Source: Sphingobacteriales bacterium
GTDB taxonomy: Bacteria > Bacteroidota > Bacteroidia > Chitinophagales > Chitinophagaceae
DNA length: 64,000 nt
NCBI GenBank assembly: GCA_016185185.1
Contig: JACPOD010000013.1
Coordinates: forward strand, 34,868 to 98,867
Direction: 5' to 3'
The notes beneath the pieces were generated by a model. The model made no database searches, had not been told where the DNA came from, and saw only the letters and a list, made by a program, of their open reading frames with translations. Positions 1 to 64,000 of the stretch are shown here, piece after piece. Both the position numbers and the translations under genes were made by a program. Every line of letters starts with the position of its first letter. Position 1 is the stretch's first letter.

Positions 1-2
1 AA

Positions 3-659
3 AACCAGGGGTTATCTCTTCCAGATCTGATAAATGAAGGTAACCTTGGTCTTATCAAGGCAGCTCAGCGTTTTGATGAAACAAGGGGTTTTAAATTTAT
101 TTCCTATGCTGTTTGGTGGATACGCCAAAGTATACTTCAGGCATTGGCGGAGCAATCAAGAATTGTCCGTCTGCCTTTAAATAAAGTAGGTCTTAGTAAC
201 CGGATCAATAAAGCCTTTTCCGCTCTTGAACAGGAATATGAAAGGGAGCCAACTCCAGAAGAACTGGCAGAATTGCTGGATATGGAGACGGAAGAAGTGG
301 CCGCTACCCTGGGGGTAGGCGGAAGACATGTAAGCATGGATCAACCCCTCGCCGATGGAGAAGATAGCACTCTGGCTGATGTGATGGAGAACCCCAATGC
401 AGAAGCCACAGATGGTCAACTTGAACACAACGAATCTTTAAAAACAGAAATAACCCGTTCTCTTAAAACATTAACAGATCGTCAGCAAGATGTTATTTGC
501 TTCTTTTTTGGCATTGGTGTAGATCACCCAATGAGCCTGGAAGATATTGGCGAAAAATTCAATCTTACCAGGGAAAGGGTAAGACAGATTAAAGACAAAG
601 CCATTACCAAATTGCGCAGCAACAACCGCAGCCGCCAGTTAAGAGGTTTCCTCGGGTAA
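3..659 (+). CDS. rpoD: RNA polymerase sigma factor RpoD (sigma-70), 5' truncated by window edge
   Basis: Frame 3 reads [61 protein letters not shown]...[28 protein letters not shown]; sigma-70 regions 2-4. Confidence 0.96.
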
Positions 660-692
660 AAATATTTTGCAAAGTGTATCTTTGCCAACCTT

Positions 693-735
693 AAAGTGAA
701 TATAGCTTCAAGTTATATTCACTTTTTGTTTTTTG
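693..735 (+). terminator. Rho-independent-like terminator after rpoD
   Basis: AGTGAATATA-gcttcaag-TTATATTCACT followed by TTTTTGTTTTTT. Confidence 0.7.
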
Positions 736-761
736 TGTGATAGCTAAATGAGAATTTAATT

Positions 762-2087
762 ATGTTCAACAGTTTATCAGAGAAATTAGAAACCGCCTTT
801 AAGCAACTGAAAGGTCAGGGAAGGATTACTGAATTAAATATTGCTGCTACAGTAAAAGAGATCCGTCGAGCCTTAATTGATGCTGATGTTAATTTTAAGA
901 TCGCCAAAGAATTTACTGATAAGGTAAAAGATAAGGCCCTTGGGGAAAAAGTTATTAATGCTGTTTCACCCGGCCAGTTAATGGTAAAGATCGTTAAAGA
1001 TGAGCTGGCTGAATTAATGGGTGGTACAGAAAGCGAACTGGATATTAAAGGAACCCCAACGGTAATTCTGATTGCCGGATTGCAGGGTTCCGGTAAAACT
1101 ACTTTTAGCGGCAAACTGGCGAATTACTTAAAAACAAAAAAAGGGAAATCCCCATTATTGGTTGCAGCAGATATTTATCGTCCTGCGGCAATTGACCAGT
1201 TGCAGGTATTGGGGTCTCAAATTAATGTAGATGTTTACAGTGAGCCAGAAAATAAAGATGCAGTTCTGATTGTACAAAACGCCATAAAAGAAGCGAAGTC
1301 AAAAAACAAGAATGTTGTTATTATTGATACGGCAGGACGTTTGGCTGTGGATGAAGTGATGATGAAGGAAGTCGCCAATATTAAGGCAGCGGTTAATCCA
1401 CAGGAAATTTTATTTGTAGTGGATTCCATGACGGGTCAGGATGCTGTAAATACCGCCAAAGCTTTTAATGACCGGTTGGATTTTACAGGAGTTATTTTAA
1501 CCAAGCTGGATGGCGATACAAGAGGCGGTGCAGCCTTATCCATAAAATATACGGTTCAAAAACCCGTCAAATTTGTAAGCAGTGGCGAAAAGATGGAGAC
1601 ACTGGATGTTTTTTATCCAGAAAGGATGGCACAACGTATCCTTGGAATGGGGGATATCACCTCTTTAGTGGAGAAAGCGCAGGAACAATTTAACGAAGAA
1701 GAAGCCCGGAAACTGGAAAAGAAAATCCGCAAAAACCAATTTGATTTTGCAGATTTTAAAACCCAACTGGAACAGATAAAAAAGATGGGTAATCTGAAAG
1801 ACCTGATGGGAATGATACCGGGAATGGGCAAGGCAATTAAGGATGTGGATATCAGCGATGATTCTTTTAAAGGAGTGGAAGCTATTATTAATTCGATGAC
1901 ACCTTTTGAAAGGGCTAATCCCGATTCTATAGACCAAAAAAGACGTGCACGGATAGCTAAAGGGAGCGGAAAAGATATTAGCGAGGTAAACCAGTTTATG
2001 AAGCAGTTTGAGCAAATGCGGGATATGATGAAGATGATGAATAAGATGCCCATGGGTGGTCGTATTCCCGGACTGGGGCGAAGATGA
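762..2087 (+). CDS. ffh: Signal recognition particle protein Ffh
   Basis: GLQGSGKTTFSGKLA, DTAGRLAVDE, TKLDGDTRGGAALS, Met-rich C-terminal M domain. Confidence 0.97.
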   Translation: MFNSLSEKLETAFKQLKGQGRITELNIAATVKEIRRALIDADVNFKIAKEFTDKVKDKALGEKVINAVSPGQLMVKIVKDELAELMGGTESELDIKGTPTVILIAGLQGSGKTTFSGKLANYLKTKKGKSPLLVAADIYRPAAIDQLQVLGSQINVDVYSEPENKDAVLIVQNAIKEAKSKNKNVVIIDTAGRLAVDEVMMKEVANIKAAVNPQEILFVVDSMTGQDAVNTAKAFNDRLDFTGVILTKLDGDTRGGAALSIKYTVQKPVKFVSSGEKMETLDVFYPERMAQRILGMGDITSLVEKAQEQFNEEEARKLEKKIRKNQFDFADFKTQLEQIKKMGNLKDLMGMIPGMGKAIKDVDISDDSFKGVEAIINSMTPFERANPDSIDQKRRARIAKGSGKDISEVNQFMKQFEQMRDMMKMMNKMPMGGRIPGLGRR

Positions 2088-2116
2088 ACTGGTAACGTAA
2101 AATTTCCTATTTTTGA

Positions 2117-2147
2117 TTTGGTAAATTGGCACAGGTACTTATCTTTG
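2117..2147 (+). promoter_or_regulatory. Bacteroidota-type promoter for rpsP
   Basis: TTTG (2117-2120), 19-nt spacer, TATCTTTG (2140-2147), matching the -33 TTTG / -7 TAnnTTTG consensus. Confidence 0.6.
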
Positions 2148-2194
2148 CCAGCCTTATAACCCTATTTTTTCACGCATTTAAATTTTTATTTAAG

Positions 2195-2641
2195 ATGCCA
2201 GTTAAATTAAGATTGCAGCGTCACGGCTCAAAAAAACGCCCTTTTTACTTCATTGTAGTGGCCGATGCCCGTGCTCCAAGAGATGGTAAATTCATTCAAA
2301 AAATCGGTACGTACAACCCTTTAACGGTTCCGGCTTCAATTAACATTGACCGCCAGAAATCATTGGATTGGTTACAGAAAGGTGCACAACCTACTGACAC
2401 CGTAAGAAGGATTTTATCTTTCAAAGGAGTTCTTTACCTGAAGCACTTATTACGTGGTGTAAAACTTGGTTTGTTTGATGAAGCCACTGCTATGGACAAG
2501 TTTATGAAATGGAGCCAGGAACATGACTCCAGCGTAAACCGCCGCCAAACGGAACACAAACGGGCAAGAATTTCCCGCAAAAGTGAACCTGTGGTGAGAA
2601 AAGTTGAAAGCAGCGAAGGCGAAGCTAAGACAGAAGAATAA
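2195..2641 (+). CDS. rpsP: 30S ribosomal protein S16
   Basis: [42 protein letters not shown]; start at 2195 preferred to the ORF-track start 2126. Confidence 0.96.
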
Positions 2642-2670
2642 TCAACCACTCTGTTAAATCAAACTTTTTA

Positions 2671-2703
2671 AAGCCTTTCCGTTTACGGAAGGGCTTTTTT
2701 TAA
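2671..2703 (+). terminator. Terminator after rpsP
   Basis: AAGCCTTTCCGTTTACGGAAGGGCTTTTTTT. Confidence 0.75.
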
Positions 2704-2724
2704 TTTGCTAATGATATTTACTCA

Positions 2725-3240
2725 ATGACCCAATATTTCAAAATAGGAAAATTAGTGGCCACATTTGGTGTGGACGGGAAACTTGTTTTAAAGCATAGCC
2801 TTGGAAAAAAGACTTCATTAAAAGGATTGGAAACAATATTCCTCGAAGAACGTAAAGATTCCTTCCTTCCTTATTTTATGGAAAACACTACTATCAAAAC
2901 CGATTCAGAAATTTATATCAAACTCGAAGGCACCAATACAAAAGAAGCCGCACACAAACTCACTCAGAAAGAAGTGTGGCTGGCAGAAGAAGATTTTAAA
3001 AAGTTTGCAGCCAAATCATCACCCATTTCTTTACTCGGGTTTCATTTGATAAATGAAGGAGAAGATATTGGTGAAATACTGGAAGTGATTGAACAACCCA
3101 TGCAGGTACTTTGTAAGATTATGTTGAATGATAACGAAGCACTGATACCTTTGCATGAAGAAACATTACAGAAGGTTGATAAAAAGAAGAAGCAAGTACA
3201 TATTATACTTCCAGTAGGCCTTTTGGATATTTACCGGTAA
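2725..3240 (+). CDS. rimM: Ribosome maturation factor RimM
   Basis: Position after rpsP; YFKIGKLVATFGVDGKLVLKH, PRC-barrel-like C-terminus. Confidence 0.9.
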   Translation: MTQYFKIGKLVATFGVDGKLVLKHSLGKKTSLKGLETIFLEERKDSFLPYFMENTTIKTDSEIYIKLEGTNTKEAAHKLTQKEVWLAEEDFKKFAAKSSPISLLGFHLINEGEDIGEILEVIEQPMQVLCKIMLNDNEALIPLHEETLQKVDKKKKQVHIILPVGLLDIYR

Positions 3241-3325
3241 GTTTTGCCCCTATATATTCTCCATAATAGCTCACGGTAAATCGCTTAACTTTATTTTTCA
3301 TTTACACAGGCTTTATACTTTTTGT

Positions 3326-5995
3326 ATGAAAAATATATACACATCTCTCATTTTCTTTTTATTGATTATGCAAACAAATGCACAGCAGGCTTTATTTCAA
3401 TCTAAAGATTTCAGTATATATCACGATAAAGTAATACAGGATAAAAATGAAGCCAAAATCCTTTCACCGGTACATATTATAAGCAATTACCAGAGCCCGG
3501 CTAATCTATACCAGTCGGCGGATATCAGTTTTAAATTTGCTATTAATGGAAAAGACAATGAAATGCTTTCCGGGCAGGATCATCATTTCAGTGTAAAAGT
3601 TATTAATGGAAAATCGGTAACTCCTGTAATAAAGTTTGGTGAGCAATTGAAAGAACCGGCAACAGGTGAATATCTTCAACCCAATACTTCATTAACCATA
3701 CGATTGGATATGCGGGATGTGGTGAAGCATTTCAACGAAAAAGGATACTTTACGACTTTCAAAGGCGATAAAATTTATAAAGAAGATTTTAAAGGCGTAT
3801 TTGTGGCCGGCGGCACCGCACCTATGTTCTGGGATTTTGATAATCTTGTTAATCGCTCCGAATTAAGATTGACAGATGAAGATGGTGATGGCATTTTTGA
3901 AACTACCATGATCTTAAATAAACAATCAGATCAAAAACAAACCGATGCAGAATGGAAAATGGTGAAAGATGCGACTGCTTTTCCGCAATACCAATCTTCT
4001 TATTTAATCTCTGATGCGTTGTACAATATGTCAATTGAAGAAATGATTAAAGCAGTAGAGCTGGACAGTACCTTCCGCACAGGTAAGGAATGGGCTGGTG
4101 TATGGACAAGAGATATCAGCTACAGTATTATTCTCTCCATGGCACACCTGCAACCGGAAGTAGCTAAAAAAAGTTTGCTAAGGAAAGTGAACAAGAAAAA
4201 AAGGATTATACAGGATACAGGAACAGGAGGCGCATACCCTGCATCAACTGACAGAATGATATGGGCTGTGGCAGCAAATGAAGTGTATAAAGCAACGGGT
4301 GATAAAGATTGGTTGCAACTGGCATATACCATCATCAAAAATTCTATTGAAGATGACATGCACAATGTGTACGATGCAGAAACAGGAATGGTAAAAGGTG
4401 AATCATCATTCCTGGATTGGCGTGAACAAACCTACCCCAAATGGATGCAACCCGCAGATATTTTTGAAAGCGAATGTTTGGGAACAAACGCTGTGCACTA
4501 CCAGGCAAATATTGTTTTGAGTGAAATGGCTTCAATCTTAAAACAAACGTCTGTAGCTGTAAAGCACACAGTAATTGCCAAAAAAATTAAAGACGGCATC
4601 AACAAATATTTATGGTTGCCGGATAAGGGTTATTACGGTCAGTTTTTATATGGAAGAAATTTTAAAATGGTTTCTCCCAGGTCAGAAGCATTAGGCGAAG
4701 CATTATGCATTGTGTTTGGAATAGCCGATGATAAGAAAGCGAAACAAATTGTTGCATCCACTCCTTTAACAGCTTTTGGTATTAATTGTATTTATCCTAA
4801 TATTCCAAACATTCCACCTTACCACAATAATGCAGTGTGGCCTTTTGTACAAACGTATTGGTTGTGGGCTGCTGCTAAAGTTGGTAATGAAGCAGCTGTA
4901 AACGAAAGTATTTTTGATATCTATCGTCCGGCTGCTTTGTTTTTAACGAATAAAGAAAATTTTGTAGCGGAGAATGGAGATTTTGCCGGCACCGTAATCA
5001 ACTCCAGTAATATGCTCTGGAGCTTGTCAGGTAATATCAGTTTAGTGCATAAAGTATTATTCGGAATAAAATTCCAGTCGGAAAATTTATTGTTTCAGCC
5101 ATATGTGCCGAAAGTGTTTGATGGTAAAAGAAGTCTTACCAATTTTAAATACCGGAATGCCGTGCTGAATATAGAAATGGAAGGCTATGGCAACGGAATT
5201 AATTCCTTTTTGGTAGATGGAAAGGAAAATACGAAACATGAAATTCCAGGTAATTTAAAAGGAATACATTCTATTAAGATCATATTGAACAACCAGCAGG
5301 GCATAGGAAATAAGATCAATAAAGTGACAAATCATTTCACGTTGCCGGCGCCTAATGCAGCGTTAAATGGAAATGAATTATCATGGTCTCCGGTTAGTGG
5401 AGCGAAGAAATATCATATCAGTAAAAATGGAAAGTGGTTATCTCAAACTAGCGATACCAAATTCAGTATTACTGATAAAAATTATGGCGAGTACACTGTT
5501 GTTGCTGTAGATGAATATGGAGTGGAATCATTTGCCTGTGAACCGGTGGTTAGCATAGAGGATGCTGCAGTTAAAACGTATGATGCTGAAAAATATGCGA
5601 CAAAAGCAATACATAACTACAAAGGTTTTACAGGCTATGGTTTTATTGAGATCAATACCACAGAAAACAGGAATGTAACCATACCGGTAAATGTTACTGA
5701 AGATGGTTTATATGCCATTGATTTTCGCTATGCCAATGGAAATGGCCCCACTAACACTGAAAATAAATGTGCCATCCGTACATTAAAAGTGGATGATATG
5801 CAAAAAGGGACACTGGTATTTCCGCAGAGAGGAAAGGGTGAATGGAGCAATTGGGGTTACAGTAACGCAGTGAAACTATTTTTAAAGAAAGGCGATCACA
5901 AAGTCACGTTGTCTTTTGAAGATGCAAACGATAATATGAATGGCGATATTAACCAGGCGATGCTGGACAATATGCGGTTGATTAAAATAAAATAG
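3326..5995 (+). CDS. Secreted glycoside hydrolase-like protein ((alpha/alpha)6 catalytic domain plus C-terminal CBM-like domain)
   Basis: Signal peptide MKNIYTSLIFFLLIMQTNAQ; GKEWAGVWTRDISYSIILSMAHL, SFLDWREQTYPKWMQPADIF, NNAVWPFVQTYWLWAA; C-terminal YDAEKYATKAIHNYKGFTGYGFIEI... resembles CBM6/35. Confidence 0.7.
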   Translation: MKNIYTSLIFFLLIMQTNAQQALFQSKDFSIYHDKVIQDKNEAKILSPVHIISNYQSPANLYQSADISFKFAINGKDNEMLSGQDHHFSVKVINGKSVTPVIKFGEQLKEPATGEYLQPNTSLTIRLDMRDVVKHFNEKGYFTTFKGDKIYKEDFKGVFVAGGTAPMFWDFDNLVNRSELRLTDEDGDGIFETTMILNKQSDQKQTDAEWKMVKDATAFPQYQSSYLISDALYNMSIEEMIKAVELDSTFRTGKEWAGVWTRDISYSIILSMAHLQPEVAKKSLLRKVNKKKRIIQDTGTGGAYPASTDRMIWAVAANEVYKATGDKDWLQLAYTIIKNSIEDDMHNVYDAETGMVKGESSFLDWREQTYPKWMQPADIFESECLGTNAVHYQANIVLSEMASILKQTSVAVKHTVIAKKIKDGINKYLWLPDKGYYGQFLYGRNFKMVSPRSEALGEALCIVFGIADDKKAKQIVASTPLTAFGINCIYPNIPNIPPYHNNAVWPFVQTYWLWAAAKVGNEAAVNESIFDIYRPAALFLTNKENFVAENGDFAGTVINSSNMLWSLSGNISLVHKVLFGIKFQSENLLFQPYVPKVFDGKRSLTNFKYRNAVLNIEMEGYGNGINSFLVDGKENTKHEIPGNLKGIHSIKIILNNQQGIGNKINKVTNHFTLPAPNAALNGNELSWSPVSGAKKYHISKNGKWLSQTSDTKFSITDKNYGEYTVVAVDEYGVESFACEPVVSIEDAAVKTYDAEKYATKAIHNYKGFTGYGFIEINTTENRNVTIPVNVTEDGLYAIDFRYANGNGPTNTENKCAIRTLKVDDMQKGTLVFPQRGKGEWSNWGYSNAVKLFLKKGDHKVTLSFEDANDNMNGDINQAMLDNMRLIKIK

Positions 5996-6091
5996 GGGTT
6001 ACTGTTGATTGTGATTAATTTCCAACTTTTCAATACAGTGTAATACTGTTATTTTTGTATAAAATAATATTTCACCTGTAAAAAAATCATT

Positions 6092-6322
6092 ATGCCCGGA
6101 ACAGAAATTTATTTACCATTAAATGTTCAGCAACTGGTTGATCTTATTATTCAACTCCCCAAAAAGCAAAAACAACAATTAGTTGATTTATTGGCAAAAG
6201 AGGATGTAACGGTTTCAGAAAAACAGAAAGAATTGGTGCGTAACCGGATAAAAAAGTATAAGGCCCGCCCGGATAAACTTATTGGAGAAAAGGAAGCATG
6301 GTATATGATAAATGCGGACTGA
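6092..6322 (+). CDS. Antitoxin-like / addiction module component
   Basis: Small ORF with TGA/ATG overlap to downstream RelE/ParE-like gene. Confidence 0.55.
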   Translation: MPGTEIYLPLNVQQLVDLIIQLPKKQKQQLVDLLAKEDVTVSEKQKELVRNRIKKYKARPDKLIGEKEAWYMINAD

Positions 6323-6630
6323 TGAAAAAGTTTAAGTTATTCTTTACACCGGAATCAATTAAAGAAATTAAAGCTGCTGCTGATTGGTATAATAAACAGC
6401 AAAAAGGATTAGGTAAAAGATTTAAGGGGCACTTTAAAAAGGAAGCAGACAAAATAAAACAAAATCCATTCGCCCGTTCTGTCCGTTATGAAGACGTTCG
6501 TTTCGCCGTTATTGCGGTTTTCCCCTATGCCATTCACTACACTATTGATGAGCAATCTGCAACAATTATTGTTCAGGCATTACTTGCATTTAAACAAGAC
6601 TCTGTTGAGAACTGGTTGAAACGAAAATAA
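6322..6630 (+). CDS. RelE/ParE family toxin
   Basis: KFKLFFTPESIKEIKAAADWYNKQQKGLGKRFKGHF...AVFPYAIHYTIDE; ATG at 6322 overlaps upstream stop. Confidence 0.75.
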   Translation: MKKFKLFFTPESIKEIKAAADWYNKQQKGLGKRFKGHFKKEADKIKQNPFARSVRYEDVRFAVIAVFPYAIHYTIDEQSATIIVQALLAFKQDSVENWLKRK

Positions 6631-6668
6631 TTATTTTATTATTTCGCAGTATAATCATATTTATTGTT

Positions 6669-7376
6669 ATGCTCAAAGCAATCATTTGGGATTACGATGG
6701 AACTTTAGTAGATACCCGCCAGAAAAATCTGAATGTTACCAGGTCAATTATTTCAGCAGTTACAGGTAAGCCTGCTGATATGTTTCCTGTTTTAAATTCT
6801 GTTGCAGTTTATGATGAAGCTAATATGAAATCAGCCAACTGGCGGGAATTGTATAAAACCGAATTTAATTTAACGGATGAACAAACAATCTATGCAGGTT
6901 CCCTGTGGACAGAATACCAGTTACTGGATAATACAGTAATCAATTTTTTCATTGGCATAAATGAAGTTATTCATTCCTTGTCTTTTTACAAACATGGAAT
7001 CGTGTCGCAAAATTCAAAACAGAATATTACTGAAGTACTGGACCGGGAAGGTGTGGGTAAACATTTTAAAATGATAATCGGATATGAAGAAATTCCTTTT
7101 TCCATGCAGAAACCACACCCCGAAGGATTGTTGCAATGCATAACGCAGCTAACCAAACTGGATAATGAAGGAATCATTCTTTACATTGGCGACCATGAAA
7201 CAGATGCCACCTGTGTACACAATGCAAATAATACTTTATCCCGTAAAGCCATTTACAGTGCGGGGGCATTTTATGAAAAACATGATGCTTCCGGCAACTG
7301 GAATATTAAACCCGACTTTAAAGTGAATCATCCAAATGAAATTCTCGAAATTGCCGAAGCACTAAATAATCAGTAA
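6669..7376 (+). CDS. HAD family hydrolase
   Basis: IIWDYDGTLVDTR, GIVSQNSKQ, IGDHETDA. Confidence 0.85.
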   Translation: MLKAIIWDYDGTLVDTRQKNLNVTRSIISAVTGKPADMFPVLNSVAVYDEANMKSANWRELYKTEFNLTDEQTIYAGSLWTEYQLLDNTVINFFIGINEVIHSLSFYKHGIVSQNSKQNITEVLDREGVGKHFKMIIGYEEIPFSMQKPHPEGLLQCITQLTKLDNEGIILYIGDHETDATCVHNANNTLSRKAIYSAGAFYEKHDASGNWNIKPDFKVNHPNEILEIAEALNNQ

Positions 7377-7399
7377 TTAAAAAATTGCCTGTTTTGCCT

Positions 7400-7867
7400 T
7401 TAAGAACCCGATTGAATAAAATCTGCCAGTAACTTCATCCGGAAATATAAATTGCTCAGCTTGATGGAAACTTTTGCTTCTATCTTTTTTATATTACCAC
7501 CATTTAGTTGTTTAATATTTTTTAGTTCCTGTATCTTTTCATCAATCTTGTCGGTGAGTTTTTCTGCTGTCCAGCCGAGGTAGCGTTTATTACGGTCTTC
7601 TTTGATGTGTTTGATTTTAATTTTCCCTTCTTTGAGTTTGGTAAAATTAAAATTTTCTTTTATGGCATTTCGAATGGCAGTATTGGACAACAGGTCAATT
7701 ACATTTTCATAAGGCGTATTATCCATAAACGCATTTTTAAAAACATTCAGGTTATCCCGCAATTCAGTAAGTAATTGTTTTTTATGAACATCATTGGTCT
7801 TTGACTTTTTGTACAGGAAACCAATGAGGTTTTGAAGCGGTGCGATTGTTGAACTGAGCCATTGCAT
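7400..7867 (-). CDS. Hypothetical protein
   Basis: 155-aa ORF, divergent from dinB, Lys-rich, no family recognised. Confidence 0.5.
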   Translation of the reverse strand: MQWLSSTIAPLQNLIGFLYKKSKTNDVHKKQLLTELRDNLNVFKNAFMDNTPYENVIDLLSNTAIRNAIKENFNFTKLKEGKIKIKHIKEDRNKRYLGWTAEKLTDKIDEKIQELKNIKQLNGGNIKKIEAKVSIKLSNLYFRMKLLADFIQSGS

Positions 7868-8020
7868 AAAATAAAAATAAGAACTATGACGCTAAGAGAA
7901 AAGTAAAATAGCGAATAGAATTACTAACAGTACAGGTGTGTGATGCTTATGGAGCTGATTAATGGCTGAATGTCCTATTTCATAAACACCACCAAAATCT
8001 TATTTGTACCTTGCCATTTC

Positions 8021-9169
8021 ATGGAAAAAAAGCCACAACGCATCATTGCTCACTTCGACCTTGATGCATTTTTTGTATCGGTAGAAGTGCTGAATGACCC
8101 TTCGCTAAAGGGTAAACCTGTTGTGGTGGGGGGAAGGGAAAGAGGGGTGGTAGCTGCCTGCAGTTATGAAGCAAGAAAATTTGGTATTCATTCTGCCATG
8201 CCAATGAAAACGGCATTAAAACTTTGTCCGCAATTAGTGGTGGTTAGTGGGATGCGTGGAGAGTACAGTAAATTTTCCCGGTGGGTTACAGATATTATTG
8301 CAGCCAAAGCCCCCTTGTTTGAAAAAGCCTCTATCGATGAATTTTATCTTGACCTCACCGGTATGGATAAGTTTTTTAATGCGTATCAATGGACCATTAA
8401 TTTGCGAAAGGAAATAATTGATGCAACTCAATTACCCATTTCATTCGGACTGGCCAGTAATAAAATGATCGCAAAAATGGCTACCAATGAAGCCAAACCA
8501 AATGGATATTTGCAAATTCCCTTTGGAAAAGAAAAAGAATTCCTGGCACCGCTTAAAGTAAACAAAATTCCGGGAGTGGGTGAGAGTACTTACTCCACCT
8601 TAATGCAATTGGGAATTGAAACCATAAAAGATTTGAGCGAACGAAAACCAGATGAACTGGAAAAACAATTAGGAAAGTATGGAATTGATCTCTGGAATAA
8701 GTCGCAGGGTTTGCATTATGGTGAAGTGGTGGCTTATCATGAAGCCAAATCTGTTTCTACAGAAAATACTTTCGAAGAAAATAAAAGCGACCCCGAATTT
8801 TTATTAAGAGAAATCGTACGGATGACGGAGAAGATTGCATTTGAACTGAGGCAGGATAATAAAACTACCGGCTGTGTGGCCGTTAAGATACGTTATCCTG
8901 ATTTTGAAACAACGTCACGGCAAACAACCATTCCGTATACGTTTAGTGATGATGAACTGATACCGGTTGCCAAAGACCTGTTTAATAAACTTTGGCGCAA
9001 AGGGCAACCGGTACGCTTACTGGGAGTAAGATTAAGTGAGCTAACTGACGGAGCAATGCAAACAAACTTATTTGAAAGCCTGGAAAAGAAAACACAACTC
9101 TATAAAGCCATTGATGATGTTAAGAACCGGTACGGAAGAGATTCTATAACAAAGGCCACAACAAAATGA
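8021..9169 (+). CDS. dinB: DNA polymerase IV
   Basis: RIIAHFDLDAFFVSVEVLNDPSLKGKPVVVGG, ASIDEFYLDLTG, GLASNKMIAKMAT; start 8021 preferred. Confidence 0.93.
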   Translation: MEKKPQRIIAHFDLDAFFVSVEVLNDPSLKGKPVVVGGRERGVVAACSYEARKFGIHSAMPMKTALKLCPQLVVVSGMRGEYSKFSRWVTDIIAAKAPLFEKASIDEFYLDLTGMDKFFNAYQWTINLRKEIIDATQLPISFGLASNKMIAKMATNEAKPNGYLQIPFGKEKEFLAPLKVNKIPGVGESTYSTLMQLGIETIKDLSERKPDELEKQLGKYGIDLWNKSQGLHYGEVVAYHEAKSVSTENTFEENKSDPEFLLREIVRMTEKIAFELRQDNKTTGCVAVKIRYPDFETTSRQTTIPYTFSDDELIPVAKDLFNKLWRKGQPVRLLGVRLSELTDGAMQTNLFESLEKKTQLYKAIDDVKNRYGRDSITKATTK

Positions 9170-9889
9170 TCATTTCTTCCACTTTCTTAATTGATTAAGC
9201 AATGCCCGCAAATCTTTGGGAGGTTCTGCGGTAAGTACCATTTCTATTCCATCAGCATCTTTAAAAATTAATTGATAGGAATGTAAGGCGAGACGGTTGA
9301 GTATCGGTCTTTCTTCTTCTTCTTTGATGGATAGATTAAATTTCTTTTTAAAAGAGGACAGTAATACTGGTTTGCCATCTCCGTACATATCATCACACAC
9401 GATGGGGGTGCCCATATGCAGCATGTGCACCCGTATCTGGTGTGTTCTGCCGGTGTGTATCTGAAACTTGATCCAGCTGTATAAACCAAATTCTTCCAGC
9501 ACTTCATAATCAGTGATGGAATTTTTTCCTTTACGGTGTACAACCATCTTTCCTTTTACAACGGAATGTTCGGCGATGGCCGCTTCAATGGTGCCAACTT
9601 TATTTGGTAAACTGCCATTTACCAAACCCAAATAAAATTTCTGCACTTCCCTCCCTTCAAATAATTGTGATAAATATTTGTGTGTGCTTTCATTTTTAGC
9701 AAAAATAATTACACCACTGGTGTCTCTGTCCAAACGATGCACCACAAAAATGTTCCCGTATTTTTCTTTTAAGAGTTGCTTGAGTGAAATTTCTTTTTGC
9801 TCACGGTCGGGTACTGTTAACAACCCTGCCGGTTTATTGATGGCAACAAAATTTTCGTTTTCAAAAATTATATCTATACCGGGTTTCAT
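9170..9889 (-). CDS. RluA family pseudouridine synthase
   Basis: AINKPAGLLTVPD, VVHRLDRDTSGVIIFAKN, IHTGRTHQIRVH. Confidence 0.92.
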   Translation of the reverse strand: MKPGIDIIFENENFVAINKPAGLLTVPDREQKEISLKQLLKEKYGNIFVVHRLDRDTSGVIIFAKNESTHKYLSQLFEGREVQKFYLGLVNGSLPNKVGTIEAAIAEHSVVKGKMVVHRKGKNSITDYEVLEEFGLYSWIKFQIHTGRTHQIRVHMLHMGTPIVCDDMYGDGKPVLLSSFKKKFNLSIKEEEERPILNRLALHSYQLIFKDADGIEMVLTAEPPKDLRALLNQLRKWKK

Positions 9890-9906
9890 ATCTGATTTTG
9901 GAAGTT

Positions 9907-10983
9907 TTATTCCTTCTTCCCCTTTGGGGAAGGTTGGGATGGGGCTGTTTTGTTTTTAGTAAACGAAGCATTCATGAATTTTAATAAACGAATTTCTTTT
10001 TCATTGAGGAAACGCCATTTACCACGATCCACATTTTTCTTGGTGAGGTTGGCATACATTACCCGGTCCAGGTTGCGAACATCATAACCCAGCGCTTCAA
10101 ATATGCGGCGAACAATGCGGTTGCGTCCACTGTGTATTTCTATACCCACAATACTTTTATCTTTTGGGTCGTAGGCCAATGAATCAGGCGCAATAAAGCC
10201 GTCATCGAGGTTGATGCCTGATAATATTTTATCAAAATCTTTTTTAAGCAAAGGTTTATCTAACCTTACTTCATAAATCTTTTTTACCTGGAAACTCGGG
10301 TGCGAAAGTTTCTGTGCCAGTTCACCATCATTGGTCAGTAATAAAACACCGGTGGTATTGCGGTCTAATCTTCCTACCGGATATACTCTTTCAGGCGTTG
10401 CATATTTCACAATATCTAACACGGTTTTTCTTCCCTGCGGGTCGGTGGTAGAAGTGATATAGTCTTTGGGTTTATTAAGCAGGATATAAACAAGGTTGTG
10501 CTGTAAATGAATTTTTTTACCATTCACTTTTATTTCTTCGCTGCCGGTTACTTTAAACCCCGGCTCAGTAATCACTTTACCATTCACTGTTACTTTCCCT
10601 GCTTTCACTATCTCTGCTGCTTCACGCCGTGCACTAATGCCACAATGTGCAATGTATTTGTTGAGCGGCATTTGTTCATTGGTTTCTTTACGGGTTATCT
10701 CTGGCCGCTTAATATTTTTGGCTTTATAGCTTTGGTTATTATCTGGTGCAGAACGCTGGCGGTTGACCGTTGGCCGTTGGCCGTCTTTTGAAAACTTATT
10801 TCTATCTTCTGACATACGGCTTCGTATTTCTTCCTTCCGCTTTCTTTCTTCCGCTTTTTTATTGTCAAAAAAAGCTTCTCTTTCTTTTTTGATCTTTCTT
10901 TTTTCCTGCTTTAGCTGTTCCTTCTTTTTGGCACCCGCTACTTTGGGTTTAATAAATTTTTGAAAGCCGCCTTGTTTGCTCAT
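9907..10983 (-). CDS. RsuA/RluB/RluE/RluF family pseudouridine synthase with basic N-terminal extension
   Basis: S4 domain MPLNKYIAHCGISARREAAEIVKAGKVTVNG; VYPVGRLDRNTTGVLLLTNDG. Confidence 0.9.
   Translation of the reverse strand: MSKQGGFQKFIKPKVAGAKKKEQLKQEKRKIKKEREAFFDNKKAEERKRKEEIRSRMSEDRNKFSKDGQRPTVNRQRSAPDNNQSYKAKNIKRPEITRKETNEQMPLNKYIAHCGISARREAAEIVKAGKVTVNGKVITEPGFKVTGSEEIKVNGKKIHLQHNLVYILLNKPKDYITSTTDPQGRKTVLDIVKYATPERVYPVGRLDRNTTGVLLLTNDGELAQKLSHPSFQVKKIYEVRLDKPLLKKDFDKILSGINLDDGFIAPDSLAYDPKDKSIVGIEIHSGRNRIVRRIFEALGYDVRNLDRVMYANLTKKNVDRGKWRFLNEKEIRLLKFMNASFTKNKTAPSQPSPKGKKE
9913..9944 (+). repeat. PE1 copy encoding C-terminal tail of RluB-like protein (3'-type relative to that gene)
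   Basis: CTTCTTCCCCTTTGGGGAAGGTTGGGATGGGG. Confidence 0.7.
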
Positions 10984-11053
10984 GTTGAAGTAGTTTGTCC
11001 TCAGGACTCTTTAGAGCTGTTTTACAACAGTAGTGATTATTTTGCTTTGCACA

Positions 11054-11085
11054 GAGTGAACCACTCTTTAAGGAGTGGCTCACTC
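11054..11085. repeat. Inverted repeat, 13-nt arms with one mismatch
   Basis: GAGTGAACCACTC-tttaag-GAGTGGCTCACTC. Confidence 0.75.
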
Positions 11086-11231
11086 TTGCGGCGCTGCGAA
11101 GATAAGAAAACAACTCCTGTTATTTAAAATTGCTTTACCGGGCATTATGTTATCAAATGAAATAGAATTATATTGAGTTAATTTTTTAACCGGCTAACCT
11201 GTACACTATAAAAAAATAAGAGCTGGCGCCC

Positions 11232-14200
11232 ATGCAAATAAGCTTAAAACTTATTGTTCCCCTATTTATTTTTTCTGCCTGTGGTAAATTAAAATATACT
11301 GCTGAAGAAACTATGCCCGGTATATATGATAAACCCATTTCTTTTACCCTGGATACCATAAAAGGTTATTCCATCAATCCAATAACCGGTGATTCAATAA
11401 AACCATTAATAAATTCACTTGGCGATACCATTCAAACTGGTGTTTCACTTTTACTAAAAGCATCAATGGCGGATGCAGGAAAAATAACCAGGCCCGCTAT
11501 CAGCAAATATTTTATTGAGCAGGAAAAATTAGCAGGCACTAACATACACCCTGTGCAGGGTAAACCCCAAACCGTTGCAGGTGATACAATTGATTTTAAA
11601 AATAACCTTGACATAAAAAACGTAAGTAATGTAATAAATGTTACCGGGCAAATAAAACCGCTGCATGAACCACCACCGGTAAAAACTTTGCCATTGCGTT
11701 TTAAAGACGGGGCCACCACCAACATCCAATACCTGCAGGTGGAACAGGGTTTGAGTTATCCTTTCGTTCACTCCATCCTCATTGATAAAAAAGGGTATTT
11801 GTGGTTTGGGCTCGATGGCAACGGGCTTTGTAAATATGATGGCATCCGTATTACCAACTATACACAAAAAGATGGTTTGCCCAATAACAATATAACATCG
11901 CTTTTGGAAGACAGCAGCGGTAATTTATGGATTGGCAGCGATGGGGGGCTTTGTGTATATGATGGAAAAAATATGATGCTATACTCAAAGAAAAACGGTT
12001 TCCCCGGAAATGTAGTAAATACATTGTATAAAGATAAATATGGAAATATCTGGATTAGCGGCAATGAAATTGGCAACATCCGCTATGATGGAAAAAAATT
12101 CTATGAGTCTGTTAACATAGCAAAACTCCCCGCGGATATTGCGTATTTATTTTTTACAGATAGCCGGGGCAATGAATGGTTCAGGACAAAAACGGGACTG
12201 GCAAAATTTGATGGCACCCATTTTATTAATTTTCCTTTTAATAAAATTGGAATTAATGGTGGCATTTATAAAATAATTGAGGATAGTAAAGGTTTTATAT
12301 GGGTGGCGACAGATTTTAATGGTGTATATAAATATGACGGGGAAAAATTTATCCATTATACTGATAGAGAAGGAATGTCAGCAAATTCAATCATGTCGCT
12401 GACAAATGATAAAAATGGGAACATATGGATTGGTACAAGGTATAACGGTATTAATAAATTTAACGGCAATCAATTTACCAACTATGGCATTGCAGAAGGG
12501 CTTACCAGTAATGCCATAAGTCAGCTTGTTGAAGATGGCAAAGGCAATATATGGTGTGGTACCCAGGGTGGCGGGGTAAATAAACTCCATGATGAGGGGT
12601 TTAAAGAAATAGTGCAGATGGGCCAACTGGGTAACAGCCGGGTAAGGCCTGTTATAAAAGATGCACAGGGGGATTTGTGGTTGGGAACGGAAACAGGTAA
12701 TACTTTTAAATACGATGGTAAAAATATAAGCCACTATATTATCGATGATGTAATACCGCATTATGGATTAAGGTCAATACTGGCTGATAAAAAAAATAAT
12801 TTATGGTTTGGCTATACGGATGATGGCGGCTTATTTAAATATGATGGCAAACAATTTTTGCATTACACTGCGGCAAGTGGGTTACAGGCAGGTAGAATTA
12901 TGTCAATTGCTGAAGACAGGAACGGGGTTATTTGGCTCGGTGCATTTAATGGAGGCATAAATAAACTGGAAGGCAATACCTTTTCTTATTATAGCGAAAA
13001 AGAAAAGCTATCCAGCAAAAATATTTTTAGCATACTTCAGGATAAAAAAGGGAACCTGTGGTTTGGTACTGATGGCGGGGGTGTAATTAAATATGATGGG
13101 GAAAAATTTATTACCTATTCCGGGCGGGAAGGTTTTTTTGGTAAAGCAGTAACTGAAATTACAGAAGATGAAGAAGGGAATTTGTGGATGGCAACCTTGG
13201 GCGCCGGTGTATGTAAGTTTGATGGTAAATCTTTTACTTATTATACCCAGAAGCAGGGCTTAAGTTATAATGATGTATGGTCGTTAAAAGAAGATAGTGC
13301 CGGGCAGTTTTGGGCAGGTACGGATAAAGGGTTGTCTGTTTTAATTCCGCAAAAAGATTCATTGCATCAAACAAAAAACAATTATTCCCTTTACAGTTTT
13401 GGTTTGCAGGATGGGTTAAAGGCAACCGATTTTAATTTACACAGCGTTTGTATTGATAATAATAACCGCATCTGGTGGGGTACCAGTAAAGCATTAATCA
13501 CCCGGGATTTAAATACACCATATATTGCTTCTTCACCACAAACGTTAACCCTGCAGCATATTGATATTAACGGAAAGTTTTATGATTTTAAAAGTATTAC
13601 TGACAGCAACAATAAAAAAATTTCATTTACTGATGTAAAACCGTTTACAAATTACCCGCAAAATTTAGTGCTGCATTATAACCAAAACCATATTACTTTT
13701 TATTTTTCTGCCATTGACTGGGCGGCGCCTGATAAAATAAAATACAGTTACCGCTTAGTTGGATTGGATGATAAATGGAGTAACCCATCTGAAGAGCCAC
13801 AGGCAGATTATCGCAATCTTGGTTATGGTAATTACGAATTGCAGTTAAAAGCCATTGGGCAATCACAGGTATGGACGGAGCCATTTATTTATTCATTTAC
13901 AATTACACCGGCCTGGTGGCAAACCTTATGGTTTAAAATATTGGTGGTGCTGTTAAGTATGGTGCTTGCACTTTTTATTTCGTGGCAGGTTTATTTAGCC
14001 AGGTTAAGAAAACAAAAAGTACAATTAGAAAAACAATTAGCGGTGCAAATGGAGCGGCAACGTATCTCATCTGAAATGCATGATGATATCGGCGCTGGCC
14101 TTTCAGGTGTACGGTTATTAACAGAGATGACAAAACATAAATTAAAAGAAACAACAGCGAACAGTGATATTGATAGGATTTACGATTCAGTAGGGGAGAT

Positions 14201-14648
14201 ATCAGCAAAAATGAAAGAAGTGATCTGGAGTTTGAATACAGAGAATGACAGCCTCAGCAGTTTGATTGCCTATTTGCAAAAGCAAGCAAGGCAGATGATG
14301 GAACATTATCCCGGCAAGTTTACCATCTCACTCCCCGAAATAATTCCCGATACAAAAATTAGTGGTGAAGTAAGAAGGCAGGTTTATCTTTCAGTAAAAG
14401 AAGCCCTGCATAATATCATCAAACATTCCGGTGCCAATGATGTGTGGATGGATATTAAATGCAGTGATAAACTGTATATCACCATAGCAGATAATGGTAA
14501 AGGCATGGATACAAATGAAGATAGCCCCGGTGGTAACGGTTTAAAAAATATGCGTAAAAGGATGGAGCAACTCAAGGGGAAATTTTTTATTAAAAATGGC
14601 AATGGTGTTACCCTTACATTTGAAATACCCTTTAATTCAACTTTATGA
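11232..14648 (+). CDS. Two-component sensor histidine kinase with periplasmic two-component-regulator beta-propeller (Reg_prop/Y_Y_Y), HisKA_3/HATPase
   Basis: Lipoprotein-like N-terminus (IFSACGK), repeated GNLWIGSDGG/GNIWIGTRYNGINKF blades, TM segment, RISSEMHDDIGAGLSGVRLL H-box, ADNGKGMDTNEDSPGGNGLKNMRKR. Confidence 0.9.
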   Translation: MQISLKLIVPLFIFSACGKLKYTAEETMPGIYDKPISFTLDTIKGYSINPITGDSIKPLINSLGDTIQTGVSLLLKASMADAGKITRPAISKYFIEQEKLAGTNIHPVQGKPQTVAGDTIDFKNNLDIKNVSNVINVTGQIKPLHEPPPVKTLPLRFKDGATTNIQYLQVEQGLSYPFVHSILIDKKGYLWFGLDGNGLCKYDGIRITNYTQKDGLPNNNITSLLEDSSGNLWIGSDGGLCVYDGKNMMLYSKKNGFPGNVVNTLYKDKYGNIWISGNEIGNIRYDGKKFYESVNIAKLPADIAYLFFTDSRGNEWFRTKTGLAKFDGTHFINFPFNKIGINGGIYKIIEDSKGFIWVATDFNGVYKYDGEKFIHYTDREGMSANSIMSLTNDKNGNIWIGTRYNGINKFNGNQFTNYGIAEGLTSNAISQLVEDGKGNIWCGTQGGGVNKLHDEGFKEIVQMGQLGNSRVRPVIKDAQGDLWLGTETGNTFKYDGKNISHYIIDDVIPHYGLRSILADKKNNLWFGYTDDGGLFKYDGKQFLHYTAASGLQAGRIMSIAEDRNGVIWLGAFNGGINKLEGNTFSYYSEKEKLSSKNIFSILQDKKGNLWFGTDGGGVIKYDGEKFITYSGREGFFGKAVTEITEDEEGNLWMATLGAGVCKFDGKSFTYYTQKQGLSYNDVWSLKEDSAGQFWAGTDKGLSVLIPQKDSLHQTKNNYSLYSFGLQDGLKATDFNLHSVCIDNNNRIWWGTSKALITRDLNTPYIASSPQTLTLQHIDINGKFYDFKSITDSNNKKISFTDVKPFTNYPQNLVLHYNQNHITFYFSAIDWAAPDKIKYSYRLVGLDDKWSNPSEEPQADYRNLGYGNYELQLKAIGQSQVWTEPFIYSFTITPAWWQTLWFKILVVLLSMVLALFISWQVYLARLRKQKVQLEKQLAVQMERQRISSEMHDDIGAGLSGVRLLTEMTKHKLKETTANSDIDRIYDSVGEISAKMKEVIWSLNTENDSLSSLIAYLQKQARQMMEHYPGKFTISLPEIIPDTKISGEVRRQVYLSVKEALHNIIKHSGANDVWMDIKCSDKLYITIADNGKGMDTNEDSPGGNGLKNMRKRMEQLKGKFFIKNGNGVTLTFEIPFNSTL

Positions 14649-15268
14649 TTACAATTGCTATTATTGAAGATAATGAACAGTTTCGCCGGAGCCTGGAAGC
14701 CATCATCGGCACACAAAACGATTTTGTTCTTGCTGCTACTTTCGACAGTGCAGAAAAAGCATTGCCTGCATTATTACAAAACCCTCCTGATATTGTTATA
14801 TCGGATATTAGTTTGCCCGGCATCAAAGGAACAGCACTGATTGTACAGCTTAAGGATAAATTGCCGCAAACACAGTTTATGGTGTGCAGCATACACGATG
14901 ATAACGATACCATTTTTGAAGCGTTGAAATGCGGCGCATCCGGATATATATTAAAGGATCCTGTTACAGCAGATGAAATTATTAAAGCCATCAGGGATTT
15001 ATACAATGGCGGCTCGCCCATGAGTCCGTATATAGCAAGGAAAGTGATTACCACATTTCAAAAACCGGTGATGAATGAAGAAGGTTTTTTATTAAGTACA
15101 AGGGAAAAAGAAGTGCTGGAATTATTATCAAAAGGATTGATGTATAAAGAAATTGGCGAAAAACTTGGCATTACTCATGAAACAGTTAAAAAACATCTGA
15201 AAAATATTTATCAAAAACTCCATGTGCAAAATAAGATTGAAGCACTAAACAAATTTAAACTGCTGTAA
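14645..15268 (+). CDS. LuxR/NarL-type response regulator
   Basis: Receiver IAIIEDNEQFRRSLEAII, PDIVISDISLPG, C-terminal LSTREKEVLELLSKGLMYKEIGEKLGITHETVKKHLKNIYQKL; overlaps kinase stop by 4 nt. Confidence 0.93.
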   Translation: MITIAIIEDNEQFRRSLEAIIGTQNDFVLAATFDSAEKALPALLQNPPDIVISDISLPGIKGTALIVQLKDKLPQTQFMVCSIHDDNDTIFEALKCGASGYILKDPVTADEIIKAIRDLYNGGSPMSPYIARKVITTFQKPVMNEEGFLLSTREKEVLELLSKGLMYKEIGEKLGITHETVKKHLKNIYQKLHVQNKIEALNKFKLL

Positions 15269-15294
15269 AGTTGAATTAATTTTGAGCAAACTAT

Positions 15295-15359
15295 AAACCT
15301 CACAGGTCTGTTAAAGCTCTTAAACTTATTCGGCCACTCTGACAAGACCTGTTAGGTTT
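15295..15359. repeat. Inverted repeat (15-nt arms, one mismatch)
   Basis: AAACCTCACAGGTCT ... AGACCTGTTAGGTTT. Confidence 0.7.
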
Positions 15360-15417
15360 TTATGTTACAGAATAAAGTTGAAATACTAAACAAGTTCTGC
15401 ATAATGTAATCCTGTGT

Positions 15418-15435
15418 ATTCCCCGAAAGGGGAAT
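15418..15435. promoter_or_regulatory. Palindrome ATTCCCCGAAAGGGGAAT upstream of solo LuxR gene
   Basis: Near-identical to palindrome at 15695-15712. Confidence 0.5.
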
Positions 15436-15493
15436 TGTTAGTTTCATTTGCTCCCCGCATTTTTACATCTTCATTTATTATACCCGTTACTTA

Positions 15494-15691
15494 ATGAAAG
15501 AATCTATTTATTTACTCACGGAACGGGAGAAGGAAGTAATGCAATTACTGGCTGCAGGCCTGACCTATGAAAAGATAGCCCTTCAACTGGAAGTGAGTCA
15601 TCAAACCGTTAAAATGCATCTTAAGAATATTTACCGTAAGCTTGAAGTGGGAAATAAAATTGAAGCGCTGCAAAAAGTAAAACTGATCTGA
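15494..15691 (+). CDS. Stand-alone LuxR-type helix-turn-helix protein (65 aa, no receiver domain)
   Basis: LTEREKEVMQLLAAGLTYEKIALQLEVSHQTVKMHLKNIYRKLEVGNKIEALQKVKLI; paralogous to the C-terminus of the RR at 14645-15268. Confidence 0.8.
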   Translation: MKESIYLLTEREKEVMQLLAAGLTYEKIALQLEVSHQTVKMHLKNIYRKLEVGNKIEALQKVKLI

Positions 15692-15694
15692 TGC

Positions 15695-15712
15695 ATTCCC
15701 CGAACGGGGAAT
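15695..15712. promoter_or_regulatory. Palindrome ATTCCCCGAACGGGGAAT
   Basis: 17/18 identity to 15418-15435; between solo LuxR gene and surface-protein gene. Confidence 0.5.
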
Positions 15713-15885
15713 TGTGCAGGTTAATATTTTACTTCATTTTTATAGTTGATTCAGAAAAGGGTGTTTTCCCCTTTCATTTTCCCGCCATTTTCCTGTTGAA
15801 TTCCGGCTCACTTATGGATTACTTGCACCAGTATTTTTTTATACCTCTAAGCCACCGGCATATTCATCATTCCAAAACCTCTTTT

Positions 15886-18800
15886 ATGAGAAAAGCAATT
15901 TTACTCTCTTTATTAGTTTTTAGCAGTGCCGTTTCATTTACGCAAACCAGTTATTATGTAAATGATAATAGTTCAACCGGCGATGTATTTACTTCCGGGA
16001 CAGGGAGTAACAGCAATTCCGGAACTGTATCTGCACCCTTTGCAACATTGCAATATGCGATCACACAATCTTCAGCAGGCGATATCATATATGTGGATGC
16101 TGGAACATATACAGGACAAGTTACTATTGATAAAGGCCTTACCATCATTGGTGCAGGGCAGTCACTTACTTTTATTACAAACACTTCTCAGCTTGTTGCC
16201 CCTCCAGGACCTTTTGCGGAGTATGCATTAATTCAAACAACACAGGGAATAGGTGATGTTAATATACGAGATATAACTGCGACCAATGGTACCATTGGCG
16301 ATGGACATACCATTATGATACAAAGTGGTGGAAGTGTTAAAAATTGTAGACTTTTAAATGGTGGGCAGGGAATTTTCTTCCGCATACCTGATGCAACTGT
16401 AAAAACATGTTTAAGCGAAAACAATACTATTGAACCCACCGGTATTGGTATTAATTGCCAGGGCAGTGGGTTAACAGCAACTATAAAAAACAATACTATC
16501 AGTAAAGCTTCCTCTTTTTATTCAGGAATTTTTGCCGGGTTAGATTTTGGTCCTTTACCAAAACTCACGATTCAAAATAATATCATCAATAATTATTTTG
16601 GTGATGGAATGCTTGTAGCCAGCTTTAATGGTACTTACACATCAAACAGCATAACAGGTACTGGTACTTTTGCCATCAACAGAAATGGCAATGGAGGTAA
16701 TACACCAATAGCCACCTGTAACTGGTTTGGTAGTTCTAATGCCGGTACCGTTGCTTCCAAAATAAGCGGTACCGTTCTTTATTCGCCTTTTCTTACTAGC
16801 GGAACTGATAATAGCAGCGATCTTGGTTTCCAGCCTGCTGCTGCATGCGGGACCGGAAATACCTATTATGTGAATGATAACAGTACAACGGGCGATGTAT
16901 TTACAAATACAGCAGGTAATGATGCTAATGCAGGGACAGCAACTGCGCCTTTTGCCACCATTCAGTATGCAGTAAATATAGCAGCAGCCAATGATATTAT
17001 TTATGTTGATGCAGGTACGTATACAGAACAGGTGACAATTACAAAGGGGTTAACAATTATAGGAGCAGGGCAAAACGCAACGTCAATTCTTAAGCCAGCA
17101 GTAACAGTAGCACCTCCGGGTTCCTTTCCAGAGCAGGGTGTTATTCAAACAGCACAAAATATAGGTGATGTAAATATTAAAGATGTATCGGTAACTGGCG
17201 ATTATAATGTGGGAGTTACACCCATCATCATTCAAAGCAGCGGCAGTGTAAGAAATTGTAAACTGCAAAGTGGTAACCAGGGATTATTTGTGCGAATTGA
17301 TGCTGCAATAAATCCCGGGGCTAAAACATTTTCTATTGAAGGAAATACAATTCAGGCTGAATATATTGCTGTGAATGTTGAGGGTACCAGTTTGCATGCA
17401 ATTCTTTCTAATAATACATTGGCTGCTTCAAATGCCGGTTTCTCAGTAGGTATTTTTGCCGGAATGGATTTTGGAATCCTTAATCGTATCACAGCGACTA
17501 ATAATTTATTCAGTAACTATCTTTCTTCAGGCATATGGGTTAATGCCAATAATGCAAGCATTACACAAAATGCGTTTGTTGGAACAGGGGCATCTGCAAT
17601 TAACCGAACCGGAGGCGCTAATGTTACGGCAAACTGTAACTGGTATGGTACTGCCAATGCTTCATCTATTGTAAACAAAGTAAATACAGGGGTTAATTAT
17701 TATCCGTGGTATATTGATGGTACTGATGCAAGCAGCCAGGCAGGGTTTCAACATTATGGTGAATTATGCGGTGCCGGTTCCAATGTTTATTATGTAAATG
17801 ATGGCAGCACAACCGGTGACTTATTTACAACAACCATTGGTAATGATGCCAATGCAGGCACCTCGCCTGCGTCTCCTTTAGCAACAGTAAATGCAGCACT
17901 AACATTAGCATCACCCGGTGCTGCTATATATGTAGATGCCGGAACCTATTCACAGAATATTACTATTGGTAAACAGGTTCAGATTATTGGAACGAATTAT
18001 AATGTATCCCCTAATAGCGCATCTGACCCGTTACTGCTCAATCCTGTTCGTAATGCGGAATCAATCATAGATGCCTCAACATGGACCATAGGTGCTGATG
18101 GAATAAGTATGACAGGGTTAACATTTACTCCAACGGGTAATGCAGTTATACTTAACAACGCTGCTTTTGGAAGTATTACAATCAACAGAAACAGGGTGAG
18201 GATAAACAGCATATTCCCGGCATTCTTTTTCTTAGGATCTGGTACAGGTACAAGTGTTTCCGGAAATGTTAACTGGGGTTTGACGATTTCAGAAAACAGG
18301 TTTGAAAAAGAAGATGCTTCTTCAGGAAACTCAATAAGGGTAAACCGTTTTGGCAGCGTAAATATTTACAATAATTCATTTGTTGTAACGGGTTCAACGG
18401 TGCGGACACAAAACAGTTTAGCAATTGGCAATAATGGTGTTGTTCCATATTTATTTATAAATAATAACACGTTTGACAGGGCGGCAACAGCGATAAACAC
18501 AAACAGCTTGGGTTACACGACTGTTAATAACAACAAGTTCATTAATACCTCTACTGCTTTTTTAGGAAATAATTTATTTGCTGAATCATCCGATGTTTCA
18601 TTCCTCAATAATACACTTGATGGTAGTGCTGGTATTTTCCCATTTGTACAATACACACGACAGGCAGGCGATGCTACAGGAGCTTCTTCTTCTTTTACAG
18701 CAGAAGGCAACACGATTACAGGAACTGCTGTTGCAGGCACTACAACCTTGTTGGGGAGCATGAATTTAATTTTTGCAAACAGCGTTTTAAATCAGTCATT

Positions 18801-19206
18801 AACCGTACGGAATAATAAAATTACTTACAACGGGAATCTCGCTACTATAGAAGGTCAGTTCATCCGGCCAATAATGATGCGGGGTAATTTAAAAAATACC
18901 GTTGTTGAGAAAAATGAAATTACTTTAAATGGCAGTAACCTGCAACCAGGGAACCCTGCAAATCTTTTACCGGTGTGCCCTGCTATTACTTTATATACTG
19001 AGAATGGTAATGCTGCGTTTTTACAACCGGGTTCTGTTATTAATGTCCTTAATAATAAAGTGTCCGGGTTCAAACATTCCTTTATTGCATTTGACCCTGG
19101 CACAGGTAATGATGCTTACACAGGATTTGGAAATATTCCTGCCGGTGTTACAGTAAACGTTAACAACAATAGTTTTACAGTCGATTCATGTACCAAATGT
19201 TTGTAA
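15886..19206 (+). CDS. Secreted right-handed beta-helix repeat protein, N-terminal part of a frameshifted giant protein
   Basis: Signal peptide MRKAILLSLLVFSSAVSFTQ (start 15886 preferred to 15691); repeated YYVNDNSxTGDVFTxxxGNDANAGT...APFATIQYA modules; ends prematurely at 19206. Confidence 0.85.
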   Translation: MRKAILLSLLVFSSAVSFTQTSYYVNDNSSTGDVFTSGTGSNSNSGTVSAPFATLQYAITQSSAGDIIYVDAGTYTGQVTIDKGLTIIGAGQSLTFITNTSQLVAPPGPFAEYALIQTTQGIGDVNIRDITATNGTIGDGHTIMIQSGGSVKNCRLLNGGQGIFFRIPDATVKTCLSENNTIEPTGIGINCQGSGLTATIKNNTISKASSFYSGIFAGLDFGPLPKLTIQNNIINNYFGDGMLVASFNGTYTSNSITGTGTFAINRNGNGGNTPIATCNWFGSSNAGTVASKISGTVLYSPFLTSGTDNSSDLGFQPAAACGTGNTYYVNDNSTTGDVFTNTAGNDANAGTATAPFATIQYAVNIAAANDIIYVDAGTYTEQVTITKGLTIIGAGQNATSILKPAVTVAPPGSFPEQGVIQTAQNIGDVNIKDVSVTGDYNVGVTPIIIQSSGSVRNCKLQSGNQGLFVRIDAAINPGAKTFSIEGNTIQAEYIAVNVEGTSLHAILSNNTLAASNAGFSVGIFAGMDFGILNRITATNNLFSNYLSSGIWVNANNASITQNAFVGTGASAINRTGGANVTANCNWYGTANASSIVNKVNTGVNYYPWYIDGTDASSQAGFQHYGELCGAGSNVYYVNDGSTTGDLFTTTIGNDANAGTSPASPLATVNAALTLASPGAAIYVDAGTYSQNITIGKQVQIIGTNYNVSPNSASDPLLLNPVRNAESIIDASTWTIGADGISMTGLTFTPTGNAVILNNAAFGSITINRNRVRINSIFPAFFFLGSGTGTSVSGNVNWGLTISENRFEKEDASSGNSIRVNRFGSVNIYNNSFVVTGSTVRTQNSLAIGNNGVVPYLFINNNTFDRAATAINTNSLGYTTVNNNKFINTSTAFLGNNLFAESSDVSFLNNTLDGSAGIFPFVQYTRQAGDATGASSSFTAEGNTITGTAVAGTTTLLGSMNLIFANSVLNQSLTVRNNKITYNGNLATIEGQFIRPIMMRGNLKNTVVEKNEITLNGSNLQPGNPANLLPVCPAITLYTENGNAAFLQPGSVINVLNNKVSGFKHSFIAFDPGTGNDAYTGFGNIPAGVTVNVNNNSFTVDSCTKCL

Positions 19207-19255
19207 CGGAAGGCAGAATAAATTTTATGTAAACGATGCATTACAAACAGGTGAT

Positions 19256-22200
19256 GTGTTTACAACGGCAGTTGGTAATGATGCTAATAGTGGTGTACCA
19301 TCAGCACCATTATTAACTCTTACAGCTGCATACAATAAGGCACAGGCTGGTGATACCATTTATGTGGATGCAGGATTCTACCAAACTAGTATTGATATTA
19401 CACTCAACAAATCAATTACAATTCTCGGTACCAATTATCAAATCAGTCCTAAAGATCCTTCCAATTCATTACAGTTAAACTCTGCGAGGCTTCCTGAATC
19501 TATTGTGGTAAATCACAGTTTTATTATTGCAGCAAATGATATTCGTATCAAAGGTTTTTATTTTGATCCAGCAAGTAAAACTCAGATTCAACAAACGGTA
19601 ACAACGAATGATTTTGACAATATTGAAATTGAGAAGAACGTATTTTCCATCGTATCAAATATTACAAGTATCAACATCACAGGCAAACAGATAACCCCAT
19701 TGGTAACAGTTAATTATTCAATCAATGACAATCGGTTTGTAAAAGAATTTGGAACAGGTGGTACCACTATTTCAATAAATGCGATTGATGCGGTGCAGAT
19801 CAATAATAATGTGTTTACAACCAATAATCTTTATTTTAATAATGCAAGGATTCAAACAGGTATTGTTGTTGGTGGGTTAACCGGAGATATAGTTATCTCC
19901 AATAACAGTGCCTACCAACAAAACTTTTTCATTAACGGCATATCAGCGAAAAAAACAACTATTTCGTTTAATAGTGCGGATGAATGTAACAGATTTGCTT
20001 TTTCCAGTAGCGGAAATGTGAATCCGAACGAGCTGGAAATTACAGATAATATTATAACCAATCCAAGAAGTACCGGTGGCCCTGTAATTAGTTATGTAAG
20101 GAGTAATGGAATAAATTTAAGCTCTCCCAATATTGCTCGTATCGAACGAAATACTATTACACTGAATGCAACAGGTTTAACTAATGTAGCTCAGGCTTTA
20201 ATTGCTCCAACACTCGACGCAGCTTCTGCTAATACACAAGTATTCATCAGAAATAATAAATTGTCCATTACCGGCGACTTTAGTTCTCTTAGTTCACCAT
20301 CTGCTTATGTTTCCGCTATACGCTACTTAACAAACAGCAGATATACATTAGTTGAAAGAAATGAAATGGAGTTCAGTGCTACTAACTATGGAGCTTCAAA
20401 CAAGTTTGGTATTGGTATCCTGCACTCAGGCCTGCAACCGGATGCAAGTTTTAATTTCCTCAATAATAAATTTTCAGGTTTCCCCACTTCAATAGGGATC
20501 CAAAACCAGGCAACCGGTAACTATGGTGAACTACCCATTGGCCTTACCTTCAGCATTAATAACAATAGTTTTACCAGTGATGGTATGAGTATTAATAATG
20601 GTGTATCAGGACAATCAGCCCTGGCCAATTGTAACTGGTACGGCTCAGCTTCGGCACAAAACTTTATCAATAAACTTTCCTTATCAACTGTAGATATTGT
20701 TCCATGGTTAACAAATGGTACAGATAATGATGTGGCTACAGGATTCCAACCAGTGCCTGGTTCATGCGATGGTTATCCAACATTAATAGTATTGGATAGC
20801 TACACCAATGTAAACTGTAATGGTGCGGCAAGCGGAACAATTAACATTACCACCTCCTATGGTAAAGCACCATTCACTTATACATGGACAAAAGACGGTG
20901 ATGCCAATTTTGTTTCGCATGAGGAAGACCCAACCGGGCTTACGGCAGGTGTGTATCATTTAACCATTGTGGATGGTAATGGATCCAACATTTATATAAC
21001 AGATCCGGAAGCAGATGGCCCCGGAACAATTGATGTTACCATTACCGAACCATCATTACTTACCGCATCAGCAACCGGAACAAATAATCTCTGCAATGGA
21101 AATACAGCAGGTACAGCAACAGTAACCCCTGCAGGAATATATTCAGTAACGGTTACCGATGCAAATGGATGTACAGCTTCATCATCTTATGAAGTAACAC
21201 AACCTTCATTATTAACAGCCAATGCAAGCGGTTCTGATGTAAGTTGTTTTGGAGGAAGTAATGGAACAGCCACTGTACTTGCCGGTGGAGGAATAACAGT
21301 GTACAGTTATTTATGGAGCAATGGGGCAACCACTTCATCCATCAGTAATTTATCAGCAGGAATATATTCAGTAACGGTTACCGATGCGAATGGATGTACA
21401 GCTTCATCATCGTATGAGGTAACCGAACCTGCACAACTGACCGCTTCAGCCGGTGGAACAAATGTGAGTTGCTTTAACAACAGCAATGGAACTGCATCAG
21501 TAAATGCAGTTGGTGGTACGGCTCCTTATTCTTATTCATGGAGCAATGGAAGCAGTTCGCAAAACATCAGCAACCTTGCAGCAGGTGTATATACAGTTAC
21601 CGTTAAAGATGCCAATGGTTGTATGGCAACTTCATCTTACGAAGTAACACAACCAGCTTTACCACTTACTGCCAATGCCAGCGGAACAAATGTGAGTTGT
21701 TTTAATGGAACCAATGGTACGGCTTCCGTAACTGTAACCGGCGGAACTGTTCCTTATACATATTCATGGAGCAATGGAAGCAGTTCGCAAAACATCAGCA
21801 ATCTTGCAGCCGGAACTTATACTGTAACTGTTACAGATGCTAATGGTTGTACTGCCACATCAAATACAAGCATTACACAACCATCTGCCATTGTCATTAC
21901 AATTGGAACTATTACCAATACCTGTTCCGGGGCAGGCAACGGTTCTATATCTTCCAGTGCAACCGGCGGTACCGGCATACTTACTTACAACTGGACAGGG
22001 CCAAATGGATTTTCCAAAGCCAGTAAAAACATCAGTAACCTTGTGGCCGGTGTTTATAAGTTAACTGTAACAGATGCAAATAACTGTACAGTTACAGCAC
22101 AGGCAACAGTAAATGCTTTGCCTGCAATTACTGCCTCATCTGTTGTGACCGATATTACCTGTTACAATACTTCTACCGGTGCCATCAATCTTACACCGGG

Positions 22201-23251
22201 CGGTGGTACAGGTGTATTTAGTTTTAGCTGGACAGGTCCTAATGGATTTAAAGCATCCACTGAAGATATTAGCAATGTAAAAGCCGGTGCCTACTCTGTT
22301 ACTATTACCGATGCGGCTGGATGTACCGCTGTGTATTCATATCCTGTTGGCACACCTTCAGCCGCAGTAAGTTTAAGTGTGCAGAAAACCGATGCTGTTT
22401 GCAGTAGCGGTGGTTCACTCACTATAACAGGCAATGGCGGCCGTACGCCTTACACGTACAGTATTAACGGTACGGTGTTCCAGTCGTCCAATGTATTCAG
22501 CAATCTGGCAGCCGGAACTTATAATGCCATCACGATAAAAGATAACAGTGGATGTACCGTAGTAGCTGCAGTTATTACCATTGTTAACAGCGACAGTTAT
22601 GAAATTTACAGCAACGAAAAACAAAATGTAAGTAACCTCAATACTACTATTGCCTTTAACCAGGCAATAGCCGCAAGGATTTCTCCCACTGCTACTGATA
22701 AAGACTGGTATAATATTAAAACCGGTGCAGTGCCGGGAACTGTAACGGTGTCACTAACACATCCGTCTGTAGCCTATACATTCGGCCTGTATGATAATAA
22801 GGGTAAAATTGTTGGAGTAAGTTCGTCCACTGCCACTACTAAAACATACAACGCACTTTTACCGAACGCTGTTTATTCAATACAAATAAGCGGTACTGTT
22901 GCTTCAGCAAGCTGTTATACATTGTTGGTTACTTCTACCGCTGTGCCGGTAGCTGCAAGAGTAATGAGTCAAAATCTGCAGCCGGTAATCACTACTGATA
23001 AACTGGCGGCAATGGTATATCCCAATCCGCACCATGGTTCATTTGGAATAAGAATTGAAGCATCGCAAAGCGGAACAGCAACAGTGGAAATAATCAATAT
23101 TACTGGTCAGCGTATTGAATTAAGAAAAGTAGCAATTATAAAAGGAAGTAATAATGTAGTTCGCTTTAGTAATATGCGCCAGTCTGCTTTAATTTATAAA
23201 GTAACAATGGGCGATGAAGTGAAAACAGGAAAGATAATAAGTGCAAATTAA
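19256..23251 (+). CDS. Beta-helix plus SprB-repeat protein with T9SS C-terminal sorting domain (C-terminal part of the frameshifted protein; true coding extends upstream to about 19195 in this frame)
   Basis: Upstream codons read SCTNVCNGRQNKFYVNDALQTGDVF if one A is removed at 19195-19197; VTVTDANGCTASSSYEVTQPS repeats; MVYPNPHHGSFGIRIE...IYKVTMGDEVKTGKIISAN sorting domain. Confidence 0.85.
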   Translation: MFTTAVGNDANSGVPSAPLLTLTAAYNKAQAGDTIYVDAGFYQTSIDITLNKSITILGTNYQISPKDPSNSLQLNSARLPESIVVNHSFIIAANDIRIKGFYFDPASKTQIQQTVTTNDFDNIEIEKNVFSIVSNITSINITGKQITPLVTVNYSINDNRFVKEFGTGGTTISINAIDAVQINNNVFTTNNLYFNNARIQTGIVVGGLTGDIVISNNSAYQQNFFINGISAKKTTISFNSADECNRFAFSSSGNVNPNELEITDNIITNPRSTGGPVISYVRSNGINLSSPNIARIERNTITLNATGLTNVAQALIAPTLDAASANTQVFIRNNKLSITGDFSSLSSPSAYVSAIRYLTNSRYTLVERNEMEFSATNYGASNKFGIGILHSGLQPDASFNFLNNKFSGFPTSIGIQNQATGNYGELPIGLTFSINNNSFTSDGMSINNGVSGQSALANCNWYGSASAQNFINKLSLSTVDIVPWLTNGTDNDVATGFQPVPGSCDGYPTLIVLDSYTNVNCNGAASGTINITTSYGKAPFTYTWTKDGDANFVSHEEDPTGLTAGVYHLTIVDGNGSNIYITDPEADGPGTIDVTITEPSLLTASATGTNNLCNGNTAGTATVTPAGIYSVTVTDANGCTASSSYEVTQPSLLTANASGSDVSCFGGSNGTATVLAGGGITVYSYLWSNGATTSSISNLSAGIYSVTVTDANGCTASSSYEVTEPAQLTASAGGTNVSCFNNSNGTASVNAVGGTAPYSYSWSNGSSSQNISNLAAGVYTVTVKDANGCMATSSYEVTQPALPLTANASGTNVSCFNGTNGTASVTVTGGTVPYTYSWSNGSSSQNISNLAAGTYTVTVTDANGCTATSNTSITQPSAIVITIGTITNTCSGAGNGSISSSATGGTGILTYNWTGPNGFSKASKNISNLVAGVYKLTVTDANNCTVTAQATVNALPAITASSVVTDITCYNTSTGAINLTPGGGTGVFSFSWTGPNGFKASTEDISNVKAGAYSVTITDAAGCTAVYSYPVGTPSAAVSLSVQKTDAVCSSGGSLTITGNGGRTPYTYSINGTVFQSSNVFSNLAAGTYNAITIKDNSGCTVVAAVITIVNSDSYEIYSNEKQNVSNLNTTIAFNQAIAARISPTATDKDWYNIKTGAVPGTVTVSLTHPSVAYTFGLYDNKGKIVGVSSSTATTKTYNALLPNAVYSIQISGTVASASCYTLLVTSTAVPVAARVMSQNLQPVITTDKLAAMVYPNPHHGSFGIRIEASQSGTATVEIINITGQRIELRKVAIIKGSNNVVRFSNMRQSALIYKVTMGDEVKTGKIISAN

Positions 23252-23274
23252 TAACCATTAACTATCCTCTATGC

Positions 23275-23309
23275 AAAAGGCGCAGTTTAATTACTGTGCC
23301 TTTTTTTTG
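23275..23309. terminator. Terminator
   Basis: AAAAGGCGCAGTTTAATTACTGTGCCTTTTTTTT between convergent genes. Confidence 0.7.
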
Positions 23310-23322
23310 AAAGTATCAGGTA

Positions 23323-24378
23323 TTAGTGGATGCCTTCTTTATTCGCCAACTGCCCGCATGCAGCATCAATATCTTTACCACGGCTGCGGCGAAGCCTTGC
23401 ATTTACCCGGTTCTTTTCCAAATGTTTCATAAACGCATCAACAGTTTCCTCATCGGGCTTGGTAAATCTTGCCCGGTCAATGGGATTGTATTCAATGATG
23501 TTTATTAAATCGGCCGGTACCTGGCGATAAATTTTTATTAGTTCATCGGCGTCTTTAATGGAGTCGTTAAAATCTTTAAAGAGGATGTATTCAAAAGTGA
23601 TTTCGTTTTCTGTTTGTTTGTAAAAATAATTCAGTGCCTCAATCAGCGATTTAATATCGTTGGAATCATTAATAGGCATTATCTCATGCCGTTTGGCATC
23701 ATTAGCAGCATGCAATGATAAAGCCAGTTTAAATCTTACTTTATCATCGCCTAATTGTTTTATTTGTTTGGCAACACCGGCAGTGGAAACGGTAATTCTT
23801 TTGGCACTCATCCCCAATCCTTCCGGCGAAGTAATTTTTTCAATGGCTTTTAAAACATTTTTATAATTAAGCAAAGGTTCACCCATCCCCATAAAAACGA
23901 TGTTGGTTAATTTCTTTCCATACACTCTTTCGCATTGCTGGTTTACCAATACTACCTGGTCGTATATTTCATCAAACTCAAGGTTACGTTTACGGTCCAT
24001 GTAACCTGTGGCGCAAAACTTACAACTTAAAGAACATCCAATTTGAGAAGAAACACAAACCGTTTTTCTTTCTTCGGTGGGAATTAACACCCCTTCCACC
24101 AAATGACCATCAAAAGTTTTAAATCTGGACTTTACAGTTCCATCCGCTGAGTATTGTGTGGCATCTACTTTTAAGGAAGGAAAAGAAAATTCGTCCGCCA
24201 GTTTGCCTCGCAGTTCTTTGCTCAGGTTGGTCATATCTTCAAGACTCAGCGCATGTTTTTGCCACAGCCATTCATACACTTGTTTGCTACGGAATTTTTT
24301 TTCTCCAATACTTTCAAAGTATTGTTCCAGTTCCCCAAGGGTCAACTCACGGATATTTTTCTTTTCTGTTTTTAACAT
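23323..24378 (-). CDS. rlmN: 23S rRNA/tRNA adenine-C2 methyltransferase RlmN
   Basis: GCSLSCKFCATGYMDRKRNL radical-SAM motif, FMGMGEPLLNYKNV. Confidence 0.95.
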   Translation of the reverse strand: MLKTEKKNIRELTLGELEQYFESIGEKKFRSKQVYEWLWQKHALSLEDMTNLSKELRGKLADEFSFPSLKVDATQYSADGTVKSRFKTFDGHLVEGVLIPTEERKTVCVSSQIGCSLSCKFCATGYMDRKRNLEFDEIYDQVVLVNQQCERVYGKKLTNIVFMGMGEPLLNYKNVLKAIEKITSPEGLGMSAKRITVSTAGVAKQIKQLGDDKVRFKLALSLHAANDAKRHEIMPINDSNDIKSLIEALNYFYKQTENEITFEYILFKDFNDSIKDADELIKIYRQVPADLINIIEYNPIDRARFTKPDEETVDAFMKHLEKNRVNARLRRSRGKDIDAACGQLANKEGIH

Positions 24379-24443
24379 GCCGCAAAGATAAGTTATTGCG
24401 CCAATGCGGCTTAATAGTTAACTTTGGTGCTTAAGTAATTTGT

Positions 24444-24650
24444 ATGAAATTATTATTAGATGTACGGGACGATAAAGCCACTCATTTAATGGAGGTGCTG
24501 AAGGGGTTGCGTTTTGTCAAAACAAAACAAATAAGCCCCGCTAAAGCAAAACTTTTGCTTGAACTGAAAGAAGCTGTGGACGAAATAAATCTTATTAAAA
24601 AAGGGAAAAAGAAAGCAGGAAATGCTGAAGCTTTTGTGAATGGGTTATGA
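24444..24650 (+). CDS. Antitoxin-like small protein
   Basis: 68 aa, overlaps downstream RelE-like ORF. Confidence 0.5.
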   Translation: MKLLLDVRDDKATHLMEVLKGLRFVKTKQISPAKAKLLLELKEAVDEINLIKKGKKKAGNAEAFVNGL

Positions 24651-24969
24651 GGTTAAAACAATATCGGTTTTTGAGAAACAGGCTGCAAGACTGGCCCGAA
24701 AATATCCTTCATTTAAGAAAGAGTTACTTCAGTTAATTCAATCCTTAAAGCAAAACCCCGAACAGGGAATATCACTTGGTAAGCATTGTTATAAAATAAG
24801 AATGGCCATTGCTTCCAAAGGGAAAGGTAAGTCAGGTGGTACCAGGGTTATCACAAATATTGTAATCAGCAATAAAATCGTTTATTTACTTTCAGTTTTT
24901 GATAAATCAGAAAAAGATAACATCACCAACACAGAATTATACAGTCTTTTGAAATATATTATTGAATAA
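24640..24969 (+). CDS. RelE/ParE-like toxin (type II TA)
   Basis: VKTISVFEKQAARLARKYPSFKKELLQLIQSLKQNPEQG...IRMAIASKGKGKSGGTRVITNIVI...YLLSVFDKSEKDNIT. Confidence 0.65.
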   Translation: MGYEVKTISVFEKQAARLARKYPSFKKELLQLIQSLKQNPEQGISLGKHCYKIRMAIASKGKGKSGGTRVITNIVISNKIVYLLSVFDKSEKDNITNTELYSLLKYIIE

Positions 24970-24970
24970 G

Positions 24971-26167
24971 ATGAAAACAGTTTATATAATAGATGCTGTA
25001 CGTACACCCATTGGCCGTTATGGCGGTGCATTAAGTACGGTACGTCCCGATGATATGCTGGCACATGTAATAAAAGCCCTGGTACAAAGAAATACCTCTA
25101 TTGATGTAAATGCCATTGAAGATGTAATTGCCGGTGATGCCAACCAGAGTGGTGAAGACAACCGTAACGTGGCAAGGATGGCGGCATTACTTGCAGGGTT
25201 ACCTGTTACCGTTGCGGGAAATACAGTAAACCGTTTATGTGCAAGCGGCTTACAAGCGATAATGGATGCGGCAAGGGCGATCATGTGTAACGAAGGTGAA
25301 ATTTATATTGCCGGTGGTGTGGAGAGCATGACAAGGGCGCCGTTTGTTGTACCAAAAGCAACAGCAGCATTTCAACGCACCAATGAACTTTTTGATACTA
25401 CTATTGGCTGGAGGTTAATCAATAACAAACTTTCAGAAAAATATCATCCTTATTCCATGGGTGAAACAGCTGAGAACGTAGCAAAGCAATGGAAGATAAG
25501 CAGGGAAGAGCAGGATATCTTTGCTTTATCATCACAACAAAAATATTTTGCCGCATTGCATGCCGGTAAATGGAAAGATGAAATTGTGCCGATAGAAATT
25601 ACTCCGAATAAAGAGGAACAGGTTATTTTCTCCATAGATGAACATCCACGTCAAACATCATTAGAAAAATTAGCAGGGTTAAAACCTGCCTTCGCCAAAG
25701 AGGGTACTGTTACAGCCGGTAATTCTTCCGGCATCAATGATGGCGCAGCTGCTATTTTGCTTGCAAGCGAAGAAGCTGTTAAGAAATATAATTTAAAACC
25801 CATAGCTAAAATTATTTCGATGGCTGTTGCCGGTGTTGATCCTTCCATCATGGGCATTGGTCCGGTACCAGCTTCGCAAAAAGCATTAAAACGTGCCGGT
25901 CTTACAACGAATGATTTGGATTTGATTGAACTCAACGAAGCATTTGCATCCCAGTCACTCGCCTGCATAAGGGACTTGGGTTTGGATATAAGTAAAGTAA
26001 ATGTAAACGGTGGTTCAATTGCCATTGGTCACCCCCTTGGTTGCAGCGGGGTTAGAATTTCCACTACATTTCTTCATGAAATGAAAAGACGAAAAGCTAA
26101 ATATGGATTAGCTACAATGTGTGTAGGAGTTGGGCAGGGGGCTGCGGTGATTTATGAGGGGATGTAA
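24971..26167 (+). CDS. Acetyl-CoA C-acyltransferase (thiolase)
   Basis: YIIDAVRTPIGRYGGALS, NRLCASGLQAIMDAARAI, GGVESMTRAPFV, NVNGGSIAIGHPLGCSG, GLATMCVGVGQGAAVI. Confidence 0.93.
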   Translation: MKTVYIIDAVRTPIGRYGGALSTVRPDDMLAHVIKALVQRNTSIDVNAIEDVIAGDANQSGEDNRNVARMAALLAGLPVTVAGNTVNRLCASGLQAIMDAARAIMCNEGEIYIAGGVESMTRAPFVVPKATAAFQRTNELFDTTIGWRLINNKLSEKYHPYSMGETAENVAKQWKISREEQDIFALSSQQKYFAALHAGKWKDEIVPIEITPNKEEQVIFSIDEHPRQTSLEKLAGLKPAFAKEGTVTAGNSSGINDGAAAILLASEEAVKKYNLKPIAKIISMAVAGVDPSIMGIGPVPASQKALKRAGLTTNDLDLIELNEAFASQSLACIRDLGLDISKVNVNGGSIAIGHPLGCSGVRISTTFLHEMKRRKAKYGLATMCVGVGQGAAVIYEGM

Positions 26168-26257
26168 AAATAATTTATAGTAATTTAATATACTTGCTTG
26201 CAGAAGTATTAAGCAGATGTGGTAGCTGCAAAAGTTTGGTAAAGTACAAAAGCACCG

Positions 26258-26294
26258 TCCCTTCCCTTCAGGGGAAGGGAAAGAGGGTTGGGGT
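26258..26294 (+). repeat. PE1 copy at hisS 3' end (3'-type relative to hisS)
   Basis: TCCCTTCCCTTCAGGGGAAGGGAAAGAGGGTTGGGG region. Confidence 0.7.
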
Positions 26295-27652
26295 TAAAAA
26301 TGGTATGATAGCAACTCATCAAACGAAACAGTCACCTGCTCACCCTTAAAAAGATTCTTCACATTACAAGTACCATTCTCCAACTCTTTATTACCAATAA
26401 TGACTGCATAAGGAATGTTTTTCTTCTCCGCATATTTAAACTGCTTGTCAAACTTCCCCTGTTCATGAAACAATTCGCACCGGATGTTTTTGTTGCGCAA
26501 TTCTTGCATCAGTTCAAAAGCCTTTTTACTTTCCGCTTCTCCTAAATTAAAGAATAAAACCTGTGTGCCTGTATGCACATCGGCCGGAAATAATTTTAGT
26601 TCTTCCATCACATCATAAATCCTGTCAACGCCAAACGATATTCCTACTCCGGGAATATTTGGTACGCCAAACAAACCGGTTAAGTCATCGTAACGGCCAC
26701 CACCACCGATGCTGCCCATTTGCACATTCAAAGCTTTTACTTCGTAAATGATGCCGGTGTAGTAGTTGAGGCCTCTTGCGAGGGTAAAATCGAGTTGACA
26801 GTTGACGGATGACGGATGACAGTTTTCAATTACATAGATTAATTCTTCAACTCCTTTTTTCCCTGCTTCATTATTGCCAAGCAATTCCTGTAAGCTTTTC
26901 AACTTTTCAACATTTGAACCACTGATAGAAAGGTATTTTTCAATCAGCACAATTTGCGCTGCATTTAATCCCCTTTGCGACAATTCCTCTTTTACTTTAT
27001 CCAGTCCAATCTTGTCTAATTTATCAATGGCAATAGTAATATCAATCATTTTATCAGCACCACCACATACCTCTGCAAGTGCAGTTAATATTTTACGACT
27101 GTTTATTTTTATTTCAACTTCAATACCTAATTTTTTAAAAACAGTTGCATAGATGTTAGTCAACTCCACTTCATTGATTAAAGAAATGCTTCCCACCACA
27201 TCTGCATCGCACTGATAAAACTCCCGGTATCTTCCTTTCTGCGGCCGGTCTGCCCTCCACACAGGTTGCATTTGGTATCGCTTAAATGGAAAAGTAAGTT
27301 TTCCGTGATTCATTGCTACATATCGGGCAAAGGGGATAGTTAAATCATATTTCAATGCCCTTTCAGTAAGATTGGTATCATTTTTCCCGGCTAAAATATT
27401 TTCAAAGGCATTTTTTGCTTTATCAATATTTTTAGGATCGTTCAAACCATTGTTGAATATTTTAAAAATCAGTTTATCACCTTCCTCGCCATACTTGCCC
27501 ATCAGTGTTTCAAGGTTTTCCATGGCAGGCGTTTCCAATGGCTCATAGCCATACAACTCAAATACATTTTTTATCGTTTGAAAAATGTATTGTCTTTTTC
27601 TAACTACTTCTGCCGAAAAATCTCTTGTGCCTTGCGGAATTCCTGGTTTCAT
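26294..27652 (-). CDS. hisS: Histidyl-tRNA synthetase
   Basis: PQGTRDFSAEVVRKRQYIF, PVWRADRPQKGRYREFYQCDAD, LARGLNYYTGIIYEV, GGGRYDDLTG. Confidence 0.95.
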   Translation of the reverse strand: MKPGIPQGTRDFSAEVVRKRQYIFQTIKNVFELYGYEPLETPAMENLETLMGKYGEEGDKLIFKIFNNGLNDPKNIDKAKNAFENILAGKNDTNLTERALKYDLTIPFARYVAMNHGKLTFPFKRYQMQPVWRADRPQKGRYREFYQCDADVVGSISLINEVELTNIYATVFKKLGIEVEIKINSRKILTALAEVCGGADKMIDITIAIDKLDKIGLDKVKEELSQRGLNAAQIVLIEKYLSISGSNVEKLKSLQELLGNNEAGKKGVEELIYVIENCHPSSVNCQLDFTLARGLNYYTGIIYEVKALNVQMGSIGGGGRYDDLTGLFGVPNIPGVGISFGVDRIYDVMEELKLFPADVHTGTQVLFFNLGEAESKKAFELMQELRNKNIRCELFHEQGKFDKQFKYAEKKNIPYAVIIGNKELENGTCNVKNLFKGEQVTVSFDELLSYHF

Positions 27653-27678
27653 TTTATGGTTACTTGTATCTGGTTTTA

Positions 27679-28158
27679 TTAACTGTTACTGTTGATTTTC
27701 ACAACTACATGCTTATTGATGATAACATCACAGGCACTGTCAATCATTTTAAATACTTCATGATAGCCCTCTTCAGTTCCATACCATGGATCGGGTATAG
27801 CCCTGTTTTGGCCCGGGTAAACTTCGTTCAGCAGCAGATCAACTTTATTTTCATTCCAGTATTTACCACCAATTCTTTTTACATCAGTATAATTGCTGCT
27901 GTCCATTACATATATAAAATCAAACTGTTCAAAATCTTCTTTCACAAATTGCCGGGCCTTTTGTTTACTGATGTCAATGCCATTGAGCTTTGCAACTTTC
28001 TGACTAAGTCTATGTGGTGGTTGTCCTGTATGATAAGCTCCGGTGCCAGCACTTTCCACACTCCATGTTAACCCGGCCTGCCATGCTTTATGCTGTAATA
28101 TTCCTTCTGCCAGCGGACTCCTGCAAATATTGCCAAGGCAGACCATCAGAATCTTCAT
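27679..28158 (-). CDS. Low-molecular-weight protein tyrosine phosphatase
   Basis: ILMVCLGNICRSPLAEGI (CX5R motif), IPDPWYG. Confidence 0.93.
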   Translation of the reverse strand: MKILMVCLGNICRSPLAEGILQHKAWQAGLTWSVESAGTGAYHTGQPPHRLSQKVAKLNGIDISKQKARQFVKEDFEQFDFIYVMDSSNYTDVKRIGGKYWNENKVDLLLNEVYPGQNRAIPDPWYGTEEGYHEVFKMIDSACDVIINKHVVVKINSNS

Positions 28159-28290
28159 GGCAACAAAAGTAATGGATAGCGGCGAGTCATGAGCTATGAG
28201 GTATGAGAAAATAACTCGTGGCTCGCCACCGGTAACTCACTGCTTTATGGAATTGTGCGAAGCGCTGCATCTGTATAATAAATTACAGCT

Positions 28291-29127
28291 ATGACAACCC
28301 AAAACATTTTAACCGCCGATGTACTCGACATTGTATTTGAAAACCGTAACAAAGCTTATGGAGCCTACACACTCCGTAAGTATTACGATAAACGATTGAT
28401 GCAGTCGATTGGGATAATGTTGTTGATTGTTTCATCAGTTATTTTATTGTCGTTTCGGTTTGGTAAAAAACCAGTGACGCATGATAATAATACAAAAGCT
28501 GAAGTAGTTATTAAAACATTTAATATAACTCCTGACGAAGTAAGGCAACCAGAAACTCCAATGGAAAAACAAGTAAAGCAAATAAAGCGGATTGAAACCA
28601 TTAAGGCGACTGCGAATATTGTTATAGTTCCTGATAATAAAGTATTGCCAAAAGATGTTGTCCCAACACAATCAGAAATGGAGCATAAGCTGATTAGTAA
28701 TACAAATTCCAGTGGTGGTACATTTGACGGGCAGGCTACTAAACCAGGAAATGAAAATGATACTAAAAGTAGTGGAGATATAGCTGATGAAGAATCATTA
28801 GATCCTAAAAATGTAATTGATTTTGCAGATATTCCTCCATCCTATCCCGGAGGTATTGAAGCACTTCAGAATTTTCTTCTCCGCAACCTGCGTACACCAG
28901 ATGAATTGGAAAGTGGTCAGGAGGCATCTGTAAAAGTAAAGTTTGTGGTTAACTACGATGGCGAAATGTATGGATACGATGTGGTACAAAGTGGTGGCGG
29001 CGCTTTTGATAATGAAGTAATACGGGTATTAAAGAAAATGCCCAAATGGAACCCCGGTAAATATAAAGGCCGGTCCGTATCGGTTTATTATGTAATACCA
29101 GTGAAATTTGAAGCAACTGAAGAATAA
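28291..29127 (+). CDS. Energy transducer TonB family protein
   Basis: VLDIVFENRNKAYGAYTLRKYY N-terminus (paralogous to 53774 ORF), C-terminal VKVKFVVNYDGEMYGYDVVQSGGGAFDNEVIRVLKKMPKWNPGKYKGRSVSVYYVIPVKF. Confidence 0.88.
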   Translation: MTTQNILTADVLDIVFENRNKAYGAYTLRKYYDKRLMQSIGIMLLIVSSVILLSFRFGKKPVTHDNNTKAEVVIKTFNITPDEVRQPETPMEKQVKQIKRIETIKATANIVIVPDNKVLPKDVVPTQSEMEHKLISNTNSSGGTFDGQATKPGNENDTKSSGDIADEESLDPKNVIDFADIPPSYPGGIEALQNFLLRNLRTPDELESGQEASVKVKFVVNYDGEMYGYDVVQSGGGAFDNEVIRVLKKMPKWNPGKYKGRSVSVYYVIPVKFEATEE

Positions 29128-29130
29128 AAA

Positions 29131-29161
29131 TAAACTGCCCGCCAGCGGGCAGTTTATTTTT
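29131..29161 (+). terminator. Terminator
   Basis: TAAACTGCCCGCCAGCGGGCAGTTTATTTTT. Confidence 0.8.
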
Positions 29162-29235
29162 GTGCAGCATTACGCAGGCTGTATAATAACAATAATAAAT
29201 TTCATAACTTGCCCAACTCACTATCCATAAACTGT

Positions 29236-29472
29236 ATGAATACTGACGAATCAAGAGAACGAAGGGTGCAACAACAGGGACGTATGCAGGCCATACTCGA
29301 TTATACGGTAGGAATAATAGCAATATTAGCTGGCTTATTCATTTTTTTCTATAAAAAATTCCCGGTTGATTTTGAATTTAGGGAACCGGTTATTGCAAAT
29401 GTTTTTGCAGCAATAAGTATAGTTTATGGGGCCTGGCGTATTTACAGGGGTGTTAATAAATCAAGAGCATAA
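29236..29472 (+). CDS. Small membrane protein, hypothetical
   Basis: MNTDESRERRVQQQGRMQAILDYTVGIIAILAGLFIFFYKKFP; two TM segments. Confidence 0.65.
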   Translation: MNTDESRERRVQQQGRMQAILDYTVGIIAILAGLFIFFYKKFPVDFEFREPVIANVFAAISIVYGAWRIYRGVNKSRA

Positions 29473-29486
29473 TTATATAAACCAGG

Positions 29487-30449
29487 ATGGGCATTTTAAC
29501 GAAATTTTTAGGAAAACGAATAGACTTGTATCTGTTACTTTCAGTCTTTTTACTAACCATTGGAGCATGTACTACAAAACGTACAAATGTTAGGAATATA
29601 CCAACGGATACCGATAGCAAGGGAACCATAAAGATTAGTGTGGATGAAACATTTAAGCCTGTTATTGATGAACAGGTAAAGGTCTTTGAAAATACATACC
29701 CCCAGGCTCATATTATAGTTGAGTATAAGCCAGAAGCAGCTTGTTTCAGGGATTTGGATAGTGCAGGTACCAGGATGATCATTGTAACAAGGGAACCGAA
29801 TTCTGCGGAAAATGTTTATTACCAGGATAAGTTGCAATTCAAGCTTTCGTATGGAATATTAGCCAGGGATGCAATTGCTATAGTCGTTAACAGGAACAGC
29901 CCTGATTCTGTTTTTTCCAGGGAAAATTTGAAAGCAATTCTTGATGGCAGTTCAGAAAAATCGTACAAGGTTGTGTTTGATGGATTGAAAGCCACCAGTA
30001 CCGTTCGATTTGCGATTGATTCCATCCTGAAAGGAAAAAAGTTTGATACCAGCCGGGTAAAAGCTGTTGAGAATAGCAGGGATGTGCTGAATTATGTAGC
30101 AGCCAATACCGATGCAATAGGATTGGTAGGTGTAAGCTGGATAGGTAACCCGGAAGACCTGGAACAACAAAGAATGCTGGAAAAGGTGAACATTGCTTTA
30201 ATCAAATGTGAGAACTGTTTAAAGGAAGAATCTGATTACTATTTAAAGCCTACACAGCGTTACATTTTATCAGGCCAGTATCCACTTACAAGGGGTTTGT
30301 ATTATATTGCCAAAGAAAGCTATCCCGGGCTTGGCAGGGGGTTTGCAGAATTCATGTGGCAGGATAAAGGGCAGCTCATTTTTAAAAGAGCTTATCTTGC
30401 CCCGGCACATTTGCCATTTATAATTCGAAAAACAAAAATTAATAAATAA
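29487..30449 (+). CDS. PstS-like phosphate/substrate-binding lipoprotein
   Basis: Lipobox LLTIGAC; GTIKISVDETFKPVIDEQVKVFENTYPQA, IAIVVNRNSPDSVFSRENLKAILDG. Confidence 0.75.
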   Translation: MGILTKFLGKRIDLYLLLSVFLLTIGACTTKRTNVRNIPTDTDSKGTIKISVDETFKPVIDEQVKVFENTYPQAHIIVEYKPEAACFRDLDSAGTRMIIVTREPNSAENVYYQDKLQFKLSYGILARDAIAIVVNRNSPDSVFSRENLKAILDGSSEKSYKVVFDGLKATSTVRFAIDSILKGKKFDTSRVKAVENSRDVLNYVAANTDAIGLVGVSWIGNPEDLEQQRMLEKVNIALIKCENCLKEESDYYLKPTQRYILSGQYPLTRGLYYIAKESYPGLGRGFAEFMWQDKGQLIFKRAYLAPAHLPFIIRKTKINK

Positions 30450-30485
30450 ATTTATCGCTCAATATATTTTAAACAACAGAGAAAC

Positions 30486-32228
30486 ATGAAAAGGAAAGCC
30501 AGCTTGTTTGCAGCTATTTTGTTAACCGGAAAATTATTGTTTGCTCAATCGGTGGACGATGGTAAGCGGTTCATATATTACGAACGTTATAAAAGTGCCA
30601 AAGACCTTTTACAATCCATAGTAAGCAGTAACCCGGCCAATTCAGACGCTGTTTATTATTTAGGCCAGGCATTGCTTGGACTGGATGATATTGCTGGTGC
30701 AAGGCAGGTATATCAAAATGGATTGTCTGCCAACCCCGGTTCAGCATTATTACATGCAGGACTTGGACATGTGTACTATTATGAAAATAAACCGAATGAG
30801 GCAAAAGGAGAATTTGAAGGGGCTCTTAATATGACAAAGAGTAAAGATCTTACAGTATTAAATGCCATTGCCCATGCTACAGCTGATACCAAAGTGGGTG
30901 ATTTTAATTATGGTGTTGAAAAAGCGAGAATGGCCATTGATTTAGCCAGGAAAAAAGTTGATCCCGATTATTATGTTAATCTCGGCGATAATTACCGTGC
31001 CTTAATTAATGGTGGTGAAGCCAAACAGGCTTTTGATGCCGCTTTGGCCATAAATCCTAAATTGGCAGAAGCAAAATATAAAACAGGTAAGATATACGAA
31101 ACACAAAACAATAAAGATATTTTCCTGCCATTATATGAAGAAGCAACTCAATTAGACCCCAACTATGGTCCTGCATGGAAAGCATTGTATGTTTACTGGT
31201 ATTTTCGTGATGTAACAAAAGCAGAAATTTATTTTGATGCTTATGTTAAAGTGTCTGACCAGGATGAACGTCTTGAATATGACCGTATTGATTTAAAATA
31301 TGCACAGGAAAAATATGATGACGCTATTTCCAGTGCGAATGCATTAGCAGCTAAATTAGGAAATGGTACAAAAGCAAGATTATACCGGTTGCTGGGATAT
31401 GCTTTCATGAAGAAAAATGATTTTAATACGGCTAAGTCTGATTTTATAACTTTCCTTCAAAAGGCAAAACCAGATGAAGTGACTGCTCGTAACTATGCAG
31501 ATATAGCTAAAACGATTGGCAGCATTGCAGGAAGCGAAAAAGAAGCATTCACTTATTATCAAAAAGCAATAGATACCGACACATTACCTAAAAATAAAAG
31601 TGACCTGGCTAAGCAAGCTTCAGATCTTGCCAGGAAATTAGGCGACCCTCTGTTATCTATTGAATGGATGACCAAATCGTATAACCTGGCCAAAAATCCC
31701 TCCAACGTTGATTTATATAACCTGGGCAGAGCTTGTCTGGATGCTGGTTTATTTACCAGTTGTGATAGTATTGGTAAAGTATATGCAGCAAAATATCCAA
31801 CCCATACATACGGTTATTATTTAAGGGCCCTGGCAAACTGGAGAATAGATACAACAATGGAATTAGGTTCCGCAAACCCATATTTTGAAAAATTAATCGA
31901 AGTGGGTGCAGCTGATTCTGTAAATAATAAATCGCAGCTGAAATTAGCGTATCGTTACTTTGTAGGGTATTATGCCACCGTAAAAAGAGATTACCCAACA
32001 GCCATTACATATTGTGATAAGATATTAAATCTTTTCCCCGGTGATGCAGATGCCAGCTCATTAAAACAACAATTGCAGTCCCCGGCACCAAAAAACCCTC
32101 CTGCAAAACCTGCTACAAAAAATACCGGAAAAGGAACAGCTGCGGCCGGAATACCAGCGCCAGCTAAAACACCGGCTAAAGCAACCGCTAAAAAAACAGT
32201 AAAAAAAAAGGGTGAGTTAGTCGCATAA
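30486..32228 (+). CDS. Tetratricopeptide repeat protein with Ala/Pro/Lys-rich C-terminal tail
   Basis: Signal peptide; TPR units (ANSDAVYYLGQALLGLDDIAGARQVYQNGLSANPGSALLHAGLGHVYYYENKPNEAKGEFEGAL). Confidence 0.8.
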   Translation: MKRKASLFAAILLTGKLLFAQSVDDGKRFIYYERYKSAKDLLQSIVSSNPANSDAVYYLGQALLGLDDIAGARQVYQNGLSANPGSALLHAGLGHVYYYENKPNEAKGEFEGALNMTKSKDLTVLNAIAHATADTKVGDFNYGVEKARMAIDLARKKVDPDYYVNLGDNYRALINGGEAKQAFDAALAINPKLAEAKYKTGKIYETQNNKDIFLPLYEEATQLDPNYGPAWKALYVYWYFRDVTKAEIYFDAYVKVSDQDERLEYDRIDLKYAQEKYDDAISSANALAAKLGNGTKARLYRLLGYAFMKKNDFNTAKSDFITFLQKAKPDEVTARNYADIAKTIGSIAGSEKEAFTYYQKAIDTDTLPKNKSDLAKQASDLARKLGDPLLSIEWMTKSYNLAKNPSNVDLYNLGRACLDAGLFTSCDSIGKVYAAKYPTHTYGYYLRALANWRIDTTMELGSANPYFEKLIEVGAADSVNNKSQLKLAYRYFVGYYATVKRDYPTAITYCDKILNLFPGDADASSLKQQLQSPAPKNPPAKPATKNTGKGTAAAGIPAPAKTPAKATAKKTVKKKGELVA

Positions 32229-32248
32229 ATTATATTCTTACTATATTC

Positions 32249-32277
32249 AAATCCTCCGTTATTGCGGGGGATTTTTG
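32249..32277 (+). terminator. Terminator
   Basis: AAATCCTCCGTTATTGCGGGGGATTTTTG. Confidence 0.65.
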
Positions 32278-32290
32278 TTTTTATAATTTC

Positions 32291-32320
32291 TTGTTTTTCA
32301 TTGCTGCTACCTTATTTTTG
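32291..32320 (+). promoter_or_regulatory. Putative nuo operon promoter
   Basis: TTG (32291-32293), 19 nt, TATTTTTG (32313-32320), 22 nt before nuoA ATG. Confidence 0.55.
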
Positions 32321-32341
32321 CGGTTCAGTAATAAGACCACT

Positions 32342-32749
32342 ATGGATTTATTCTTATTGCAAGTAGCCAATCCTGCTGCCGAAGCCAGTACTTCTGCAAA
32401 TTATTTCCCAATAGGTATTCAATTCCTGTTTGCCATTGTTTTTGTTGTAGTGATGATTGCTTTAACTCATTGGTTAGGGCCTAAACGCAAAACAGCTGAT
32501 AAATTAGCCAACTTTGAAAGCGGTATTGGGCAGGTGGGTAATGCCCGTCAACCGATGGCCATTAAATATTTTCTGGTAGCTATATTATTTGTGTTATTTG
32601 ATGTGGAAGTGATTTTTTTCTATCCCTATGCTGTTAATTTTAAAAGCCTTGGCTGGAGCGGTTTTGGTGCGGTATTAATGTTTGTAGCATTCTTCCTGGC
32701 TGGTTTTTACTATATCATTAAAAAGGGGGCGTTGGATTGGGAAGATTAG
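32342..32749 (+). CDS. nuoA: NADH-quinone oxidoreductase subunit A
   Basis: FESGIGQVGNARQPMAIKYFLVAILFVLFDVEVIFFYPYAV. Confidence 0.94.
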   Translation: MDLFLLQVANPAAEASTSANYFPIGIQFLFAIVFVVVMIALTHWLGPKRKTADKLANFESGIGQVGNARQPMAIKYFLVAILFVLFDVEVIFFYPYAVNFKSLGWSGFGAVLMFVAFFLAGFYYIIKKGALDWED

Positions 32750-32860
32750 AATGCGCTAATATGCAAATTAGCCAATGTGCAAATGAAACATTTGAAGGAA
32801 AGAGTTGTTATGAGTTTATAATTTTCACATTGCGCAATTATCAAATTATCAAATTGATTT
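32750..32860. repeat. Inverted degenerate tandem-repeat pair in nuoA-nuoB gap
   Basis: GCTAATATGCAAATTAGCCAATGTGCAAATG ... CACATTGCGCAATTATCAAATTATCAAATTG. Confidence 0.55.
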
Positions 32861-32861
32861 T

Positions 32862-33452
32862 ATGTCACGTCCGGTTCAATATAATATTACGCCTATACCT
32901 GCTGATATAAAGAACAGCATTCAATTAGCAGATATGCCCCCCGGGCACAGTGGCGAAGGGTTTATGGCAACCAAACTGGAAAGTGTGGTGGGTTTGGCCC
33001 GTGCCAATTCTATTTGGCCTTTGCCATTTGCCACTTCCTGTTGTGGTATTGAATTTATGGCTACCATGGGTTCGCACTACGACCTGGCAAGATTTGGAAG
33101 CGAAAGAGTAGGGTTCTCCCCCCGCCAGTGCGATTTATTAATGGTGATGGGAACTATTGCCAAGAAGATGGGCCCTGTTTTGAAGCAGGTGTATTTGCAA
33201 ATGGCCGAACCAAGATGGGTAATTGCTGTTGGAGCCTGTGCTTCTTCAGGAGGTATATTTGATACATATAGCGTATTGCAGGGTATTGACCAGGTAATAC
33301 CGGTAGATGTATATGTACCGGGTTGCCCCCCAAGACCGGAAGCAATTATTGACGGTGTAATAAAAATTCAGGAACTAATTCATAACGAACCATTGCGCAG
33401 GAGGAACAGTGAACATTATAAGGCCTTATTAGAAAGTTACGGAATACAGTAA
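32862..33452 (+). CDS. nuoB: NADH-quinone oxidoreductase subunit B
   Basis: ANSIWPLPFATSCCGIEFMATMGSHYDLARFG, VYVPGCPPRPEAIIDG. Confidence 0.97.
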   Translation: MSRPVQYNITPIPADIKNSIQLADMPPGHSGEGFMATKLESVVGLARANSIWPLPFATSCCGIEFMATMGSHYDLARFGSERVGFSPRQCDLLMVMGTIAKKMGPVLKQVYLQMAEPRWVIAVGACASSGGIFDTYSVLQGIDQVIPVDVYVPGCPPRPEAIIDGVIKIQELIHNEPLRRRNSEHYKALLESYGIQ

Positions 33453-33453
33453 T

Positions 33454-33475
33454 CCCCCTAACCCCCTGAAGGGGG
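33454..33475 (-). repeat. Palindromic element PE1, 3'-type copy after nuoB
   Basis: CCCCCTAACCCCCTGAAGGGGG. Confidence 0.8.
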
Positions 33476-33518
33476 AACAAGGAGAAGAATAAATAATATT
33501 TATTAATAAAATAATTAA

Positions 33519-33537
33519 CCCCCTTTAGGGGTTGGGG
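33519..33537 (+). repeat. PE1, 5'-type copy immediately before nuoC ATG
   Basis: CCCCCTTTAGGGGTTGGGG then taaATG. Confidence 0.8.
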
Positions 33538-33540
33538 TAA

Positions 33541-34053
33541 ATGTTGACAAACGAACATATAAAGAACAGGTTGATTGAAAAGTTTGGTGATAGCCTCACT
33601 AATTTTTCTGAACCCTACGGCATGCTAACTTTTGAAGCACCAAAAGAATTAAATCTTAAAGTGCTTAAATTTTTATATGAAGACGCTGATTTAAAATTTC
33701 AATTCTTAACAGATCTGCAGGCAGTGCATTATCCGAATGATAAAGGTAGAGAATTAGCAGTAGTTTATCACCTGCATAACTTAACAGATAATGTTCGTAT
33801 TCGTTTTAAAGTATTTACATCCATTGAGCAACCGGATGTGTTTACTGCAACAAAACTCTATACGTCTGCTAACTGGATGGAAAGAGAAACCTATGATTTT
33901 TTTGGGGTAAATTTTGTGGGTCATCCCGATTTGCGACGGATATTAAATGTAGATGAGATGGATTACTTCCCTATGCGCAAAGAGTTTCCGCTGGAGGATC
34001 AAACAAGAGTGGATAAAGATGATGAAATGTTTGGAAGAGGAGGGGGTAATTAA
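33541..34053 (+). CDS. nuoC: NADH-quinone oxidoreductase subunit C
   Basis: WMERETYDFFGVNFVGHPDLRRIL. Confidence 0.95.
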   Translation: MLTNEHIKNRLIEKFGDSLTNFSEPYGMLTFEAPKELNLKVLKFLYEDADLKFQFLTDLQAVHYPNDKGRELAVVYHLHNLTDNVRIRFKVFTSIEQPDVFTATKLYTSANWMERETYDFFGVNFVGHPDLRRILNVDEMDYFPMRKEFPLEDQTRVDKDDEMFGRGGGN

Positions 34054-34057
34054 AAAA

Positions 34058-34089
34058 TGTGATAATGTGATAATGTGATAATGTGATAA
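34058..34089. repeat. 4 x 8-bp tandem repeat (TGTGATAA)
   Basis: TGTGATAA TGTGATAA TGTGATAA TGTGATAA. Confidence 0.95.
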
Positions 34090-34198
34090 TGAAATTGAAG
34101 AGCAAAGATAAGAACGATGAAGTGTGCGACGCAAGGAACGGTGCACAAAGAAAAAAATGTTGGGAACAAAAATAAATTATAAACAAAATTCTTTAAGT

Positions 34199-34216
34199 CC
34201 CTTTAGGGATTTAGGG
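34199..34216 (+). repeat. PE1, partial copy
   Basis: CCCTTTAGGGATTTAGGG. Confidence 0.6.
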
Positions 34217-34226
34217 CTAAAAAATT

Positions 34227-34245
34227 CCCCTTTAGGGGTTAGGGG
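34227..34245 (+). repeat. PE1, 5'-type copy immediately before nuoD ATG
   Basis: CCCCTTTAGGGGTTAGGGG then cacATG. Confidence 0.8.
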
Positions 34246-34248
34246 CAC

Positions 34249-35481
34249 ATGTCAGACGTACTGCATCAACATATAAAATTACCGGAAGGCTCTATTGAAA
34301 AGCAAACCACCACGCTTAACCTGGGGCCTACGCATCCTGCCACGCATGGTGTGTTTCAAAATATTTTGGAATTAGATGGTGAGCGAATTGTTTCGGCCGA
34401 ACCAACTGTTGGTTACATTCACCGTGCATTTGAAAAATTAGCAGAACGCCGTCCCCTATATCAAATCACACCGCTTACTGATAGATTGAATTATTGTTCA
34501 TCACCTATCAATAACATGGGCTGGCATTTAACCTGCGAAAAATTATTGGGCGTTAAAACTCCGAAGCGGGTTGATTATTTACGCATCATCATTATGGAAC
34601 TGGCCCGCATCAGCGACCATTTAATTTGTAATTCTATTGTGGGTGTGGATACGGGTGCTTATACCGGCTTCCTGTATGTAATGCAATACCGTGAATTAAT
34701 TTACGAGATATATGAAGAAGTATGTGGTTCCCGCCTTACAACTAATATTGGGCGTATTGGTGGTTTTGAAAGGAATTTCACAAATACAGCGTTTGAGAAA
34801 CTCGAAAAATTCTTAAAGGAATACCCCAAAGTATTACAGGAGTTTGAAAACCTCTTTACCCGCAACCGCATTTTTATGGAGCGTACCATTGGTTGCGGAC
34901 CTATCAGCGCAGAAAGAGCATTGAATTATGGATTTACGGGTCCTAATCTTCGTGCAGCCGGTGTGGATTATGATGTTCGTGTGCATAGTCCGTATTCTTC
35001 TTATGAAGATTTTCAATTTGAAATTCCTGTGGGTACTACGGGTGATTGTTACGACAGGTATTTAGTACGTAACCAGGAGATGTGGCAATCATTAAGCATC
35101 ATCGAACAGGCTTATAAAAAAGTACAGGAGTTTAAGGGTGCTGAAGCGGAAGTATTTCATGCAGATGCTCCTGAATATTATTTACCCGAGAAGCAAGATG
35201 TGTACACCAAAATGGAAGCGCTGATATGGCATTTTAAAATCATCATGGGTGAAACAGAAATTCCAAAAGGTGAAGTTTATCAGAGTGTGGAAGGTGGTAA
35301 TGGTGAGCTGGGATTTTATTTAATAAGCGATGGCGGACGCACACCCTATCGTTTGCATTTCCGCCGCCCTTGCTTCGTATATTACCAGGCATATCCCGAA
35401 ATTATAAAAGGAGCGATGCTGAGTGATGCGATAGTGACGATGAGCAGTTTGAATTTGATTGCGGGGGAAATGGATGCGTAA
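34249..35481 (+). CDS. nuoD: NADH-quinone oxidoreductase subunit D
   Basis: LNLGPTHPATHGVFQ, EPTVGYIHRAFEKLAE, IGRIGGFERNF, SDGGRTPYRLHFRRPCF. Confidence 0.97.
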   Translation: MSDVLHQHIKLPEGSIEKQTTTLNLGPTHPATHGVFQNILELDGERIVSAEPTVGYIHRAFEKLAERRPLYQITPLTDRLNYCSSPINNMGWHLTCEKLLGVKTPKRVDYLRIIIMELARISDHLICNSIVGVDTGAYTGFLYVMQYRELIYEIYEEVCGSRLTTNIGRIGGFERNFTNTAFEKLEKFLKEYPKVLQEFENLFTRNRIFMERTIGCGPISAERALNYGFTGPNLRAAGVDYDVRVHSPYSSYEDFQFEIPVGTTGDCYDRYLVRNQEMWQSLSIIEQAYKKVQEFKGAEAEVFHADAPEYYLPEKQDVYTKMEALIWHFKIIMGETEIPKGEVYQSVEGGNGELGFYLISDGGRTPYRLHFRRPCFVYYQAYPEIIKGAMLSDAIVTMSSLNLIAGEMDA

Positions 35482-35508
35482 TTAATTTCAAGATTTGAAA
35501 ATTTGAAA

Positions 35509-35736
35509 ATGGCAAAACCTGTTGTAAATAGAAAGATAGAAAAAACGGTTCGCAAAGTGCATATATCTGATAAGAACAACTATGATGATGAGTACTGGGC
35601 AAATGAATCAATAGAAAACAGGTTGAAAGAATTACAAAGACTAAGGGTTTTAATTGGGGAATTGAATGAGGAGTTTAAAATAACAACATTTAAAAAAGTG
35701 GTAGCCAAAAAACCAATTTGGGAACAAGATGTTTGA
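35509..35736 (+). CDS. Small hypothetical protein, putative partner of downstream nucleotidyltransferase
   Basis: MAKPVVNRKIEKTVRKVHISDKNNYDDEYWANESIENRLKELQRLRVLIGELNEEF; 8-nt overlap with next gene. Confidence 0.6.
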   Translation: MAKPVVNRKIEKTVRKVHISDKNNYDDEYWANESIENRLKELQRLRVLIGELNEEFKITTFKKVVAKKPIWEQDV

Positions 35737-36184
35737 CCAGAACTTTATAGATTTTATTGTTCTTTTAAATAATTATAGAGTTAGGTACCTTGTTGTAGGC
35801 GGGTATGCTGTAGTGGTGCATGGGTTTCCGAGATATACTGGTGATATGGATATTTGGATTGAGAGGTCGGAAGTAAATGCCATCCAGATGCTGAAAGTGG
35901 TTGATGGGTTTGGGTTTGCTTCTTTGAATATGTCAAAGGAGGATTTTATGAAAAAGGACTATGTTACCCAGTTAGGTTTTCCGCCATTGCGTATTGATAT
36001 TTTAAATGATTTAGCAAATGTTCCCTTTAAAGAAGCATGGGATAACAGGGAAGTAAAAACAATAGCAAATACGAATATTAACTTTATCGGATTAAAAGAA
36101 TTGTTAAACGCCAAAAAAGCGGCAGGCAGGCAAAAAGATTTAGAGGATATTAAAAGGTTAAAAAAGAGAAACAAATTAAAATAA
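35729..36184 (+). CDS. Nucleotidyltransferase-fold protein (AbiEii/DUF6036-like)
   Basis: YLVVGGYAVVVHGFPRYTGDMDIWIE; INFIGLKELLNAKKAAGRQKDLEDIKRLK. Confidence 0.7.
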   Translation: MFDQNFIDFIVLLNNYRVRYLVVGGYAVVVHGFPRYTGDMDIWIERSEVNAIQMLKVVDGFGFASLNMSKEDFMKKDYVTQLGFPPLRIDILNDLANVPFKEAWDNREVKTIANTNINFIGLKELLNAKKAAGRQKDLEDIKRLKKRNKLK

Positions 36185-36500
36185 ATGTCAGTTCAGTTTT
36201 CTGATAAAAAATTAGCCGAAGTAAAAGAAATCATTGCCCGTTATCCGGATGGCAAGCAAAAGAGTGCGTTGTTGCCGGTATTACATATGGCACAAGAGGA
36301 ATTTGGCGGATGGTTGAGCAGCGAAACAATGGATTATGTAGCTTCTTTATTAAGCATTGTTAAAGACAGTAGAATGTTTAGGCGCCTGTGGTTATGCGCC
36401 GATGATGCAGTTGGGTAAATACTATAAAGAGCATCTCACTAAGGAAAAAGTAGATGCAATTATTGAGGAGTGCAGAAGGAATGCAGTGGCGAATAATTAA
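36185..36500 (+). pseudogene. nuoE: nuoE with internal deletion and frameshift
   Basis: N-terminus [54 protein letters not shown] is followed directly, in another frame, by [46 protein letters not shown] (stop 36498-36500). Confidence 0.8.
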
Positions 36501-36558
36501 AAATTCAAAAACGTGAATGATGTTTTGAATTTCGACTTTTAACTTTTGACTTTACAGA

Positions 36559-37935
36559 ATGGGAGTAAAATTATTATTAGAAAAAGCACATGTAGAAAAC
36601 ATCCGCCTGTACGATGTGTACAGGAGGGAAGGTGGCTACCGCAGTGTGGAGAAGGCATTAAAAACCATGAGTCCCGACCAGGTGACCGAGGAAGTAAAGA
36701 AGAGTGGTTTGCGTGGTCGTGGTGGCGCTGGTTTCCCTGCTGGTATGAAATGGAGTTTCCTTGCCAAGCCGGAAGGGGTTCCCCGTTATTTGGTGTGCAA
36801 TGCCGATGAATCAGAACCCGGAACATTCAAAGACAGGTATTTGATGGAGTTCATCCCTCACCTGTTGATTGAAGGATTGATTGTTTCTTCTTTCGCACTT
36901 GGCAGCAGCAGAACTTACATTTACATTCGTGGCGAATATGCCTGGATTGTTGATATATTAGAACAAGCCATTGCTGAAGCAAAGAACGATGGCTGGCTCG
37001 GTAAAAATATTTTAGGAACTGGTTTTGATTGTGAAATTTATGTACAACGTGGTGGCGGTGCTTATATCTGTGGTGAAGAAACAGCTTTGCTGGAATCATT
37101 AGAAGGAAAAAGAGGTAATCCAAGAATTAAACCTCCGTTCCCTGCAGTGAAAGGTTTGTATGGTTGCCCAACGGTGGTAAACAACGTAGAGACTTTAGCG
37201 GCAGTTGTTCCTATCATCAACATGGGTGGTGAGGAATATGCTAAGATTGGTGTGGGCCGTTCAACCGGTACAAAATTGATTTCTGCCTGTGGTAATATCA
37301 ATAAACCCGGTGTTTATGAAATTGATATGACCATCAGCGTAGAAGAATTTATTTATAGTGATGAATACTGTGGCGGTATTAAGAACGGAAAGCGTTTGAA
37401 AGCCTGTATCCCCGGCGGTTCATCTGTACCTATTCTTCCTGCTAACTTATTATTGAAAACAGCTAAGGGGGAAACCCGTTATATGAACTATGAAAGTTTA
37501 AGTGATGGCGGATTTGCAACGGGTAGTATGATGGGCAGCGGTGGATTTATTGTATTGGATGAAGACCAGTGTGTGGTAAAGAATACTTATACATTAGCAA
37601 GATTTTATCGTCACGAAAGTTGCGGGCAATGTTCGCCCTGCCGGGAAGGAACAGGATGGATGGAAAAAATATTGCTGAATATAGAAAATGGAAAAGGTAA
37701 GATGAGTGATATTGATTTGTTGTGGGATATTCAGCGTAAAATTGAAGGCAATACTATTTGTCCGCTGGGTGATGCAGCTGCATGGCCGGTAGCAGCGGCG
37801 ATAAGGCATTTCCGTGATGAGTTTGAATGGCATGTGCTGAACCCGGATAAATGTTTAACGGGGAATTTTGGATTGCGTCATTATGCAGACCCGTTGCCCC
37901 CAACCCCTAAAGGGGAGTTAGTTGGGGCTAAATGA
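36559..37935 (+). CDS. nuoF: NADH-quinone oxidoreductase subunit F
   Basis: GLRGRGGAGFPAGMKWSF, NADESEPGTFKDR, GAYICGEETALLESLEGKRGNPR, ESCGQCSPCREGTGWM. Confidence 0.97.
   Translation: MGVKLLLEKAHVENIRLYDVYRREGGYRSVEKALKTMSPDQVTEEVKKSGLRGRGGAGFPAGMKWSFLAKPEGVPRYLVCNADESEPGTFKDRYLMEFIPHLLIEGLIVSSFALGSSRTYIYIRGEYAWIVDILEQAIAEAKNDGWLGKNILGTGFDCEIYVQRGGGAYICGEETALLESLEGKRGNPRIKPPFPAVKGLYGCPTVVNNVETLAAVVPIINMGGEEYAKIGVGRSTGTKLISACGNINKPGVYEIDMTISVEEFIYSDEYCGGIKNGKRLKACIPGGSSVPILPANLLLKTAKGETRYMNYESLSDGGFATGSMMGSGGFIVLDEDQCVVKNTYTLARFYRHESCGQCSPCREGTGWMEKILLNIENGKGKMSDIDLLWDIQRKIEGNTICPLGDAAAWPVAAAIRHFRDEFEWHVLNPDKCLTGNFGLRHYADPLPPTPKGELVGAK
37897..37915 (-). repeat. PE1, 3'-type copy encoding the nuoF C-terminal tail (LPPTPKGEL)
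   Basis: CCCCCAACCCCTAAAGGGG. Confidence 0.8.
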
Positions 37936-37960
37936 TAAAATTATTTTTAAACAAAAATTT

Positions 37961-37980
37961 CCCCCTTTAGGGGATAGGGG
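37961..37980 (+). repeat. PE1, 5'-type copy immediately before nuoG ATG (37982)
   Basis: CCCCCTTTAGGGGATAGGGG then cATG. Confidence 0.8.
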
Positions 37981-37981
37981 C

Positions 37982-39094
37982 ATGGCTGAAGAAAAGAAAT
38001 TATTTAAAGTAACAATCGACAACATCACCATTGAAGTGGAGCCGGGTACATCTATATTAAACGCTGCCCGTAAAATTGGCGGCGAAATAGTTCCCCCGGC
38101 CATGTGCTATTACAGCAAATTGAAAGAGAGCGGTGGCAAATGCCGTACTTGTTTGGTGAGAGTAGCTGCAGGTTCAACTGCCGACCCAAGACCAATGCCT
38201 AAGTTAGTAGCATCATGCCGCACCAATGTAATGGACGGAATGGTGGTGGAAAATATTACCAGTCCCGCTGTGTTGGAAGCAAGAAAAGGTGTGGTGGAAT
38301 TTTTATTAATCAATCATCCTTTAGATTGTCCTATTTGCGACCAGGCCGGTGAATGTCATTTACAGGATTTGAGTTACGAACATGGTGCTGAAGGAACGAG
38401 ATATGAATTCAATAGAAGAACATTTAAGAAACATGACCTTGGTCCATACATTCAGTTACACATGACCCGCTGCATTCTTTGCTACCGTTGTGTGTTTACT
38501 GCCGACCAGGTTACTAATAAAAGAGTACATGGTGTGCTGGACAGAGGGGATCATTCAGAGATCGCTACTTATATTGAAAAGAATTTAGAGAATGATTTTA
38601 TTGGAAATGTAATTGATGTTTGCCCTGTAGGCGCATTAACCGATAAAACATTCCGGTTTAAGAACCGTGTATGGTTTACCAAGCCGGTTGATGCACACCG
38701 TGATTGCAGTAAATGTTGTGGCGAAGTACAATTGTGGATGCGGGGTGATGAAGTATTTCGTGTAACAGCCCGTAAAGATGAATATGGTGAAATAAAAGAC
38801 AGCAGCAAAGGCGGCACCGGTTGGATTTGTAACGAATGCCGTTTTGAAAAAAAGGATGCAAGCGACTGGGTGATTGAAGGATTATCCAATATCAACCGCC
38901 ATTCCGTTATTTCGCAGGGAAAATACCCCGGTTTGGTAATGCCAAAAGAAACAGTGGCAGAAGTAATGAATGGCCATGCACCCAAACTGATGATGAACAT
39001 CCATAGTGTGAGTGAAGTGAACAAACCGGAAATTGAGTTGAGTGCTTTGCCAAGACCTGCACATTCCGCTGATTTTAATAAAAAAGAAAAGTGA
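37982..39094 (+). CDS. nuoG: NADH-quinone oxidoreductase subunit G, short form (2Fe-2S/4Fe-4S region without the large molybdopterin domain)
   Basis: CYYSKLKESGGKCRTCLVRV, HPLDCPICDQAGECHLQDL, RCILCYRCV, VIDVCPVGALTDK; start 37982 preferred to ORF-track 37922, which runs through the repeat. Confidence 0.92.
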   Translation: MAEEKKLFKVTIDNITIEVEPGTSILNAARKIGGEIVPPAMCYYSKLKESGGKCRTCLVRVAAGSTADPRPMPKLVASCRTNVMDGMVVENITSPAVLEARKGVVEFLLINHPLDCPICDQAGECHLQDLSYEHGAEGTRYEFNRRTFKKHDLGPYIQLHMTRCILCYRCVFTADQVTNKRVHGVLDRGDHSEIATYIEKNLENDFIGNVIDVCPVGALTDKTFRFKNRVWFTKPVDAHRDCSKCCGEVQLWMRGDEVFRVTARKDEYGEIKDSSKGGTGWICNECRFEKKDASDWVIEGLSNINRHSVISQGKYPGLVMPKETVAEVMNGHAPKLMMNIHSVSEVNKPEIELSALPRPAHSADFNKKEK

Positions 39095-39387
39095 CATTAA
39101 CGAAGGAGCAAATACAGCAAACGATTCAGGAGTTCTTTGCCAATAAACCGGTAAAGAAAGCCTGGTTGTTTGGCAGCTATGCCCGTGGTGATGCAGATGA
39201 AAAAAGTGACGTGGATATACTGGTTGACCTTGACAAGATAAAGGAAGGAGGGATGGATTATTTTATATGGCCGGAAGAACTGGGTTTGCGGTTGAAAAAA
39301 AAAGTGGATGTGGTAAGCCGGAAATGGATGAACAGTCATATAAAACCTTATATAGAAAAAGATATGATAGTAATTTATGAGAGGTAA
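39091..39387 (+). CDS. Minimal nucleotidyltransferase (MNT/MntA-like antitoxin)
   Basis: AWLFGSYARGDADEKSDVDILVDL (GSx10DxD); GTG start overlaps the nuoG TGA. Confidence 0.85.
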   Translation: MTLTKEQIQQTIQEFFANKPVKKAWLFGSYARGDADEKSDVDILVDLDKIKEGGMDYFIWPEELGLRLKKKVDVVSRKWMNSHIKPYIEKDMIVIYER

Positions 39388-39724
39388 GATTGGCGATAAA
39401 GAAAGATTAAATCATATTTCAGACTGTATCAACGAAATTGAAACAGCGGTAAAAGGAATAAACAAAGAACAATTTGTAAGTAATCATGTATTGAGGATAG
39501 CAGTGGTAAAATGGCTGGAGATAATTGGTGAAGCCGCTAATTATATTTCTGCCGGGTTAAAAGAAAAGCACCCCGGTATTGAGTGGAAGAAAATAACAGG
39601 GTTAAGAAATATTGTAGTGCATGAATATTTTGGTATTAACTACGATATCATCTGGTTGATTGTGAAAACGGAATTAGACAACTTAAAAAACACCATCACT
39701 GATTTATTAAAAGAGTTTGAATAA
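39377..39724 (+). CDS. HEPN-domain protein (DUF86/HepT-like toxin)
   Basis: IVHHEYF-type Rx4HxY motif: GLRNIVVHEYFGINYDIIW; overlaps MNT gene by 11 nt. Confidence 0.85.
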   Translation: MRGKIGDKERLNHISDCINEIETAVKGINKEQFVSNHVLRIAVVKWLEIIGEAANYISAGLKEKHPGIEWKKITGLRNIVVHEYFGINYDIIWLIVKTELDNLKNTITDLLKEFE

Positions 39725-40764
39725 TGTTATTGACTATTGACTGGTTATTGATTATTGAAAAATTAGTACTGATAGTGGTAGTGGTACTGGTGGCATTGGG
39801 TATTGCCATGTACAGTACCTGGGCAGAGCGTAAAGTTGCTGCTGTTATGCAGGACAGAAAGGGCCCAACCCGTGCAGGCCCCTTCGGTTTATTACAACCA
39901 GTGGCTGATGGAATCAAATTATTTTTTAAAGAAGAGATCATTCCAAATACATCCAACAAATTCTTATTTGTATTGGGACCCATGCTGGCTATGATGACAG
40001 CGATGTTAACCAGTGCAGTAATTCCCTGGGGAAATAAAATTGAATTGTTTGGCAGAACGATTGACTTACAAATTGCCGATGTAAACATTGGTATCCTGTT
40101 CATCTTTGGTGTGGTAAGCCTCGGTGTATATGGAATAATGATTGGTGGATGGGCCTCCAATAATAAGTTTTCATTAATGGCTGCTATTCGTGGAGCATCA
40201 CAGATGATCTCTTATGAACTGGCAATGGGTATTGCTATCATTGCCTTAATGTTTATAACAGGAACATTAAGTCTGAAAGGAATTGTGGAACAGCAGATGA
40301 ACCATACCTGGAATATTATTTACCAGCCCATTGGTTTCTTAGTTTTCTTTGTGTGTGCATTGGCAGAATGTAACCGTACACCATTTGATTTACCCGAAGC
40401 AGAGAACGAACTAAACTTTGGGTATCACCAGGAATATTCTTCCATGAAGCTGGGCTTTTACTTATTTGCTGAATACATTAATATGTTCATCAGTGGAGTG
40501 GTAATGGCTACCTTGTTCTTTGGGGGTTATGATCTGCCTTTTTTGAATGAAGCAACATTATCACCAAACATTGCTGCATTAATTGGTGTGCTGGCCTTGT
40601 TTGGTAAAGCAATATTCTTTGTGCTGGTATTTATGTGGATCCGCTGGACCATTCCACGTTTCCGCTACGACCAGTTGATGAATTTAGGATGGAAAGGATT
40701 ATTACCGCTGGCACTGGTAAATATGCTGGTAACAGCAGCAGTGGTATTGTGGTTGAATAAATAG
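39724..40764 (+). CDS. nuoH: NADH-quinone oxidoreductase subunit H
   Basis: STWAERKVAAVMQDRKGPTRAGPFGLLQPVADGIKLFFKE, ALAECNRTPFDLPEAENEL. Confidence 0.96.
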   Translation: MLLTIDWLLIIEKLVLIVVVVLVALGIAMYSTWAERKVAAVMQDRKGPTRAGPFGLLQPVADGIKLFFKEEIIPNTSNKFLFVLGPMLAMMTAMLTSAVIPWGNKIELFGRTIDLQIADVNIGILFIFGVVSLGVYGIMIGGWASNNKFSLMAAIRGASQMISYELAMGIAIIALMFITGTLSLKGIVEQQMNHTWNIIYQPIGFLVFFVCALAECNRTPFDLPEAENELNFGYHQEYSSMKLGFYLFAEYINMFISGVVMATLFFGGYDLPFLNEATLSPNIAALIGVLALFGKAIFFVLVFMWIRWTIPRFRYDQLMNLGWKGLLPLALVNMLVTAAVVLWLNK

Positions 40765-40767
40765 TTT

Positions 40768-40843
40768 GTCAGGCTGAGCTTGTCGAAGCCTTGATGAATA
40801 AAGTATAAATGTTTAAGAGCACTTCGACGAGCTCCTGTGTGAC
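40768..40843. repeat. Inverted repeat pair in nuoH-nuoI gap
   Basis: GTCAGGCTGAGCTTGTCGAAG ... CTTCGACGAGCTCCTGTGTGAC. Confidence 0.65.
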
Positions 40844-40951
40844 AACATAGTTGAATTGATGAATAAAGAACAGAACGTTGAAGTGAGTGACACAACAGCA
40901 GATGAACAGTGTTGATGTCGCAGGTAACATAAAAAATATTGAGGACGAGTT

Positions 40952-41497
40952 ATGCAAGCATTAACAACAAGAGCAAAACAAGTTGACCGCAAGCCAATGA
41001 CACTGGCGGAAAAAATATATTTGCCTGCAATTTTTAAAGGAATGGCTATTACATTTAGTCACATCTTTAAAAAGAAGGCAACGATCAGCTATCCGGAACA
41101 AAAACGTCCGTTTAGTCCGGTGTTTCGTGGTTTACATGTTTTAAATCGTGATGCAGAAGGAAGAGAAAATTGTACAGCATGTGGTTTGTGTGCAGTAGCT
41201 TGTCCCGCAGAAGCTATTACAATGGAAGCAGCAGAAAGGCAACCGGGCGAGGAGCATTTATATCGTGAAGAAAAATATGCCGCCAAATATGAAATCAATA
41301 TGCTGCGTTGTATTTTTTGTGGATTATGTGAAGAAGCATGCCCGAAAGATGCGATTTACCTGAGTGAAACATTTGCGCCGAGTAATTACAACCGGGCAAG
41401 TTTTATTTATGGTAAAGAAGAATTAGTGATACCACATCCGAAAGAAAATCCGGACGCTTATAAAAAAGCATTGGGTAACCGGGCAAAAAAGAATTAA
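40952..41497 (+). CDS. nuoI: NADH-quinone oxidoreductase subunit I
   Basis: CTACGLCAVACPAEAIT and CIFCGLCEEACPKDAI. Confidence 0.96.
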   Translation: MQALTTRAKQVDRKPMTLAEKIYLPAIFKGMAITFSHIFKKKATISYPEQKRPFSPVFRGLHVLNRDAEGRENCTACGLCAVACPAEAITMEAAERQPGEEHLYREEKYAAKYEINMLRCIFCGLCEEACPKDAIYLSETFAPSNYNRASFIYGKEELVIPHPKENPDAYKKALGNRAKKN

Positions 41498-41528
41498 GTA
41501 AACTGATTATAAAAGACTAACTGCTTAC

Positions 41529-42053
41529 ATGAACGTTACAGAAATATTGTTTTGGATCTTAAGCGCTTTAGCAATTGGCAGTGCCTTAATGGTATTGCTG
41601 AGCAAGAACCCGGTGCACAGTGTGCTTTGGCTTATCATGGTTTTCTTTGCTATTTCCGGCCATTATATTTTACTCAATGCACAATTTCTTTTTATTGTAA
41701 ACCTGATCGTTTATGCAGGAGCTATCATGGTATTGTTCCTGTTCGTGATCATGTTAATGAATTTGAATACTGATACAGAACCACAAAAAAATAAATGGTT
41801 GCGGTTGGCCGGTGTGGTAGCAGGTGGATGTTTGATGCTCGTATTTGTAGCAGCATTCCGGGAAGCAGAAATACAGCGTCAACAGGCAAATGCAGCGGTA
41901 AGACTGGTGCAAATGGGAGAAGGAAATATTGGATTGATTGAAAACCTGGGTAAGGCATTATTTCATGAATATGTGTTACCATTTGAAATAAGCAGTGTAT
42001 TGTTTTTAAGTGCGATGGTAGGTGCGGTGGTGATTGGTAAAAAAGGAGATTAA
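41529..42053 (+). CDS. nuoJ: NADH-quinone oxidoreductase subunit J
   Basis: FLFIVNLIVYAGAIMVLFLFVIMLMNL. Confidence 0.95.
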   Translation: MNVTEILFWILSALAIGSALMVLLSKNPVHSVLWLIMVFFAISGHYILLNAQFLFIVNLIVYAGAIMVLFLFVIMLMNLNTDTEPQKNKWLRLAGVVAGGCLMLVFVAAFREAEIQRQQANAAVRLVQMGEGNIGLIENLGKALFHEYVLPFEISSVLFLSAMVGAVVIGKKGD

Positions 42054-42054
42054 A

Positions 42055-42076
42055 CCCCCTAACCCCCTAAAGGGGG
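42055..42076 (-). repeat. PE1, 3'-type copy after nuoJ
   Basis: CCCCCTAACCCCCTAAAGGGGG. Confidence 0.85.
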
Positions 42077-42117
42077 AACTTAGGTGAGGTTATTTTATTA
42101 TAATAAAAATAAATAAG

Positions 42118-42136
42118 CCCCTTTAGGGGTTTGGGG
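42118..42136 (+). repeat. PE1, 5'-type copy immediately before nuoK ATG
   Basis: CCCCTTTAGGGGTTTGGGG then tATG. Confidence 0.8.
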
Positions 42137-42137
42137 T

Positions 42138-42473
42138 ATGCCGATTAATTATTACATATTTCTTGCGTTAGCGCTGTTTTGTATTGGCGTGGCTGGAGTA
42201 TTAACCCGCCGCAATGCCATCATTATTTTTATGTGCATTGAGTTAATGCTGAATGCAGTGAACCTATTGCTGGTGGCATTTTCTAAAATGCATCATTTAG
42301 ATGTGATGCAAACCAACCCTGCCACAACAGTAGGCACCGATGCGCAACTGTTTGTTTTCTTCATTATGGTGGTGGCGGCTGCAGAAGTGAGTGTGGGATT
42401 AGCCATTATAGTAATGATGTACCGCAATACGCATTCTATCGATATTAATTTCTTAAACCGGTTAAAACATTAA
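42138..42473 (+). CDS. nuoK: NADH-quinone oxidoreductase subunit K
   Basis: [30 protein letters not shown]. Confidence 0.96.
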
Positions 42474-42494
42474 AAGCCAAAAGGCTCCTGATAC

Positions 42495-44396
42495 ATGAGT
42501 AACATTTTAGAATATATCTGGCTGGTTCCTTTGTTTCCGTTAATTGGTTTTTTAATTAATGGATTGGGCAGAAATTATTTGAGTAAAACTTTTGTGAGTA
42601 TTATTGGTTGTGGTGTATTACTGGCCTCTTTTGCAGCAAGCGTTTACTTCTTTATGAGTGTGAAAAGCGGTAATAGTGAAGTAGTACATTTATTTGACTT
42701 TATAAGTACAAACAGTATAAATATCCCTTTCGAATTCCAGGCAGATGCACTTTCTTCCTTATTTCTTTTAATTATTACGGGTGTTGGTTTTTTAATACAC
42801 CTGTATTCTACCGCTTATATGCATGAAGAAAGCAGTACACATTTTGCCAGGTATTTTGCGTATCTCAACCTGTTTGTATTTTCTATGTTGCTGCTGGTAT
42901 TAGGTGGCAACTATGTCATCATGTTCATTGGATGGGAAGGAGTGGGACTATGTTCTTATTTGCTGATTGGTTACTGGTTTAAGAACACGGATTATAATAA
43001 TGCTGCCAAGAAAGCTTTTATCATGAACCGTATTGGTGATCTTGGTTTTTTACTGGCAGTGTTCTGGATGATCCAGCAATTTAATTCCGTAAGTTTTGGT
43101 GAAGTATTTGCCAAATCACCACAGGCTTCTGTTGCTGTATTAACTGGTATTACGTTATTACTTTTTGTGGGTGCTACTGGTAAGAGTGCACAAATTCCAT
43201 TATACACATGGTTGCCCGATGCGATGGCTGGTCCAACACCTGTTTCTGCACTCATCCATGCTGCTACCATGGTTACGGCAGGCATTTATATGATTGCACG
43301 CAGCAATGTGATGTATACCCTTGCTCCAACCACTCAAACAGTAGTTGCTGTGGTTGGTTTGGCTACAGCCATCTTTGCTGCAACTATAGCAATTAAGCAA
43401 AACGATATTAAAAAAGTACTGGCTTATTCAACAGTAAGCCAGCTGGGCTATATGTTTCTTGGTTTAGGAGTGGGTGCTTATACCGGTGCCGTATTTCATG
43501 TAATGACACATGCTTTCTTCAAAGCTTTGTTATTCCTTGGGGCAGGTTCTGTTATTCATGCCATGCATCACGAACAGGATATCCGTAACATGGGCGGGTT
43601 GAGAAAAAAATTACCCATCACTCATCTTACGTTTTTATTAGGATGCATTGCCATTGCTGGTATTCCTCCGTTCAGTGGCTTCTTTTCAAAAGATGAAATA
43701 TTAGCAGCAGCTTATGAAGCTAATCCTGTTTACTGGATTATTGGTGTAGCAGGAGCAATGATGACAGCATTCTATATGTTTCGTTTATATGCTACTACGT
43801 TCCTTGGTTCATTCAGAGGTACACAGGAGAAGGAACATCACTTGCATGAAAGTCCTGCCGCCATGACCATTCCTTTAATTGTATTAGCAATACTGGCGGT
43901 AGTTGGTGGATTTGTTGGTATTCCAAAAGTATTTGCAGAAAATGCGCATTCATTAGAACATTTCTTATCACCCATATTTGCACAGTCAGAAGAGTTAGTA
44001 AAGAAAGAACATGCATTGGATCATACAAAAGAGATAGGATTAATGGCAGCGTCTGTGATTCTGGCATTAATTGCTATTTCTTACGCATTAAACCGTTTCA
44101 GCAAAAAACCAGAATTGAAAGAAGCAGAAGGATTTGGAAAAATATTGGCCAACAAGTTGTATGTGGATGAAATGTATGATGCCATCATCGGTAAACCGTT
44201 AAAAGCCATTTCTGCATTCTTTAATAACGTTATTGAAAAAGCAGGTATTGATGGATTTGTAAATGGTATTGGAGATGGGGTTCAATATGCCAGTCGGCAA
44301 TTGCGCTTGTTGCAAAGTGGCCAGGTGGGCAGTTATATTTTACTGATGGTGATTGGTATTATTATTTTGTTTATTATTCAATTATTTGTCCAATAA
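42495..44396 (+). CDS. nuoL: NADH-quinone oxidoreductase subunit L
   Basis: IGWEGVGLCSYLLIGYW, TWLPDAMAGPTPVSALIHAATMVTAG. Confidence 0.96.
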   Translation: MSNILEYIWLVPLFPLIGFLINGLGRNYLSKTFVSIIGCGVLLASFAASVYFFMSVKSGNSEVVHLFDFISTNSINIPFEFQADALSSLFLLIITGVGFLIHLYSTAYMHEESSTHFARYFAYLNLFVFSMLLLVLGGNYVIMFIGWEGVGLCSYLLIGYWFKNTDYNNAAKKAFIMNRIGDLGFLLAVFWMIQQFNSVSFGEVFAKSPQASVAVLTGITLLLFVGATGKSAQIPLYTWLPDAMAGPTPVSALIHAATMVTAGIYMIARSNVMYTLAPTTQTVVAVVGLATAIFAATIAIKQNDIKKVLAYSTVSQLGYMFLGLGVGAYTGAVFHVMTHAFFKALLFLGAGSVIHAMHHEQDIRNMGGLRKKLPITHLTFLLGCIAIAGIPPFSGFFSKDEILAAAYEANPVYWIIGVAGAMMTAFYMFRLYATTFLGSFRGTQEKEHHLHESPAAMTIPLIVLAILAVVGGFVGIPKVFAENAHSLEHFLSPIFAQSEELVKKEHALDHTKEIGLMAASVILALIAISYALNRFSKKPELKEAEGFGKILANKLYVDEMYDAIIGKPLKAISAFFNNVIEKAGIDGFVNGIGDGVQYASRQLRLLQSGQVGSYILLMVIGIIILFIIQLFVQ

Positions 44397-44412
44397 ATTT
44401 TGAAAGGTATTT

Positions 44413-45849
44413 ATGTTAGCATTGCTATTAATATTGATTCCGTTGGTTACAGGTGTAGCGGCTTTTTTCATAAAAAATGAAAAAGTAGTAAAAAGCTGGG
44501 CTTTGCTATCGGCTGTGGTTGCCCTGGGAATTTCTCTTGCTACTTTGTATTATACTGATACCACGCATCTTACTTTTACAAAAGAATGGTTGCCAGATCT
44601 GGGTTCTTCTTTTTCTGTAGGGTTAGATGGCATGGGAAAGATGCTTACGTTATTAACAGCGATTGCTTTCCCTATCATTTTTATTTCCACTAAGCATTCA
44701 ACATATAAAGATGCTAACCAGTTTTATGGATTAATGTTATTATCACAGGCAGGTTTAATGGGTGTATTTCTATCAACTGATCTTTTATTATTTTATTTTT
44801 TCTGGGAGCTGGCATTAGTGCCTGCTTATTTTCTATGCAGTAAATGGGGTGGTGAAAAAAGGATTAGCGTTACGTTTAAATTCTTTATTTATACTTTTCT
44901 CGGATCCCTCATCATGCTCATCGGCATTTTATATCTCTACATTTTAAACCCGGAAAAATCTTTTGCTCTCCAGTCTATTTATAAAATGACGCTTAACAAC
45001 AGGGCCCAGGATATTTTATTCTGGATGTTTTTCCTCGCCTTTGCTATTAAAATGCCCATCTTTCCTTTTCATACCTGGCAACCAGATACCTATGAGCAAT
45101 CACCTACGGCTACTACCATGGTATTGAGTGGTATTATGGTTAAAATGGGATTGTTTGCAGTAGTACGTTGGCTGTTGCCTGTATTTCCGCATGCAGCAAG
45201 AGGGTTTGATAATATTATCATCGGGTTATCTGTAACAGGGATGATCTATGCTTCCTGCATTGCGATAGTACAGGATGATCTGAAACGGTTGGTTGCCTAT
45301 TCTTCCATTGCACATATTGGATTGATGAGTGCTGCATTATTTGCTGGTAAAGCAAATGGCGTACAGGGTGTGATGGTGCAAATGTTTAATCATGGCATTA
45401 ATATAATTGGATTGTGGATTGTGATAGAACTAACCGAACGGCAATTTGGTACACGTAAAATGAGTGAACTGGGAGGTCTTGCACAAAAAGCTCCGGCACT
45501 GGCTATTTTATTAGTCATCGTTGCTTTGGCTAACGTAGCATTGCCATTAACAAACGGGTTTGTGGGTGAATTCTTAATGTTTACCGGTTTATACCAGTTT
45601 AATGTTTGGTACACAGTTGTAGCGGGGTTAAGTATTATCCTGGCAGCTATTTATACGTTAAATATGATCCAAAAAGTATTTTACGGAAATACAAATGCAT
45701 TAACAGAACAGGCCGTTGATATAAGGTTAAATGAAAAACTGGTATTGAGTGTGCTGGTTATTTTGATTTTTGCCATGGGAGTATATCCCAAACCAATCAT
45801 TGAACTTACACAGGCATCGGTAAACAGTTTGGTAAGTGTATTTAAATAA
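44413..45849 (+). CDS. nuoM: NADH-quinone oxidoreductase subunit M
   Basis: FFWELALVPAYFL, FHTWQPDTYEQSPTATTMVLSGIMVKMG. Confidence 0.95.
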   Translation: MLALLLILIPLVTGVAAFFIKNEKVVKSWALLSAVVALGISLATLYYTDTTHLTFTKEWLPDLGSSFSVGLDGMGKMLTLLTAIAFPIIFISTKHSTYKDANQFYGLMLLSQAGLMGVFLSTDLLLFYFFWELALVPAYFLCSKWGGEKRISVTFKFFIYTFLGSLIMLIGILYLYILNPEKSFALQSIYKMTLNNRAQDILFWMFFLAFAIKMPIFPFHTWQPDTYEQSPTATTMVLSGIMVKMGLFAVVRWLLPVFPHAARGFDNIIIGLSVTGMIYASCIAIVQDDLKRLVAYSSIAHIGLMSAALFAGKANGVQGVMVQMFNHGINIIGLWIVIELTERQFGTRKMSELGGLAQKAPALAILLVIVALANVALPLTNGFVGEFLMFTGLYQFNVWYTVVAGLSIILAAIYTLNMIQKVFYGNTNALTEQAVDIRLNEKLVLSVLVILIFAMGVYPKPIIELTQASVNSLVSVFK

Positions 45850-45869
45850 GAAAAGAGCAAAGTATTAAT

Positions 45870-47249
45870 ATGAACGTAATTGTTTTATCTGCAGTTTGGG
45901 GAGTGGTTATGATGTTCAGCGGTTTATTTATCGCTGACAAAAGCAAAGCAAAAGTTGTTGCGGCAATCGGTCTTATTGTTTTGCTGGTTGGCAATTATTT
46001 TGATTTACATCATCAATCGTTTACACTATCCGATTTTAACGGGTTGCTTCATGTTGACAGCTTTGGGTTGATATTTACAAGTATCGCTTTGGTTTCTACT
46101 TTATTGTATTTACTGCTTACAGGAAGTGAAATGGAAAAAGTGGGCAATCATATTTTTGAATACTGGGCATTGATATTTTTTGTTTTGTGCGGGGTAGCAC
46201 TGGTAGCTGTTTACAATAATTTTCTCATGTTATTTTTAGGCATAGAAATCATTTCTATCCCACTTTACATTTTAACCGGCGCAGATAAACGCAATCTTAA
46301 AAGTAATGAAGGCTCGCTGAAATACTTTTTAATGGGGTCCTTCTCAACGGGTATTATGCTGATGGGTATTGCATTTATTTATGGAGCAAGAGGAACTTTT
46401 GCTTTGGAAATGCCACCCATTACCACTACACATTTACCCGTGATGATCGCTATCGGTTTAACATTTTTAGCGATAGCATTATCCTTTAAAGTTTCAGCTG
46501 CCCCTTTTCATTTTTGGACACCTGATGTTTATGATGGTGCCCCAACTGTTTTCACTTCCTTCATGGCCACTGTGGTAAAAGCAGCAGGCTTTATTGCATT
46601 TGTAAGATTATTTGAAGTGTCGTTTGGGGGAATGACCGATTACTGGCAGTTTACTATTGCCCTCATAATTGTAACAACATTAGTGGTTGGAAATATTACC
46701 GCCGTGTTTCAGCAAAGCATCAAGCGTATGCTGGCGTATTCCAGTATTGCACAGGCAGGGTTTATGTTGTTTGCAGTATATGCTGTAAATGCATTGGCCA
46801 AGGAGGGTATTTTACTTTATGCTGCTGCTTATTGCCTGGCTACTATTGGCATTTTTGCGGTGCTGGTAAAAATGAAAGATTACACGTTTGAAGGATTTAA
46901 TGGGCTGGCAAAACAACAACCGCTGGTGGCCTTTCTCACAACCATATTTCTTTTATCCTTAGCCGGTATTCCGCTTACCGCAGGGTTTCTGGCTAAATAT
47001 TATATGGTGGCATCTGCCATGAAATCGGGAACCTATATCTGGTTGCTGCTGATAGCCATGCTAAGCGCTGCCGTGAGTGTGTATTATTATTTCAGGGTAA
47101 TACAGGCCATGTATTTTAAACAGGGAGATGCGGCTGCTTCAGATATTACACCAACATTCAAAGTGGTACTTGCCATTACAGCCGGATTAATAATTCTTTT
47201 GGGGATCTTCCCCAACAGCTTGCTGTTAGATTGGTTTCATCTTTTTTAA
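45870..47249 (+). CDS. nuoN: NADH-quinone oxidoreductase subunit N
   Basis: APFHFWTPDVYDGAPTVFTSFMATVVKAAG, MLAYSSIAQAGFML. Confidence 0.95.
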   Translation: MNVIVLSAVWGVVMMFSGLFIADKSKAKVVAAIGLIVLLVGNYFDLHHQSFTLSDFNGLLHVDSFGLIFTSIALVSTLLYLLLTGSEMEKVGNHIFEYWALIFFVLCGVALVAVYNNFLMLFLGIEIISIPLYILTGADKRNLKSNEGSLKYFLMGSFSTGIMLMGIAFIYGARGTFALEMPPITTTHLPVMIAIGLTFLAIALSFKVSAAPFHFWTPDVYDGAPTVFTSFMATVVKAAGFIAFVRLFEVSFGGMTDYWQFTIALIIVTTLVVGNITAVFQQSIKRMLAYSSIAQAGFMLFAVYAVNALAKEGILLYAAAYCLATIGIFAVLVKMKDYTFEGFNGLAKQQPLVAFLTTIFLLSLAGIPLTAGFLAKYYMVASAMKSGTYIWLLLIAMLSAAVSVYYYFRVIQAMYFKQGDAAASDITPTFKVVLAITAGLIILLGIFPNSLLLDWFHLF

Positions 47250-47314
47250 CCGTTCAGCTAATTTATTTTCTTAAGCAATTAGCTTCCTGTATTTTTAGGG
47301 GTAGAAAAACGTTT

Positions 47315-48595
47315 ATGAAATTCAGGGATATCTTGGCTATTGCTTTTCGCACCATTCGTGGCAACCGTTTACGAACAGGCATCACTGTTTCCATTATTGC
47401 CTTTGGTATAATGGCATTAATTGGAATCATTACTGCTATTGAATCCATGAACCAGAGTTTGTATGAGAACTTTTCCATTATGGGTTCTAATACTTTCAGC
47501 ATCCGGTTTAAAGAAAGGGTATTTCGTTTTGGAGGTGGTGGAGGGGACTTAAAAAAACGTTCCAAAAATCAACAAAGAGAAAAATCATCCAATCTTGGTA
47601 AAGTTATAACATGGCAGGATGCAAGTGAGTTTAAAAAGAATTATGTTTTTCCGGCAGCTGTTGGCGTTTCCAAAATGGGTAGTAGGGGTACACAGATTTT
47701 TTATAAAGAAAAAAAGACCAATCCGAATATACGGCTGATGGGAGGGGATGAAAATTACCTTGTATGCAGCGGATACACCATTAATGTGGGACGAAACTTT
47801 ACTACGCTTGATTTAGAAACGGGGAGAAACGTGGTGATACTTGGCAGCGATCTTGTAAAGAAATTATTTGACAATAATGTGCAAAGAGCCGTAGGCAATA
47901 CTGTTAGAATTGATGGAGCCCCTTATCGTATTATTGCAGTTTTAAAAGAACGGGGCGCCAGTAGCTTACTCAGTTTGGATAATATCGCTATTACATCTGT
48001 TAATAATGTAAGGCGTAATTACAGCAATTCAGGTTCTTCTTTCAATATAGCCATTAATGTAAAACAGTTTGAGCAAATGGATGCAGCCATTAGCGAAGCA
48101 ACCGGAATATTCCGGAATGTAAGAAGACTGGGTATTAAAGATGCAGAAAATTTTTATATCGATAAAAGCGACAGCCTGGTAGAAGTATTTAAAAGCCTGC
48201 TGTTTTTTGTTACGGTAGCGGCTGTTATAATTGGTATGATCACTTTGTTTGGTGCTTCGGTAGGTTTAATGAACATTATGCTTGTTTCCGTAAATGAACG
48301 AACAAGAGAGATTGGCCTGGTGAAAGCCATAGGTGCCACCAAACTCAGCATCCGCCTCCAATTTTTATTTGAAGCAATATGGATTTGTTTATTGGGTGCA
48401 GTTATTGGAGTATTGCTGGGGGTAATACTCGGTAACCTTGCTGGTATATTTGTATTTAAAACAGGTTTTATAATGCCCTGGATGTGGGTTATTATTGGAA
48501 TTGTAACCTGTTCGATCGTTGGATTATTAGCCGGTTTATATCCTGCTTTTAAGGCCGGACGGCTTGACCCGATTGTAGCGCTGAGATATGAATAG
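47315..48595 (+). CDS. ABC transporter permease (MacB/FtsX family)
   Basis: FRTIRGNRLRTGITVSIIAFGIMALIGI, VSVNERTREIGLVKAIGATKLSIRLQFLFEAI; start 47315 preferred. Confidence 0.92.
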   Translation: MKFRDILAIAFRTIRGNRLRTGITVSIIAFGIMALIGIITAIESMNQSLYENFSIMGSNTFSIRFKERVFRFGGGGGDLKKRSKNQQREKSSNLGKVITWQDASEFKKNYVFPAAVGVSKMGSRGTQIFYKEKKTNPNIRLMGGDENYLVCSGYTINVGRNFTTLDLETGRNVVILGSDLVKKLFDNNVQRAVGNTVRIDGAPYRIIAVLKERGASSLLSLDNIAITSVNNVRRNYSNSGSSFNIAINVKQFEQMDAAISEATGIFRNVRRLGIKDAENFYIDKSDSLVEVFKSLLFFVTVAAVIIGMITLFGASVGLMNIMLVSVNERTREIGLVKAIGATKLSIRLQFLFEAIWICLLGAVIGVLLGVILGNLAGIFVFKTGFIMPWMWVIIGIVTCSIVGLLAGLYPAFKAGRLDPIVALRYE

Positions 48596-48617
48596 TCAAC
48601 TAATTATTATTGATAAT

Positions 48618-48655
48618 AAAAAAATCCCTCTTCAGAACAAAGAGGGATTTTTATT
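48618..48655. terminator. Bidirectional terminator between convergent genes
   Basis: AAAAAAATCCCTCTTCAGAACAAAGAGGGATTTTTATTTT. Confidence 0.75.
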
Positions 48656-48681
48656 TTAATCAATTCTTTTCACCTCAAAAA

Positions 48682-51237
48682 TTATTTCGGATTTAAGGTG
48701 CGGTCAATCCGGTCGGCAACATCCTGCAGGTGATATCGGGTTAGTTTATCAGGTGCAGATGGTATGGCGGCCCGTACTTCTGCCAGCAATGTACGTAAGG
48801 TGCCTTTTGCTACAGAAATCAAATCTGTTTTCTTATTATCTACCGTTGGGCCAAATGAAATAACAATGCTAAATCCCCCGCCGGATGCCGGAGAAGCATT
48901 GGATGGGTTTACAATGTTTATTAATCTTTCAACAAAAGCTTTTTGTACAAAACGACGGTAGGCATCAGTTGGTTTTTTAGTACTCAGCTCACTCCAGATT
49001 GCTTTCTTCATATCGTCAACAAATTCATCAATGCGGTAGGCATTTGTATTGTCACGGTTATATTCTGATATCATTCGGCCCAGCCGGGTAGTACTTAACA
49101 AGCTCCCCATCACATTATCCTGTATGGCATTAATACGATCCATTTGCGGGGTACTGATTTTGTCCAGAATATTTTTATTGAGCAGCCAGTAAGGAGTTTC
49201 AAATAAATTTTTGCTGATAAAAGTCAATGCTTCTTTTTGTAAAATTTTTGGGACAACTGTATAAACATTGCCTGGTTGTTCCGTTGTTTTATAATCGGTA
49301 TAAATGCCGCCTACATACATTACAGTGTGACTCATATACCTGCTAAATTGATCAACAACACTGTTATATACATCGGTAAGGGTTTCAAAATTTTCACCTT
49401 TTTCATTTACCCAGGCAGGTAATTGAGGCAGCATCCATTTTAAATTTTTAATACCATATTCATTTGCCTTCATATTGTTATCGCCAAGACATTCGGTTTG
49501 TGCCCTTGGGTCCACACCATCATAATGTATAAATCGTAACCTTGGGTTACTTGCTTTTTCTTTTACCCATTCGTTTAATATAGCTTTTTCTTCCTGCTCT
49601 GTTTTATCCAGCAATGGCCGGTAGCCCCATTCAATGGCCCAGTTATCATAATCACCAATGCGCATCATTAATCCGCTGCGGCTGATTTTATCTTCGGGCT
49701 GCGCCACATAGTTAAAACGGGCATAATCCATAATAGAAGGGGTATGACCATTTGCTTCCACCCATGCTTTATCCCGCAGTTTTTCTACCGGTACTGAAGC
49801 AGAGGCGCCCATATTATGAGGTAATCCTAATGTATGGCCTACTTCATGTGAAGAAACAAGACGAATAAGTTCACCCATCAATTCATCATCAAATTGTGCT
49901 TTTCTTGAAGCCGGATCGCTGGGAGATGCCTGGATTAAATACCAGTTTCGCAGCAACTGCATCACATTGTGGTACCAGTTAATATGGCTTTCAATAATTT
50001 CTCCGCTACGGGGATCATGCACATGCGGGCCAGAAGCATTAGCAACTGTAGAAGGTTTATACACGATGGCCGAATAACGGGCATCCTCCAAACTCCAGGT
50101 ACTATCCTCTTCTTTTGTGGGGGCCTCTTTAGCCATAATAGCATTTTTAAAGCCAGCTTTTTCAAAAGCTTTTTGCCAGTCATTAACACCCTGTATTAAA
50201 TAAGGAACCCATTTTTTAGGGGTAGTGGGGTCAATATAATAAACGATGGGTTTTACGGGTTCAACAAGTTCTCCTCTTTTGAATCTAGCGGTATCTTCCG
50301 GCTTAATATCTAATTTCCATCTTGTAATTACACTAATGTCTTTTACACCTTGCGGGTCGGTATCGAAATCAGTAAACTCAGTGGTAAAATAGGCAACCCG
50401 GTCATCGTAATACCTGGGACGCATTGGGTTTTTAGGCAATAAAATTATCGAGCTGTTTAATTCAAATGTGGCATTACCAGAGGGTGGTATCATAAAAGAA
50501 CCCGGTAAGGATGGCCCCGAACTTTTGGAATATGTTTTTACTGTTTTTATTTCAGTATTCATTGGGTACGACTTTACATCAAGGATATATGATTTATCCG
50601 ACTGCAAAGAGCCGATACGGAGAAAGGGCTTAAAGAATGATTCAAAAAACAGCACATCATTATCCCCATTCATATAATCTGTAAAATCGACAACAGAACC
50701 TGTGCTGTCTTTGGAAAATGCTTTTATATCGAATGCGGCAGAAATTGGTTGCACACTGGAACGCATTACCGATTTATACAAGGGCTTGGTTGAATCTTTT
50801 GCGTAAACGGAATAAGAAATGGTGCGAATAAAAAATTTGTTATTAGGACCCTTTTCAAACCGAATTACATTTTCTCCGATCTCATCCCCTGCATAGCCAA
50901 TAAAACCACTTTGTAAACCAACCGGTGCCTTAGAAATACGGTTTACAATTAAGAAATCCCTGCCAAGAAGGGAGTCTCCTATTTCAAAGTACCATTTGTC
51001 TTCTACTTTATGCACGGTGAGTAAACCATACCTGCTTTGGGCCTTTTCAGTAATAACTTCTTTGTAAGGCTTAGGGCCGGGTTTAGTATTTGTTCCCCCG
51101 TTTCCGGTAGGGTTGGTCCCGTTACCGGTAACAGGAGCAGGGGTGGTTGGCTTCGTTTGTGCCGAAACCGATTGCGGTGTAAAACACATTAAAATATGCA
51201 GCAGAAATACTGCCGCGGGTGTCATCAGTTTTCTCAT
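48682..51237 (-). CDS. Secreted zinc-dependent metalloprotease (DUF5117/DUF5118-type)
   Basis: Signal peptide; VSSHEVGHTLGLPHNMGAS zinc motif. Confidence 0.85.
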   Translation of the reverse strand: MRKLMTPAAVFLLHILMCFTPQSVSAQTKPTTPAPVTGNGTNPTGNGGTNTKPGPKPYKEVITEKAQSRYGLLTVHKVEDKWYFEIGDSLLGRDFLIVNRISKAPVGLQSGFIGYAGDEIGENVIRFEKGPNNKFFIRTISYSVYAKDSTKPLYKSVMRSSVQPISAAFDIKAFSKDSTGSVVDFTDYMNGDNDVLFFESFFKPFLRIGSLQSDKSYILDVKSYPMNTEIKTVKTYSKSSGPSLPGSFMIPPSGNATFELNSSIILLPKNPMRPRYYDDRVAYFTTEFTDFDTDPQGVKDISVITRWKLDIKPEDTARFKRGELVEPVKPIVYYIDPTTPKKWVPYLIQGVNDWQKAFEKAGFKNAIMAKEAPTKEEDSTWSLEDARYSAIVYKPSTVANASGPHVHDPRSGEIIESHINWYHNVMQLLRNWYLIQASPSDPASRKAQFDDELMGELIRLVSSHEVGHTLGLPHNMGASASVPVEKLRDKAWVEANGHTPSIMDYARFNYVAQPEDKISRSGLMMRIGDYDNWAIEWGYRPLLDKTEQEEKAILNEWVKEKASNPRLRFIHYDGVDPRAQTECLGDNNMKANEYGIKNLKWMLPQLPAWVNEKGENFETLTDVYNSVVDQFSRYMSHTVMYVGGIYTDYKTTEQPGNVYTVVPKILQKEALTFISKNLFETPYWLLNKNILDKISTPQMDRINAIQDNVMGSLLSTTRLGRMISEYNRDNTNAYRIDEFVDDMKKAIWSELSTKKPTDAYRRFVQKAFVERLINIVNPSNASPASGGGFSIVISFGPTVDNKKTDLISVAKGTLRTLLAEVRAAIPSAPDKLTRYHLQDVADRIDRTLNPK

Positions 51238-51550
51238 GAATGATTTTTTCTTTATTAAAAGTAGGGGGGAAATTACATTAAATATGTTAACTATGGCAAC
51301 CGTTTAAAAAAGAAACAAACAGGTGTTGGTGACCCTTGAATAATAACAAATTAAAAAGATTTGTCATTGGGAAAAAAAAATATTTTGAGAACTTGTTGCT
51401 TTCATTTTATTTCCTAACTTGTGCCACTCACCTTAAGAATAATGGATGGATTGCTTGTTAAAAAAGAAAATTCCTTAAACTTGTATTCCGTTTATTGTTA
51501 TTAATATTTAAAAACAACTTTGTATTCGCAAACATTAAAAAAAGAAAATC

Positions 51551-52402
51551 ATGGCTGAAACTAAACCAACTGCAAAAAGTGGAACGTCTGTTCAACCAAA
51601 GAAATCAGGAAATGCAATTAGTCTCATTGCTCCTGTAGTATGTATTATTTCTGGTTATTTAATCTGGCGTTTTTATTTGGGTCATCCTTCTCACTTCGCC
51701 AAGCCTGATCCAGAAGGCGGATTCTGGCCTTCTCACCATGATCCATTTGGGCCTCTTTACCGTATGTATGAAGGAGGTATCCTTGTACCGGTACTGATTG
51801 GTTTATTCCTGATGGTAATCGTGTTTTCAATCGAAAGATTCATCACCATCGCAAAAGCTACAGGAAGTGGTTCTGTTTCAGATTTCGTTCGCAAAGTTCA
51901 GTATCACCTCGCTAACAGAAATGTTGATGCTGCTCTGGCTGAATGTGACAAACAAAAAGGTTCTGTGGGTAACGTAATGAAAGCTGGCCTTCGCCGTTAC
52001 AAAGAAATGATTGAAGACAAAGATTTGTCTACAGAACAGAAAGTACTGGCTATCCAAAAAGAAGTAGAAGAAGCTACTTCGCTGGAATTACCAATGCTTG
52101 AGAAGAACCTGGTGTTTCTTTCTACAATTACTTCACTGGCAACCCTTGTAGCTTTGTTAGGTACGGTAATGGGTATGATCAAATCGTTCTCTGCCCTGGG
52201 TGCTGAGGGTGGCTCTGGTGCTGCTGCTTCACTGGCGGTAGGTATCTCAGAAGCTCTTTATAATACAGCTACCGGTATCGCTACTTCAGCTTTTGCCCTT
52301 GTAATGTATAATATCTTTACTACTAAGATAGATGCTATCACTTATGGTATTGATGAATCAGGCTTTACTTTAACGCAAAGTTTTGCATCGCTTTATAAAT
52401 AA
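51551..52402 (+). CDS. exbB: MotA/TolQ/ExbB proton channel family protein
   Basis: VLIGLFLMVIVFSIERFITIAKA, LATLVALLGTVMGMIKSFSALGAEGG. Confidence 0.92.
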   Translation: MAETKPTAKSGTSVQPKKSGNAISLIAPVVCIISGYLIWRFYLGHPSHFAKPDPEGGFWPSHHDPFGPLYRMYEGGILVPVLIGLFLMVIVFSIERFITIAKATGSGSVSDFVRKVQYHLANRNVDAALAECDKQKGSVGNVMKAGLRRYKEMIEDKDLSTEQKVLAIQKEVEEATSLELPMLEKNLVFLSTITSLATLVALLGTVMGMIKSFSALGAEGGSGAAASLAVGISEALYNTATGIATSAFALVMYNIFTTKIDAITYGIDESGFTLTQSFASLYK

Positions 52403-52463
52403 GACCCGGTTTATGGAAATAAGCTGATTATGTATCTTATTATTAATTTTTAAAAATTAAACG

Positions 52464-53132
52464 ATGCCTAAAGTCAAGATTCCCCGCAAGAGTACACACG
52501 TTGATATGACAGCGTTTTGCGATGTGGCATTTCTTCTTTTGTCATTTTTCATGCTGGCTACACAATTTAAGCCGGATGAAGCAGCCAAAGTAGAAACTCC
52601 CAAATCAGTATCATCAGATACCATCCCTACAAAGGATGCTTTTTTGATAACATTTGATAAAGGGGGACGTGTTTTCATAACATATGATGATGCGGAAAAG
52701 AAAAAAGCTTTACTGGATAAAGTCAATGCAGATAAAGGTGTTGGTTTAACTGATCCTGAAATTGTCAAATTGAATAAGGCAATGGAAGCAGGTATTGGGG
52801 TTCCATTCACCATGTTAAAAAGCCTTGCAGGTAAAGACATGTCTGAAATTGCTAAAGTTAACCAGCCAGGTATTCCTGTTACAGATTCCACTAATAATGA
52901 ATTGAAGTTCTGGATAGCTGAGTTATTGGCGGTTAATGGCGGATCAAAGCCCAAAAATGTTATGCTGAAAGGCGATAACGGCACTAATTATCCCACTTTT
53001 ATTAATGTACTGGATGCATTTACCAAAAATGGTATTTATAACTTCAAGTTAATTACCATGCCTGAAAATGTACCCTCCGGGACATATTTATATGAGGATA
53101 GGTTAAATGGCAAAAAAGACGCAAAGAAATAA
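52464..53132 (+). CDS. exbD: ExbD/TolR family protein
   Basis: STHVDMTAFCDVAFLLLSFFMLATQFK. Confidence 0.88.
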   Translation: MPKVKIPRKSTHVDMTAFCDVAFLLLSFFMLATQFKPDEAAKVETPKSVSSDTIPTKDAFLITFDKGGRVFITYDDAEKKKALLDKVNADKGVGLTDPEIVKLNKAMEAGIGVPFTMLKSLAGKDMSEIAKVNQPGIPVTDSTNNELKFWIAELLAVNGGSKPKNVMLKGDNGTNYPTFINVLDAFTKNGIYNFKLITMPENVPSGTYLYEDRLNGKKDAKK

Positions 53133-53156
53133 ATCATCTACTAAAAACATTTTATT

Positions 53157-53723
53157 ATGGCTGATATAGAAAGCGGAGGAGGTGGAGGTCATAAAAAAGG
53201 ACCCGGCGTTAAGAAAAGTAAAAAACTTTCTACCAGGGTTGACCTTACCCCAATGGTTGACTTGGGGTTCCTGCTGATCACCTTCTTTATTTTTACAACT
53301 ACCATGAGTTCACCCACAGCGATGAAACTCAATATGCCAGATGATACAGCCAAGGATGAAGAGAAAAATAAAGCTAAAGAATCCGGGGCACTTACCATTT
53401 TGCTTGGTAAAAGCGATCATATTTTTTACTATGAAGGAAAACTTGCTGAAGATGGGTCAAATTTCAAATCAGCAATTTTTGGAAAGTCTGACGGAGACAA
53501 AAAAGGTATCCGGGATGTGATTATTGAAAAAAAGCAAAAATTGGGAACTGCTGCAGATAATGACATGGTTGTGGTTATTAAACCAAATGATGAATCAACT
53601 TTTAAGAATACAGTTGATATGCTTGATGAAATGACCATTAACGGTGTAAAAAAATATGCATTGGTGAAAATTTCTGATGTTGAAAACCAGGTGATTAAAC
53701 TCACGGAAGGCGGATCTAAGTAA
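53157..53723 (+). CDS. exbD: ExbD/TolR family protein (second copy)
   Basis: TRVDLTPMVDLGFLLITFFIFTTTMSSP. Confidence 0.9.
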   Translation: MADIESGGGGGHKKGPGVKKSKKLSTRVDLTPMVDLGFLLITFFIFTTTMSSPTAMKLNMPDDTAKDEEKNKAKESGALTILLGKSDHIFYYEGKLAEDGSNFKSAIFGKSDGDKKGIRDVIIEKKQKLGTAADNDMVVVIKPNDESTFKNTVDMLDEMTINGVKKYALVKISDVENQVIKLTEGGSK

Positions 53724-53773
53724 TCTTTTATGGAAATCCGATCAAAAAAGCATCTAAATAAAAAATTAACCAG

Positions 53774-54604
53774 ATGGAAGTAAATAAAATATTAAGCTCA
53801 GATTTACTTGACATACTCTTTGATGAACGCAACAAAGAGTATGGGGCTTACGAACTGCGCAGGCAATACAACAGGCGACTTGGTATTGCACTGTTAGCTA
53901 CCGCCATTGCGGGTCTTGTGATTGTTGTTGGATCGGTATTGGCAAAAAATATCGGTACCGGTAAAAAGAAGAATGCGGTAGTTGTTGAGGATGTAAGTCT
54001 TCAAAAAATACAGCAGGAAGAGCAGCAAAAAGTGGAACCACCACCACCACCACCACCGAAGCAGGAACCTCCCAAAATTGAAATCACAAAGTTTACTCCT
54101 CCTAAAATTGTAGAAGACCAGGAGGTAAAAAAAGAAGATGAAATTAAGGATCAGGAAAAACTGGAAGAAACAAATATTGGTAAGATAGATCAGGAAGGTA
54201 TTAAATCGGATGTGGTAAACCCACCAAAAGTGGAAGAGGCCACTCAGGTAGTACAAGCTCCTGTGGAGGATGATAATACCATCTTTACAAAAGTAGAAAT
54301 AGAAGCAGGTTTTCCCGGTGGCCAGGGTGCATGGTCAAAATATCTGACCAACAACCTTAATAGCCAGGCTCCTGCTGATAATGGAGCACCAGAAGGAAGT
54401 TATCGTGTACTGGTTCAATTTGTGGTTGATAAGGAAGGTATGGTGAGTGATGTAAAAGCGCTTACCAGCTATGGTTACGGTATGGAAGATGAGGCAATAA
54501 GAGCTATTAAGAAAGGACCTAGATGGATTCCCGCTGAACAGAACGGACGTAAAGTAAAAGCTTACCGTACACAGCCAATCGTATTCCAGGTTACAGGTGA
54601 ATAA
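53774..54604 (+). CDS. tonB: Energy transducer TonB
   Basis: LLDILFDERNKEYGAYELRRQYNRR, PPPPPPP linker, C-terminal VLVQFVVDKEGMVSDVKALTSYGYGMEDEAIRAIKKGPRWIPAEQNGRKVKAYRTQPIVFQV. Confidence 0.92.
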   Translation: MEVNKILSSDLLDILFDERNKEYGAYELRRQYNRRLGIALLATAIAGLVIVVGSVLAKNIGTGKKKNAVVVEDVSLQKIQQEEQQKVEPPPPPPPKQEPPKIEITKFTPPKIVEDQEVKKEDEIKDQEKLEETNIGKIDQEGIKSDVVNPPKVEEATQVVQAPVEDDNTIFTKVEIEAGFPGGQGAWSKYLTNNLNSQAPADNGAPEGSYRVLVQFVVDKEGMVSDVKALTSYGYGMEDEAIRAIKKGPRWIPAEQNGRKVKAYRTQPIVFQVTGE

Positions 54605-54626
54605 TATTGTTTTCAATCTAATGATA

Positions 54627-54656
54627 AATCCTTCACACAAGTGAAGGATTTTTTTT
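54627..54656 (+). terminator. Terminator after tonB
   Basis: AATCCTTCACACAAGTGAAGGATTTTTTTTG. Confidence 0.8.
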
Positions 54657-54730
54657 GCCCGTACTGTTTAATGACTAACAGTTGTAATTAAAGTAAATAT
54701 TTTTTTACATATAATTAAACATCTTGTTTA

Positions 54731-54738
54731 TATCTTTG
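54731..54738 (+). promoter_or_regulatory. Putative -7 element of arg operon promoter
   Basis: TATCTTTG; matches TAnnTTTG; -33 element not clear. Confidence 0.45.
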
Positions 54739-54765
54739 CGTTTTATTACTAACACATAACTGAAA

Positions 54766-54867
54766 TTGAAAACGAATTCAGCAAATATCAACAACGTTAA
54801 TGCACACAGTTTGTGTGGTTATGTATTGATTAGTGTTTCTTCTCCTCAACCGCGACGTGGATTCTGA
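54766..54867 (+). CDS. Candidate 33-aa leader peptide with tandem Arg codons (TTG start assumed)
   Basis: TTG AAA ACG ... CCT CAA CCG CGA CGT GGA TTC TGA = (M)KTNSANINNVNAHSLCGYVLISVSSPQPRRGF*; stop lies in the 5' arm of a hairpin. Confidence 0.4.
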   Translation: MKTNSANINNVNAHSLCGYVLISVSSPQPRRGF

Positions 54868-54899
54868 CAGGACGAGCCGCTTACCATGGCCCCTGTCAG
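54864..54899 (+). promoter_or_regulatory. Hairpin in arg operon leader
   Basis: CTGACAGG (54864-54871) / CCTGTCAG (54892-54899), perfect 8-bp stem. Confidence 0.55.
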
Positions 54900-54967
54900 T
54901 GAATATTTCCCCAACAAATTATAATCGGACTGGTAATCCAATTTTCTTCCAATTTTTATTTTAAAAA

Positions 54968-55654
54968 GTGGACAATCAAAATATAATTATTCGTGTAGCC
55001 AATAGTGGCGATACTCATTTTGCCATTGCGATTACTGATGAAATGGCTTCTTCCGCACAGGCAAGAGGAACTGGTATAGCCAAACGTACACCTGAATATG
55101 TAGCTGAGAAAATGAATGAAGGTAAAGCGGTTATTGCTTATACCAAAGATGGTGATTGGGTTGGCTTCTGTTATATAGAAACCTGGAGTCACGGAGAGTA
55201 TGTTGCCAATAGTGGATTAATAGTAACGCCTGCTTATCGAAAAGGAGGAGTGGCAAAAGCCATTAAGAAAAGGATATTTGAGCTTTCCAGAGAGAAATAT
55301 CCTGAAGCTAAATTGTTTGGTTTAACAACCGGTTTGGCGGTAATGAAGATCAATAGTGAACTGGGATATGAGCCTGTTACTTATTCGGAGTTAACACAAG
55401 ATGAAGCTTTCTGGGCAGGCTGTAAGAGTTGTGTGAATTATGAGATATTGATGAGTAAGGACAGGAAGAACTGTATGTGCACTGCCATGCTTTTTGACCC
55501 CAAAGACCATTACAAGCCAGAAGAAACAAAACAATATTTTGAGGAGAATAAAAGTGGATTTGAACGATTACTCAAATTCAAACAGTGGAAATTGCTGAAA
55601 CCATTTTTGAAGCCCCCAACCCTAAAGGGGAGAATGAAAGAGGTGACAGTGTAA
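54968..55654 (+). CDS. GNAT family acetyltransferase, candidate N-acyl-glutamate synthase heading the arg operon
   Basis: GLIVTPAYRKGGVAKAIKKRIFELSREKYPEAKLFGLTTGLAVMKINSELGYEPV; conserved Cys pairs CKSC/CMC; GTG start; operon position. Confidence 0.75.
   Translation: MDNQNIIIRVANSGDTHFAIAITDEMASSAQARGTGIAKRTPEYVAEKMNEGKAVIAYTKDGDWVGFCYIETWSHGEYVANSGLIVTPAYRKGGVAKAIKKRIFELSREKYPEAKLFGLTTGLAVMKINSELGYEPVTYSELTQDEAFWAGCKSCVNYEILMSKDRKNCMCTAMLFDPKDHYKPEETKQYFEENKSGFERLLKFKQWKLLKPFLKPPTLKGRMKEVTV
55613..55630 (-). repeat. PE1, 3'-type copy encoding GNAT C-terminal tail (KPPTLKGR)
   Basis: CCCCCAACCCTAAAGGGG. Confidence 0.8.
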
Positions 55655-55693
55655 CGAAAAAATTGTTTAGTCATTTTTTTAATTTTTAATCAA

Positions 55694-56971
55694 ATGAATG
55701 CAGATACTAATAAAACTTCCAACATCACCCCTTTAGGGGCCGGGGGCAAAATAGTCTTGGGATTTAGTGGTGGATTAGATACGACCTACTGTGTTAAATA
55801 TCTCAGTGAAGAAAAAGGATATGAGGTACATAGTGTGATTGTAAATACCGGCGGTTTTAGCGGGGATGAATTAAAAAAGATAGAAGCACATGCTTACAAA
55901 CTGGGTGTAAAAACACATACTACTGTAAATGCGGTAAAAGGATATTATGACCGCATTATTAAATACCTCATTTACGGAAACTGTTTAAAAAATAATACCT
56001 ATCCACTCAGCGTATCTGCAGAACGATTAAGCCAGGCTTTGCATATTGCAGAACATGTAAAAGCATTGAATGCAGATGCTGTTGCTCATGGCAGTACGGG
56101 TGCTGGTAATGACCAGGTGAGGTTTGATATGATTTTTCATATCATGATTCCCGGAGTGGAAATTATTACTCCCATCCGTGATTTAAAGCTGAGCCGGGAA
56201 GAAGAGATTGCATATTTGAAAAGCAAAGGTGTGGAGATGAATGCTGAAAAAGCGATGTACTCCATCAATAAAGGATTGTGGGGAACCAGTGTGGGAGGAA
56301 AAGAAACGTTGTCTTCAAAAGGAATGTTACCGGAGGAAGCATGGCCTACGCAGGTAACTAAAACAGGCAGTGAAGAAGTGAAGCTGAGTTTTGTAAAAGG
56401 TGAATTAAAAGCAGTTAATGATAAAACATTTGATCATCCGGCAGATGCAATACAATATTTACAATCTATTGCAGGTGCTTACGGTGTAGGTAGAGATATC
56501 CACGTAGGAGATACTATCATTGGCATTAAAGGAAGAGTGGGATTTGAAGCTGCTGCACCGATGATTATTTTAAAATCACATCATGCCTTAGAAAAACATG
56601 TATTGACTAAATGGCAATTACAATGGAAAGATACCTTAGCACAATTCTATGGTAACTGGATGCATGAGGGACAGATATTAGACCCGGTGATGAGAGATAT
56701 TGAAGCTTTCCTGGAAAACAGCCAGCAAAATGTAACAGGTGATGTGTTTGTCAATCTTCAGCCATATCGTTTCCAGGTGATTGGTATTGATAGCAAGTAT
56801 GATTTAATGAGCAGCAAGTTTGGTAAATATGGTGAAATGAACACCGGCTTTACCGGAGAAGATGTAAGAGGCTTTAGTAAAATATTTGGCAACCAAACAA
56901 GGATTTGGGAAGCGGTAAATAAAACGGCCTCCCCAAACCCCTCCAAAGGAGGGCTTAAAGAAACCCGATAA
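55694..56971 (+). CDS. argG: Argininosuccinate synthase
   Basis: IVLGFSGGLDTTYCVKYL, AVAHGSTGAGNDQVRFDM, INKGLWGTSVGGKETL. Confidence 0.95.
   Translation: MNADTNKTSNITPLGAGGKIVLGFSGGLDTTYCVKYLSEEKGYEVHSVIVNTGGFSGDELKKIEAHAYKLGVKTHTTVNAVKGYYDRIIKYLIYGNCLKNNTYPLSVSAERLSQALHIAEHVKALNADAVAHGSTGAGNDQVRFDMIFHIMIPGVEIITPIRDLKLSREEEIAYLKSKGVEMNAEKAMYSINKGLWGTSVGGKETLSSKGMLPEEAWPTQVTKTGSEEVKLSFVKGELKAVNDKTFDHPADAIQYLQSIAGAYGVGRDIHVGDTIIGIKGRVGFEAAAPMIILKSHHALEKHVLTKWQLQWKDTLAQFYGNWMHEGQILDPVMRDIEAFLENSQQNVTGDVFVNLQPYRFQVIGIDSKYDLMSSKFGKYGEMNTGFTGEDVRGFSKIFGNQTRIWEAVNKTASPNPSKGGLKETR
55728..55746 (+). repeat. PE1, in-frame N-terminal copy in argG (TPLGAGG)
   Basis: CCCCTTTAGGGGCCGGGGG. Confidence 0.85.
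56928..56953 (-). repeat. PE1, in-frame C-terminal copy in argG (ASPNPSKGG)
   Basis: CCTCCCCAAACCCCTCCAAAGGAGGG. Confidence 0.85.
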
Positions 56972-56973
56972 TT

Positions 56974-58002
56974 ATGAGTCATTCAATAAATACGGAATCT
57001 AAAAAAACCTCTCCCTTTGGGAGAGGTTTGGTGAGGGCTGGTATCATTGGTGGAGCTGGTTACACTGGCGGAGAATTGATCAGGTTATTGATCAATCATC
57101 CTGCAGTTGAGTTGGCTTTCATTCATAGCCGCAGTAATGCCGGCAAGCCTGTATATGCTATTCACCAGGATTTATTGGGTGAAACTGAGTTAATCTTTAC
57201 TGGTGAATTGAATAATGATATTGATGTATTGTTTCTTTGTCTGGGTCACGGCGAATCCAAAAAGTTTTTAGAAGATCATGTAATTCATGACAGGATTAAG
57301 ATAATTGATTTAGCCAACGACTTTCGCTTAGCTCACAGCTCACAGCTCGGAACTCGCAGCTTCATCTACGGTCTTCCTGAATTAAACAGGGAGATAATTA
57401 AATCTGCAAACAACATTGCTAATCCCGGCTGTTTTGCTACAGCTATTCAATTAGGATTACTGCCATTAGCTAAAGCAGGTTTATTGAGTGATGTTTATAC
57501 AACAGGCATTACTGGTTCAACTGGCGCCGGACAAAGCCTGTCTTCTACTTCTCATTTTAGCTGGAGAGCAAACAATATACAAGCGTATAAAACTTTAACG
57601 CACCAGCATCTTGGAGAAATAGGTCAATCGCTGATGCAGTTGCAGTCTGCCGGGGATGTGAAAGTAAATTTTGTTCCGTGGAGAGGAGATTTTACAAGAG
57701 GTATTTTCATTAGCTCACAATTAAGTTGTGAGTCAGACCTTGATGAATTAAATAAATTATACGATGATTATTACAGTAGTCATCCGTTTGTTCATATAAG
57801 TAATGAGCCAATATTTTTAAAGCAAGTGGTGAATACAAACAAATGTATTATCCAGTTAGAAAAAACTGGTAAGCAGTTAGTGATTCATTCAATAGCAGAT
57901 AATTTATTAAAAGGAGCAAGCGGACAGGCAGTACAGAATATGAATTTAATGTTTGGATTGGATGAGACAATTGGTTTGAAATTAAAAGCAAATTATTTTT
58001 AA
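56974..58002 (+). CDS. argC: N-acetyl-gamma-glutamyl-phosphate reductase
   Basis: AGIIGGAGYTGGELIRLLINHPAVEL, YGLPELNREIIKSANNIANPGCFATAIQLGLLPL. Confidence 0.95.
   Translation: MSHSINTESKKTSPFGRGLVRAGIIGGAGYTGGELIRLLINHPAVELAFIHSRSNAGKPVYAIHQDLLGETELIFTGELNNDIDVLFLCLGHGESKKFLEDHVIHDRIKIIDLANDFRLAHSSQLGTRSFIYGLPELNREIIKSANNIANPGCFATAIQLGLLPLAKAGLLSDVYTTGITGSTGAGQSLSSTSHFSWRANNIQAYKTLTHQHLGEIGQSLMQLQSAGDVKVNFVPWRGDFTRGIFISSQLSCESDLDELNKLYDDYYSSHPFVHISNEPIFLKQVVNTNKCIIQLEKTGKQLVIHSIADNLLKGASGQAVQNMNLMFGLDETIGLKLKANYF
57008..57037 (+). repeat. PE1, in-frame N-terminal copy in argC (TSPFGRGLVR)
   Basis: CCTCTCCCTTTGGGAGAGGTTTGGTGAGGG. Confidence 0.8.
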
Positions 58003-58005
58003 ATA

Positions 58006-58063
58006 ACCGCAGAGGCGGGGAGACGCTGAGGAAATATACTCTGCGCCTTTGCGTCTCCGCGGT
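58006..58063. repeat. Imperfect inverted repeat in argC-argD gap
   Basis: ACCGCAGAGGCGGGGAGACGCTGAG ... CTCTGCGCCTTTGCGTCTCCGCGGT. Confidence 0.6.
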
Positions 58064-58074
58064 AAAACTTCTTT

Positions 58075-59262
58075 ATGAACTTATTTGATGTATATCCTCT
58101 TAACGACATCACCATCGTAAAAGCAAAAGGCTCTTATGTATGGGATGATAAAGGTGAACAATACCTTGACCTCTACGGTGGTCATGCGGTAATCAGCATT
58201 GGTCATACGCATCCGCATTGGGTGCAGAGAATAGAAGAGCAACTTGAAAAGATTGCTTTTTATTCAAATTCCATTCGCATTCCATTACAGCAACAATTAG
58301 CAGAGAAGCTGGGTAAAGTTTCAGGTAAAGAAGATTATCAATTGTTCCTCTGTAATAGCGGAGCTGAAGCCAATGAAAATGCTTTGAAATTAGCTTCGTT
58401 TCATAATGGAAGAAAGAAGATTGTGGCCTTTAGTAAATCTTTTCATGGAAGAACATCATTAGCAGTTTCAGCAACAGATAATAAAAATTATATCGCACCG
58501 GTTAACGAAACAGATAATGTAATCTTTCTTCCGCTGAATGATGAACAAGCACTGGAGGCTTGCTTTAAAAAGAATGGCAAACAAATTTCTTCTGTGATCA
58601 TTGAAGGTATACAGGGTGTGGGTGGAATTAATGTAGCGGAAAATTCATTCCTACAGAAGATTCGGCAGCTATGTGATGAGTATGGAGCAGTTTATATCGC
58701 TGATAGTATTCAGTGCGGTTATGGAAGAAGCGGTAAGTTTTTCAGTCACGATTTTGCCGGGGTAAGTGCGGATATTTATACCATGGCAAAAGGAATGGGA
58801 AATGGTTTTCCCGTTGCCGGTATTATCATTGCTCCGCATATTAAGCCTAAATATTTTCAATTAGGAACAACCTTTGGTGGTAATCATCTGGCCTGTGCTG
58901 CTGCGTTAGCTGTGCTGGAAGTAATTGAAGAAGAAAAATTATTGGGTAATACTGCTACGGTTGGTTTCTATTTAAGAGAAGAATTGAAAAAGATTCCGCA
59001 ACTGAAAAATGTAAGAGGAAGAGGATTGATGATTGGTTTTGATGTTCCGGAAGAATTAAAAGATTTAAAAAAGAACTTATTGTTCAATCAAAAAATATTT
59101 ACAGGCGAAGCAAAACCAAATGTGATTCGTTTATTGCCTTCATTAGCATTGCGTAAAAGAGATGCGGAACAATTTATTGAAGCGATAAAAGAGGAGGTTG
59201 CGGCCCCCTCTAACTCCCCCAAAGGGGGAGAACAGGCAAGCACACAAAGCCAACTTGTATAA
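58075..59262 (+). CDS. argD: Acetylornithine (or succinylornithine) aminotransferase
   Basis: YLDLYGGHAVISIGHTHPHWV, FLCNSGAEANENALKLA, YTMAKGMGNGFPVAGII, GTTFGGNHLACAAALAVLEVI. Confidence 0.94.
   Translation: MNLFDVYPLNDITIVKAKGSYVWDDKGEQYLDLYGGHAVISIGHTHPHWVQRIEEQLEKIAFYSNSIRIPLQQQLAEKLGKVSGKEDYQLFLCNSGAEANENALKLASFHNGRKKIVAFSKSFHGRTSLAVSATDNKNYIAPVNETDNVIFLPLNDEQALEACFKKNGKQISSVIIEGIQGVGGINVAENSFLQKIRQLCDEYGAVYIADSIQCGYGRSGKFFSHDFAGVSADIYTMAKGMGNGFPVAGIIIAPHIKPKYFQLGTTFGGNHLACAAALAVLEVIEEEKLLGNTATVGFYLREELKKIPQLKNVRGRGLMIGFDVPEELKDLKKNLLFNQKIFTGEAKPNVIRLLPSLALRKRDAEQFIEAIKEEVAAPSNSPKGGEQASTQSQLV
59204..59229 (-). repeat. PE1, in-frame C-terminal copy in argD (APSNSPKGGE)
   Basis: CCCCCTCTAACTCCCCCAAAGGGGGA. 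Confidence 0.85.
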
Positions 59263-59332
59263 AGTGGACTTTAATTTGCAGGTGCCTGAATAAATTGATT
59301 GGGATTATTTTATAAATCATATTACCCCGAAG

Positions 59333-59460
59333 GAGTAAAATTTTAATAACACCGGATGAAACCCGGTGAAAACAATAAGAGTGAAAGAACCCTCAAGGGG
59401 TTCAATATTGTTGAGTAGGGTACCAAACCATAAAGTGTGCGACGCAAGGGACGATGATTG
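59333..59460. repeat. Intergenic block of short hairpins and a repeated 17-mer between argD and argF
   Basis: CACCGGATGAAACCCGGTG hairpin, GAACCCTCAAGGGGTTC hairpin, AAGTGTGCGACGCAAGG (also at 34120-34136). Confidence 0.5.
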
Positions 59461-59497
59461 GTTATATAAAGCTGGTAACATAAATACAACATAAAAT

Positions 59498-60508
59498 TTG
59501 AAACATTTCACTTCAGTAAACGACATTGTAAGCCCCTCCTTTGGAGGGGTTGGGGAGGCCATCAATGCTCTGGTTAAAAAAGCATTGGTGTACAAAGCCA
59601 ATCCGTTTAAGGATAAAACGCTGGGTGCAAATAAACGCATTGGTTGTTTGTTTCTTAACCCGAGTATGCGTACGAGGCTAAGTACACAAATTGCTGCACA
59701 GAACCTGGGAATGGAAGCTATCATCTTCAATGTGGGAAGTGAAGGATGGGCACTGGAGTTTGAAGAAGAGGCCATCATGAGTGGTAATACGGTGGAGCAT
59801 GTAAAAGATGCCGCACCCATTATGGGAAAATATTTTGATGTGCTGGCGATAAGAACATTTCCTTCGTTAAAGAACAGGGAAGATGATTACAGTGAATTAT
59901 ACATTAAACAATTTATAAAATACGCTGGTATCCCGGTAGTGAGTTTGGAAAGTGCAACGCTTCATCCATTACAGTCGTTAACGGATATAATTACAATACA
60001 GGAACAAATTGCAGTGACCCCCCCGTTGGGGGGCAGGGGGGCTAAAATAGTTCTCACCTGGGCGCCACATGTAAAGCCTTTGCCGCAATGTGTAGCCAAT
60101 AGTTTTTCTCAATGGATAAATGCCTGGGGCGAAGCAGATTTTGTGATTACCCATCCTGAAGAATATGAACTGGATGAGCAGTTCACAAAAGGTGCGGTTA
60201 TAACACATAATCAAAATGAAGCATTAAAAGATGCCGATTATGTGTATGTAAAAAACTGGAGTACTTTTAATGATTATGGAAAAATTTATTGTAATGATCC
60301 GGAGTGGATGCTGACCCGGGAAAAATTAAAGCTGACTACTAACGCTAAAGTGATGCATTGTTTGCCAGTAAGAAGAAATGTAGAACTGAGTGATGAGATA
60401 CTGGATAGCGCTAACAGTATTGTAACACAGGAAGCATCGAATAGAGTTTGGGCTGCACAAGCGGTGCTGAGTACCCTCCTAACCTCCCTAAAGGGAGGAG
60501 CTGAATAA
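59498..60508 (+). CDS. N-succinyl/N-acetyl-L-ornithine carbamoyltransferase (ArgF'-type)
   Basis: IGCLFLNPSMRTRLSTQIAAQNLGMEAII, RTFPSLKNREDDYSELYIKQFIKYAGIPVVSLESATLHPLQSLTDIITI, VMHCLPVRRNVELSDEIL. Confidence 0.9.
   Translation: MKHFTSVNDIVSPSFGGVGEAINALVKKALVYKANPFKDKTLGANKRIGCLFLNPSMRTRLSTQIAAQNLGMEAIIFNVGSEGWALEFEEEAIMSGNTVEHVKDAAPIMGKYFDVLAIRTFPSLKNREDDYSELYIKQFIKYAGIPVVSLESATLHPLQSLTDIITIQEQIAVTPPLGGRGAKIVLTWAPHVKPLPQCVANSFSQWINAWGEADFVITHPEEYELDEQFTKGAVITHNQNEALKDADYVYVKNWSTFNDYGKIYCNDPEWMLTREKLKLTTNAKVMHCLPVRRNVELSDEILDSANSIVTQEASNRVWAAQAVLSTLLTSLKGGAE
59533..59556 (+). repeat. PE1, in-frame N-terminal copy in argF (SPSFGGVGE)
   Basis: CCCCTCCTTTGGAGGGGTTGGGGA. Confidence 0.85.
60018..60041 (+). 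repeat. PE1, in-frame internal copy in argF (TPPLGGRG)
   Basis: CCCCCCCGTTGGGGGGCAGGGGGG. Confidence 0.85.
60474..60498 (-). repeat. PE1, in-frame C-terminal copy in argF (TLLTSLKGGA)
   Basis: CCCTCCTAACCTCCCTAAAGGGAGG. Confidence 0.85.
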
Positions 60509-60514
60509 TTCATT

Positions 60515-61357
60515 ATGAAAGAAAAACTTTACATAGTTAAAATAGGTGGTAATATTATTGATGATGAAGCTAAACTTTCAGCATTTATAAAACTATTTGC
60601 TGAGTTGTTTGGAAATAATTCTTCATACCCCTTTGGGGGCAGGGGGCTATTGATTCATGGCGGTGGTAAAGTGGCCACTAAGATTGGTGATAAGTTAGGC
60701 ATTGAATCAAAATATGTGGATGGAAGAAGAATAACAGATGCAGAGACAATTGATGTGGTGACGATGGTATATGGCGGACTGGTAAATAAAAAGATCGTAG
60801 CACAACTGCAGGCTAATGGCTGTAATGCCATTGGTGTTACAGGCGCTGATGCAAACTTGATTCCCGCATCAAAAAGACCGGTTAAAGAAATTGATTATGG
60901 TTTTGTGGGAGACGTGAAGAGTGAACAGTTGACGGTTGACTGTTGGCAGTTATTACTGAATAGCGGACTGACTCCTGTGGTTGCTCCGTTAACACATGAT
61001 GGTAAAGGGCAAATTTTAAATACCAATGCGGATACTATGGCGCAGGAAGTTGCCAAGGTATTAAGCAGTGTTTATGAAGTAACGCTGATTTATTCTTTCG
61101 AGAAAGAAGGTGTGCTGTTAGATGTAAATGATGAATCTTCTGTTATTAAAGAGTTGAAATGGGAATATTATCAACAACTAAAGAATCCTAACTCCCCTTC
61201 AGGGGTTGGGGGCAAAATATTTGCAGGAATGATTCCTAAACTGGATAATGCTTTTGCTGCATTGAACAGTGGTGTTAGGAAGGTAATCATCGGTAAAGCA
61301 GAAAAGCTGGATGAATTAATTACTGGCGCCAGCGGAACAAGCATCGTCAATGAGTGA
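60515..61357 (+). CDS. argB: Acetylglutamate kinase
   Basis: YIVKIGGNIIDDE, LLIHGGGKVATKIGDKLGI, GVTGADANLI, GQILNTNADTMA, MIPKLDNAFAALNSGV. Confidence 0.94.
   Translation: MKEKLYIVKIGGNIIDDEAKLSAFIKLFAELFGNNSSYPFGGRGLLIHGGGKVATKIGDKLGIESKYVDGRRITDAETIDVVTMVYGGLVNKKIVAQLQANGCNAIGVTGADANLIPASKRPVKEIDYGFVGDVKSEQLTVDCWQLLLNSGLTPVVAPLTHDGKGQILNTNADTMAQEVAKVLSSVYEVTLIYSFEKEGVLLDVNDESSVIKELKWEYYQQLKNPNSPSGVGGKIFAGMIPKLDNAFAALNSGVRKVIIGKAEKLDELITGASGTSIVNE
60628..60646 (+). repeat. PE1, in-frame internal copy in argB (YPFGGRG)
   Basis: CCCCTTTGGGGGCAGGGGG. Confidence 0.85.
61187..61212 (+). repeat. PE1, in-frame internal copy in argB (NPNSPSGVGG); full palindrome
   Basis: CCTAACTCCCCTTCAGGGGTTGGGGG. 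Confidence 0.85.
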
Positions 61358-62474
61358 TAACCTGAACATATTACAATCTTCTGCAATCAACTTATTAAAA
61401 GAACTGATTGAAACACCTTCTTTCAGTAAAGAAGAAGACCAGACGGCTGGTATCATTTGCCGGTTTTTAGGAGAGAGAGGTGTTGTGCATTATCGTTCAG
61501 GAAATAATGTGTGGGCTAAGAACAAATTTTATGACATCAACAAACCAACTATTCTGCTTAATTCACATCATGATACGGTAAAGCCCAACAAAGGATATAC
61601 ACTCGACCCATTTTCTCCAATAGAAAAAGAAGGAAAATTATTTGGATTGGGCAGCAATGATGCAGGAGGTGCATTGGTGAGTTTGATTGCAACGTTTTTA
61701 TATTTTTACGATAAAGCGGATTTAAAATATAATTTAGTATTGGCTGCCACAGCAGAAGAAGAAATAAGTGGAACTAATGGAATAGAATTGCTGTTACAAG
61801 ATGAAATGTTTACTGATGCAAAGGACAGCAGCGCAGGTTCCCCCTTTAGGGGCCAGGGGCGTGAATGGGTTGCCATTGTGGGTGAACCAACGCAAATGCA
61901 AATGGCTGTTGCAGAAAAAGGACTGCTGGTATTGGATTGTATTGCTTATGGTAAAGCTGGTCATGCGGCAAGAGAAGAAGGAGAGAATGCATTGTATAAA
62001 GCGTTAAAAGATATTAAGTGGATTTCAACGTACCACTTTCCTAAATTATCTGAACTGCTCGGACCAGTAAAGATGAGTGTGACAGTTATTGAAACAGATA
62101 ACAAACAACATAATGTAGTGCCTGCCCAATGTAAGTTTGTGGTGGATATACGAGTAAACGAATTATATACTCACGAAGAAATTATAGAGACGGTAAAGCA
62201 ACATATTCAAAGTGAAGTAAAGCCAAGAAGCACCCGTTTGCGTTCTTCATCCATTACATTGGGACATCCGTTGGTAAAAGCAGGAATCAGTTTGGGAAGA
62301 ACCTACTACGGTTCACCTACCACCTCTGATAAAGCATTGATGCCTTTCCCGGCATTGAAGATGGGTCCTGGCGATAGTGCAAGAAGCCATACAGCCGATG
62401 AGTATATTTATGTGAATGAGATTAATGAAGGAATTGATTTGTACATTCGGTTATTGAATCAACTTGTGCAATAG
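61350..62474 (+). CDS. argE: M20 family peptidase; acetyl/succinyl-ornithine (citrulline) deacylase
   Basis: ILLNSHHDTVKPNKGYTLDPF, GLGSNDAGGALVSLIA, AATAEEEISGTNGIE. Confidence 0.9.
   Translation: MSDNLNILQSSAINLLKELIETPSFSKEEDQTAGIICRFLGERGVVHYRSGNNVWAKNKFYDINKPTILLNSHHDTVKPNKGYTLDPFSPIEKEGKLFGLGSNDAGGALVSLIATFLYFYDKADLKYNLVLAATAEEEISGTNGIELLLQDEMFTDAKDSSAGSPFRGQGREWVAIVGEPTQMQMAVAEKGLLVLDCIAYGKAGHAAREEGENALYKALKDIKWISTYHFPKLSELLGPVKMSVTVIETDNKQHNVVPAQCKFVVDIRVNELYTHEEIIETVKQHIQSEVKPRSTRLRSSSITLGHPLVKAGISLGRTYYGSPTTSDKALMPFPALKMGPGDSARSHTADEYIYVNEINEGIDLYIRLLNQLVQ
61840..61859 (+). repeat. PE1, in-frame internal copy in argE (SPFRGQG)
   Basis: CCCCCTTTAGGGGCCAGGGG. Confidence 0.8.
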
Positions 62475-62504
62475 TTACATGTTACAAGTTTCTGGTTTCA
62501 GGTT
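62474..62504. repeat. Degenerate repeat upstream of four-helix-bundle gene
   Basis: GTTACATGTTACAAGTTTCTGGTTTCAGGTT. Confidence 0.6.
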
Positions 62505-62516
62505 AAACCAACATAT

Positions 62517-62906
62517 ATGAAAAGTTACAGGGAACTTGAAATTTACAATGAATCGAAGAGACTTGCTGTTGAAGTTCATAAAATGACAATGACTTTGCCG
62601 AAGTTTGAGTTATTTGAAGAAGGAGGTCAGGTCAGGCGTTCTGCAAAATCGGTAACAGCTATGATTGTCGAAGGGTATGGACGCAGACGCTATAAAACCG
62701 ACTTTATAAAATATCTCGTTTATGGACATGCAGAAACAGATGAAACAATTTTGCACCTGGATTTTTTATTTGAAACAGGCTCGTTAAAAGATGAGATTCT
62801 ATATACCAATTTGAAAGGTAAATATGATTCATTGAGCAAAAAGATAAATAAATTTATACAGTGGGTTGAAGATAATTGGAACGAATTTCCAAATCCTGAA
62901 ACCTGA
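62517..62906 (+). CDS. Four-helix-bundle protein (TIGR02436 / S23-like)
   Basis: [21 protein letters not shown]...[51 protein letters not shown]. Confidence 0.85.
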
Positions 62907-62924
62907 AACAGGCAACCTGAAACT
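62893..62924. repeat. Degenerate tandem repeat overlapping four-helix-bundle gene stop codon
   Basis: ATCCTGAAACCTGAAACAGGCAACCTGAAACT; inverted relative to 62474-62504. Confidence 0.65.
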
Positions 62925-62930
62925 TTAATT

Positions 62931-64000
62931 ATGAAACTCTGGCAAAAGAACATAACAGTATCTGACGCAGTAGAAAAATTTACTGTGGGAAATGACAAGG
63001 AGATGGACTTGTATCTTGCTAGGTACGATGTGCTTGGTTCCATCGCTCATGTTACTATGCTGGAGACGATTGGTTTGTTAACTGCAGATGAAAAAAAAAT
63101 ACTGGTCAAAGAGCTTCAGTCAATTTATTCAGAAATTCAAAATTCAAATTTTAAAATTCAAAATGAGGTGGAGGATATCCATTCTCAGATAGAACTATTA
63201 CTCATTCAGCGGTTAGGTGAAGTGGGGAAGAAGATACATAGCGGCAGAAGTCGCAATGACCAGGTGCTGGTGGATATCAAATTGTTTCTAAGAGCTGAGA
63301 TTGAGAAAACGGTGAATGCAGCTAAATCATTATTTGATTTACTGATTGAATTAAGTGAGCAGCATAAAAATATTTTACTGCCCGGTTATACGCATTTGCA
63401 AATTGCCATGCCTTCTTCTTTTGGTTTGTGGTTAGGTGCTTATGCGGAAAGTTTGGTGGATGATGTTATCAGTTTTCAATCAGCTTATAAAGTAGTTAAT
63501 AAAAATCCATTAGGTTCCGCGGCAGGTTATGGTTCATCCTTTCCATTGAACAGAACATTGACTACTCATCTGCTCGGTTTTGAATCCCCCAATTACAATG
63601 TAGTAGCTGCACAGATGAGTCGTGGCAAGAGTGAAAGAATAGTAGCACAATCTATCAGTAATGTGGCAGCAACATTAAGCAAACTGGCTTACGATTGCTG
63701 TTTGTATATGAACCAGAATTTTGGTTTCATTTCATTTCCGGATGAATTAACAACCGGCAGCAGCATCATGCCACATAAAAAGAATCCGGATGTGTTTGAG
63801 CTGATAAGGGCTAAGTGCAATCAATTGCAGGCTTTGCCCAATGAAATTGCCTTCGTTGCCAACAATCTTCCGTCCGGTTATCACCGGGATTTTCAATTGC
63901 TGAAAGAACAACTCTTCCCTGCTTTTGAAAAACTCCGCAACTGTATGGATATGATGCAACTGATGCTGAGTAATATGAAAGTGAAAGAGGATATACTGGG
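62931..64000 (+). CDS. argH: Argininosuccinate lyase, truncated by window edge
   Basis: MKLWQKNITVSDAVEKFTVGNDKEMDLYLARYDVLGSIAHVTML, GRSRNDQVLVDIKLF, TTGSSIMPHKKNPDVFELIRAK; not in ORF track because it is open at the 3' edge. Confidence 0.93.
   Translation, partial: MKLWQKNITVSDAVEKFTVGNDKEMDLYLARYDVLGSIAHVTMLETIGLLTADEKKILVKELQSIYSEIQNSNFKIQNEVEDIHSQIELLLIQRLGEVGKKIHSGRSRNDQVLVDIKLFLRAEIEKTVNAAKSLFDLLIELSEQHKNILLPGYTHLQIAMPSSFGLWLGAYAESLVDDVISFQSAYKVVNKNPLGSAAGYGSSFPLNRTLTTHLLGFESPNYNVVAAQMSRGKSERIVAQSISNVAATLSKLAYDCCLYMNQNFGFISFPDELTTGSSIMPHKKNPDVFELIRAKCNQLQALPNEIAFVANNLPSGYHRDFQLLKEQLFPAFEKLRNCMDMMQLMLSNMKVKEDIL

Follow-up and report, generated by a model that had tools for sequence, protein, structure and literature searches.

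Attenuators of the trp/his type consist of a short translated ORF that contains codons for the product of its own operon and whose stop codon lies at or in a hairpin, such that the position of the ribosome decides which fold the RNA adopts. Several other leaders work in related ways. The LEU element, found upstream of leuA in Actinobacteria, combines a leader ORF carrying a run of Leu codons with a conserved pseudoknot and has no classic terminator; in this element, it is the run of Leu codons that pairs with the Shine-Dalgarno box (PMC1262725). In Salmonella, orf34/speFL precedes speF and contains two consecutive Arg codons (codons 12-13 of 34). A ribosome located either at these codons or at the stop decides whether a hairpin 3' of the stop codon forms, with Rho and RNA decay as outputs (PMC6386406). 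Likewise, rare Arg codons in the rbfL leader peptide of Staphylococcus aureus sense arginine limitation (PMC13009471). Finally, leader-peptide attenuation at amino acid operons of Flavobacterium psychrophilum is the subject of one main-text sentence, which does not name arginine (PMC9723704).

The leader described here shares traits with each of these systems. It has the general layout of the trp/his attenuators, but differs from them in its Arg codons, in the lack of an intrinsic terminator and in a predicted contact between the hairpin loop and a downstream segment. With the LEU element it shares a leader ORF with cognate codons, a predicted contact of the kissing or pseudoknot type and the lack of a classic terminator; unlike in that element, by its published definition, the Arg codons lie outside the stems (P1 and P1b) and the contact, upstream of a stem that contains the stop codon. 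Tandem Arg codons and a hairpin that would be read by ribosome position are reminiscent of speFL, which, however, controls an ornithine decarboxylase and carries its Arg codons far from the stop, whereas they are close to the stop and precede arginine synthesis genes in our case; a kinship to SpeFL seen by eye found no support in Pfam. As in rbfL, leader Arg codons would serve as the sensor of arginine limitation, and the F. psychrophilum leaders belong to the same phylum and likewise to amino acid biosynthesis operons (PMC9723704). In its broad sense, leader-peptide control is recognized by a short ORF with codons for the pathway product directly upstream of an operon, and this is what is found here; the arg leader is probably a form of such control outside speFL, LEU, rbfL and the other named families. 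A literature search, with most subscription journals outside its reach, returned no Bacteroidota arg leader of this kind.

The window, i.e. the whole analysed stretch of 64,000 nucleotides, belongs to a genome of 2.84 Mb in 122 contigs that is 81% complete. The leader is placed between a TonB-domain gene with a terminator at 54626-54651 and an arg operon of the order GNAT-argG-argC-argD-argF'-argB-argE-four-helix gene-argH. Its elements are:

54731-54738, + strand: Bacteroidota-type -7 promoter element TATCTTTG; the motif TAnnTTTG recurs upstream of homologous leaders
54766-54867, + strand: leader ORF, TTG start (54766-54768), 33 codons plus TGA, C-terminus ...SPQPRRGF; open in 127 of 127 homologues
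54853-54858, + strand: tandem Arg codons CGA (54853-54855) and CGT (54856-54858), the putative control codons; Arg pair kept in 122 of 127 homologues
54864-54871, + strand: 5' arm of P1, CTGACAGG; paired in 127 of 127, with C-G/U-A exchange
54865-54867, + strand: leader stop codon TGA within the P1 5' arm; register identical in all elements
54876-54878, + strand: 5' strand of the upper stem P1b, GCC; 92-97% paired, covarying
54881-54886, + strand: P1b loop TTACCA, predicted by complementarity to pair with 54931-54936
54888-54890, + strand: 3' strand of P1b, GGC; 92-97% paired, covarying
54892-54899, + strand: 3' arm of P1, CCTGTCAG; paired in 127 of 127, with C-G/U-A exchange
54927-54939, + strand: possible small hairpin P3, GGA-CTGGTAA-TCC, with the loop partner in its own loop; flanking GG/CC mostly conserved within the main group
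54931-54936, + strand: downstream partner of the P1b loop, TGGTAA, by complementarity

A sequence-only reading of this DNA had pointed to the -7 element, the frame (TTG)KTNSANINNVNAHSLCGYVLISVSSPQPRRGF-stop, the CGA CGT pair near its end and a perfect 8-bp hairpin with the TGA in its 5' arm, all of which are present as described, and it was also right that no U-tract follows the hairpin in the window. The promoter element recurs in the relatives: 101 of 127 leaders carry TAnnTTTG at a distance of 75-200 nt 5' of their stop codon, compared with 9 of 127 shuffled ones. The leader is followed by these operon genes:

54968-55654, + strand: GNAT-domain protein, first operon gene, GTG start (Pfam PF13508 and PF00583)
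55694-56971, + strand: argG (NCBIfam TIGR00032)
56974-58002, + strand: argC (TIGR01850)
58075-59262, + strand: argD-like transaminase (best match TIGR00707, below cut-off)
59498-60508, start uncertain, + strand: argF', N-acetylornithine carbamoyltransferase-like (best match NF003384, just below cut-off)
60515-61357, + strand: argB (TIGR00761)
61350-62474, + strand: argE/dapE-family deacylase (best match TIGR01910, below cut-off)
62931-63998, + strand: argH, extending past the window end (TIGR00838)

The GNAT gene has no NCBIfam name; a phylum-wide sample of 148 genomes contains it in 61, and, at a guess, its product may be the pathway's N-acetylglutamate synthase. Between argE and argH, the operon also contains a gene for a four-helix-bundle protein (TIGR02436; 62517-62906).

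To follow the element through its relatives, we built a covariance model from 18 leaders, which gave matches in 131 of the 399 family genomes, spread over 36 of 104 genera; among the matches listed, carriers belong to Sediminibacterium, Terrimonas, Flavihumibacter, Niabella, Flavisolibacter and Ferruginibacter. Nearly all P1-bearing matches lie upstream of a GNAT-argG operon. When 396 genomes from across the phylum were sampled, strong matches (E below 1e-7) were confined to the Chitinophagaceae, and three further, weak ones (E 0.002-0.006) had no stem. The exact pattern of the two arms was found in 78 of 249 family genomes, compared with none for a reversed control pattern, and in a DNA search of 150 family genomes conservation started near position 54840, inside the leader. 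The comparative set consists of 133 stem-bearing matches, 127 of them distinct. Weak covariance matches that were missing the stem (L040-L042, L162-L164) were dropped, as was a pattern match in one genome (L195 in G030), where the hairpin lies between unrelated genes. The leader and its hairpin are confirmed to be conserved well beyond chance.

Folding the window sequence by itself is unconvincing, as the hairpin is just mildly better than shuffled sequences (z -1.76) and the whole leader is close to them (z -0.40); the comparative evidence for the hairpin, by contrast, is convincing. The P1 arms occur as CTGACAGG/CCTGTCAG in 63 leaders, as CTGATAGG/CCTATCAG in 53 and as a G-U intermediate in 11, with no mismatched combination among the 127. 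Along a tree of the GNAT proteins, the variable pair changed about nine times on its 5' side and about seven times on its 3' side, and all 122 of 122 leaders stay paired. P1b shows G-C/A-U and C-G/A-U exchanges. A formal tree-based covariation test, which had three well-supported independent pairs to draw on, remained below significance. Searches of the leader and the whole window against Rfam yielded no match at the curated threshold and only weak, chance-level ones; automated annotation will therefore probably overlook the RNA as well as the leader gene.

The P1b loop is complementary to a segment 25-40 nt further downstream, and the complementarity recurs with other sequences elsewhere, as in TCACCA/TGGTGA, TAACCA/TGGTTA and TGCACCG/TGGTGTA or, in other subgroups, in AGTTGGC/GCCAATT and TGGCACTT/AAGTGTCA; some subgroups apparently do without the contact. 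The complementarity of a leader's own pair averages 12.8, compared with 11.5 +/- 0.17 for loops exchanged between genomes (60 rounds, none above 12.0), a shuffle that ignores relatedness, and the variable central pair of the contact is formed in 39 of 63 cases. For these two reasons, the blind spot of the shuffle and the count for the central pair, we call the contact supported, not proven: the P1b loop tends to be able to pair with the downstream element, in what would be a kissing loop or a pseudoknot. A partner of the form GGAnTGGTnATCC could itself be presented as the loop of a short hairpin, which would give a kissing contact; the possible P3 has its GGnnGGTnnnCC form in 65 of 127 leaders. 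The sequence-only reading had described P1 correctly, but overlooked the upper stem, the pairing of its loop and the copies at proC discussed below.

There is strong comparative evidence that the leader ORF is translated. Its TGA occupies nucleotides 2-4 of the P1 stem, and the frame is open over at least 23 codons, in all 127 leaders, compared with 46% and 25% for the other frames. Among 27 leaders of equal length from the largest clade, the start column holds GTG (14), ATG (12) or TTG (1), and pN/pS before the last nine codons is about 0.12, as opposed to 3.5-4.0 in the other frames of the same DNA. For the window's own genus, values of 0.07-0.13 are obtained from few substitutions.

With the Arg codons, the stop and the stem in place, the position of the ribosome can be projected onto the RNA, with the leading edge placed at +16 from the P-site, a standard value. 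While waiting at the first Arg codon, a ribosome would leave the P1 5' arm fully uncovered in 100 of 122 leaders and would cover 2 nt of it in 21 of 122; the window leader is a case with 2 of the 8 nt covered. From the last Arg codon, its coverage would be 5 nt in 67 of 122 leaders and 2 nt in 40 of 122, and no more than 5 nt in nearly all of them; at the TGA, it would cover all 8 nt. The sequence-only reading had placed a ribosome stalled at the Arg pair over the 5' arm; at the first Arg codon, such a ribosome merely abuts the stem, and at the last one it mostly reaches no further than five of the eight nucleotides. The wider suggestion of attenuation-like, non-classic control by an Arg leader and a hairpin is supported, with the peptide end, the stop position and the stem conserved in an alignment of relatives, and with the stem covarying.

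Given the +16 geometry and the strict register of the stop codon, a starved ribosome should leave P1 free, while a ribosome that finishes the leader should block it. We consider it probable, on the strength of these sequence comparisons, that the leader acts as an RNA switch set by the position of the ribosome and responsive to charged tRNA-Arg, with P1 and the loop contact as its ON state. When charged tRNA-Arg is scarce, the ribosome would wait at the first Arg codons, its leading edge just reaching the base of P1, and P1 and the loop contact would form. When arginine is plentiful, it would reach the TGA and mask the whole 5' arm, so that P1 and the contact would be blocked when it matters. 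We take the folded form to be the ON, or anti-repression, state because starvation should induce arginine synthesis. Ribosomes short of arginine would thus probably reshape the message such that arginine synthesis is switched on.

The same geometry also accommodates the opposite sign, which we regard as the less likely, if quite possible, arrangement. Here, P1 and the contact would be the OFF state, acting through Rho loading, RNA decay or a block of the 30S subunit, and would form after normal termination of the leader, whereas stalling at the last Arg codon would let the ribosome keep P1 open; this comes closest to the picture drawn by the sequence-only reading. The five of eight nucleotides covered from the last Arg codon in 67 of 122 leaders fit such a role, and once a ribosome has left the stop codon, nothing would hinder the formation of P1. 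However, the place where a starved ribosome begins to wait is the first Arg codon, from which the arm stays entirely uncovered in 100 of 122 leaders, and the Arg codons vary in position (from -3 to -8), while the register of stop and stem is fixed.

The absence of a terminator, together with the strictly conserved register of stop and stem, suggests that the output step differs from that of classic attenuators. The window has no intrinsic terminator in the interval from the leader stop to the GNAT gene, and terminator-like sites occur in 4 of 127 leaders, compared with 7.2 expected from shuffling, so a classic attenuator of the trp/his type is not supported. In nested folds of 122 leaders with P1 either masked or free, the accessibility of the start region changed by 0.007 +/- 0.057, and sequestration of the start codon is not supported as an output. 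Between the P1 3' arm and the start region, just 4 bp can be made out by eye, and these are lost where the stem is CTGATAGG/CCTATCAG; frameshifting or read-through to a second stop 3' of P1 was rejected since neither the spacing nor this stop is conserved. How the RNA state would affect expression is something we infer, with Rho, 30S loading and RNA decay as candidates. In the OFF state, Rho-dependent termination would be most likely, in the untranslated stretch of about 100 nt before the first gene, which is richer in C than in G (3' of P1, 21.6% C vs 13.2% G); we favor it because there is no intrinsic terminator, no modelled change at the start site and such a C-over-G stretch. Loss of 30S loading or RNA decay would be alternative OFF outputs.

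That the leader senses arginine through its codons is suggested by their distribution and usage. At least two Arg codons fall within the last nine in 122 of 127 leaders, and the frequency of Arg is 0.84 at codon -4 and 0.61 at -6, compared with 0.00-0.05 from -9 upstream. Among 125 Arg codons from the examined genes of the window, just 10 are CGA, the rarest kind, yet CGA accounts for 159 of 352 leader Arg codons, while AGA, the commonest in these genes (37 of 125), accounts for just 15 of 352. CGN codons should largely be decoded by one isoacceptor group, and the codon choice of the leaders therefore fits the sensing of that tRNA.

Five of the 127 leaders do not have the Arg pair in their last nine codons, and three of these are second copies of the hairpin upstream of proC, found in three genomes of one genus (L158, L159 and L161 in g47), with the leader stop about 103 nt upstream of the gene. 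The identity of proC is given by NCBIfam for L161 and by the Pfam domain P5CR_dimer for L158 and L159. These leaders end in SPAPGC or PCPPPGC, with Pro codons in place of Arg, and Pro codons before a proline gene are the best single argument that the codons, and not the peptide sequence, set the specificity. The three copies may represent one event, and 30 proC loci examined outside this genus showed no Pro-rich leader ending in this hairpin. The swap from Arg to Pro is a ready-made natural experiment on specificity.

One clade, however, conserves more than codon sensing alone would need. In 57 of 127 leaders, we find a longer conserved peptide, HTK..FH....GVYAVGFDVF, whose distribution on the tree is patchy (about nine changes) and which shows a pN/pS of 0.12 outside the last nine codons. 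The peptide of this clade is possibly an arrest peptide, and the leaders at large could be read in the same way, as nascent chains that respond, within the exit tunnel, to free arginine (or free ornithine), with the Arg codons merely part of the motif. Two leaders without the Arg pair (L095, L135) have kept the remaining peptide, and two leaders without this hairpin (L028, L198) weakly resemble it. We nevertheless find this distinctly unlikely as a general explanation: in some other clades, pN/pS before the Arg end is 0.85-1.1, the Pro codons of the proC copies point to codon reading, and a Pfam search with four leader peptides at E up to 10 gave no match to known sensing leaders, including SpeFL/orf34 (DUF2618, PF10940). 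A side observation from this clade is that the peptide HTKQFAFHAPITSGVYAVGFDVF is kept across genera, for example in L054, L055 and L096, which is odd for a plain attenuator.

The strong sequence conservation of P1, of ACGA (54872-54875) and of TGRA after P1 would also suit a riboswitch-like element that binds a metabolite or a protein through P1 and the contact, with the overlapping Arg ORF as an incidental feature. This is highly improbable, as the ORF evolves in a protein-like manner, exchanges its start codons and is enriched in Arg at its end only, as Arg is swapped for Pro at proC, as ACGA and the contact are absent from some members, and as Rfam yields no match. Hardly any credence is due to the view that the hairpin is just an mRNA-stability or boundary element, next to a purely transcriptional control of arginine synthesis, because ArgR is not found in the genome or in 19 of 20 relatives and cognate codons at both the arg and the proC operons cannot be explained in this way.

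With PF02863, no match to ArgR was obtained in the genome itself (81% complete) or in 19 of 20 relatives, and the one marginal match in the remaining relative contains an internal stop codon; the same search was positive in Bacteroides. If the codon-reading switch holds, it suggests how a large bacterial group devoid of this repressor controls arginine synthesis, and the list of amino acids sensed through translated leaders of biosynthetic operons gains arginine and, through the codon swap, proline. A more far-reaching picture, in which Bacteroidota without ArgR use a terminator-less kissing-loop switch whose specificity can be exchanged with its codons, plus an arginine-sensing arrest peptide in one clade, appears doubtful to us as a whole.

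Codon-reading attenuation as such appears to be in use in this lineage, since a WWW leader and a terminator precede trpE. In the window's own genome, an ORF upstream of the trpE homologue (L375; G000:C31:6457-6903, - strand) ends in HWWWHTTLKGL (NNHWWWHTTLKGL-stop) and is followed by the GC hairpin GGCCCCGATAATATCGGGGC and a T-run, which looks like a classic trp attenuator; hisG was not found in this incomplete genome. Arg leaders are more widespread than the RNA described here, as argG leaders in other families occur without the CTGACAGG hairpin: in other Bacteroidota families, 13 of 27 argG loci are preceded by an ORF whose last 12 codons include four or more for Arg, compared with 1.35 expected in shuffles. 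At the GNAT-argG loci L198-L226, mostly from other Bacteroidota families, Arg-rich ORFs without the CTGACAGG hairpin end, for example, in SRRRPYMPRA, TRRCRPARFVRI or VRRRRYFFRV. Some leaders of the same family carry their stop codon in a different hairpin, such as TGATATTCC/GGAATATCA in L198 and TGATGCAGCT/AGCTGCATCA in L206.
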